Source: Candidatus Shapirobacteria bacterium
Lineage (GTDB): Bacteria > Patescibacteriota > Microgenomatia > UBA12405
Assembly (NCBI GenBank): GCA_016188545.1
Contig: JACPHO010000004.1
Span: forward strand, 1-41,585
Direction: 5' to 3'
DNA length: 41,585 nt
In this document: positions 1 to 41,585 of the stretch, in pieces
Layout of the letters: each line of letters starts with the position of its first letter
Position numbering within the stretch: the first letter of the stretch is position 1
Notes under the pieces: model-generated
Seen by the model: the letters and a program-made list of their open reading frames with translations, nothing else
Told to the model about the DNA's origin: nothing
The model's database searches: none
Position numbers and translations under genes: made by a program

Positions 1-138
1 AACACCAACAACTCTTTGGAAGGCAGCTTTGCTCATCTCAAAGACAAAGTACGACTTCATAGAGGTCTAAAAACAAAGAGAAAAATGAAACTAATTAACC
101 AAATTCTGTTGGGGAAAGCACCCGAAAAGTACCATTAA
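1..138 (+). pseudogene. C-terminal fragment of a transposase, truncated by the window edge
   Basis: Frame 1 reads NTNNSLEGSFAHLKDKVRLHRGLKTKRKMKLINQILLGKAPEKYH*; the TNNSLEG..HLKD..R.HRGL pattern resembles transposase C-termini (DDE type). Whether the gene is intact upstream cannot be seen. Confidence 0.6.
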
Positions 139-582
139 GCCGAGAAATACATATTGGGAAAAACAGTGACATTGAGTGAGCTAAAAGCGGACAGGTACGG
201 AAGAATAATGGCACTGGTATATAGTGGTAAATCGCTGGTTAATGAAAAAATGTTGTTGAGCGGCTGGGCGAGATGGGATGGAACTAATAATAATTTGGGC
301 GATCAATTGAAACTTGCCTCGAACTTAGCTAGAGAAAAAGCTTTGGGGGTATATGGAAATTGTCGGGCTAGTGATGACAAAAATTGTGTTATTAAGGGGA
401 ATATTGAGAAAAGAAGCGGGGCGACTAAGGGTGGGGTGAGAAGATATTTTTTTCCGGGATGTAGTGAATATGAAGCGGTAGTGGTAGAAAAGGAGTTGGG
501 AGAGGACTGGTTTTGTAGTGAGATGGAGGCGAGTAAGGCTGGGTACGAGAAGGCGGGTAACTGTTTTGGGAAGAATTTTTGA
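139..582 (+). pseudogene. N-terminally truncated staphylococcal-nuclease-like (thermonuclease) protein with C-terminal Cys-containing domain
   Basis: ILGKTVTLSELKADRYGRIMALVYSGKSLVNEKMLLSGWARWD matches the middle/C-terminal half of SNase domains; the N-terminal half is absent and the similarity starts directly after the transposase stop codon in the same frame. Confidence 0.6.
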
Positions 583-590
583 TAAAAAAA

Positions 591-839
591 TTACTTCGAT
601 AACAATAAGTTATGCTTAATAAGGAAAGATCTTCCTGATGAGGTTTTTAGGTATTGTTCGAATTCAAATGCTGTGTGTTTGTTTTGAAATGCGAAATATG
701 CCAAAAGGTTTATGGGTCGTCTGTGTGAGGTTGCCTTTACATATCCATTTTGATGGCGGCGGAATCTTTCTTTCAAATCATTTGTGCGGCCAAGATAGGT
801 TTTATTGTCACTACACTTAAGAAAATACACATAGTACAC
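591..839 (-). CDS. GIY-YIG nuclease family protein (UPF0213-like)
   Basis: MYYVYFLKCSDNKTYLGRTNDLKERFRRHQNG is the GIY-YIG small-protein signature. Confidence 0.9.
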   Translation of the reverse strand: MYYVYFLKCSDNKTYLGRTNDLKERFRRHQNGYVKATSHRRPINLLAYFAFQNKHTAFEFEQYLKTSSGRSFLIKHNLLLSK

Positions 840-854
840 AAGTATTTTATACTA

Positions 855-965
855 CAACCCGTCTTCGCTTCGCTACGACGAGGTAAATGTAAACAACCCG
901 TCTTCGCTTCGCTACGACGAGGTAAATGTAAACAACCCGTCTTCGCTTCGCTACGACGAGGTAAA
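855..965. repeat. Three tandem copies of a 39-bp GC-rich unit (CAACCCGTCTTCGCTTCGCTACGACGAGGTAAATGTAAA)
   Basis: Near-identical units begin at 855, 894 and 933; the third is cut short next to the tRNA. Confidence 0.97.
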
Positions 966-966
966 G

Positions 967-1038
967 TGGACCATGGGAGACTTGAACTCCCCTCTTCGCA
1001 ATGCGAATGCGATGCTCTACCAGATAAGCTAATGGCCC
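967..1038 (-). tRNA. tRNA-Ala (anticodon CGC)
   Basis: Reverse complement GGGCCAT-TA-GCTTATCTGGTAGAGC-A-TCGCA-TTCGCAT-TGCGA-AGAG-GGGAG-TTCAAGT-CTCCC-ATGGTCC-A folds as a cloverleaf; the G3:U70 alanine identity pair is present; CCA not encoded. Confidence 0.95.
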
Positions 1039-1044
1039 TTATAT

Positions 1045-1545
1045 CTAGATACTTGCCCGGATATCTTCGACTATTTTATCAATAGTTTCCTCGATTAGCA
1101 CTTTTTCTTTCGAAGTGAATGGAAGTAGAACATAGTCTTCGACAGGTAAGTTATTTTGGGGATGCCCAATACCAATCCGGATACGATTGATGGCTTGGGT
1201 TCCGAGATGCTGGACGGTAGAAATGACACCATTGTGACCGGCTGGGCCGCGATCAAATTGGATTTTCCACTCCCCTGCTGGTAAATCAAGATCGTCGTGG
1301 ATAACAAAAATGTTTTCGGGAACAATTTTGTAATAATTAGCAATTTTGGCGACAGCAATGCCGGAGTTGTTCATATACTCGTTAGTAATGGCAAAAATAG
1401 TATTTTTATCCTTAAGTATCTGGGCTGAGAGTTTTGGTGAGTTAGTTAGTGTTCCGGCGAGTTTACTGATCACTACATGACCGAGGTTGTGTCTGGTCGA
1501 TTCATATTTTTTGCCGGGATTGCCCAAACCGATGTATAGTTTCAT
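1045..1545 (-). CDS. pth: Peptidyl-tRNA hydrolase
   Basis: MKLYIGLGNPGKKYESTRHNLGH...NEYMNNSG...HDDLDLPAG...GPAGHNGV motifs. Confidence 0.97.
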   Translation of the reverse strand: MKLYIGLGNPGKKYESTRHNLGHVVISKLAGTLTNSPKLSAQILKDKNTIFAITNEYMNNSGIAVAKIANYYKIVPENIFVIHDDLDLPAGEWKIQFDRGPAGHNGVISTVQHLGTQAINRIRIGIGHPQNNLPVEDYVLLPFTSKEKVLIEETIDKIVEDIRASI

Positions 1546-1619
1546 ATATTAAGATGTATTATGACATATAAAGATGGCTTATAGATAGGAAGTTTTTGAT
1601 TTGATATGTTTGTTATCAC

Positions 1620-3623
1620 TTAATTGATTAGACTGCTAAATTCAGCCTCGTTAATAATTTTTGTCTCGAATTTTTTGGCATTAATAAATTTGCTGGAGCT
1701 GGATTCAGTTTCGTTTGTAATTAAATAATTAGTATTTTTGGAGACATTGCTGTGAACCTGACCACCTTGGGAAATTATGATATCTTCCAATTCTTTGCGA
1801 GGACGACTGAGGGTACCGGTGATACAAAAGGATAGGCCGAAAAATGCCAAATTTTTAATTTCTAATTTCAAATTAACATTTGAAAGAATTGATTCGATCC
1901 AAGAACGGCGTAGATTGATACCGGCAATAATTTTTTCAGCTAGAGTTTGCTGGAAGCCTTTGATGGATAAAAGATCATCGACAGTTAATGAGAGTAACTT
2001 TTGTGGAGTGTCGAAACCGGCATTAATGAGTTGGAGAATTCGTTTTTGGGAAAAGTTGGGTATGATGGACGCGTCAAACACTTCGACGATACTTAAGATT
2101 CTTTTTTTATCAATCTGATGAATGATGTTTTTAGCTGATTTTTCCCCTAAGTTATCCAAGTCTTTGATATTGGACACAGTTAGTTTATAAAAATCACCAG
2201 GGAGCCTAATTCGATTGACTTGGTAGAGCTTGGTGATGGTTTTTTCTGATAATCCAAGAATTTCCAGGGTGTCGCAGAATAGCCTGAGACTGCCGATAAT
2301 TTGAGGTAAACAATTTTGAGTATTGGGACATTTGAGAAACTTTTCTTCTTTGACTAATAGTGTGTGACAGGAGGGGCAGGTTTTGGGAAAATCTAGGTGT
2401 CCAGAATTAACCTTAGTAACTACTTTTTCAATGTGAGGAATTACATCTCCGCGTCGGCTGATTTGGACAACGTCACCGATATTTAACCCCATTTTTTGAA
2501 TAAGATCGTAGTTGGCCAGGGAGGCAAAAGTAACAATGGCACCAGAAAGTTCAATTGGTTCTACCTCTGCTACCGGAGTAATGGTGCCCATGGGGCCGAC
2601 TTGCCAGACTACTTCTTTGACTGTTGTCTGATTGTCCGAGGCGGGAAACTTGTAGGCGACTTGGAATTTGGGGCGGTTGTTGAGTGAACCTAAACTATTG
2701 GCGATATTTAGGTCGTTGATTTTGATAACCAAGCCGTCAATCTCATAAGGATAGCTAAGACGATCTTCGTCTAGAAATTTTTGATAAATTGATTCGATCT
2801 CTTCAAACTGGGTGCAAAGATGTGACTCTACTGTGGTAAATCCTAGGGACTGAAGTAGATCAATTTTTTCCTGCTCGGTGTTTACCGAAGCCATGATATC
2901 AACGGCATAGAGGGAACAATATTCGGAATACTTTGAATCAAGGCGTTGAGAAAGACCAGAGGCGGCATTGCGGGGGTTGGAATAAAACTCTCCGCTTTCA
3001 ATCTCCCCCTCCGACTGTTGTCGGAGACCCCTCTTTGACAAGAAGGGTAAGGTACTTTTTTGGACTTTCTGGTTTAATTTGCCAAAATCAGCTTTAGTAA
3101 CAACTATCTCACAACGGACGGAGCCACTAAAGCCTTTGGGGTTAGCGACAAAGTTTTTCATTTTGACGACATTTTGGGTGATAATATCGCCGATTTTACC
3201 GTCGCCTCGGGTAATGGCATCGATTAGTTGACCATTTTTGTATTCTATTTCCAGAGAGATGCCATCACATTTGGGTTGGACAACGTAAGATATGCTATGC
3301 ATATCAACGTTGCTGCCTGCGGCGCTTTTTTTTAATTCGAAATAGTGAATTAAGTTGGCAAAAGTATTGACCTTGTTTTGAGAAGACATGGGGTGGGTGT
3401 GATTCTTTTTAGACCAGCCGGTATCAAAATTTTCGTGACCGACTTTGCTAAAAATTCGGTGGTGGGGAGATTTTTGACGGAGAATTTCTTCAAGAGTGTC
3501 GTAGGTGTGGTCGTCCATTATTGGCTTACCACTAGTGTAGTAGGCTTTTTTGGCGGTGATGAGAAGCTCGCCGAGGGATTCGGGAGATTTATTTTCGATA
3601 TCAAGTGATTCTAAAGTCAACAT
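1620..3623 (-). CDS. ligA: NAD-dependent DNA ligase LigA (start likely 3623, MLTLESL)
   Basis: KCDGISLEIEY active-site motif, NPRNAASG, EIDGLVIKIND, zinc-finger CPSC..CPN..C, HhH and C-terminal BRCT. Confidence 0.97.
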   Translation of the reverse strand: MLTLESLDIENKSPESLGELLITAKKAYYTSGKPIMDDHTYDTLEEILRQKSPHHRIFSKVGHENFDTGWSKKNHTHPMSSQNKVNTFANLIHYFELKKSAAGSNVDMHSISYVVQPKCDGISLEIEYKNGQLIDAITRGDGKIGDIITQNVVKMKNFVANPKGFSGSVRCEIVVTKADFGKLNQKVQKSTLPFLSKRGLRQQSEGEIESGEFYSNPRNAASGLSQRLDSKYSEYCSLYAVDIMASVNTEQEKIDLLQSLGFTTVESHLCTQFEEIESIYQKFLDEDRLSYPYEIDGLVIKINDLNIANSLGSLNNRPKFQVAYKFPASDNQTTVKEVVWQVGPMGTITPVAEVEPIELSGAIVTFASLANYDLIQKMGLNIGDVVQISRRGDVIPHIEKVVTKVNSGHLDFPKTCPSCHTLLVKEEKFLKCPNTQNCLPQIIGSLRLFCDTLEILGLSEKTITKLYQVNRIRLPGDFYKLTVSNIKDLDNLGEKSAKNIIHQIDKKRILSIVEVFDASIIPNFSQKRILQLINAGFDTPQKLLSLTVDDLLSIKGFQQTLAEKIIAGINLRRSWIESILSNVNLKLEIKNLAFFGLSFCITGTLSRPRKELEDIIISQGGQVHSNVSKNTNYLITNETESSSSKFINAKKFETKIINEAEFSSLIN
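2999..3052 (-). repeat. Palindromic repeat copy inside ligA, in frame
   Basis: CAATCTCCCCCTCCGACTGTTGTCGGAGACCCCTCTTTGACAAGAAGGGTAAGG aligns with the 3675 copy and contains the perfect stem CTCCGAC-TGTT-GTCGGAG. Confidence 0.8.
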
Positions 3624-3674
3624 CGAGTAATTATATCTCAACCCACCCCCTGTATTTTCCATTAACTATATTTT

Positions 3675-3715
3675 CAATCCCCCTCAGTCCCCCTTTGACA
3701 AGGGGGAAGTAAAGG
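3675..3715 (-). repeat. Palindromic repeat copy between ligA and the DUF559 gene
   Basis: CAATCCCCCTCAGTCCCCCTTTGACAAGGGGGAAGTAAAGG; stem CCCCCTT-TGAC-AAGGGGG. Confidence 0.9.
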
Positions 3716-3728
3716 CAGAATATGTGTA

Positions 3729-4160
3729 GTGGGAAATATTGTTGATGATGCCATTCATAGTGAGCGAGGTGTGATTAGGTATTGGTCAGAGCTTAGAGAT
3801 GTTGCAAGGGTGAACAGGAAAAACCCGACTAAAGCTGAAGAAAAGTTGTGGATTGAGATACTAAAGAATAAGCAAACTGGTTATTTATTTTTAAGACAGA
3901 AGCCGATTTATAGATTTATTGCTGACTTTTATTGTTCTGAATTGAGTTTAATTATTGAAGTGGATGGTGATTCTCATGACAATAAAAAAGGAACAGATAA
4001 ATTGAGAGATCAGTGGTTGGAATGTATTGGTATAAAGACAATTAGATTTACTAATAAAGAGGTATTGGAAAACATAGAATTAGTTATAGAAAAGTTGATT
4101 CCCCTCCTTGTCAAAGGAGGGGTTAGGGGTGGATTGAAAAGTAGGATGGGTCAAGTATAA
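3729..4160 (+). CDS. DUF559 (VSR-like PD-(D/E)XK) endonuclease domain protein
   Basis: [87 protein letters not shown] is the DUF559 signature. Confidence 0.93.
4097..4138 (+). repeat. Palindromic repeat copy encoding the C-terminus of the DUF559 protein
   Basis: GATTCCCCTCCTTGTCAAAGGAGGGGTTAGGGGTGGATTG; 9-bp stem CCCCTCCTT-GTCA-AAGGAGGGG; inverted relative to the 3675 copy. Confidence 0.92.
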
Positions 4161-4203
4161 ATCATTGACTTTTCCTTATTATAGGGTAATATATGTGTAT
4201 ATT

Positions 4204-4548
4204 ATGGTCAAAAAAGCAGGCAGGACACCGGAAGAGATATTGGGCGTAGGTGTAAACGCGAGTGCAGATGAGATACGGAATGCATATCGGAGATTGGCCA
4301 AAAAGTATCACCCCGATGTCAGTAAAGAAAATGACGCTTTAGAAAAATTCATGGAACTGGAGGGGGCAGTAGATAGACTAAAAACCAGATCAAATTTAAA
4401 GGGCTTATTAGACTTCGATTTAAATAATTATGAGTTAGATTTGTCTAAGCCTGTTAAGTCTCGCGTCGTAGCTAGAGTTGGTACTGTAAGCATAGTTGAG
4501 AAAACATATTACATTGAAAAGAAAAAACCCAGATTGGGGAACGGTTAA
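4204..4548 (+). CDS. J-domain protein (DnaJ-like)
   Basis: [34 protein letters not shown] with HPD motif; start chosen at MVKKAGR (4204). Confidence 0.85.
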
Positions 4549-5682
4549 TTAGACATTCGCCAGACAATAGTAGGCGCCTTTGGTGGAGCCACGTTTTTCA
4601 CAAACTTTATCGTCGATTAGTTTTTTGAGATCGCGCCAGATGGTGTCGTCGCTGATCATGGGGAGTAGTGACTTGGCGTCGGGCATGCGAAGGCCGCCGA
4701 ATTTTTGCATATACTCGACCAATTTTATTTGGCGTTCGGAGAGATGGACCTGTTTACCGCCAAGTTTTTGTTTGAATTTGATATCGCGGGAAAGGGATTG
4801 GACTTTTTCTTTGACACGGGTGAGCTCGATGCTAAGTGCTTGAGTGAAGAAATCGATCCATTTGGTGAGATCACGGTGGAAGATGTCGGAAGAAAGCTGG
4901 TGGGTGGACTGGATGGTGTTGTAATAGTCTTCGGCATTGCGGTCAAAATATTCTTCAAGAGAAAATAAACGACGGATGTCATAACTTTCGACATAAAGAG
5001 GGATCATGGCAAAGGCTCTGGAAACCCGACCATTACCTTCAATAAAAGGGTGAATAGCCACTAATATATATTGGGTAATAGCGGAGCGAATACTGGGATG
5101 AATGTCACGAGTTTGGGGGTCGTTGAGCCAATCAAGAAGGTCGGTCATAAGATATGGGACCTCGATGGCTGGGGGTGGACGATGAGCTATTTCGCCAGTA
5201 CGGGTGTTTTTGAGAACGACTTGCTGGTGACGGTATTTACCAAGCTCACTGTCAGGAATGATTTTGGTGGTGGTTAGGTCGTGAATTTTTTTGACTAGAG
5301 TAGCACTATAGAAGAAAGGTCGTGGACCATGTGAGTCAAAATTTGGTACGGTTTTTTCTTCAGGAAGTGGTAAATTTTTTTGATACATACTCCAGATTTC
5401 TTCGAGATAGGTGACCACATTACGGTAGTTAATAACTTCTTGAATGCTTCTTTGAGCACCAGTAATGTCTTGTCCCTCAATGAGTTTGGCGACTTCCTGA
5501 AAAGTTAAGTCGTTACCCTCGATACGGGTACCATAGTGGACAGTCCTAACAATAGCATCCTGTTGAAATTGCTTTTCGTAAGCAGGAATCAGTGGGGCCT
5601 CATCAATAATTGCCTTAGCTCCTTCGAGTGTGGCTATGTTGCGGAGGATGTTGTTATTGATTGAAAAGATCGGTGAAAACAT
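4549..5682 (-). CDS. Fic family protein with C-terminal winged-helix-like region
   Basis: HPFIEGNGRVSRAF Fic motif; TRIEGNDLT resembles the inhibitory-helix region. Confidence 0.95.
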   Translation of the reverse strand: MFSPIFSINNNILRNIATLEGAKAIIDEAPLIPAYEKQFQQDAIVRTVHYGTRIEGNDLTFQEVAKLIEGQDITGAQRSIQEVINYRNVVTYLEEIWSMYQKNLPLPEEKTVPNFDSHGPRPFFYSATLVKKIHDLTTTKIIPDSELGKYRHQQVVLKNTRTGEIAHRPPPAIEVPYLMTDLLDWLNDPQTRDIHPSIRSAITQYILVAIHPFIEGNGRVSRAFAMIPLYVESYDIRRLFSLEEYFDRNAEDYYNTIQSTHQLSSDIFHRDLTKWIDFFTQALSIELTRVKEKVQSLSRDIKFKQKLGGKQVHLSERQIKLVEYMQKFGGLRMPDAKSLLPMISDDTIWRDLKKLIDDKVCEKRGSTKGAYYCLANV

Positions 5683-5878
5683 CTTAGGTCATTATAACAC
5701 TTTTTATAAATTTCAATGAGGGGAAAATGCGGGGAATACGATAAACGTAAAACGTAATACGATAAACGAGAAATAATAAGAGAGAAACGAAATGTGTAAT
5801 TGGTAATTTGTAACTAGTAACTAGAATAAAACAAAATAAATAGTAATTAGAAATTAGTAACTGGTAACTAGAATAAAA

Positions 5879-6493
5879 CTAGGAAAGCATTAGAAAATCC
5901 AGGGCGGTTTTGGGATCGACGTTGGCTTTGATGAGGTTTATCGACTTAATAATTTTTTTAATCATTTGATGGTTGGCAATTGTTGGTGAGGAAACAAGTT
6001 TGGCTTGGGAGATGGACAGTTGTGCTTCTAGAAATAAAGTAGTGTTGATTTTGTCTGTGGCTAATTCTTGAGACATTAGTAATTTGTTTTCGATGGCCTG
6101 AGGAACCACTAATGGAGGACCTTTGTCAGTGGCATCAGGCTGGAAACGGATTTGGTGACACCGAGAAATAATAGTTGGTAGAAGGGCAAGGGGTCGGTTG
6201 GTGGTGAGAATAAAATAGTTGCCTGCTCCTGGCTCCTCCAGATTTTTTAGTAGCGCATTTTGGGATTCTGCATTCAGTTTTTCGGCATCATTTATCAGAA
6301 TTACTTTCGAAGAGTGAGAAAAGGGTTTGTTGGCCAGGAACTTGGTAGTCGAGCGAATACTGTTGATGTTGTATTCGGTAACTTCAAGAATATCGGGGTT
6401 GTTTTGGATTTGTTGGTGACCAAGTGAAGATAGCAGGTCATTTAAATCACCTTGGGAACCATGGATTACTAATGTAGATGGAAAAATCTTCAT
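5879..6493 (-). CDS. DNA polymerase III delta-prime-like protein (HolB/clamp-loader fold, no visible Walker A)
   Basis: KVILINDAEKLNAESQNALLKNLEEPGAGNYFILTTNRPLALLPTIISRCHQIRF. Confidence 0.85.
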   Translation of the reverse strand: MKIFPSTLVIHGSQGDLNDLLSSLGHQQIQNNPDILEVTEYNINSIRSTTKFLANKPFSHSSKVILINDAEKLNAESQNALLKNLEEPGAGNYFILTTNRPLALLPTIISRCHQIRFQPDATDKGPPLVVPQAIENKLLMSQELATDKINTTLFLEAQLSISQAKLVSSPTIANHQMIKKIIKSINLIKANVDPKTALDFLMLS

Positions 6494-6517
6494 GTATATT
6501 TATTATAGAGAATAATT

Positions 6518-8260
6518 ATGAATGTATCTGCCACAAAAATTTACAAGAACTTACAGGAGGTATTGCTTGATCAAGGACTGATTGATGAGCAAAAAGCCAG
6601 TGAGATTAACTTGCGTCAACTAAAAACCGGAGAGTCTGAAGAAGAGATCATCCGTTCAATGAGAATTGTCACTGATGAAAAATTTTGTCGAGCGAAGGCG
6701 GTTTTGCTACAAGTTGATTACATTGATTTAGCGTCGATCGGTTTTTCTCCGGAGGCATTGGCTCTGGTACCTGAGAGTGTGGCTAAAAAATACAAGGTAG
6801 TCCCCTACTCCATGGATACTAAGGAGCAGTTACTAAAGGTGACAATGGTCAACCCACTAGATCTTGAAACGGTAGAATTTCTAGAAAAAAAGACAAATTA
6901 TCGCGTGGTTACGGCAATTTCAACCGAAAAACAAATTGACGATTTTATCAACGAAAAATATATTAGGGAGAAGGGCATCACATCAGAGGTGACTAAAGCT
7001 TTGGATGAGCGTAAAAAAGATGAATCGGCAGTGGTCGCCGAAACAGCGAATAAGGTTTCTTCAGAAGCTCCGGTAGCTAAAATAGTAACTACTATTTTGG
7101 AATTTGCTGTAAAGTCTCGGGCATCAGACGTTCACATTGAGCCACAAGAGGATAATGTTCGGATTCGTTACCGTATTGACGGTATTTTGCAAGAAAAGTA
7201 TTTATTGCCACGAAATGTTCAGGATGCTGTAGTTAGTCGTATTAAAATTTTGTCAAACTTGAAGATTGATGAAAAACGGGTGCCTCAGGACGGTCGTTTT
7301 TTCTTTTCTTCAGATGGTAACGATGTTGACCTTCGGGTATCTACCTTACCAACAACTTACGGTGAAAAAGTGGTGATGCGGTTGCTTAAAAAATCTCAAA
7401 AGGTGCCAACTTTGCCCGATTTAGGTTTGCGAGGACTGGCTTTAAAAAACCTTCAAGAAGCAATTGAGCGTCCTCATGGAATTATTATCGTTTGCGGACC
7501 TACAGGTTCGGGTAAAACTACAACACTTTACTCAGTTCTAGATAAAGTGGCTACTCCAAAAGTTAATGTGGTAACTATTGAAGATCCGGTGGAGTACCAG
7601 ATGAAAGGTGTCAACCAGGTCCAGGTTAATGTCCAGGCGGGGCTGACCTTTGCTTCGGCTTTGAGGTCTTTTTTGCGCCAGGATCCCAATGTTATCATGG
7701 TAGGTGAGATTCGTGATACAGAAACTGCCGAGCTGGCAATTAATGCCTCACTAACTGGACATTTGGTTTTTTCGACCCTTCATACTAATGATGCCGCTGG
7801 TGTGCCTCCACGGATGTTAGATATGGGAGTGGAACCGTTTTTATTGGTGTCATCTTTGACCTGCGTTGTTGGTCAACGCGTACTTAGAAAGGTGTGTAAA
7901 GATTGTGTTAGTGAAGAGCCCATGACTGCCGAATTTGAGGCTGAATTTAAGACTACCCTGGGGCCGATATATAACATGATCTCCCAGAAATGGGAAAAGG
8001 ATGGAAAGAAAATAACTTTACCAAAGATTGTCGGTTGTGATAAGTGTAATCATACCGGATACATGGGACGAATTGCTATCTATGAGGTGATGCCGATGAG
8101 CGAACGAATCGCCAAACTAGTTGTTGAAAAAGCAGCTGCCTCGGAGATTCAGAAGTTGGCTATGGAGGATGGAATGTTGACCATGAAACAAGATGGTTAT
8201 GTAAAAGTATTGGAGGGAGTTACCACGATTGCTGAGGTGCTGAGAGTGGCACAATACTAA
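6518..8260 (+). CDS. pilB: Type IV pilus assembly ATPase PilB/GspE
   Basis: MshEN-like N-terminus, CGPTGSGKTTTLYSVL Walker A, DPNVIMVGEIRDTETAELAINASLTGHLVFSTLHTNDA. Confidence 0.97.
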   Translation: MNVSATKIYKNLQEVLLDQGLIDEQKASEINLRQLKTGESEEEIIRSMRIVTDEKFCRAKAVLLQVDYIDLASIGFSPEALALVPESVAKKYKVVPYSMDTKEQLLKVTMVNPLDLETVEFLEKKTNYRVVTAISTEKQIDDFINEKYIREKGITSEVTKALDERKKDESAVVAETANKVSSEAPVAKIVTTILEFAVKSRASDVHIEPQEDNVRIRYRIDGILQEKYLLPRNVQDAVVSRIKILSNLKIDEKRVPQDGRFFFSSDGNDVDLRVSTLPTTYGEKVVMRLLKKSQKVPTLPDLGLRGLALKNLQEAIERPHGIIIVCGPTGSGKTTTLYSVLDKVATPKVNVVTIEDPVEYQMKGVNQVQVNVQAGLTFASALRSFLRQDPNVIMVGEIRDTETAELAINASLTGHLVFSTLHTNDAAGVPPRMLDMGVEPFLLVSSLTCVVGQRVLRKVCKDCVSEEPMTAEFEAEFKTTLGPIYNMISQKWEKDGKKITLPKIVGCDKCNHTGYMGRIAIYEVMPMSERIAKLVVEKAAASEIQKLAMEDGMLTMKQDGYVKVLEGVTTIAEVLRVAQY

Positions 8261-8315
8261 TTAGATAAATCCAAAATCGAAAATTCAAAAGTAAAAAGAA
8301 AAAAATAAAAACAAT

Positions 8316-9386
8316 ATGAATATAAAAATTAAACAAATATTAGAACTGGCGGTGGCAAATGGAGCGTCAGATATCCATCTGTCAGTATCGACTCTGCCAA
8401 AACTGAGAGTAAATGGTGAGCTGATTGATATTGCCAATTTTGATATTAGTAACCCCTTGGCGACGACGGAAATGATCTTATCACTTTTGAGTGATGATCA
8501 AAGAGTTAGGTTTAGCACTGAAAAAGAATTGGACTTTTCAGTAACCTTAGAAGAAGCCCGTTTTAGAGTAAATATGTTTCTCCAGAGGAGTGAAGTTCGA
8601 TGTACGCTTCGGGTTGTGTCATCAACAATTCCTTCGTTTAAAGAACTCAAGCTTCCAGATATTTTTTCTGAAATTGTTAACTATAAACAAGGTTGTGTTC
8701 TGGTGACTGGCCCAACTGGTCATGGAAAATCGACGACAGTGGCCTCCGTTTTGAATAGAATAAATGAGGAACGAAAGGTTCACATGGTTACAGTCGAGGA
8801 CCCGATTGAATATATTTTGAAACCAAATAATTCAGTCGTTTCTCAACGAGAATTAGGTAATGACACTTTAAGTTTTGCAGCGGCACTAAAGTCGGTGTTG
8901 CGGCAAGATCCAAATGTAGTTTTTGTGGGTGAGATGAGAGACTTGGAAACGATCACCTCAGCTTTAACTATTGCTGAGACAGGGCATTTGGTGTTTTCGA
9001 CTTTGCACACTAATTCGGCAGCCCAGACTGTTGATCGAATCGTGGATGTTTTTCCGGAAGGATCTAAAGATCAGATAAAAGTACAACTGGCCAGTGTAAT
9101 AACTGCGATTGTATCACAAAGACTGATTCCAGCAATCGATGGTGGACGGGTACCAGTTTTTGAAATATTGATGGCTACCCCAGCAGTAAAAAATGCCATA
9201 CGTGATGGAAAATCATTTATGCTAGATAACATTATTCAAACCAGTGCAGATTTGGGAATGGTAGGTTTGGAAACCTCTCTGTCACGACTAGTACACCAGG
9301 GAAAGATTACTGAAGAAGTAGCCATGAGTTACTCATTGCGACCGAGTGAATTGCAAAGTAATCTAAGAAGCCTAAAAAAATTATGA
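8316..9386 (+). CDS. pilT: Pilus retraction ATPase PilT-like
   Basis: ASDIHLS, TGPTGHGKSTT, DPNVVFVGEMRDLETITSALTIAETGHLVFSTLHTNSA. Confidence 0.96.
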   Translation: MNIKIKQILELAVANGASDIHLSVSTLPKLRVNGELIDIANFDISNPLATTEMILSLLSDDQRVRFSTEKELDFSVTLEEARFRVNMFLQRSEVRCTLRVVSSTIPSFKELKLPDIFSEIVNYKQGCVLVTGPTGHGKSTTVASVLNRINEERKVHMVTVEDPIEYILKPNNSVVSQRELGNDTLSFAAALKSVLRQDPNVVFVGEMRDLETITSALTIAETGHLVFSTLHTNSAAQTVDRIVDVFPEGSKDQIKVQLASVITAIVSQRLIPAIDGGRVPVFEILMATPAVKNAIRDGKSFMLDNIIQTSADLGMVGLETSLSRLVHQGKITEEVAMSYSLRPSELQSNLRSLKKL

Positions 9387-10594
9387 GTAAGTTTGTATAT
9401 AGGGCAAAAGATTGGACGGGAAAAACGGTAAGGGGTGTACTAGATATGGCGACTAAGGCACAGGTGGTTGAATCTATAAAGAGTAGTGGGTTGGTACCGT
9501 TGATGGTAGAAGTAGATAAGGATAATGTGTTAAAAGAGTTTTATAAAAGATTTGCTTATCGGATAAAGTTTAAGGACATTACCTCAATGACTCGACAATT
9601 GTCGACAATGATGACTGCTGGCTTGCCACTGACTGATGCACTTCAATTACTTAAGAACCAACTGGAAACTAATCCACCAATGTATGAAATTTTGGATTAT
9701 TGTCTAAATCAAGTCCGGGGAGGTCAACCTTTGGGCAAGTCGATGATTAAATATGAGAACATTTTTGGGGAGGCATACATTGCCTCAATTAGTGCTGGAG
9801 AAGAAGCAGGAGTGTTGGAAGAAATACTGACTAAGCTGGCAACTAACATGGAGAACCAAAACGAATTTAATGGTAAGGTTAAGGGAGCAATGATTTATCC
9901 GATGATTGTGGTTATTGGAATGATTGCGGTGGCATTCGTTATGATGATTTTTGTGATTCCCAAATTGACTAGTTTGTATACAGATTTTGGCTCAAAGATG
10001 CCAGCGTCAACCCAACTCTTGATGTCGATGTCAAATTTTGCAACCAGGTGGTGGTTTTTGTTCCCGATTTTTGGTGTGGGACTAGTGATGTTTTCAAAAG
10101 TGACCGAGAAAAATCCGGGTTTGCGACTCAAGGTGGATTTGTATAAATTAAAAATACCCATTTTGGGTGAGTTAAACCGAAAAACGATGTTGGCTAATAC
10201 TCTGCGGACGATGTCAATGCTTCTGGCGGCAGGTATCAGCTTGGTGGAGGTATTAAGGATTGTGTCTAAAGTAGCGGGTAACGAAGTTTACTATAGATCA
10301 TATGTACGCATTGCGGAGAGAGTCCAGAAAGGTTTTTCGGTATCAAATTCGTTTGAAGAAACTGGAGTTTTTCCATTAATAGTTGAACAGATGGTGTCGA
10401 CTGGTGAAGCGACTGGTAAACTAGATGAAGTGTTACTAAGAGCGTCAGATTATTTTGCCACTGAAGCTGAGCAATCAGTTAAGGCTTTAACATCGGCTAT
10501 TGAGCCAATCATTATGATTATTTTAGGTCTGGGTGTTGCTTTTTTAGTGGTGGCAGTCATTATGCCGATTTATAACTTGACAAGTCAATTTTAA
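9383..10594 (+). CDS. pilC: Type IV pilus inner-membrane platform protein PilC/GspF
   Basis: T2SF repeats: FTSMTRQLSTMMTAGLPLTDAL...GEEAGVLEEIL, second repeat SMLLAAGISLVEVL...GEATGKLDEVL. Confidence 0.96.
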   Translation: MSKFVYRAKDWTGKTVRGVLDMATKAQVVESIKSSGLVPLMVEVDKDNVLKEFYKRFAYRIKFKDITSMTRQLSTMMTAGLPLTDALQLLKNQLETNPPMYEILDYCLNQVRGGQPLGKSMIKYENIFGEAYIASISAGEEAGVLEEILTKLATNMENQNEFNGKVKGAMIYPMIVVIGMIAVAFVMMIFVIPKLTSLYTDFGSKMPASTQLLMSMSNFATRWWFLFPIFGVGLVMFSKVTEKNPGLRLKVDLYKLKIPILGELNRKTMLANTLRTMSMLLAAGISLVEVLRIVSKVAGNEVYYRSYVRIAERVQKGFSVSNSFEETGVFPLIVEQMVSTGEATGKLDEVLLRASDYFATEAEQSVKALTSAIEPIIMIILGLGVAFLVVAVIMPIYNLTSQF

Positions 10595-10611
10595 AAGCAT
10601 TTAATTAAGTT

Positions 10612-11310
10612 ATGAAAAATATAAATGTGGCCATGCCTACCGGCAGGCAAGGTTTTACCTTGGTTGAATTACTAATCGTCATTGCTCTGATTGCAATTTT
10701 GTCGGTGGCTGTATTGGCAACTATCAATCCAATTGAGCAATCAAACAAGGCAAAGGATGCCACTGTTCAGAATGATGCGGCTGAAGTGTTGAATGCATAT
10801 GAACGTTATTATGCTGCGCAAGCATCATATCCTTGGGTTGATCTTTCAGGTGCCGCATTAACCGTCGACTCTGCGGCATTTATGAATAGTAGTCAGATTG
10901 GCTTTGGACTGTGTGCCTCAAATGTGGTTGGGGCTACTTATTCAAGTAGTTGCTCCCCTAGAAACTCACAGGGCTTGCTTTTGAGTACAACTGAGCTTAA
11001 AGATTCATTTTTAGAGAAGAATTATACTAAATTTCCAACTAATGTAGCTAACCCACCAGCATTTACTGACATGATTTATACCGTTAAAGATCCAGTAGCC
11101 AATGGAAACTCAATCCATGTCTGTTTTATTCCAAAGGCCAAGGCAAATCGCACAGTAAATTCTAAACTTAAATTGTTGGCACTTGATGTTAACAATGTTC
11201 CAACAACTTACGGGGATGCAGATGTTTCAGATGCCACACAATTTTCAAATGGTTATGCGGTGTGGACGTTCACCACCGGGGCTACCTCGATGTTTAAGTG
11301 TGTACCCTAG
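10612..11310 (+). CDS. Type IV prepilin (candidate major pilin)
   Basis: G|FTLVELLIVIALIAILSVAVLATINP class III signal peptide/N-terminal helix. Confidence 0.93.
   Translation: MKNINVAMPTGRQGFTLVELLIVIALIAILSVAVLATINPIEQSNKAKDATVQNDAAEVLNAYERYYAAQASYPWVDLSGAALTVDSAAFMNSSQIGFGLCASNVVGATYSSSCSPRNSQGLLLSTTELKDSFLEKNYTKFPTNVANPPAFTDMIYTVKDPVANGNSIHVCFIPKAKANRTVNSKLKLLALDVNNVPTTYGDADVSDATQFSNGYAVWTFTTGATSMFKCVP
10633..10652 (+). repeat. Imperfect palindrome GCCTACCGGCAGGC encoding MPTGRQ inside the prepilin leader
   Basis: ATGCCTACCGGCAGGCAAGG; GCCTACCGGCAGGC (10635-10648) is 12/14 self-complementary. Confidence 0.7.
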
Positions 11311-11379
11311 TATTGTAAGCAGTATAATAATGTGGGATTCTTTGTCACAGTAAGGAATTTATTGCTGTTAGAATAATTT

Positions 11380-12162
11380 ATGGAGTTGTATTTGACGGCA
11401 GTATTTTTTCTAGTTGGATTGTGTGGGGGAAGTTTTGTTAATATGCTTTTGTATCGAACAGAAGTCAGATATAAAATTCAAAAGAAAAAAGTAAAAAGTA
11501 AAAACGAAAGTAGAAGTTTCTGTGATTTTTGCGGAGAGCAGCTTAGATGGTTTGAAAACATCCCAGTAGCTTCCTGGGTGATATTAAAAGGTAGGAGTCG
11601 ATGTTGCAACAAACGACTCCCCCGCCTGTATCCGACAGTAGAAATGACTGTAGGTGTTTTGTTTGCATATATTATTTATCATTTATCATTTATCATTGAT
11701 TGGAACCTGCCAATTTATTTGATAATAGTGTCTCTGTTGGTGTTTTCAGCGGTATTTGATTGGAAATATATGATCTTACCGGATTTTTCAACATATATTT
11801 TAATTGGTTGTGCTGGATTGCTTTGGTTCCTCAACAATTTTGGCGACTATAATTTTATTTTTGCTGGTTTGGGAGCTTTTTTGTTTTTATTGATACTTCA
11901 TCTGGCTACAAAAGGACAGGGAATGGGTATGGGTGATGTAAAATATGTTTTTTTTATGGGATTATTGTTAGGCTTAACTAGGACAGTACTGGCATTTTAT
12001 TTGGCATTTGTAGTTGGAGCATTAGTTGGGTTGGTGCTGATTATTTTTTATAAAAAAAATAAAAAAAGTCGCATACCATTTGGACCATATTTGATTATGG
12101 CGACACTGGTTGGTTGGTTTTGGGGGGAGGGCATATTATTATATTTGTATAAATGGTTTTAA
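11380..12162 (+). CDS. pilD: Prepilin peptidase PilD/GspO (A24 family)
   Basis: GGSFVNMLLYR, CDFCG...C zinc motif, FDWKYMILPD, GMGMGDVKYVFFMGLLLG catalytic motif. Confidence 0.95.
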   Translation: MELYLTAVFFLVGLCGGSFVNMLLYRTEVRYKIQKKKVKSKNESRSFCDFCGEQLRWFENIPVASWVILKGRSRCCNKRLPRLYPTVEMTVGVLFAYIIYHLSFIIDWNLPIYLIIVSLLVFSAVFDWKYMILPDFSTYILIGCAGLLWFLNNFGDYNFIFAGLGAFLFLLILHLATKGQGMGMGDVKYVFFMGLLLGLTRTVLAFYLAFVVGALVGLVLIIFYKKNKKSRIPFGPYLIMATLVGWFWGEGILLYLYKWF

Positions 12163-12821
12163 ATTGGAGTAAGAGAGGTTTTACATTAATCGAATTGATG
12201 ATAGTAATGATGTTGATTGGTCTGATGGCACTAATTTTAGTGATGGCTCTTAACCCCGGGGTGATAGTTGATAAAGGAAATGATTCTCAAAGAAAGAAAG
12301 ATTTAGGTCGGATCAGGATTGCCTTTGAGGAGTATTTTAATGATAAGAAGTGTTATCCAAGTCAGGTATTGATAGATGGATTAGAGTGTGAAAAAAATGG
12401 TTTTAAACCTTGGTTATCAAACTGGCCATGTGATCCAAATGGTCAAAAATATTATGTGATGACAGATGATTCTAGTTGTCCGCGATCGTATAGAATACTA
12501 ACGAACCTGAAAAATCGTCAGGACCCAGTGATTCCTAGTGGATGGTATAGCCAAAATTCTAGTTCGAAATTTGGCGATGGTACAGTAACGATAAATGATG
12601 TCAATTATGGTATCTCAAGTCAAAACGTGTCCTGGTATGAAGAGATGGTACCTCCACATTGTTACACTTCCTTTAAAGGCTGTTACCTGATTCCCGGTTT
12701 AGGAAGGTGTAATGCGCTACCACCAGGAGAACAACATGTTGGAGCTTATTTACATCCAGATTGTATGCCAGAGTGTCAGGTTAGCTGTTGTGAAGACGGT
12801 CAGATTTGTGTTTTGCCTTAG
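12153..12821 (+). CDS. Type IV prepilin-like protein, Cys-rich C-terminus
   Basis: RGFTLIELMIVMMLIGLMALILVMALNPG; C-terminal CxxSC/CC cysteine cluster. Confidence 0.92.
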   Translation: MVLNWSKRGFTLIELMIVMMLIGLMALILVMALNPGVIVDKGNDSQRKKDLGRIRIAFEEYFNDKKCYPSQVLIDGLECEKNGFKPWLSNWPCDPNGQKYYVMTDDSSCPRSYRILTNLKNRQDPVIPSGWYSQNSSSKFGDGTVTINDVNYGISSQNVSWYEEMVPPHCYTSFKGCYLIPGLGRCNALPPGEQHVGAYLHPDCMPECQVSCCEDGQICVLP

Positions 12822-12829
12822 GAGTGGTT

Positions 12830-13333
12830 ATGATTAGGTTAGTGAAAAGACAAGGATTTACATTGATTGAGTTGATGGTAGTAATTACTATAATCTCCTT
12901 ATTAACGGTCGTGACCGTATCTCAATTTCAGACTGCCAAAAAAAAAGCCAATGATGTGGCTCGTAAAGGTGACATCAATGCTGTTTCAAAGGCATTACAG
13001 ATGTATTTTAATGATTATGGTTATTTCCCGATGGAGTCGGAAATTAATTGGGGGGGGACATTTGAAGATTCCTCAGCCAGTCCAGCTTATGTTTATATGA
13101 AAAAAATGCCGAGAGAAAATTATTTGCCGACAAAACCATATTGCTATAAAGTCAGTCCGGATCAAAAGAAATATGGTTTATTTGCGCAATTAGAAAACGT
13201 GACTGACAAGGAGTGTGACCGAAATAACAACAACTCAGCCGATGATAATAATTATATGTGTGATGGTGTTGGTTATTGTTACGGGGTGGCATCACCAAAT
13301 ACAAGTTTATCTAGCAATGGTGATTTGGAGTAG
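12830..13333 (+). CDS. Type IV prepilin-like protein
   Basis: MIRLVKRQGFTLIELMVVITIISLLTVVTVSQFQTAKKKANDVARKGDINAV; start likely MIRL rather than the track start at 12806. Confidence 0.9.
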   Translation: MIRLVKRQGFTLIELMVVITIISLLTVVTVSQFQTAKKKANDVARKGDINAVSKALQMYFNDYGYFPMESEINWGGTFEDSSASPAYVYMKKMPRENYLPTKPYCYKVSPDQKKYGLFAQLENVTDKECDRNNNNSADDNNYMCDGVGYCYGVASPNTSLSSNGDLE

Positions 13334-13775
13334 ACAAAATACTGGTTTTACTTTGGTTGAGTTGTTGATTTCAATTGGTATTATGGGAACTTTGATGGCA
13401 ATTTTGTTACCAAATTTTATGGGAGCTAGAGAAAGGGCTAGGGATGCTCAAAAGATACAGGATTTAGGAACAATGAAGAACGCCCTTAGATTGTATTATA
13501 ATGATAATCAAACTTATCCAGCTGGTTCAGGTGGATCATTGGGGGTGGGGATGACTGCTTATATGAGTAGTGTGATAAATTTGGGATATACTTATGACTA
13601 TTATCAACTAGATAATGGTGATGGTTTTGTAATCTGTGTTGGGCTGGAGGCTGGAGCAGGTACTGAAGATACAACTTCTCAACAAAAGTGTGGTGTGTCA
13701 GGATTAGGGGTGGGAATTTGTGGAATGGGGGTGGGTCAGACAGGAAATAATATATTTACAGTTTGTGCTAAATAA
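13317..13775 (+). CDS. Type IV prepilin-like protein
   Basis: MVIWSRQNTGFTLVELLISIGIMGTLMAILLPNFMGARERARDAQKIQDLGTMKNAL; start overlaps the end of the previous pilin. Confidence 0.9.
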   Translation: MVIWSRQNTGFTLVELLISIGIMGTLMAILLPNFMGARERARDAQKIQDLGTMKNALRLYYNDNQTYPAGSGGSLGVGMTAYMSSVINLGYTYDYYQLDNGDGFVICVGLEAGAGTEDTTSQQKCGVSGLGVGICGMGVGQTGNNIFTVCAK

Positions 13776-13806
13776 GAAGAGATTTATGAATTAAGATTTA
13801 TGAAAT

Positions 13807-14226
13807 ATGAATAAAACAAAAAATGGGTTTACGCTATTTGAGCTGTTGGTGAGTATTTCGATTGTAGCGATATTGTCGGCACTGGCAATAGTTTCATTTA
13901 GTTCGGCCCAAAAGAAAGCTAGGGATTCTAGAAGGGTTCAGGATATGTCGTTGATTCAAAAGGCAGCGGAACAGTACTATATGTTAAGTTCCTCAAATTA
14001 TCCGACAACATTGAGTGTGGGAACGTCCTGGTCGGCTGGTGGACAGACGGTATTAGAGGTAATACCCCTGGATCCAAAAGGGGTTGGTTATACGGCTACC
14101 ATGAGCGTCAGTAGTTATTGTATTTGTGCATTTGTAGAAGGGACTGGTGGTAATTCAACCAATAGCGCTTGTAACTTTGTTGGTGCCGGTGCCAAGATTT
14201 ATTTTTGTGTGAAAAACCAACAATAA
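13807..14226 (+). CDS. Type IV prepilin-like protein
   Basis: NGFTLFELLVSISIVAILSALAIVSFSSAQKKARDSRRVQDM. Confidence 0.9.
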   Translation: MNKTKNGFTLFELLVSISIVAILSALAIVSFSSAQKKARDSRRVQDMSLIQKAAEQYYMLSSSNYPTTLSVGTSWSAGGQTVLEVIPLDPKGVGYTATMSVSSYCICAFVEGTGGNSTNSACNFVGAGAKIYFCVKNQQ

Positions 14227-14245
14227 TCGCTTCGCGGAATAACCA

Positions 14246-14686
14246 ATGACCAATAACCAATTTTCAAATAACCAGAAAAATCAAAAGGGGTTTACACTGA
14301 TTGAGTTGATTGTGACGATGACAATAGTGGCAGTGTTGACGACAGTAGCCATGATTAGTTTTGGGGGAACCAATAAAAGGGCCAGGGATGGAAGAAGGGC
14401 CTCCGACATCCAGAAGATAGCGATTGCTTTAGAGATGGCCCGTCAAGTTGGTGGCACTTATCCAGTAGCCTCAGGTGGTCAAGCACCAGATCTGGTAAAT
14501 GGACAATATTTACAAAAGTGGCCAGATGATCCGAGTGGATATATTTACTATTACCAGAGACCAACTAATTATACTTATAGTCTAAGTTCTTATATGGAAG
14601 ATTTGGGGTCAACAAATGGCACTGGAAGCTATGGTAATAATTGTGATGCACCAGGAAATTGTAATTATCAGGTGTCTAATCCTTAG
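14246..14686 (+). CDS. Type IV prepilin-like protein
   Basis: KGFTLIELIVTMTIVAVLTTVAMISFGGTNKRARDGRRASDIQKI. Confidence 0.9.
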   Translation: MTNNQFSNNQKNQKGFTLIELIVTMTIVAVLTTVAMISFGGTNKRARDGRRASDIQKIAIALEMARQVGGTYPVASGGQAPDLVNGQYLQKWPDDPSGYIYYYQRPTNYTYSLSSYMEDLGSTNGTGSYGNNCDAPGNCNYQVSNP

Positions 14687-14716
14687 GTTAAGAGTAAAAG
14701 AGTTTACAATAATAAT

Positions 14717-15235
14717 ATGCGACATGGATTTACACTAGTTGAGTTGATGGTGGTAATAACTATAGGAATCGTGATAACTGGTGGAGCGATGGTGTCGGTG
14801 ACAAAATATGTGGCTAAAGAAAAACTAGTTCAAGCCGCCAGTGAGGTGGTTTCGATGGTTGATCTGGCCAGAAATATGGCAATAATCAATCAAGTGACAG
14901 CTGGCTTTACCAACCTAGACTATGTGGCTGTGACCCTGACAAGTAGTGGAGTAGTTTCAGTGTTTCCGGTAAATAACATTAGTGGTGTGGGTAGTAGTTT
15001 GGTAACAAAAAAAATCGGCAGTGGAGGAATTGTTTTTAGTAGTTTAAATTTAGGTGGACTACAATTTGCTGCTGGTAGTGGAAAATTAGTAGGGAAAAAT
15101 CCAAGTCCTTCTTATCAGAGTTATCCCCTCCCTCCCACCACAAATGTGGGAATAACTATTTCGAGCACTGAAGTCAGTGAAACTCAGCAAATTATTATTA
15201 GTCCGTTTGGTGGAGTGACCAACACAAAGTTATGA
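14717..15235 (+). CDS. Type IV/II minor pseudopilin (GspH-like)
   Basis: MRHGFTLVELMVVITIGIVITGGAMVSVTKYVAKEKL. Confidence 0.87.
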   Translation: MRHGFTLVELMVVITIGIVITGGAMVSVTKYVAKEKLVQAASEVVSMVDLARNMAIINQVTAGFTNLDYVAVTLTSSGVVSVFPVNNISGVGSSLVTKKIGSGGIVFSSLNLGGLQFAAGSGKLVGKNPSPSYQSYPLPPTTNVGITISSTEVSETQQIIISPFGGVTNTKL

Positions 15236-15642
15236 CTAAGATAAATATCTTGGGTCAAAGTCTGGTTGAGCTGGTGGTATCAATTGGAATAATAACCTTG
15301 GTGATATCGGGATTGGTGTTTTTAATGTTGGGTACCTTGGGTACAAAAACTAAAAGTTATGATCGGAAAAAAGCTGTAGAAATATCACAAAATGTAATTG
15401 AGGGAATGGTTCAAACTAAGAATAGTGACGGGGTGTCTTTTTGGAATCTAAACTCGACTTATTGGAGTACCATGGGTGAGGATCATATAAATGGGGAATA
15501 TAATTATTTTGTGACAGCTACTCAGTTTAGTGGTAATGGTTGTAGTGCAGTGATCGTTGAATGTCTGAATGTAAAAGTGAATGTTGTCTGGAAAGATGAC
15601 CAGACTCTGGAAAGTTTTAATAGATTTTTTTCGAGAAAATGA
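15232..15642 (+). CDS. Minor pilin-like protein (GspI/PilV-like)
   Basis: GQSLVELVVSIGIITLVISGLVFLMLGT variant class III signal; ATGA-type overlaps with neighbours. Confidence 0.8.
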   Translation: MTKINILGQSLVELVVSIGIITLVISGLVFLMLGTLGTKTKSYDRKKAVEISQNVIEGMVQTKNSDGVSFWNLNSTYWSTMGEDHINGEYNYFVTATQFSGNGCSAVIVECLNVKVNVVWKDDQTLESFNRFFSRK

Positions 15643-16160
15643 GTCAACGAGGATTTACTTTGGTGGAAATGGTAATGATAGTGGGAGTCTTGGGAATTAT
15701 TATGGTGTCTGTGTCGAATATAATGATCAGTTCGTTTCGGGTTAAGACACGGGTGGAAGTGGCTGATCAAGTAGAAGAGAATGGGACTTCGGTTTTACGC
15801 CAGTTGCGAGATAATATTATTTTGGCGACGGGAGTGGGGATGACCTGTGCGGTTAATAGTGATGATATTGGATCAACATTGTCTTTTATGAATACCAATG
15901 ATGGAGTGGTGACTAACTTGGTATGTTATGAGGAAGTGAAAATCGCTTCCGAGTCGGCAAACGGTAGTTTTGATTTGACTTCGCCAGATGTTAAGGTTAC
16001 GGGATGTAATAATTTTGCTAAATGCGAACTTTTCCCTGACTCAAGTGACAGGATAACCCAAGTAAACTTATCGTTTACACTATCTTCAGGGAATACATCA
16101 GCTCCCGCGGAACAGTCAAAGACAAGAAGTTTTCAGTCGAGTGTGGTACCGAGAAACTAG
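15639..16160 (+). CDS. Minor pilin-like protein (GspJ/PilW-like)
   Basis: MSQRGFTLVEMVMIVGVLGIIMVSVSNIMISSFR. Confidence 0.87.
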   Translation: MSQRGFTLVEMVMIVGVLGIIMVSVSNIMISSFRVKTRVEVADQVEENGTSVLRQLRDNIILATGVGMTCAVNSDDIGSTLSFMNTNDGVVTNLVCYEEVKIASESANGSFDLTSPDVKVTGCNNFAKCELFPDSSDRITQVNLSFTLSSGNTSAPAEQSKTRSFQSSVVPRN

Positions 16161-16171
16161 ATAAAAAATGC

Positions 16172-16185
16172 CATAATATATTATG
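16172..16185. promoter_or_regulatory. Perfect 14-bp palindrome CATAATATATTATG overlapping a start codon (possible operator)
   Basis: Self-complementary sequence containing the ATG at 16183. Confidence 0.4.
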
Positions 16186-16449
16186 TTACCAAAATCAGTT
16201 AAATCAGTACTTTGGTCGTACGATACGAGTAAAATTGACTTGGATTTGCACAAAAAACTCATTGTTTCATCTGTACTAAATTTTGGTAATTATAAGGCTA
16301 CAAATTGGCTATTTTATAAATACGGTAAAAAACAAGTTGCAAAAATTGCAAAACGAATACCGGTTTTGCAGTGGAATGTGAAATCTCTTAATTATTGGTC
16401 ACTATTGTTGGGAATTAATCCCAGACCAAAACCAGAAATCGTCAATTGA
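16183..16449 (+). CDS. Small protein, putative antitoxin of an AbiEii-type pair (DUF6922-like)
   Basis: MLPKSVKSVLWSYDTSKIDLDLHKKLIVSSVLNFGNYKATNWLFYKYGKKQVAKI...SLNYWSLLLGI; 4-nt overlap with the next gene. Confidence 0.65.
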   Translation: MLPKSVKSVLWSYDTSKIDLDLHKKLIVSSVLNFGNYKATNWLFYKYGKKQVAKIAKRIPVLQWNVKSLNYWSLLLGINPRPKPEIVN

Positions 16450-16724
16450 AAGTATTGCACTGGGAAATATTGGATGAAAAACGAAAAAGAATATTACCGA
16501 TGCTAAAAATTGTTTCCAGTGGTTTTTACTTGGCAGGTGGGACTTCTTTGGCGTTACAGTTGGGACATCGTGATAGTGTTGATTTTGACTTTTTTACGGA
16601 TAGTGAGTATGATATTGGAGATTTATTTGAAAAAGTTGAGCAAGCCACAATATACACATCTATTACTTATAATATTTTCCTATTGACAGACTGTATGTTA
16701 TGGGATAGAATTGTGGAAAGTTAA
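16446..16724 (+). pseudogene. AbiEii/AbiGii-type nucleotidyltransferase, apparently C-terminally truncated
   Basis: FYLAGGTSLALQLGHRDSVDFDFFT nucleotidyltransferase motif, but only 92 aa and the C-terminus loses family resemblance after EKVEQ. Confidence 0.7.
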
Positions 16725-16747
16725 TTTTAATATTTTTACTAAAAAAT

Positions 16748-17032
16748 ATGAGAAAGTTTGGAGTAGATATCGTTAGGATTGTTGTTGGTGTTGCAGTGTC
16801 TGCTGGTTTGAATGCCTCTGTTCGACCTATCAATGCGGTGGATTATGCTAGTGGTGCACTTATTACCAATGCTCAACTTATGAGACCTGATGGATCCCAG
16901 CATGATAATGAGTGTTCAAATGATGCAGCTTGTAATCCTGGTAGTGCAAATCCAAGAAATTGGACTAGAAGATGTGATATGTCTAGCTATTCTATAGATG
17001 AAGGTGGTAATCAAGGTGGAACTTGTAAATAA
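16748..17032 (+). CDS. Small putative secreted Cys-containing protein of unknown function
   Basis: N-terminal hydrophobic stretch VRIVVGVAVSAGLNASV and C-terminal cysteines. Confidence 0.55.
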   Translation: MRKFGVDIVRIVVGVAVSAGLNASVRPINAVDYASGALITNAQLMRPDGSQHDNECSNDAACNPGSANPRNWTRRCDMSSYSIDEGGNQGGTCK

Positions 17033-17090
17033 AAATTTTCTTGAATAAAATCTGATTTGCAGTTTTGTTTCGTTGTGGTAGGCTTATTTT

Positions 17091-19829
17091 GTGAGAGGAA
17101 AATTATTATTTATTTCATTTTTATTTTTATTTTCTTGTTTTGTTCCTATTAGAGTTGTGTTTGCTGGTTGTTGTAGTGATGGAACTACGAGTTGTGGTTC
17201 AAATGCAGATTGTCCAGATATTCCAAATTGTTCTGGCGGCGGAAACTGTAATGGAGTATGTAATGACCAAGATGGCCCAGGTTGTGGTGTGCCACCGCCA
17301 CCTCCAACAGGTGGCGGGCCGGCGCCGACGGCGTGTTTTTTGCCGGGGACGGAGGTGAGAATGAGTAGTGGAGGGGTGAAGAAGATTGAAGATATAAAAG
17401 TGGGTGATAAGGTTAAATCATTTAGTGACAAAGGCGGTGATGAAGTGGTCGAGTCGACGGTTAGTCAGATATTTGAGAGAACTAGAGATTTTTATTATTC
17501 ATTAGTTGCCGAAGGCTATAAGGTTAAAGCGTCAGCTGAACATCCATTTTATGTGGGAAATGGGGAATATAAAACAATATCGGAACTAAAGAGGGGTGAT
17601 ATCGTTTATATTCTCAAAAATAATTCCCTGGTCAAGAAAATAGTTAGTTCAAATACTCGGGTTGATGAATCGACGCCGGTATACAACATGAGCGTGGATA
17701 AGACAAATACCTATTTTGCGGGTGGGTTTGCTGTCCACAATAAAGGTAATCCACCCGTGTGTTACCATGGAGAAGTGGATTGTCCAGCCGGGACAACTAG
17801 GGGGTCACGGGTGATCAGTACATTTTGTTGGTATGATGACCCAAATGGACAGTGTCGCTTGGGGAGCGCCCAACAGATAACTGGCTGTTGCCGGATGATT
17901 ACGATTGACAAAGAACGAGTGTGTGTAAATAATCAAGGAACTACTTACAATTGTGTTCCGATTTGTACAGAGACAGAGACGTGTGTACCAAAATGCGGTC
18001 AGGCAAAAGTGTGTGGAGGGAGCTGTGCCAATACCGATAATGGCACATCACCAGTGGTATCGATTGTCTCACCCAATGGATCGGCAGCTAGTCCAACCAT
18101 TATTGCTGATACAACCCCCTTGCTAAGGTGGGGCGCTCTACCAGCGTCCGGTAAGGCCGACAGATATTTTCTGCAAGTACTTGATAGTGGGGGGACGGTA
18201 GTTTGGAGTCGATATGTTCAGGCGATTGGTACGTCTGGAGTTAGTACTGGAATTGCTCTGGGAGCTGGTGTTTATCACTGGCGAATTAGGGGTGAAAACA
18301 CTTCTTGTGGAATTGATGCTAGCCCGTGGTCAACTAGTGGTTATATGAAACTGAGTAGTGTGCCGACGGTGAGTTGTTTATTGTTAAAAAATGCTAATGG
18401 GACAGTGGTGCCTTGGGAGAGTGGTAATCAAAATCATATTATGAATCCAGCATTTGTGAATACGGCTTTTCCGAAACGAGTGACTTTTCAGGCCTGTGTG
18501 ACTGATCCAGATGGTTTTGTCGATGTTCAAAGCGCCAAAATGGAATGTAATGGAATGACTTACAATATGGCATTGGGAGCGGGTAGTGGAACTGGAGTAA
18601 CGGCGACGGTAACAGTTAATTTTACATCGGCGGATAATTCTGATACGGCTTGTCCGATTTTAGTTGATGTTAAGGACGTAGCGACACAAAATGATCCGGT
18701 GATATGGACGGATACTGGATATAAATTTAAAGTGTGGGAGGGAAACGTGGTGGTGTCGGGGACAGTCTATGATAGTTCTGATTCGGCGCTGGGGGCACAG
18801 TGTCCCTCGGGGGTGGGTTATTCAACTCCAGCTGGTGCAGGGATGAACTTTAGATATGTTGATTTTACCCCAACTGTTGGTAGTTTCGTGCGTATAAATG
18901 CCAACAGCGATAGTACCTATATTGGTGGTCTAGTTAATTGGGGGAAAACTTATTCTGTAATACCAAATTCGGATTTTATAGGCGGAACGGTTCGGTCAAG
19001 ATGGGTCGATGTAGGGGTGGGGACAACCAGTTGCGGGTCGCAACTGAGTCTGAATAATTCAGTGGTTAACCCATATATGACTAGTCCGACATTGAGGGTA
19101 GATATTGCCTCAGCACTAGGTCAACCAGGATGGTTTCAGGTGGTAAATGGAGGAATTCAAGCAGCTGGTTCTGTTTTAACACTTGTACCCGCAACTTGTG
19201 GCCAAGATGCTAATTGTGTTGGAGCAATAGCCAAGACGAATAATAGTCTTATTTCAGGGTCTACCATTAGTAATGGTGGTTGTGTCTTGGGTCAGGCTAA
19301 TTGTCAATACGGCAATCCCAATAATTGGTATAAAAATATATCGACCTTATCATCGGCGGAAAAGTTTGATTACCGTTATTATTATGATAAATATTTTTTG
19401 GGAAATGGAGGTGGAACAACCTTGCCGGCTGATTCGACCATGACAATGGTTAAGGCTAGAGGAGGGGTGGGAGTGTTTTTTGTTAATGGTGATTTTAGTA
19501 TTAACGAAGACAATACATTGAATTCTGGACAATCACTCATGGTTATAGTTAAAGGAAAAATTGACTTTAGCCAGGGAGTGAACCGGTCTGATGGTATTTT
19601 TGTGGCAGATGGGGGTATGACTCTTGGTGGAGCGTCGGCTACACAGTTGACTATAAATGGCTCGTTGTATTCAGCTAATTCTGGTGGAGATATTATTTTC
19701 TCCCGACAATATAGTAATGATTTGGATAACAATATTAGTCCAGCAATCGTAGTAAATTATCGACCTGATCTGGTATTCAACTTACCAGGTTCATTTCTAA
19801 AGGTACTGTCGGGATGGAGGCAGAACTGA
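17091..19829 (+). CDS. Large secreted pilus-locus protein with signal peptide, Cys-rich segment, Hint domain and long extracellular region
   Basis: Signal peptide MRGKLLFISFLFLFSCFVPIRVVFAG; Hint domain at residues 82-217 (17334..17741): CFLPGTEVRMSSGGVKKIEDIKVGDKV...KASAEHPFYV...VYNMSVDKTNTYFAGGFAVHN|K. Confidence 0.9.
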   Translation: MRGKLLFISFLFLFSCFVPIRVVFAGCCSDGTTSCGSNADCPDIPNCSGGGNCNGVCNDQDGPGCGVPPPPPTGGGPAPTACFLPGTEVRMSSGGVKKIEDIKVGDKVKSFSDKGGDEVVESTVSQIFERTRDFYYSLVAEGYKVKASAEHPFYVGNGEYKTISELKRGDIVYILKNNSLVKKIVSSNTRVDESTPVYNMSVDKTNTYFAGGFAVHNKGNPPVCYHGEVDCPAGTTRGSRVISTFCWYDDPNGQCRLGSAQQITGCCRMITIDKERVCVNNQGTTYNCVPICTETETCVPKCGQAKVCGGSCANTDNGTSPVVSIVSPNGSAASPTIIADTTPLLRWGALPASGKADRYFLQVLDSGGTVVWSRYVQAIGTSGVSTGIALGAGVYHWRIRGENTSCGIDASPWSTSGYMKLSSVPTVSCLLLKNANGTVVPWESGNQNHIMNPAFVNTAFPKRVTFQACVTDPDGFVDVQSAKMECNGMTYNMALGAGSGTGVTATVTVNFTSADNSDTACPILVDVKDVATQNDPVIWTDTGYKFKVWEGNVVVSGTVYDSSDSALGAQCPSGVGYSTPAGAGMNFRYVDFTPTVGSFVRINANSDSTYIGGLVNWGKTYSVIPNSDFIGGTVRSRWVDVGVGTTSCGSQLSLNNSVVNPYMTSPTLRVDIASALGQPGWFQVVNGGIQAAGSVLTLVPATCGQDANCVGAIAKTNNSLISGSTISNGGCVLGQANCQYGNPNNWYKNISTLSSAEKFDYRYYYDKYFLGNGGGTTLPADSTMTMVKARGGVGVFFVNGDFSINEDNTLNSGQSLMVIVKGKIDFSQGVNRSDGIFVADGGMTLGGASATQLTINGSLYSANSGGDIIFSRQYSNDLDNNISPAIVVNYRPDLVFNLPGSFLKVLSGWRQN

Positions 19830-19867
19830 AAAATAAAAAATCAAAATAAAAAGTAAAAAATAAAAAA

Positions 19868-20719
19868 ATGATAAATAAAGTAATGAATAGATTGTTGTGG
19901 GACAGGCGCAATGACGTTTTTCAGGGTGGGCAGGTGGCGTTGATAGTCCTACTAATTTCAGCGGCGGCAATGACTATTGGATTGTCAGTGTCGAAAAAAA
20001 CGGTAATTGACACTAGAATTGATACTAATGAAGAGCAATTGAAACAGGCTTTTAACACAGCAGAGTCGGGAATTGATTATTACCTTGGTACTGGTAGCAC
20101 AAAGTTTGTGACACCTGACAATCAAAGCGTGGCAAATGTGATTGTCAGAAATATTGGTCAAGGTGTGACTATAAATTTTAATCAGTATACATTGGTGAAC
20201 AAATCGCAGGAGTATTGGATGATGGGACACTTGGCTGATGGGAGTATTGATAATAATACCTATTATCAGGGGGCTAGTCTATCGATTTGTATAGAGAGTT
20301 CTTTTAATGGGGCGGTAAAAGCGGATTATTTTTATCAGGATGCAGGTTCTAACTATTTGGTTTATCACAATGGTTATAATTTCACCGCAGGATATGTCAA
20401 TGGTTTTTCAGATCTAAATCCTCTACCTGGTCAGGGAAATTGTATAACTGGATATCGCGAATTGGGTTTGTCGATTCCTTTGGGTGGTGGGATTAAGCCG
20501 ATATTATTGTCGGTTAAACCAATACGAAACGGAGTACGGATGTATGTGTTGGGTAGTGGGGTGGCGTTCCCTGTACAGGGAATTGAACTGAGTTCGACAG
20601 GGAAGGTTGGTGATGCAACCACTGGTGTAAACCGTAAAATCAACGTGACTAGATTGTATCAAGTTCCTAGTTTTGCTTTGGATGCGATTACTACCTTTGG
20701 GAGTGTGTTGAGTAACTGA
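19868..20719 (+). CDS. PilX-like pilus-associated membrane protein
   Basis: GGQVALIVLLISAAAMTIGLSVSKKTVIDTRIDTNEEQLKQAFNTAESGIDYYL resembles PilX N-terminal region. Confidence 0.7.
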   Translation: MINKVMNRLLWDRRNDVFQGGQVALIVLLISAAAMTIGLSVSKKTVIDTRIDTNEEQLKQAFNTAESGIDYYLGTGSTKFVTPDNQSVANVIVRNIGQGVTINFNQYTLVNKSQEYWMMGHLADGSIDNNTYYQGASLSICIESSFNGAVKADYFYQDAGSNYLVYHNGYNFTAGYVNGFSDLNPLPGQGNCITGYRELGLSIPLGGGIKPILLSVKPIRNGVRMYVLGSGVAFPVQGIELSSTGKVGDATTGVNRKINVTRLYQVPSFALDAITTFGSVLSN

Positions 20720-20742
20720 GGAATAGTGTTTATACTGAAGTA

Positions 20743-21774
20743 ATGAGTAATACGATTGGTCTTGATATTGGCGTTGGAAGCATAAAATTGGTGTCGATTT
20801 CAAAGGGTTCGAATGGTGGAATGGTCTTAGATGCCGTTGGTGAAACTAAAACACCAATGGTTGACTGGATAAAGGAAGATAAAACCGGAAAACCGTTAAA
20901 AGAAGTAGCTAACGCTATTAAGATTCTTTTGGCTGATCTAAAAATTAAACCGACCCAAGCAGTCACTAGCTTACCCGAGGATGAGGTTGTTTCACGACTA
21001 ATTAGATTACCTCCACTGAAAGAAAGTGAAGTTAGGGATGCTTTGAAGTTTGAAGCGGAGACCTTTGTCCCCTATCCCCTTGATCAGGTATCTATTGATT
21101 ATGAAGTCTTAGATCAAGATGAGTCAGGGCGATTAACTATCTTTGCCATTGCCGCCCGTAATGAGTTGATAAATGCTTATGTGAAGTTGTTTAAGATTTT
21201 GGGAATTGACTTGTTGGCATTAGAATCGCCGGCGATTGCGATGCGTCGGGTGGTGGTGGAGTCGGTATCCAGTACCGCGGGAATGCTTTTAGTAGACCTG
21301 GGGGAAAAGTACTCTGATATAGTGGGTATTAACTCAGGCAAAGTGTACTTTACCAGAGCGATGTCAGTAGGCGGTGAGTCACTGACAAGAGCTATTTCGA
21401 TTAACTTAGGTCTCGATATGGCCTCAGCAGAAGAATATAAGAAAGCGTATGGATTGAAGGAAATACAACTTGAGGGAAAGATAAAAAATGCAATTACTCC
21501 AGTATTTAGTAGCATGGCTGAAGAAATTAGAAGGGGCTTGGCATCTTTTCGTGAAGAGCAAAATAAAGCTGCTGATCTACTGGTGCTGAGTGGAGGTGGA
21601 GCAAATTTGCCTGGATTGGCTGAAGAATTGACTAAAATAATAGGCATTGAAGTACACGTTATTCAACCGTTTATAAAAATGGATACGACAAAGATAGTCT
21701 TACCTTTGGATTTAAATACAGAGGGTTGTCGGTTTAGTTTGGCGGTGGGATTGTCATACAGGGGGATTATATGA
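20743..21774 (+). CDS. pilM: Type IV pilus assembly protein PilM
   Basis: GLDIGVGSIKLV...SLPEDEVVSRLIRLPPLKESEVRDALKFEAETFVPYPLDQVSIDYEVL; actin-like fold. Confidence 0.95.
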   Translation: MSNTIGLDIGVGSIKLVSISKGSNGGMVLDAVGETKTPMVDWIKEDKTGKPLKEVANAIKILLADLKIKPTQAVTSLPEDEVVSRLIRLPPLKESEVRDALKFEAETFVPYPLDQVSIDYEVLDQDESGRLTIFAIAARNELINAYVKLFKILGIDLLALESPAIAMRRVVVESVSSTAGMLLVDLGEKYSDIVGINSGKVYFTRAMSVGGESLTRAISINLGLDMASAEEYKKAYGLKEIQLEGKIKNAITPVFSSMAEEIRRGLASFREEQNKAADLLVLSGGGANLPGLAEELTKIIGIEVHVIQPFIKMDTTKIVLPLDLNTEGCRFSLAVGLSYRGII

Positions 21775-22316
21775 GTGAAATGAACCTAAATCTAATACCA
21801 TCAAAAGCAAAGTTTCAGGCGGCCCGAATCAGAATACAAAAACAGGTTAGATTGTCGGCAATAATTATTATAATGATATGGACTTCAGTTGCAGCAATAA
21901 TATTTAGTTTGACATTGATTGTTAAAGTAAGAGTGAACTCTGCTATGGCAAACCAGAAAAAAGTCCAGCTGAACTACAACTCAATGAAGGATAATATCGT
22001 GACCAGTCAAAAACTGAAATACAAAGCGAAAATGGTGGGAGGAGTACTGAATAATAGATTTGAATATGGTACTTCATTTGAAACAATCAACAATTTATTT
22101 CCACCGACAATTAGTTTAAAGAATTTTGATTTACATGATGGTGGTATATTCCTGGTGAAAGGGATAACTTCCGAAAAAGTCAATGTTGATTTGCTTGAAA
22201 GTATGGTAGAAACAATAAATCGTGGTGAAAATGATAAGTTGAAGTCAGCCAGATTAACAGCACTGACTCTGAAGGGTGGGGTTTGGGATTTTACTTTGGA
22301 GGTGGAATTAAGATGA
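21771..22316 (+). CDS. PilN-like protein
   Basis: MNLNLIPSK N-terminus, single TM helix, position after pilM. Confidence 0.75.
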   Translation: MSEMNLNLIPSKAKFQAARIRIQKQVRLSAIIIIMIWTSVAAIIFSLTLIVKVRVNSAMANQKKVQLNYNSMKDNIVTSQKLKYKAKMVGGVLNNRFEYGTSFETINNLFPPTISLKNFDLHDGGIFLVKGITSEKVNVDLLESMVETINRGENDKLKSARLTALTLKGGVWDFTLEVELR

Positions 22317-23074
22317 AAAATTTTTCGATTGATATTCCGGACAAAATATTTGGGATTGATTCATTAAACATCATCATTTTCACACCATTATTAGTGTTAG
22401 TAATTCTGTTTTTATTGAGTGTCAACGTAGTTTTTATTCCAAAATTTAATGAGTTATTGTCGATGCAAAATAATTTGACCGATGTTCAAGGGCGGACCCA
22501 GACAGTATTGGAAAAAACAATATATATTCAATCAATTGATTCAACAGAACTGCAAAAGAATGAAGATTTTCTTTCAAGTGCTCTAATGCCACAAAATAAC
22601 TCTTACCTTTTGGTTGGAGTAATCAGAAAAGTAATTACTAAATTCGGCTTTCAAATTGATAGTTTTTTGATCAACCCAGGTAAAGTTAGTGACGAATCAG
22701 CCAAATCTACACTAACAAAAGGGGTCTCAAAAATTCCGATTAAGGTGGTAATTACTGGTCCAAAAACAAGCTATCTTGATTTGGTTAAGGGATTGGAAAA
22801 AACATTACCTTTATTATCTATCTCAAGCTTTAAAATGTCTTCACTTGGTATTTTGGTAAAACTAGATTTGGAAATATCGGCTTTTTATATCGAGGATAGT
22901 TCATTGTTTGACATAAACAAGTTGACTCTGGCTGATTTAACCTTGAAGAAGGAGGAAACAGACTTGGTTACCAACCTATCATCATTTGAGATACTGGAAA
23001 AAGGAGAAGGTATTATAGTTGAACCAAAAGTAGAGTTCAAAAAGTACGACAGAAAGGATCCTTTCAGCCTTTGA
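22313..23074 (+). CDS. PilO-like protein (likely start MKNFSIDIPD)
   Basis: Single TM helix followed by coiled region; position in a pilMNO order. Confidence 0.65.
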   Translation: MKNFSIDIPDKIFGIDSLNIIIFTPLLVLVILFLLSVNVVFIPKFNELLSMQNNLTDVQGRTQTVLEKTIYIQSIDSTELQKNEDFLSSALMPQNNSYLLVGVIRKVITKFGFQIDSFLINPGKVSDESAKSTLTKGVSKIPIKVVITGPKTSYLDLVKGLEKTLPLLSISSFKMSSLGILVKLDLEISAFYIEDSSLFDINKLTLADLTLKKEETDLVTNLSSFEILEKGEGIIVEPKVEFKKYDRKDPFSL

Positions 23075-23297
23075 CTTCTAGGGAATAACGAATATTAGGG
23101 TAAGTTAAGTTGAGAATAGTACGAATTGATTTAATGACTTTCCCCTCTTTGCCGATGATTTGACCAATAATTTCTGGTACGGCGGTTATTTCAAATAAAA
23201 GAACACCTTCGTTATCTTGTGAGTTGATAACTACGGACGAGGGGTCAGTAACGACTGCCTTAATAAGATAGTCGAGGGTATCATTGATTGTGGACAT
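23064..23297 (-). CDS. KH-domain RNA-binding protein (KhpA/YlqC-like)
   Basis: VPEIIGQIIGKEGKVIKSIRTILNL KH motif; adjacent to rpsP as in many bacteria. Confidence 0.93.
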   Translation of the reverse strand: MSTINDTLDYLIKAVVTDPSSVVINSQDNEGVLLFEITAVPEIIGQIIGKEGKVIKSIRTILNLTYPNIRYSLEVKG

Positions 23298-23299
23298 AT

Positions 23300-23575
23300 T
23301 TATGCTGAATCTTTGGCTACTTTGGGTTTAACTTTAACCTTTTTGGGGTACTTGTCAGGGTTGAGAAGCTTGTCAACTCCCAAGGTTAGCTGGGCACCAT
23401 TTTTGGTCCATGTCTGAAGCTTTTCCTTATTAACATCAAGAGTTTTGGTTTGGGGGGTATAGAAACCTAAATCATCGACGAATTTACCATTAAATTTGGT
23501 TCGGGATTCAGCAACCACAATTCTGAATGTGCGCTGATGTTTCTTACCCTTGGGGAATAGTTTTATCTTAAGCAT
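23300..23575 (-). CDS. rpsP: 30S ribosomal protein S16
   Basis: MLKIKLFPKGKKHQRTFRIVVAESRTKFNGKFVDDLGFYTP. Confidence 0.97.
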   Translation of the reverse strand: MLKIKLFPKGKKHQRTFRIVVAESRTKFNGKFVDDLGFYTPQTKTLDVNKEKLQTWTKNGAQLTLGVDKLLNPDKYPKKVKVKPKVAKDSA

Positions 23576-23634
23576 AGGATGGATTATAACAGAAATAGAC
23601 TAAATTCCAAAGTAAAAAATAAAAAGTAAAAATG

Positions 23635-24357
23635 TTAAGATGGTGATAAAATTTTGACTGCGGCTATGGCAGCTGATTCTTCGGCTTTTTGTTTGGAGTT
23701 GCCACTACCGGTGGCGATTAGGTCGGTGCCGATATAAGCGGCGACCTCGAATATTTTTTGATGATCGGGGCCAGTTTCTTTGATGGTCTCGTAACGGGGG
23801 GTAATCCCGTTCCTGGCCTGGGCGATTTCCTGAAAGCGACTCTTGGGATCTTTGTAGATTTTTTGTTGGGAAATGATGGTGATTTCTTCTCCTAAAAATT
23901 TTTCGAGAAGCCGGTTTACGGCCACCTGACCCAGGTCAAGATAGACGCTACCAATAATACTTTCAGTGGTGTCAGCGAGGATAGATTGATTTTGTCGACC
24001 TTGGTGACTCTCCTCTCCACGGCTAAGTTTTACAAATTTACCAAGTGATATTTTGTTGGCTAAATTGGCCAAATTTTCAGTACATACTATGAGTGACCGG
24101 AGTGAGGTGAGGTCCCCTTCTGGAAGATCGGGGAACATAGTGTAAAGCTTTTCTGTGGTCCACAACTCTAATACTGCGTCACCTAAGAATTCGAGTCGTT
24201 CGTTGGATACCAATTTTAATGCTCGGTTTTCATTTAGATAAGAGCGATGGATGAGGGCTTGTTCAAGTAAAGCGGGGTTTTTAAATTTGACTCCGAGTAG
24301 ATCTTGAAGTTCCTGTAGGGTGTCTGTCATTCTGTTTTGAGGATACCACCAAGACAA
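23635..24357 (-). CDS. rnc: Ribonuclease III
   Basis: NERLEFLGDAVLEL signature, C-terminal dsRBD. Confidence 0.97.
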   Translation of the reverse strand: MSWWYPQNRMTDTLQELQDLLGVKFKNPALLEQALIHRSYLNENRALKLVSNERLEFLGDAVLELWTTEKLYTMFPDLPEGDLTSLRSLIVCTENLANLANKISLGKFVKLSRGEESHQGRQNQSILADTTESIIGSVYLDLGQVAVNRLLEKFLGEEITIISQQKIYKDPKSRFQEIAQARNGITPRYETIKETGPDHQKIFEVAAYIGTDLIATGSGNSKQKAEESAAIAAVKILSPS

Positions 24358-24680
24358 CCGTTTACAAACGAGGGACTACTGTCGGTACCAAATTCTTTGG
24401 CCAACTCGACTGCCTCGTCAATAATAACTTTTGGAGGTGTGTTTTTTTGGAACATTAGTTCCCAAATGGCGCAACGAAGGATGGATAAATCTACTTGGTT
24501 TATTTTTGCAATGGGCCACTTTGGAGCATAGATAGAAATTGATTGGTCGATTTCACCTAGGTGACTGATAATTTCAACTGAGTCCGGAGTTGATGGCTCG
24601 GCATTCCCGCAGTTATGGGCAAAAACAGACTGCATATTTTTTATTCTTCGAAGGTGTCGAGGATCTTGATGACTTTTCAC
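24327..24680 (-). CDS. nusB: Transcription antitermination factor NusB
   Basis: RRIKNMQSVFAHNCG...WPIAKINQVDLSILRCAIWELMF...PPKVIIDEAVELAKEFGTDSSPSFVNGCLGGI. Confidence 0.93.
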   Translation of the reverse strand: MKSHQDPRHLRRIKNMQSVFAHNCGNAEPSTPDSVEIISHLGEIDQSISIYAPKWPIAKINQVDLSILRCAIWELMFQKNTPPKVIIDEAVELAKEFGTDSSPSFVNGCLGGILKTE

Positions 24681-24714
24681 AGTTGTTTATCCACCAAAGG
24701 CGGATCGATTATGA

Positions 24715-24870
24715 TTATGATGTTTTACAATTTGGACATTCGAAACCGGCTAGTTTAGGTTTGCCACAATGCTTGCAGGCAACGGGCTTTTGGATTGTAG
24801 GTCCGGTGTGAGTGGCTCGGCGTCGACCTTGACGTCGTGAAGATGGCCAATGTTTAGGTAGTGCTGTCAT
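24715..24870 (-). CDS. rpmF: 50S ribosomal protein L32 (absent from the supplied ORF track)
   Basis: Reverse complement encodes MTALPKHWPSSRRQGRRRATHTGPTIQKPVACKHCGKPKLAGFECPNCKTS*, zinc-ribbon L32. Confidence 0.92.
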   Translation of the reverse strand: MTALPKHWPSSRRQGRRRATHTGPTIQKPVACKHCGKPKLAGFECPNCKTS

Positions 24871-24927
24871 GGGGTTAGTATATCAAAACAATTAAGAATT
24901 AGGAATTAAGAATTAAAAATTATGAAT

Positions 24928-26850
24928 TTAATCTCGCAATGAAGAATCTTGACTGTTTACTTCGATTAAGTTATTTAGATCAAACTCTTGGACAATAAGG
25001 TCATTGATTATTTTCGAGGCGAGATTGATTGAGCTGGCGTCTAGATAGAAATGACCGTGTTGGAGAGTGGAAAACAGCATTCCCTGCCCCCTACTCTTAA
25101 GATCAAACTCAGCCAGTTGCTGGCCTTCAAAATGGTTAGTCAGATAATTTAGCCGTGGATTACTGCTATTACCGAACAAGTAGCAATACCCTTTGCTGTT
25201 ACCTCGTCCAACACGACCTCTTAGCTGATGGAGTGAGGCTAGACCAAATCTATCAGCTGACTGAATAATAATTACGGTAGCGTTGGGAAAATCAATACCG
25301 ACTTCAATGATTGGGGTGGTGATTAAAATATCGATAGTCCCATTTTGAAAACTGTCAAATATTTTTTTTCGGTCTACTGGTTTTATTTTGCTGTGAATTA
25401 GTTCTAGTCTTAGTTTGGGGAAAACGGATTGGAGATTTTTGAATTCAGTGGTGGCAGATTTTACTTCAGTTAGAACCTCTGAATCTTCGATAAATGGGCA
25501 AACTATAAATGCTTGCTCTTTGGTTTTTTTAATGTGAGTATCTAGCCACCGATAACAATCTTCAACTTTTGGCGGTGATACTACAAAAGTTTTTACTGGT
25601 TGCCACCTAGGAAGATGGGACAGAGTAGATACATCCAAGTGACCATATATAGAAAGGGCAAGTGTTCGGGGAATTGGGGTGGCAGTAAGTGAGAGGCTGT
25701 GGGGTGGGTTCTTGTATTTATTTAGAAAGTTGCGCTGAGAAACGCCAAACTTATGTTGCTCATCAATTATCAACAGAGCCACTTTTTTAAGTAAATTCTC
25801 CTGTTGATAAAAAGCCGCGTGTGTAGAAATGATAATGGCATTGCTGGGAACTGATTTTAGTTTTGACTTGTTATCAAGTAAAAGTACTGGGCACTTTTTA
25901 AGTAATGTTGAAAAAGAAGTGTAGTGTTGTTTGGCCAATATCTGAGTTGGTGCGACTAGTAGAGTTAGTTGATTGTTGGTGCTGGTAAGATGGGCGGCGA
26001 GGATGGCCACTATGGTTTTACCAGATCCGACATCGCCACTTAATAGCCGGTGGGCTGGTCTTTTTCCCAGTAGATCTGATTTGACTTCATTCCAAGCAAT
26101 TTGTTGACTGGGACTAAGATCGTAGGGTAAAAAATCAGTTTGGGCAGCGGTGGTAAGTAAATAGGCAGGTTTTTGTTTAGAGGTAGTTTGTTTTTGAAGA
26201 TGGGAAAGTGACAAAAGAGACAATGATTGATTTAAATTTATTCTTGTTTGGGCAAGTGATAATTGGCTTGGGTTAGAAGGTTGATGGATTTGCTTTAGGG
26301 CTTCTGTTTGATGAAGTAGCTGGTATTTGTTAATAATTGATTTGGGTAAAAGTTCATTTACTGGTTTAAGTAAAATTGGAAGGTTTTGGTGAATCACTTT
26401 TTCAATTTGCGATGACTTTAGGCCAGTTGTTTGGTGATAGATAGGAATTATTCGACCGGTTTTGTTACCTACGAGTGGAGCGACGACAGTGGCTTTGTTC
26501 TGATAAATGGATGGGGTTCCTGCAATACTGATAGTCTGTCCGATAACTATTGTCTTACTTAAGTATGGCTGATTGAACCAAATCAAATTTAAACTTCCGG
26601 TGTTATCCCGTATCGTTGCTCTTTGGATATTTTTATGGGCACGAGTGTAAACATTTTGAAAATTTATAACTTCACCGCTAAATGTCGCCGGAGTACCAAT
26701 TTCTAATTCAACAATGCTTTTGGTATTGGAAAAATCTAGATAGCGATGAGGATAAAAGTGGATTAGTTTGGAAATGTCATTGATGCCCAAGAACTCGAAG
26801 AGCATGTTGGTTTTTGGTCCGATTCCGACTAGAGTGGTAAGGGAAGACAT
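24928..26850 (-). CDS. recG: ATP-dependent DNA helicase RecG
   Basis: RLLSGDVGSGKTIVA, IIDEQHKFGV, SLTATPIPRTLA, QLRGRVGRGNSKGYCYL. Confidence 0.96.
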   Translation of the reverse strand: MSSLTTLVGIGPKTNMLFEFLGINDISKLIHFYPHRYLDFSNTKSIVELEIGTPATFSGEVINFQNVYTRAHKNIQRATIRDNTGSLNLIWFNQPYLSKTIVIGQTISIAGTPSIYQNKATVVAPLVGNKTGRIIPIYHQTTGLKSSQIEKVIHQNLPILLKPVNELLPKSIINKYQLLHQTEALKQIHQPSNPSQLSLAQTRINLNQSLSLLSLSHLQKQTTSKQKPAYLLTTAAQTDFLPYDLSPSQQIAWNEVKSDLLGKRPAHRLLSGDVGSGKTIVAILAAHLTSTNNQLTLLVAPTQILAKQHYTSFSTLLKKCPVLLLDNKSKLKSVPSNAIIISTHAAFYQQENLLKKVALLIIDEQHKFGVSQRNFLNKYKNPPHSLSLTATPIPRTLALSIYGHLDVSTLSHLPRWQPVKTFVVSPPKVEDCYRWLDTHIKKTKEQAFIVCPFIEDSEVLTEVKSATTEFKNLQSVFPKLRLELIHSKIKPVDRKKIFDSFQNGTIDILITTPIIEVGIDFPNATVIIIQSADRFGLASLHQLRGRVGRGNSKGYCYLFGNSSNPRLNYLTNHFEGQQLAEFDLKSRGQGMLFSTLQHGHFYLDASSINLASKIINDLIVQEFDLNNLIEVNSQDSSLRD

Positions 26851-26874
26851 AACAGCTTATGTTATCATTTAGGC

Positions 26875-26994
26875 ATGAGAATTTTGGGTAAAAAGATTGG
26901 TAGGAAGGGAGTCACTAAGGTTATTTTAGTGCTGGCGATGTTGGCGTTACTTCTAGGAGGCATGACGCCTTTTCTGAGTTTGCTAATTCAATGA
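26875..26994 (+). CDS. 39-aa single-TM small protein translationally coupled to the PBP gene
   Basis: MRILGKKIGRKGVTKVILVLAMLALLLGGMTPFLSLLIQ*; its stop overlaps the next start (ATGA). Confidence 0.5.
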   Translation: MRILGKKIGRKGVTKVILVLAMLALLLGGMTPFLSLLIQ

Positions 26995-29636
26995 GAAAAA
27001 AGAATTTAATAAATAGACTAAAGTCATTGGATTTTGGAAGTCGGCGGTTTTGGTATCGAGCGGTTTTAGCGGTGCTAGTTTTGGGCTTGGTGGGATACAT
27101 GGCAGTACTGGTTACTTTTGTGTGGTACTCAAAGGATTTGCCGACTCCGAATAAAGTAGTTCGAAGAGATGGTTTCTCCAGTAGAATCTATGATCGCAAC
27201 GGTGAACTGGTTTATGATGTTTACAAGGATGCGAAGAGAGTCCCGGTGGTATGGGAAGATGTACCAGATACTTTGAAAAATGCCACTGTTGCCGTTGAGG
27301 ATAAGGACTTTTATAAACATCAGGGCTTTGACCCACTTACCCCTTTTAGAATCATAAAAAATATATTTACTTTAGGTAAATTTACTGGGGGATCGACGCT
27401 TACTCAGCAATTAGTTAAAAATGTTTTGTTAACTTCTGACCGAACGGTAACTAGAAAAATAAAAGAATTCATGTTGTCTGTTCAAATAGAGGCAAAATAT
27501 AAGAAAAGTGAAATTTTACTGATGTATTTGAATGAGTCACCTTACGGTGGTGCTGATTGGGGGGTGGGGATTGCGGCGGAACAATATTTTGATAAAAGCG
27601 TAAAAGACTTAACATTGCCCGAGTCGGTAATTTTAGCTGGTTTACCTCAAAGACCAAACGTCTACTCCCCTTTCTCCAAGACTCCAACCGCATATATTGA
27701 TAGAGCCTCACATGTGATTGATCGAATGGTTGAGGATGGATACATTAGTGAAGATATGGGGAAGGAAACTCTAGAAGCAGTTAAAAACTTTAAGTTTGCC
27801 GAGAACAAGAGTCAGTTGGCAGCTCCTCATTTCATTTTTTGGTTAAAAGATGAACTGAGTCGTAAATACGGTGACGAGGTTGTAGAAGGAGGCGGACTGA
27901 AAATTACTTCAACCTTAGATTTAAAGTTACAGGAAAAAGTCCAAACAATTGTTAGTGAAGAAATTGATAAAGCGGAGAAATTGGGTATTAGCAACGGGGC
28001 GGCAGTGGTGATTGATCCGACAAATGGACAGGTGCTGGCTATGGTTGGCTCACGCGGTTATAACAGCGACAAGACAGATGGTAAATTTAATGTGGTTACC
28101 CAAGCACTACGTCAACCAGGATCGGCGATTAAGCCAGTAACTTACCTGACAGCAATTCGAAAAGGTTATTCAGCAGCATCAATGGTAATGGATACGCCTG
28201 TCACTTTTCCTGGTACTGCCGGTCAAAAAGACTATAATCCTCAGAACTATAACGGCAAGTATAACGGTCCATTGAGTTTAGCTCAGGCTCTGGGTAACTC
28301 AATAAATACGGTAGCAGTTAAAATGTTGGCCAATGTTGGGCTATCAAACATGTTGAGGCAGGCATACGATATGGGAATGACCACACTGGAACCGTCGACA
28401 GAGAATCTGAGGAAGTATGGTTTGGCGGTTACCTTAGGTGGTGCGGAGGTGAAAATGATTGACTTGGCATCCTCATATGGAGCGTTTGCTAACGGTGGAA
28501 AGCGAGTTGACCCGGTAGGTATTTTAAAAGTAGAAGACCGGAGTGGAAGAGTCTTGGAAGAGTTCAAACCGTCAGCTGGTAAGCAGGTAATGTCACCACA
28601 GGAAGCTTTTATAATTTCTAATATATTGGCCGACAACAACAATCGCATAATTACTTTTGGAGCAGTAAATGGACTTCAGATATCTGGATATCAAGTGGCA
28701 GCTAAGACCGGAACCACCAATGATAAGAAAGACAACTGGACTATAGGCTGGACACCTAATCTGCTAACTACTGTTTGGGTGGGCAACAATGACAACACTC
28801 CAATGTTAAAAGTTGCCTCTGGTGTATCGGGGGCTAGTCCGATATGGAAACGGATAATGTTAGCTAGCTTGCCTGGTCGGCCTAAGCAAGATTTTTCTAT
28901 TCCATCATCCATTGTTCATATGGACGTTGATAAAGTTTCTGGCTATGCCTCTCACGATGGATTTCCGTCAGTTGGTGCTTATTTTGTAGACGGAACCCAA
29001 CCAAAGAATAACGATCCAATCCATTTAAAGCTAAAAGTATGCAAAGATAAAGGTGGTCTAGCTCCTCCGGAGGATATTAGTAATGGTAATTTTAATGAGA
29101 AAGAGTTTTTTAAGTTTAGGGAGGATGACCCGATATCCAAAGATGGCAAAAATCGTTGGCAGGAAGGGATTGATGGATGGGTAAGTCAACAACCGGATAA
29201 AGACAAATATTTTCCACCGGAATCCTACTGTCGGAATGATGGTACTTTATCGGTTAAGTTTGATGAGCCATCAGATCACGCCTCAACGAGTAACAATTTG
29301 AATGTAAAGTTATCAACTGATTCACTAAAGAAGATCACTGAGATGAAGCTGTGGGTCAATGGTGTGGAGAAAAAGGTATGGAGTGAAAGGCCATTTGAAA
29401 TCAACCTTCAGTTGGAAGATGGATTGTATACATTGAAAGCACGGGCAACTGATAAGGATGGTGCTAGTAACGAAAGAGAAATAAAAATTGGAGTTAACAA
29501 ACCATGGGACTGGACACCTTCTCCTACTCCTACGACAGTTCCTACCTTAGGTCCAACTATCGCACCAACACCTACCACGAGTGTGATTGTCCCAACCTTA
29601 GTTCCAACAGTACTTCCCTCACCTACTTCGATATAG
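26991..29636 (+). CDS. Bifunctional penicillin-binding protein 1A-type, Pro/Thr-rich C-terminal tail
   Basis: Transglycosylase EDKDFYKHQGFD, GGSTLTQQLVKN; transpeptidase RQPGSAIKPVTY, GNSINTVAV, AAKTGTTNDKKDNWTIGW. Confidence 0.96.
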   Translation: MRKKNLINRLKSLDFGSRRFWYRAVLAVLVLGLVGYMAVLVTFVWYSKDLPTPNKVVRRDGFSSRIYDRNGELVYDVYKDAKRVPVVWEDVPDTLKNATVAVEDKDFYKHQGFDPLTPFRIIKNIFTLGKFTGGSTLTQQLVKNVLLTSDRTVTRKIKEFMLSVQIEAKYKKSEILLMYLNESPYGGADWGVGIAAEQYFDKSVKDLTLPESVILAGLPQRPNVYSPFSKTPTAYIDRASHVIDRMVEDGYISEDMGKETLEAVKNFKFAENKSQLAAPHFIFWLKDELSRKYGDEVVEGGGLKITSTLDLKLQEKVQTIVSEEIDKAEKLGISNGAAVVIDPTNGQVLAMVGSRGYNSDKTDGKFNVVTQALRQPGSAIKPVTYLTAIRKGYSAASMVMDTPVTFPGTAGQKDYNPQNYNGKYNGPLSLAQALGNSINTVAVKMLANVGLSNMLRQAYDMGMTTLEPSTENLRKYGLAVTLGGAEVKMIDLASSYGAFANGGKRVDPVGILKVEDRSGRVLEEFKPSAGKQVMSPQEAFIISNILADNNNRIITFGAVNGLQISGYQVAAKTGTTNDKKDNWTIGWTPNLLTTVWVGNNDNTPMLKVASGVSGASPIWKRIMLASLPGRPKQDFSIPSSIVHMDVDKVSGYASHDGFPSVGAYFVDGTQPKNNDPIHLKLKVCKDKGGLAPPEDISNGNFNEKEFFKFREDDPISKDGKNRWQEGIDGWVSQQPDKDKYFPPESYCRNDGTLSVKFDEPSDHASTSNNLNVKLSTDSLKKITEMKLWVNGVEKKVWSERPFEINLQLEDGLYTLKARATDKDGASNEREIKIGVNKPWDWTPSPTPTTVPTLGPTIAPTPTTSVIVPTLVPTVLPSPTSI

Positions 29637-29689
29637 ATTGATATTAATATATATTGATAGAACAGGTAATATCTTATTTTATATAGTTG

Positions 29690-29716
29690 TTAGCACTCAT
29701 TGAAATTGAGTGCTAG
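29690..29716. promoter_or_regulatory. CIRCE element (HrcA operator)
   Basis: TTAGCACTC-ATTGAAATT-GAGTGCTAG matches TTAGCACTC-N9-GAGTGCTAA with one mismatch. Confidence 0.92.
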
Positions 29717-29724
29717 TTGTGGAG

Positions 29725-29907
29725 CTATGGTTTGGAAGTTGATTCTGATTTTGTAACGGCTACTCTTTTTTCAGGATTTCTTGGTTGGAAAAGCTTGATA
29801 TTATCTGTCTTTACTTTTGCGATAGCGGCAAGATCTTGACGCTGTGTTTGGGCTAATTCTTGAGCCAATCTATGTTGCTCTATCCACTTTTGTAGCTGTT
29901 CTGACAT
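29725..29907 (-). CDS. Small hypothetical protein (start likely MSEQLQKW)
   Basis: ORF MSEQLQKWIEQHRLAQELAQTQRQDLAAIAKVKTDNIKLFQPRNPEKRVAVTKSESTSKP; no recognised family. Confidence 0.5.
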   Translation of the reverse strand: MSEQLQKWIEQHRLAQELAQTQRQDLAAIAKVKTDNIKLFQPRNPEKRVAVTKSESTSKP

Positions 29908-29943
29908 TTGGTTTGTGAAAATAATAATTAATGTCAACGAAAA

Positions 29944-29966
29944 ACCCCCGACTTGCGTCGGGGGTT
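29944..29966 (-). terminator. Rho-independent terminator
   Basis: Minus strand AACCCCCGAC-GCAA-GTCGGGGGTTTTTC: strong GC stem followed by T-run. Confidence 0.85.
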
Positions 29967-29978
29967 GAGTTGACTTTG

Positions 29979-30049
29979 GTTACTTCTTTACGTCAAACAC
30001 CCACCGACTTGTCGGTGAATAAGTTTGCAAATAGTAACGAGACGTAAAG
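29979..30049 (-). ncRNA. Candidate structured RNA (nested stems plus potential pseudoknot) directly upstream of the terminator
   Basis: CTTTACGTC/GACGTAAAG, CAAAC/GTTTG, CACCGAC-TT-GTCGGTG nested stems, and crossing pair GTTACT/AGTAAC. Confidence 0.5.
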
Positions 30050-30101
30050 AGGTCATTGAAACATAATACTAAGACCGTAGTAGTTTGTAAAGATGTTTAT
30101 T

Positions 30102-30278
30102 CTAGTTCGGGGCACGAATCGAAGGAGTTTCGGCGGTAGATATTTTTTGAGCTGCCAGTATCTCGTTCACTAGATTTCGAATTTCAGGTTTATCCATTAG
30201 AGGATTGCCTTTGTAACCTCCCTCGGTAACGAGAGACTGGGCAATAACTAGTAGTGTTTTTTGGTCGTATTCGGACAT
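30102..30278 (-). CDS. 58-aa small hypothetical protein (absent from ORF track)
   Basis: MSEYDQKTLLVIAQSLVTEGGYKGNPLMDKPEIRNLVNEILAAQKISTAETPSIRAPN*. Confidence 0.5.
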   Translation of the reverse strand: MSEYDQKTLLVIAQSLVTEGGYKGNPLMDKPEIRNLVNEILAAQKISTAETPSIRAPN

Positions 30279-30307
30279 AAATATAAGGAAAATAATAAAG
30301 AAACAAA

Positions 30308-30331
30308 AAGCTCCCGGATGGGAGCTTTAAA
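30308..30331 (-). terminator. Rho-independent terminator after pheT
   Basis: Minus strand AAAGCTCCC-ATCC-GGGAGCTTTTTG. Confidence 0.85.
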
Positions 30332-30412
30332 ATTTATATAAATAAACTTAACTAAGTTCCCGAGTCCGGAAGCGTAAACCAAAAGAAATTGTATGAACTA
30401 TTTAGTAACATT

Positions 30413-32158
30413 TTAGTTTAGATTAAAAGTTTTGAGATGAATTTTTTTGGCTGTTTTATCGTCGCAGTTGTAATAGCTGACTCGGAAAGTGTAACGAGTC
30501 TGATAGATGTCGACTATCTCCATTGACCAGAGGATATCTTTATCGATTTGTTCAGAATATATTTTGATGAGGGAAATCGGGTCTTGAGGTCTATCCAGAT
30601 TGACATTTGCATCTAAAGATATAATCTGTGAAGTTAACTCAATAGCGTGGTTGTATTGGTCGCTAGGAATATATGAGTCTGGTTTTTCTAAATCATCAAG
30701 CATGGTTTCGTTGATTTTTTCACCATCATAAGTTCCCAGGGCATATTTTTCAACATATTGTCCATTCGCCTGATGGTATATTTTGCCTATTTCAAAAAAT
30801 TTGGGGTTGGGTAACTTGTAACGTTTATATTGGTCGAGCTGCTGCTTTAGTGAAGGAATCAAACTTTGACGGAGGTAGATAACTTCGGCGTTGATACTAT
30901 TTTCGGTTTTTATGACAGTCTTTGGGTCAACTGCTTCTGACACTAGTGGCCAGGTGATTACTTCATCGTAACCTTCGGAAACTAGTCTGTCTTTGATTTG
31001 CTCGATTAAGAATATTTCAGCGGGGGTAATGTCTTTGACCTTTTTGGAGTTTAATGGCTGATCTTTAGGAATATTATTGTAGCCACAGAATCGGATAACT
31101 TCTTCGGCAAGGTCTTCGGAAATAGTGATATCTTTGCGGATAGATGGCGGGGTAACTAGCGAGACTGTGCCGTCGTCTTTTGCAGGATCAGGATTGTTCA
31201 CAACAACACACCCGAGATTTGTTAACGTTTTTTTTGAAAAATCTGTGGGGATATTAATTCCGGAAATAATGCTTGACGAGTTGTGGTCAAAATTTATACT
31301 GGGAGTTTCTAGTGGGTTTGGATAATAGTCATAAATATTTGAACCAATAGAACCACCGCAGTTTTCTATAATAAGTTTGGAAAGAAAGTTGATTGCACTG
31401 GGAATTAGGTCGGGGTCAAGAAATTTCTCGAGTCTAGTGGCGGCTTCAGTGGTTACTTTTAACTGGTGACTGTTTTGATGGACGGTGGTGGGGTTATAGA
31501 CTGCAAACTCAATAATGGTATTGGTGGTGGAATTGTCTATGGCACACGATTCACCACCCCAAAAACTAAGACTTAATGCTGTGCTTCGATTGTTGACCAT
31601 TAAGATACTTTTGTCGATGGGGAGGTGTGTTCCATCAAGACTTCTAAACTCCGTGTATTTTGGATTCATCTGCCAAATGAGATTGTCTGTGGATTTGGAT
31701 GTATCGAAAGCATGGTTGGGAATTCCATACATGTACATGGCGTAGTTGGTGAGGTCGACTAAAGTATTGATACTGTTTGCACCGTGAATACGGACAAACT
31801 TTTGGAGCCAATCAGGTGACTTTTGGTTCTGAATATGAACAATCTTGACAGCCATTACCCGAGTGACATTGTCAGTTTCGACTTTTATTGGCAAAGTATA
31901 ATTTGATTTGGGTAATCCGTCGTTTGATAGACTTTCGAGAGGTAAATCATATAGAACTGATAGGTCACGGGCGAGACCATAGTATCCTAGACAATCACCA
32001 CGGTTAGTTTTGATATCAAGGTCAAAAACGATTTCTCCTTCGATTTTTTCAAAATAGTTTGTCCAGTGCCCAATCATAGTAAGATCGTCCCGGAGTTTTT
32101 GCGGCTCGACATTTAAATCAGGGAGAAATGTTTTAAGATGAGAATAAATTAGTTTCAT
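30413..32158 (-). CDS. pheT: Phenylalanyl-tRNA synthetase beta subunit
   Basis: Position after pheS; B3/4- and B5-domain motifs (DFDIKTNRGDCLGYYGLARDLS, EDLAEEVIRFCGYNNIP); shortened N-terminus. Confidence 0.93.
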   Translation of the reverse strand: MKLIYSHLKTFLPDLNVEPQKLRDDLTMIGHWTNYFEKIEGEIVFDLDIKTNRGDCLGYYGLARDLSVLYDLPLESLSNDGLPKSNYTLPIKVETDNVTRVMAVKIVHIQNQKSPDWLQKFVRIHGANSINTLVDLTNYAMYMYGIPNHAFDTSKSTDNLIWQMNPKYTEFRSLDGTHLPIDKSILMVNNRSTALSLSFWGGESCAIDNSTTNTIIEFAVYNPTTVHQNSHQLKVTTEAATRLEKFLDPDLIPSAINFLSKLIIENCGGSIGSNIYDYYPNPLETPSINFDHNSSSIISGINIPTDFSKKTLTNLGCVVVNNPDPAKDDGTVSLVTPPSIRKDITISEDLAEEVIRFCGYNNIPKDQPLNSKKVKDITPAEIFLIEQIKDRLVSEGYDEVITWPLVSEAVDPKTVIKTENSINAEVIYLRQSLIPSLKQQLDQYKRYKLPNPKFFEIGKIYHQANGQYVEKYALGTYDGEKINETMLDDLEKPDSYIPSDQYNHAIELTSQIISLDANVNLDRPQDPISLIKIYSEQIDKDILWSMEIVDIYQTRYTFRVSYYNCDDKTAKKIHLKTFNLN

Positions 32159-33147
32159 AATTCAGTCGGTTTATAAGCCAAGTTGCCACCCATTAATGTT
32201 CTGATATCAGTTATGTTGTTTTGAGCCATGGTCCAGCGGTCAAGACCCATTCCAAACGCAAAGCCAGAATAAATGTGATGATCGATGCCGGCCATCTCTA
32301 ATACTTTGGGATGAATCATACCTGAGCCACCCATTTCGATCCAACCGGCGTGTTTGCATAAGGTACAACCTGCGCCGTGACAGTTAAAACATTGCATATC
32401 AGGACCTACCCCCGGCTCTACCTCTGGATAGTATTTACATCGATAACGAACAACAACTCCGTCACCGTATAAGGTTTTGAACATAAGGTCCATAGTACCA
32501 ATCAAGTCTTTCATAGTAACTCCCCTATCGATGACCACTGCTTGGTACTGATGGAAGACAAAATGGTTGCTACGATTAACTTTTTCGTTACGATAGACAC
32601 TACCCGGGAAGGCAGCTCGAATAGGGAGATTTTGACCCTCTTTTTGGAGTAGGTACGATTCAATGGTCGATGTTTGGGTTCGGAGAAGATAGTTGGGTTC
32701 GTGAATATAAATCGTATCTTGCATATCCCTCGCGGGGTGGTTTTTGGGGACATTGAGGCGTTCGAAATTGTATTCGTCGGTAACTATTTCAGGACTGTTG
32801 TATATAGAAAAACCTAATTTTCGGAAAACTTCGTTTAACTGACGTTCGGTGATGGTGATAGGATGGAGATGGCCAATTTTGGGAAGACCAAAATTGGAAT
32901 TTTCAATTTTCAATTCACAATTTTCAATTTTCGGAAGGATATTTTGTTTTTCTGAAATTAATTTTTCGACAGAGTTTTTAAGATTATTTAGTTCTATGCC
33001 AAACTGTTTTGGGTCGGTGGCAGTTTTGATTTTGGCAAATTCCTGGTTGATGAGTCCGGAGCGACCTAGGTATTTGATACGAATATTTTCCAGCTCAGAA
33101 GTGGATTGACAAGAGCCAATTTCATTTTTTATTTCGTCTAGTTTCAT
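32155..33147 (-). CDS. pheS: Phenylalanyl-tRNA synthetase alpha subunit
   Basis: HPITITERQLNEVFRKLGF, DTIYI, LLRTQTSTIE, FHQYQAVVID, GSGMIHPKVLEMAGI, GFAFGMGLDRWTM. Confidence 0.97.
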   Translation of the reverse strand: MKLDEIKNEIGSCQSTSELENIRIKYLGRSGLINQEFAKIKTATDPKQFGIELNNLKNSVEKLISEKQNILPKIENCELKIENSNFGLPKIGHLHPITITERQLNEVFRKLGFSIYNSPEIVTDEYNFERLNVPKNHPARDMQDTIYIHEPNYLLRTQTSTIESYLLQKEGQNLPIRAAFPGSVYRNEKVNRSNHFVFHQYQAVVIDRGVTMKDLIGTMDLMFKTLYGDGVVVRYRCKYYPEVEPGVGPDMQCFNCHGAGCTLCKHAGWIEMGGSGMIHPKVLEMAGIDHHIYSGFAFGMGLDRWTMAQNNITDIRTLMGGNLAYKPTEL

Positions 33148-33155
33148 ATTACTAA

Positions 33156-33181
33156 AAATCCCCCGCTTGCACGGGGGATTT
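33156..33181 (-). terminator. Terminator-like / SD-sequestering hairpin in the rplT-pheS gap
   Basis: Minus strand AAATCCCCCG-TGCAAG-CGGGGGATTTTTAGTAATATG; T-run and pheS ATG follow immediately. Confidence 0.75.
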
Positions 33182-33206
33182 AAATTTAATTAAAATCCTC
33201 CGTGTC

Positions 33207-33548
33207 TTATTTTATAAAGGCGACGATGGATTTGAAAGCCTCAGGATCATGAATGGAGATCTCAGAGAGCATTTTACGATTTAGTTCGACTTTCTTGGTT
33301 TTCATGAGGTTGATGAAGTTAGAATAGCGGATCTCAAATGGCTTGAGAGCAGCATTGAGACGAATGATCCAGAGCTTACGCATATCACGACGGCGGATAC
33401 GACGACCTTCGTAGGCGTAGTTACCAGCATGCATGACAGCTTGATGGGCGACCTTGTACCTTTTGTGACGGGTCATCCAAAAACCTTTAGCGGCTTCTAG
33501 AACTTTTTTATGATGTTGATGACGGACAATACCTGTTTTGACGCGCAT
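33207..33548 (-). CDS. rplT: 50S ribosomal protein L20
   Basis: MRVKTGIVRHQHHKKVLEAAKGFWMTRHKRYKVAHQAVMHAGNYAYEGRRIRRRDMRKLWIIRLNAA. Confidence 0.97.
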   Translation of the reverse strand: MRVKTGIVRHQHHKKVLEAAKGFWMTRHKRYKVAHQAVMHAGNYAYEGRRIRRRDMRKLWIIRLNAALKPFEIRYSNFINLMKTKKVELNRKMLSEISIHDPEAFKSIVAFIK

Positions 33549-33614
33549 GGGTTAGTTTATAAAGTTAATAAAGTTAAAAGTTTATAAAGATAAAAGTTTG
33601 TAAAGTTTATAAAG

Positions 33615-33830
33615 TTATCTAAAACCGAGCATTCGCTTTACTTTTAGAGCAAAACGACCTAGTACGGGATGTTTGCCTTTTAGACGACGAAGTTGCTTTT
33701 TACTTTTGGTACGGCGAAGATGACGGTGGAACGAAGACTCGCGTAAAACAACACCATTTTTGGTTACCTCAAAACGAGAGCTAACGGATTTTCGAATTCT
33801 TAGTCTTTTGCTAGTTGTTTTCATTTTCAA
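33615..33830 (-). CDS. rpmI: 50S ribosomal protein L35
   Basis: MKMKTTSKRLRIRKSVSSRFEVTKNGVVLRESSFHRHLRRTKSKKQLRRLKG. Confidence 0.93.
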   Translation of the reverse strand: MKMKTTSKRLRIRKSVSSRFEVTKNGVVLRESSFHRHLRRTKSKKQLRRLKGKHPVLGRFALKVKRMLGFR

Positions 33831-34380
33831 TTTTAATAGGTTTTTTCTTGGTGGGAGCGACCGTGAACTGCAGTCTTTTACCCATTAATCTTGGTTCTCC
33901 TTCCGGAGAGCCGTGATCAATCAGATCTTTTTTGTACCTTTCAATAAGATCATAGCCAAATTCCTTCTTTTGAATTTGGCGACCTTGGAATTTTATACTT
34001 AATTTGACTTTATTTCCAGTGGTCAAAAACTTTATAGATTTTCGAAGTCCAGTCTCATAATCGTTATCACTAATGAACGGGGTCATTTGGACTTCTTTCA
34101 TCTCACCACCCTTGACTCCTTTCTTCTCGGCCTTAAGCTTTTTCGATTCCTGATATTTGAACTTAGTGAACTCGATAAGCTTAACTACAGGTGGCTTGGC
34201 CATAGGGGCGACTTCAACGAGATCTAGTTCAGTTTCTTGGGCCATTTTACGGGCTTCACTAATGGAAAGTACTCCAATTTGTTTGGCTTCTTCGTCGATC
34301 AATCTGACTTCAGTTGCCTGAATGTATTGATTTGTCCGATAAAATTTCTTGTTCTGGTTTTGATTTCTGTAGGTCGCCAT
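33811..34380 (-). CDS. infC: Translation initiation factor IF-3
   Basis: YIQATEVRLIDEEAKQIGVLSISEARKMAQETELDLVEVAPMAKPPVVKLIEFTKFKYQ. Confidence 0.96.
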   Translation of the reverse strand: MATYRNQNQNKKFYRTNQYIQATEVRLIDEEAKQIGVLSISEARKMAQETELDLVEVAPMAKPPVVKLIEFTKFKYQESKKLKAEKKGVKGGEMKEVQMTPFISDNDYETGLRKSIKFLTTGNKVKLSIKFQGRQIQKKEFGYDLIERYKKDLIDHGSPEGEPRLMGKRLQFTVAPTKKKPIKIENENN

Positions 34381-34385
34381 GTAGG

Positions 34386-36308
34386 TTATTTTATCAGATT
34401 TAGGGATTTGGTGTTAATTAAATCCTTAATTTGGGACAAAAATTCGGAAGTTTTGATGGCACCAAGATCTTGACCATCTCGTTGACGAACGGCCACCGCG
34501 TCAGACGAGGCTTCGCGGCCACCAATAACCAGCATAAAAGGAATTTTTTCCACTTGGGCGTCTCTGATTTTGCCTTGCATTTTTTCGGGACGATCATCAA
34601 TCTCGGCTCTAATCCCCTCTTTCTTTAGCTCAGCCATGACTTGGTTGGCATAATCATGTTGGGTGTCAGTGATAGGAATTATTTTGGCCTGGACTGGTGA
34701 GAGCCAAACTGGGAATGCTCCGGCAAAATGCTCAATAATGACTCCAAAGAATCTTTCCATTGATCCCAATATTGTGCGGTGAATCATAACAGTTTGTTTT
34801 TCTTGGCCGTCATTGTCAATGAATTTTACATCTAGTCCTCGCCCCATTTTCTTGAGATATTTGGCGAGATTTTCTCTTGTTTTATATTTTTCTTTGAATG
34901 TTTTGAGTACCCAGAAATCATCGATATCCTTTTCGGAAGTTTCAGAGAATGAAGGCAAGTTGAAATCAAATTGGATCGTGCCTAGTTGCCATTCACGTCC
35001 AACTGAATCTTTTACTTTTGAGTCGATTTTTGGCCCGTAAAAAACACCCTCTCCTTCATCTACTTTGTAGTTAATGTTTTCTAGCTCGAGTGCTTTTTTT
35101 AGGGAATCTTGGGCGAAGTCCCACATTTCAATTGACCCTAAATATTTTTCCGGTCTGGTTGCCAGGTAGGCTTGATATTCCTTAAATCCAAAAATATCTT
35201 CGTAAACAAATCGGGTTAGTTGTAGAATTCCGCGAACTTCATCGATGACCTGTTGTGGGGTACAGAAAATGTGAGAATCGTCTTGAGTGAAACCACGAAC
35301 ACGGGTTAATCCATGAAGAACTCCGGCTTTTTCATAGCGGTAAACAGTGCCCAACTCACCCATTCTAAAAGGTAGCTCCCGATAACTTCGAGGGCTAGAT
35401 TTATAAATTTGGACGTGGTTTGGGCAATTCATCGGCTTTAACTGTTCGTCGATGGTATAGTCGTTTTTACTTTCACCTTCAATATTTTGGTGAAGCATGA
35501 CCGGGAACATGGAGTTGATGTATTTGGTGTAATGTCTGGTTTTGACAAACATATCCATACCGGCGATATGGGGTGTATATACCAATTGATATCCACGTCG
35601 AATATGTTCTTCTTTCCAAAACGTTTCGACTATATTTCTGATAGTTGCCAGTTTTGGATGCCACAGAATCAGTCCGGCACCTGTTAATTGATTGGTAGAA
35701 TACAGATCAAGTTCTTTACCTAGTTTTCTATGGTCACGTTTTTTAATCTCTTCGAGATTGGCGAGATGTGCTTCCAGATCGGCCTTGTTTTCAAAAGCGG
35801 TTCCATAAATTCGAGTCAACATCTTATTTTTTTCATCACCGTGCCAATATGCTCCAGCGATCGAGAGTAACTTGAATGCTTTGATTTCGCCAGTAGATTT
35901 GACGTGAGGTCCGGCACAGAGATCAACCAATTCAGTACCGGTCTTATAAACAGAAATAGCTTCTTGACGTTCTTTGATGCTGACTAGCCATTCCATTTTG
36001 TAGGGATTGTAAGCAAAAATTTTTACGGCTTGGTCGTGGTCCATTTCCTCCCTGGTTATCGGTTGATTTTCGTCAATAATTTTCTGCATTTCGGCTTCGA
36101 TCTTCGAAAAATCTTCTTTGGAGATTTTGAAATCCCCTCTTGGTTCAAAGTCGAAGTAGAATCCTTCGTCGGTAGCTGGACCCATGGCCATATAAAATTT
36201 ATCCTGGCCGTAGAGTCTAACCATGGCTTGCATAAGAGTATGCTCGGCGGAATGGCGGATTTTGTAAACTTGGTCGTCTGATTTTTGTGATGCTGTAAGT
36301 TGTGACAT
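34386..36308 (-). CDS. thrS: Threonyl-tRNA synthetase (no N-terminal TGS domain evident)
   Basis: RHSAEHTLMQAMVRLYG, MNCPNHVQIYKSSPRSYRELPFRMGELGTVYRYEKAGVLHGLTRVRGFTQDDSHIFC. Confidence 0.96.
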   Translation of the reverse strand: MSQLTASQKSDDQVYKIRHSAEHTLMQAMVRLYGQDKFYMAMGPATDEGFYFDFEPRGDFKISKEDFSKIEAEMQKIIDENQPITREEMDHDQAVKIFAYNPYKMEWLVSIKERQEAISVYKTGTELVDLCAGPHVKSTGEIKAFKLLSIAGAYWHGDEKNKMLTRIYGTAFENKADLEAHLANLEEIKKRDHRKLGKELDLYSTNQLTGAGLILWHPKLATIRNIVETFWKEEHIRRGYQLVYTPHIAGMDMFVKTRHYTKYINSMFPVMLHQNIEGESKNDYTIDEQLKPMNCPNHVQIYKSSPRSYRELPFRMGELGTVYRYEKAGVLHGLTRVRGFTQDDSHIFCTPQQVIDEVRGILQLTRFVYEDIFGFKEYQAYLATRPEKYLGSIEMWDFAQDSLKKALELENINYKVDEGEGVFYGPKIDSKVKDSVGREWQLGTIQFDFNLPSFSETSEKDIDDFWVLKTFKEKYKTRENLAKYLKKMGRGLDVKFIDNDGQEKQTVMIHRTILGSMERFFGVIIEHFAGAFPVWLSPVQAKIIPITDTQHDYANQVMAELKKEGIRAEIDDRPEKMQGKIRDAQVEKIPFMLVIGGREASSDAVAVRQRDGQDLGAIKTSEFLSQIKDLINTKSLNLIK

Positions 36309-36410
36309 AGAAAAAAAATTTCTAACTTCTAATTTCCAATTTCAAAAAAAGTGGAAATGACTTGATTTATTATATAAAAATTAAAATAAAAGTTACTGAT
36401 TGAAAAATTA

Positions 36411-36438
36411 ACGGATTCCCGCCTTCGCGGGAATGACA
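36411..36438. repeat. Palindromic element GGATTCCCGCCTTCGCGGGAATGACAG
   Basis: Perfect 8-bp stem ATTCCCGC-CTTC-GCGGGAAT; a motif commonly seen as a dispersed intergenic palindrome in bacteria. Confidence 0.85.
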
Positions 36439-36513
36439 GATCGAGCCCAGGCATGGGAAACTCAAATTACCCACGAATGGGCAATGTAGTAGTCGTAATT
36501 ACAAATGATGACA

Positions 36514-36590
36514 TGGTGACCGCTAGTGGACTTGAACCACTGACCTTTTCAATGTCAATGAAATGCTCTAGCCAACTGAGCTAAGCGGTC
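36514..36590 (-). tRNA. tRNA-Val (anticodon GAC), CCA encoded
   Basis: Reverse complement GACCGCT-TA-GCTCAGTTGGCTAGAGC-A-TTTCA-TTGACAT-TGAAA-AGGTC-AGTGG-TTCAAGT-CCACT-AGCGGTC-A-CCA. Confidence 0.96.
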
Positions 36591-36710
36591 GAATTGTAAA
36601 GTGTATCAGTCAACTTTGGCTTGACTTGTTTAAGAGTCGGATGACTGAGCTAACCCTCCTTCACTACGTTACGGACGGGCGAAGGCGGTCGATAGAGGGA
36701 TTATAACAGA

Positions 36711-37286
36711 CTAACCAATGCTTCGGGAGACTCCGGATTCATCACTGAACATAAAGGCGTCGCCACCTTTTTTCTTGTTTTTAGCCGTGTTCCAAAAATA
36801 ATTACGTTTCTTTTTCTTGGAGGCGAAAGCTTGAACCCAGAGACACGTTTCAGATATGCTTTGGCGAACAGTAGCAATAAAATTGCGGATGCGGATGAAA
36901 AAATTTACTTGATACTCGGATATGTCGGTAATTTCATTGATGGCGATATTTTCGACACTTTTTTCAAGATTGTCGGTATTGTTGGCTAGCTTGGCAATTT
37001 CACTCCTCAGCTCTACTAGGGCTTTTTCCAAGTCCTTTTGACGTTGATCAAACAAAACTTGGACTTCGTGCTGGAGGTGGCTGATACCCGAAAAAATCTC
37101 TTTAGACGACGGAGATTTTTCCCCAAATTCAATAGTTTGACCTATTCCTAAGATTCCTCGAAGGCTAAATTTTTGTGGAGGTAGAGGAGATGAGTTGGTC
37201 TGTGATTCCGGCTGTGATTCGCTGCCAAAGAAATTTTTGGTATGTACTTTTTTTGGGTCACTTTTTGTTACACTTCCCCCTGCCAT
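36711..37286 (-). CDS. Hypothetical protein
   Basis: Long ORF with coherent composition; coiled-coil-like middle, basic NYFWNTAKNKKKGGDAF near the C-terminus. Confidence 0.75.
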   Translation of the reverse strand: MAGGSVTKSDPKKVHTKNFFGSESQPESQTNSSPLPPQKFSLRGILGIGQTIEFGEKSPSSKEIFSGISHLQHEVQVLFDQRQKDLEKALVELRSEIAKLANNTDNLEKSVENIAINEITDISEYQVNFFIRIRNFIATVRQSISETCLWVQAFASKKKKRNYFWNTAKNKKKGGDAFMFSDESGVSRSIG

Positions 37287-37380
37287 GGCGGGATTATAAC
37301 AAAAATTTACAATTTTTGTTGTTACGCTTTAGATCGTAATAAACTTATTTTCAAAGCGGAATTCTTGTAATATCAAAAAA

Positions 37381-38187
37381 CTAAAGCTTTTTCAAAAACT
37401 CAAATACTTTTTGTTGTGTTAGTAAGTAGTAGACCAAGTTGAGGTTTTTTGCCAAGTCTTTGTTTTTGGAGATAACCTCATCGGCTTCTTTGTCGGAAAC
37501 AGTGATGTTGTTAGTTTTGGCGATATGGTCAATACAAAGATTTGTAATCCATTCTTGACGGATTTGAATGTGGAGCTCTCCCTGATACTTTTCCAAAGTT
37601 GTATTTTTAGATTTAAGATAACTATTGATAGTTAGACCTGCTTGTTGAGTTTGGTCTACGAGTTGGGACATTTTATTCTCAACATCGTTTTTAATAAGCA
37701 TTTCTGGAATATCTACCTTGGCATTTTTGATCAGACTGGCTATGGTTTGATTGAGTCGGTCGTTATCGTCGGTAGCAGTGCTATTGATTTTCTTAATATC
37801 TGCTTGATAGTCCTTGGTAAGTTCGACTTGGGGAAGCTCACAGCCGATCATTTCGACTTGCCATTCTTTACCGAGTTCGAGTGGTGGGTTGACAACTTTA
37901 ATTTGGGGTTGAACGATCGGATGGAGTTTGTTTTCAGCAACAACATCACTATAGAGTTTGCTGATTAGAGTGGTGAGAATTTCTTCGATAATACGGTGTT
38001 CATGGATATTTTCTTTTACAATATTAAGAGGTGCTTTACCCTTTCGAAAACCTTTAGATTCAAAATTTGCCTGAGCTGTTGAAAGAACTTTATCATTAGT
38101 TTTGTTAATTTCTTCGACTGAAAAAGAGCCGGTAATGACAAAAGTCTTGTCTTTGTTGGGTGTAAATGTGGTGGTTTTGTTGTCCAT
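37381..38187 (-). CDS. tig: Trigger-factor-like protein lacking an evident PPIase domain
   Basis: FESKGFRKGKAPLNIVKENIHEHRIIEEILTTLISKLYSDVV is the trigger factor ribosome-binding signature; total length ~268 aa. Confidence 0.85.
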   Translation of the reverse strand: MDNKTTTFTPNKDKTFVITGSFSVEEINKTNDKVLSTAQANFESKGFRKGKAPLNIVKENIHEHRIIEEILTTLISKLYSDVVAENKLHPIVQPQIKVVNPPLELGKEWQVEMIGCELPQVELTKDYQADIKKINSTATDDNDRLNQTIASLIKNAKVDIPEMLIKNDVENKMSQLVDQTQQAGLTINSYLKSKNTTLEKYQGELHIQIRQEWITNLCIDHIAKTNNITVSDKEADEVISKNKDLAKNLNLVYYLLTQQKVFEFLKKL

Positions 38188-38205
38188 AGTTAGGGCTATG
38201 ATATC

Positions 38206-38835
38206 ATGAAGAAGCGAATAAAGATGCAAAAAGTAATCAGCCAAATTAGTCGATTTGTGTTCACGTCAGTACTGGTCGTTTTACTGTTGGTATTGGCTGT
38301 AGTTGAGGTGCTGGTATTAACAAACGAAAAGAAGGAACAGTCCCCTTCACAATTGGCCGTTTCCCACTCTAATAATGTAGTATTGGCAAATAGTGAGGGT
38401 GATGTGGCTGGCGACATGGTTGAGACACAAATTGTGGGTGAAGATGCTCGACCATTGATAATTAAAAGATATTTGGAAAAATATAAATCCCCTCTCGCTC
38501 CTTACTCTAACCTCATCTTTGAGCTGTCGGAAACATATGGGTATGAATATTATTGGATAGTTGCCATAGCCCAGCAAGAATCAAACTTATGCAAAAAAAT
38601 TCCCGAAAATTCCCACAATTGCTGGGGTTATGGAATTCATAAAAATGGAACATTACGATTTGATAGTTATGAGCTGGCATTACGAAGTTATGCTGAGTAC
38701 CTAAAAAGACAGTATTTTGACAAAGGATTGAATACTCCTGAACTAATTATGAAAAAATACACCCCGAGCTCAAATGGTTCGTGGGCGTTTGGGGTAAAAC
38801 AGTTTATTCAGCAGTTGGAATCGGGTGACTTTTAG
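38206..38835 (+). CDS. Membrane-anchored lysozyme/glucosaminidase-like protein
   Basis: N-terminal TM; IVAIAQQESNLCKKIPENSHNCWGYGIHKNGTLRFDSYELALRSYAEYLKRQYF. Confidence 0.7.
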   Translation: MKKRIKMQKVISQISRFVFTSVLVVLLLVLAVVEVLVLTNEKKEQSPSQLAVSHSNNVVLANSEGDVAGDMVETQIVGEDARPLIIKRYLEKYKSPLAPYSNLIFELSETYGYEYYWIVAIAQQESNLCKKIPENSHNCWGYGIHKNGTLRFDSYELALRSYAEYLKRQYFDKGLNTPELIMKKYTPSSNGSWAFGVKQFIQQLESGDF

Positions 38836-38890
38836 TGAACTTGTGTCCTTTTGCTAATCCAAGCATAAAAGTGCGTAATAGATCTGTATA

Positions 38891-38919
38891 TTGACTTGTC
38901 TTATATATTTTGTTATAGT
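38891..38919 (+). promoter_or_regulatory. Sigma70-type promoter TTGACT-N17-TATAGT
   Basis: Near-consensus -35/-10 with exact 17-nt spacing. Confidence 0.75.
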
Positions 38920-38923
38920 AGCC

Positions 38924-39060
38924 ACAGATCCCGGGGTGGCTCCTCTAAAAAGCATGCTCTGGGATTTTTTTTGGAAAAAATCCAGAAAAAAAACAGGAGA
39001 ATTTTGGTTTTGTACTGCTTTGAGGATTTTTTTTGGGCTTGTATGCGATACAAACCTTCT
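38924..39060 (+). ncRNA. Candidate structured leader or small RNA downstream of the promoter
   Basis: AGCCAC/GTGGCT and ATCCC/GGGAT pairings with following T8 tract; later TTGTAT-GCG-ATACAA hairpin; no ORF until 39210. Confidence 0.45.
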
Positions 39061-39209
39061 GAATAATTAAAAATAAGATTATTTTATTCATGTACTGTGG
39101 TTTGAATCAGCCACCACTTTGATCTTTTGTAGTGTTAACACGTATTTTTCCTTTTATTGTGAGATTATTTTTTTCTCAAAAATTTACAATTTGTTATAAT
39201 GTTGACCAT

Positions 39210-39452
39210 ATGACACAAACAGCCAAGATGCTGCTAGAAAAAATTACTGCAAAAATACCAAGAGTAAAGTCTCAGGTCGATGGATTGAATGGTGTATTGG
39301 AACGTGGTGAGTTTTTTAAACGGGGTGAGATTGTCCCTTTGACGGAGGCAGGTCGAAGCGTTAGACAGACATTGTTAAAACACAACCTGCTGTCGTTGGC
39401 TGATTTGTATGCCAGAAGGGAAATTGTAAGAAGGGAAATACCTAATGATTAG
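39210..39452 (+). CDS. Small hypothetical protein (start likely MTQTAKML)
   Basis: MTQTAKMLLEKITAKIPRVKSQVDGLNGVLERGEFFKRGEIVPLTEAGRSVRQTLLKHNLLSLADLYARREIVRREIPND; upstream track residues appear to be leader. Confidence 0.65.
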   Translation: MTQTAKMLLEKITAKIPRVKSQVDGLNGVLERGEFFKRGEIVPLTEAGRSVRQTLLKHNLLSLADLYARREIVRREIPND

Positions 39453-39488
39453 TTGATCCGATTTTGGAATAGGTTTACAATACCGACT

Positions 39489-40055
39489 ATGGGAATGATA
39501 TCAACAGCACAACTAAAAAGAGGTATTTATATAATCTTTCACGACGAGCCACACATGGTGGTTGATATGACTTTTGTATCTCCGGGTAAAGGTTCAGCCT
39601 TTTATAAAGTTAAACAAAAATCGCTTTATTCCGGGCGGGTTGTGGAATATACCTATAAGTCAGGAGAAAAGATAGAAGAGGTACTAGTAGAAACCCACGA
39701 AGCTGAGTACTCATATTTTGATGGAGAGGGTTATGTCTTCATCGAGCCAAGGACGTTTGAGCAATATACCGTGGCGGCTGATGTGGTGGGAGATGACAAA
39801 ATATACCTAAAAGAAGGGCTTTTGTACCGCATCAAGTTTTACGAAGAAAAACCAGTTGGCGTAACCATGCCAAAAAGTATTGTCTGTAAAGTTGTTGACG
39901 CAGAAAACTCAGTCAAGGGTGATACGGCGACTTCCGCGATGAAAAATGCAATATTGGATACGGGTGCAAAAGTACTAGTGCCATTATTTATCAAGGTTGG
40001 AGAAGAGGTGTCGATCAGCACAGAAACAGGTACGTATTTGTCGAGAAAGAATTAA
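39489..40055 (+). CDS. efp: Translation elongation factor P
   Basis: MISTAQLKRGIYIIFHDEPHMVVDMTFVSPGKGSAFYKVKQKSLYSGRVVEYTYKSGEKIEE...KVLVPLFIKVGEEVSISTETGTYLSR. Confidence 0.95.
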   Translation: MGMISTAQLKRGIYIIFHDEPHMVVDMTFVSPGKGSAFYKVKQKSLYSGRVVEYTYKSGEKIEEVLVETHEAEYSYFDGEGYVFIEPRTFEQYTVAADVVGDDKIYLKEGLLYRIKFYEEKPVGVTMPKSIVCKVVDAENSVKGDTATSAMKNAILDTGAKVLVPLFIKVGEEVSISTETGTYLSRKN

Positions 40056-40085
40056 TTTAAATTCTACTCAAATTTTTCGTTAACG

Positions 40086-40138
40086 ATTTTTATCGCTCCA
40101 GCGAGGTCCACGTTGTGGGATCAACGAGCAATAAAAAT
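40086..40138. terminator. Bidirectional terminator-like long inverted repeat
   Basis: ATTTTTAT-C-GCTC ... GAGC-A-ATAAAAAT flanking an inner CCAC-GTT-GTGG hairpin, between convergent efp and the 40175 gene. Confidence 0.65.
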
Positions 40139-40174
40139 ATTAACTTCAAAATTTGAAGTATGGAAACGATTATT

Positions 40175-40558
40175 CTATAAGCCAACTTCGGTGTCGATCT
40201 GGGGAGGGTTGAAGTTTATTCCGGTATTGACGTTGTTATCGACTTCATGAAACTTATCTTTCAAGTCTTGAGGTAACCGACGAGTGTCGGCAACTTCGGT
40301 TGGTAATGGGGTCACGTTTGAGGTTGGAGTTGGGGCTACACGGCCAGGGGCTCTGGGGGTACGCCTGGCAAAAGAGGTGATCATGGCGATTATTAGAAGC
40401 AGGAGGACTACTGTACCCAAACCGAGAAGTAGTCTTAACTTTGGATCTTCAGGAATTGACCAACCAAAGAGTTTGAACTTCTTACTAACCATTTCCTGAT
40501 CTTCTTTGGTTTGAAGTGGATTGAGGTTATCGAGGTCTTGGTTTTGATAGTCGTCCAT
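40175..40558 (-). CDS. Hypothetical single-TM membrane protein
   Basis: LLLGLGTVVLLLLIIAMITSFA helix; start adjoins the downstream end of the 40558..41451 gene. Confidence 0.75.
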   Translation of the reverse strand: MDDYQNQDLDNLNPLQTKEDQEMVSKKFKLFGWSIPEDPKLRLLLGLGTVVLLLLIIAMITSFARRTPRAPGRVAPTPTSNVTPLPTEVADTRRLPQDLKDKFHEVDNNVNTGINFNPPQIDTEVGL

Positions 40559-41451
40559 TATTGAGAATAAAATTTGGTAACAATAAGTTTTAGATCAGCT
40601 GAAATTTCCCGAAGATAGTTATTGCCCTTAATAAGTTCAATTTTGGAGTCGGGATAAAAATTAGAGAACTTTGTTTGACTCTGATTTTTGCGGGTATATG
40701 TTAGGGAGGAATTAAATGAAGTTGAGACAAGATCTGATTTTACTGTCAAACTACTAATCCACTGTTGACTTTCAGGTCTGATATTGGGGTTGTTGCGGAT
40801 GTCGGTAGCAATGTCTTGAAGTCTATCTAAAGTCAATTGGCGCAGGTTGATCTCGTGCTGGACTAATGAGGTGTAGATAACTCCCTGAATAACTATGTAT
40901 TTCTCTTTAAAGTCTTCTGTCCATTTTTTGAGATCGTCGTCATTGTTAATGGCGGGAACAACCGTGACCTGTTCTGCGAACCAAGCCTCCCATTTTCCTA
41001 GATCGATTTGGTTTTTCTCTGTCTGGGTCGGATTGGCAGATTTGTAGTCATCGAGCAAGACTCGAAGAGCCAACAAATAGGATTTAAAGGCTTTGTTGCG
41101 ACTGTTGATGGCACTGATGGCGGCAGAAAATTTTTCTTTTTGAGTAGTAATTGTGCCGTACTTGGTATAAACGCGTTTCTTGTCGACATAGACGAGATAG
41201 TCTTGCTGATATTGATCGTACTGAAAAAGATAGTCTTTTTTGTATTGATCAAAAAGCCGAGGGGTAGGAGTCGGTGGGGCTGGTGTGGCAGTAGCTGAAG
41301 CTGTGGCTGTAATTTCAGGGGTGACAGTATCGGCTGATGGTGAGGCAGAAACAGTGGAGTCTTGTGCAAAGGATGGCGAAGCTCCAGTGAGGATCAATAA
41401 AAACAGTAGTAACCACATAAATAAATATAACAGATTATGTGGGTTGGGCAC
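40558..41451 (-). CDS. Hypothetical secreted protein with Ser/Thr/Pro-rich segment
   Basis: Signal-like LLYLFMWLLLFLLILTGASPSFAQD followed by STVSASPSADTVTPEITATASATATPAPPTPTP. Confidence 0.75.
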   Translation of the reverse strand: MPNPHNLLYLFMWLLLFLLILTGASPSFAQDSTVSASPSADTVTPEITATASATATPAPPTPTPRLFDQYKKDYLFQYDQYQQDYLVYVDKKRVYTKYGTITTQKEKFSAAISAINSRNKAFKSYLLALRVLLDDYKSANPTQTEKNQIDLGKWEAWFAEQVTVVPAINNDDDLKKWTEDFKEKYIVIQGVIYTSLVQHEINLRQLTLDRLQDIATDIRNNPNIRPESQQWISSLTVKSDLVSTSFNSSLTYTRKNQSQTKFSNFYPDSKIELIKGNNYLREISADLKLIVTKFYSQ

Positions 41452-41585
41452 CGTTGTAATTTGGTCACTTTTTTAGTATGTTTTTACCTGTTCTTCGGTT
41501 AACAGTATTCAAATGACTCGGTGAAGAGTAAAATCAATGTCATGAAAAAAGATATGGTTGTGCCTATTGTTCAAGTAAAAATGTA

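Follow-up and report, generated by a model that had tools for sequence, protein, structure and literature searches.

The window analysed here, a stretch of 41,585 nucleotides from a Candidatus Shapirobacteria bacterium, raises the question of why a small nuclease-like gene should be bracketed by two inverted copies of a short structured repeat while a third copy is read in frame inside the adjoining ligA, and whether that gene might be what moves the repeat. The gene (positions 3729 to 4160, forward strand) encodes a DUF559 endonuclease-like protein of 143 amino acids; it matches profile PF04480 (E = 1.9e-28; 98.9 bits against a cut-off of 20.6), keeps 13 residues that are invariant in the alignment (E, D, ExDGxxH, D and others), and is the only DUF559 gene that a profile search found in the window's genome (981 kb, 8 contigs). 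On one side lies ligA (NAD-dependent DNA ligase by its Pfam match; 1620 to 3662, reverse strand), and on the other a Fic-domain gene (4549 to 5682, reverse strand), which is a conserved neighbor of ligA in the family and marks the empty site. A DnaJ-domain gene (Pfam; 4165 to 4548, forward strand) stands between the unit and Fic and had no match at the Fic-ligA junction in the relatives' loci.

All three repeat copies listed in a first-pass annotation, made from the letters alone, are present (2999 to 3052, 3675 to 3715 and 4097 to 4138) and exceed chance: CCCCTTTGACAAGGGG, with up to three mismatches, has four matches at three sites in the window against 0.38 expected, and none of 100 shuffles reached four. 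The sequence and the PF04480 match bear out that the inverted copy at 4097 to 4138 forms the end of the DUF559 open reading frame, of which it encodes the last 20 residues or so. The claim that the repeat is read in the same phase in both proteins did not hold, because ligA (like valS, discussed below) reads TTG-TCA-AAG and the DUF559 tail CTT-GTC-AAA, one base apart; the resemblance between the two peptides comes only from arms that differ by a single base.

Anatomy of the triplex motif

The annotation called the repeat palindromic. A palindrome is indeed there, but there is more to it, namely an arm, a loop, a second arm, a 3-nucleotide spacer and a third copy in mirror image, after which comes ATTGAA. 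Judged by sequence, the window's three copies are members of the known BoxC/PIT or 'TM' (triplex motif) family of class II intrastrand triplexes, a membership that the annotation had missed. Class II TM repeats (BoxC/PIT) are those of Hoyne et al. 2000, as cited by Holder et al. 2015 (PMC4666352), and occur in more than 260 genomes; the first sightings, in E. coli, date from the 1990s. Holder et al. describe an E. coli TM that folds as a triplex by CD and NMR, and in vivo footprinting that saw no triplex (PMC4666352).

The architecture of the class, a pyrimidine arm, loop, purine arm, short second loop and mirror third strand on one strand, is found here with a loop of 4 nucleotides and a spacer of about 3 (often TTA) between the purine arm and its mirror. 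The intergenic and DUF559-tail copies fit it, and the ligA copy carries an additional hairpin in the spacer. The TM 5' of DUF559 (3677 to 3707, reverse strand; recognized from sequence, single-strand fold and architecture) consists of the pyrimidine arm TCCCCCTT (3707-3700), loop GTCA, purine arm AAGGGGGA (3695-3688), spacer CTG and third strand AGGGGGAT (3684-3677). The 3' TM (4101 to 4134, forward strand; recognized from sequence, fold z = -3.3), which encodes the C-terminal tail of DUF559, consists of CCCCTCCTT (4101-4109), loop GTCA, AAGGAGGGG (4114-4122), spacer TTA and third strand GGGGTGGAT (4126-4134). The copy in ligA (2994 to 3052, reverse strand; fold z = -4.1) is in frame and encodes the peptide LPFLSKRGLRQQSEGEIES. 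The third run mirrors the purine arm in the intergenic copy (AAGGGGGA-ctg-AGGGGGAT), in the DUF559-tail copy (AAGGAGGGG-tta-GGGGTGGAT) and in a copy within valS elsewhere in the genome (AAGGGAGA-ttt-AGAGGGAT). The whole unit (TM, DUF559, TM) spans about 0.47 kb (3672 to 4140, forward strand), is of the outward-facing type (<[D]>), has outer tails that read TTTTCAAT and ATTGAAAA, and is inserted in the Fic-ligA junction.

Across 124 non-redundant units beside DUF559 genes of the window's phylum, the mirror model accounts for 905 of 1145 third-strand positions (820 under a direct-repeat model, 760 ± 9 after permutation), and in an independent set of 122 units from other phyla for 977 of 1096 (903 and 835 ± 8, respectively); the direct-repeat model, scoring lower than the mirror model in both sets, was rejected. 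Opposite A the third strand carries A 111, T 43, G 36 and C 3 times, and opposite G it carries G 505, A 31, T 10 and C 3 times, a pattern repeated in the other-phyla set; the substitutions obey the purine-motif triplex code. Neither duplication nor inversion makes a mirror repeat, and this one therefore suggests selection on the folded strand.

In some TMs (the ligA copy and the 60-bp repeats of genome G010 at loci L317, L319 and L323) the spacer that separates the purine arm from the third strand contains a small hairpin of its own, an appearance that would fit a TM having acquired another palindrome. The window also holds a different repeat family at 854 to 970, where ACAACCCGTCTTCGCTTCGCTACGACGAGGTAAATGTAA, palindrome-like and 39 bp long, occurs three times in tandem immediately before a tRNA-like stretch on the reverse strand. 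At 10646 to 14764, six repeated stretches encode prepilin-type N-termini (GFTLIELMVV-like), which probably belong to a type IV pilus cluster.

Association of the motif with DUF559

We searched for DUF559 in 287 genomes of the window's phylum, 74 of which were positive, and a scan of GTDB species genomes added 80 DUF559 loci from outside it (mostly Proteobacteria and Deltaproteobacteria, with others in Nitrospirae, Spirochaetes, Omnitrophota, Aminicenantes, Dadabacteria, Binatia and further groups); in both collections DUF559 genes lie between inverted TMs. Nearly every DUF559 gene in the first 30 loci was bracketed by such hairpins, and in 81 regions of up to 20 kb holding 87 DUF559 domains, a hairpin with pyrimidine and purine arms was found within 300 bp on the 5' side of 74, the 3' side of 69 and both sides of 64. 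These hairpins cluster in the 200 bp to either side of the gene; their density is more than 50-fold lower beyond 400 bp, and is 0.01 per kb in control regions (each hairpin counted once). A full TM under the strict definition was present within 300 bp at 65 of the 80 other-phyla loci, where density is 7 to 11 TMs per kb adjoining DUF559 versus about 0.1 beyond 400 bp. Within the window's phylum, 19 of 24 DUF559 genes had a full TM within 300 bp versus 0 of 27 GIY-YIG control genes. The first-pass annotation had proposed a REP/RAYT-like or homing-type arrangement and had named, as evidence against it, a lack of enrichment next to DUF559 across relatives; instead, enrichment was seen, in this phylum and in others.

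TMs no more than 50 bp from the gene point inward in the other-phyla loci (24 of 24 on the 5' side, 42 of 43 on the 3' side), and nearest TM pairs are inverted in 84 cases and direct in 12 (p = 2e-14), the inverted pairs comprising 73 inward-facing and 11 outward-facing, the window belonging to the latter class. The 5' and 3' stems within one locus match at 0.89 versus 0.75 for shuffled loci, and 79 of 119 DUF559 open reading frames, the window's included, run into their 3' TM. Genomes with a strong DUF559 match carry on average 12.5 copies of the TM pattern and the others 0.5 (odds ratio 53, p = 2e-27, a p-value that overstates independence because the genomes counted are related). Stem and protein co-vary modestly within the window's phylum (Mantel r 0.21, 0 of 500 permutations) and not significantly in the other-phyla set (r 0.06, 67 of 500). 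TMs also reach three or more copies in at least ten genomes that lack a strong DUF559 match. Taken together, the association between TM and DUF559 is well supported.

Two genomes without a DUF559 match, G145 and G022, have 15 and 10 TM copies and are candidates for recent gene loss or for another mobilizer; the highest count seen was 154 copies of one TM pattern in G183 (L070, L080), a genome of about 1.0 Mb. In E. coli, the DUF559 gene ycjD has a single relaxed TM about 175 bp past its 3' end, and strains without ycjD still keep TMs. The fabI-sapF interval across E. coli holds either ycjD or the eefRABCD efflux operon, alternating (K-12 MG1655, L167, 2600-3330). E. coli was accordingly rejected as a model for clean empty sites: where ycjD is lacking, eefRABCD takes its place, so that no clean excision can be read.

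Boundaries of the unit and states of its sites

Similarity between loci is confined to the unit. In 241 ordered non-syntenic pairs it never extended more than 25 bp past the outer TM edges; 113 of 355 similarity ends fell within 15 bp of a TM edge and nearly all others stopped inside. The block edges can be seen base by base in within-genome paralogs (G207, G268) and in a pair from Deltaproteobacteria and Dadabacteria. As expected of a transposon, a discrete unit recurs in non-homologous contexts, and it is well supported that TM, DUF559 and TM form a discrete block of about 0.45 kb (0.42 to 0.53 kb) that occupies unrelated places in many phyla. This limit of homologous DNA, together with the enrichment and the GIY-YIG control, supports the REP/RAYT-like or homing-type arrangement that had been proposed.

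Several states of one site can be read at the Fic-ligA junction, where the two genes are directly adjacent in six family members, separated by two TMs and no gene in G295, separated by the whole unit in G000 (the window's genome), G302 and G291, and separated by unrelated spacers in other members. The TM inside ligA is intact in G000 and in G288 of the same genus, absent from G287, also of that genus, and decayed to remnants in G290, G299, G291 and G295; these present, decayed and absent states confirm that it is an in-frame insertion, as the first-pass annotation had held. The window's genome has at least three further TM copies, two intergenic (C4:45047 and C8:371942) and one in frame in valS (C8:83662), the host reading frame of which has 749 residues; valS of G287, G289 and G302 has a shorter loop there, without the TM. 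In genus g31, G032 is without DUF559 and no TM was counted in it. The G010 unit has no counterpart at the syntenic site in G032, nor at that in G082, where a solo TM-like hairpin is found, and the 60-bp end repeat of the G010 unit is dispersed in G010 at identities of up to 97%.

No target-site duplication was found at the unit ends (mean shared k-mer 2.88 versus 2.81 ± 0.17 shuffled), and the bases beside the units show only a weak A-Y-T motif before the pyrimidine arm. At L261 (about 4880-5420) a 20-nucleotide perfect inverted repeat continues in the flanks of the unit beyond the TMs. At L132 (about 9370-10600, G252) a block the size of a unit is duplicated in tandem, giving two DUF559 domains with identical scores at a distance of 565 bp.

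DUF559 as candidate mobilizer

An AlphaFold model of the window's DUF559 protein (pLDDT 84.9) has as its top Foldseek match the Neisseria DUF559 structure 3HRL (E 3.5e-6), followed by the catalytic domain of homing endonuclease I-Bth0305I (3R3P; E 1.2e-3, TM-score 0.80 by target length), E. coli Vsr being a weak match; on the predicted model, the protein has the EDxHD homing endonuclease fold. VsrA, a DUF559 protein of Caulobacter, is described as required for an SOS response in cells without a DNA methylase (PMC12907096), and on that description DUF559 members appear able to act on DNA in vivo.

The reading we favor, and consider probable as a whole, is of a minimal mobile unit in the window, made up of a DUF559 nuclease gene and the inverted class II TMs on its two sides, which would be moved or copied as a single block of 0.42 to 0.53 kb. 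In function it would resemble REP/RAYT, though its enzyme is unrelated. Its observed basis is the anatomy of the TM, the association with DUF559, the boundaries of the unit, the empty, TM-only and full states of sites, and the in-frame insertions. To this the model adds DUF559 as the acting enzyme, recognition of the folded form and the chemistry of transfer. The EDxHD/Vsr-fold nuclease would recognize the TM folded as a single strand (a hairpin with a reverse-Hoogsteen third strand), as might form behind a replication fork, and would nick or cut at the foot of the folded TM; host repair, we assume, would reseal the freed or broken DNA at new sites, leaving no target-site duplication. TMs without a gene may be mobilized in trans by DUF559, which would scatter solo TMs over the genome, including those in frame in ligA and valS. 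A mobilizing role of DUF559 is likely on the comparative evidence, and we infer it, as the first-pass annotation did.

The alternative to which we give most weight, itself unlikely, makes DUF559 a passenger, with another enzyme acting in trans (such as a Y1/RAYT transposase) or errors of host replication moving the TM-bounded segments. TMs do occur in some genomes without DUF559, and those of E. coli persist without ycjD, as a passenger would allow; yet one gene family sits inside the unit across phyla, GIY-YIG genes were not found there, the window's genome is without a Y1 match, and Y1 adds nothing when DUF559 is taken into account (two or more TMs in 7% versus 7% of DUF559-negative genomes). 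Y1/RAYT as the mobilizer was rejected, since it has no effect on TM copies (log odds 0.24 versus 3.95 for DUF559). Next in order we place the idea that TMs are fragile or recombinogenic sites at which DUF559 genes, as Vsr-like repair or restriction nucleases useful in their own right, were captured by illegitimate recombination. Raised rearrangement at TM loci is reported by Holder et al. (PMC4666352), and Caulobacter VsrA is described as acting in DNA repair and SOS (PMC12907096), but such capture predicts many gene families in random orientation, whereas the pairs are inverted (84:12) with stems matching within a locus, and similarity between unrelated loci reaches the TM edges and does not pass them.

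Less likely again is a homing-type selfish gene, in which DUF559 cuts TM-less alleles that are then repaired from the TM-bearing copy, the TMs being protective or serving as homology arms and new sites being rare. The nearest fold outside DUF559 is that of a homing endonuclease, I-Bth0305I, and presence and absence alternate at one conserved junction (Fic-ligA) within the family; homing, however, keeps to one site, and TMs and units occupy many unrelated sites with no strong common flanking sequence. Terminator-like hairpins are a common feature between genes, and the repeats could in principle be G+C-rich hairpins or terminators that lie by chance near small genes, a notion to which we give next to no credence: it is refuted by the control genes (0 of 27), by the mirror third strand in two independent sets and by the window shuffles (0 of 100).

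The favored reading, a mobile unit acted on by DUF559, has partial counterparts among known systems. BoxC/PIT/TM repeats share with the window the pyrimidine arm, purine arm, mirror third strand, a 3-nucleotide second loop of TTA or CCG, and frequent inverted pairs; in the account of Holder et al., no gene class or mobility function is reported for them, the 2015 survey explicitly found no mobility gene adjoining TMs, and the E. coli motif is always intergenic (PMC4666352), whereas the window's TMs bound DUF559, form a unit, and sit in frame in ligA and valS. I-Bth0305I and Vsr have their catalytic fold in common with DUF559, but I-Bth0305I combines several domains and has a target of nearly 60 bp (PMC3943268), and DUF559 is essentially the catalytic domain alone and occupies no fixed site. 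TM units resemble REP/RAYT in that their repeats are short and structured, form inverted pairs around a single small nuclease gene of one domain, and have many solo copies. The REP/RAYT enzyme (TnpA-REP) is of the Y1/HUH type, unlike the EDxHD/Vsr-fold DUF559; the REP foot tag GTAG/CGTC was not seen in the base frequencies beside TM units (weak A-Y-T only), the TM has a mirror third strand, and the presence of Y1 does not predict copies. Rickettsia palindromic elements (RPE) likewise sit in frame within essential genes and are not known to have a nuclease partner.

We found no link between DUF559 and palindromes or triplex repeats in the open-access papers searched, and one may have been reported elsewhere. 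DUF559 is annotated as a domain of unknown function, and how TMs spread and what acts on them have so far been without an answer; by its position and distribution, DUF559 points to the missing enzyme behind the BoxC/PIT/TM family, the origin of which has been unexplained since the 1990s. More tentatively, and at somewhat less than an even chance, DUF559 proteins may be widespread transposition or copying enzymes that recognize a single-stranded DNA triplex, with BoxC/PIT repeats and solo copies such as those in ligA and valS as their non-autonomous offspring. If that is true, the TM-DUF559-TM unit, at about 0.45 kb, would be among the smallest autonomous mobile elements. Linking TM and DUF559 makes both questions testable with one protein of about 110 to 140 residues and a 35-nucleotide oligonucleotide, and could yield a protein that reads a DNA triplex.
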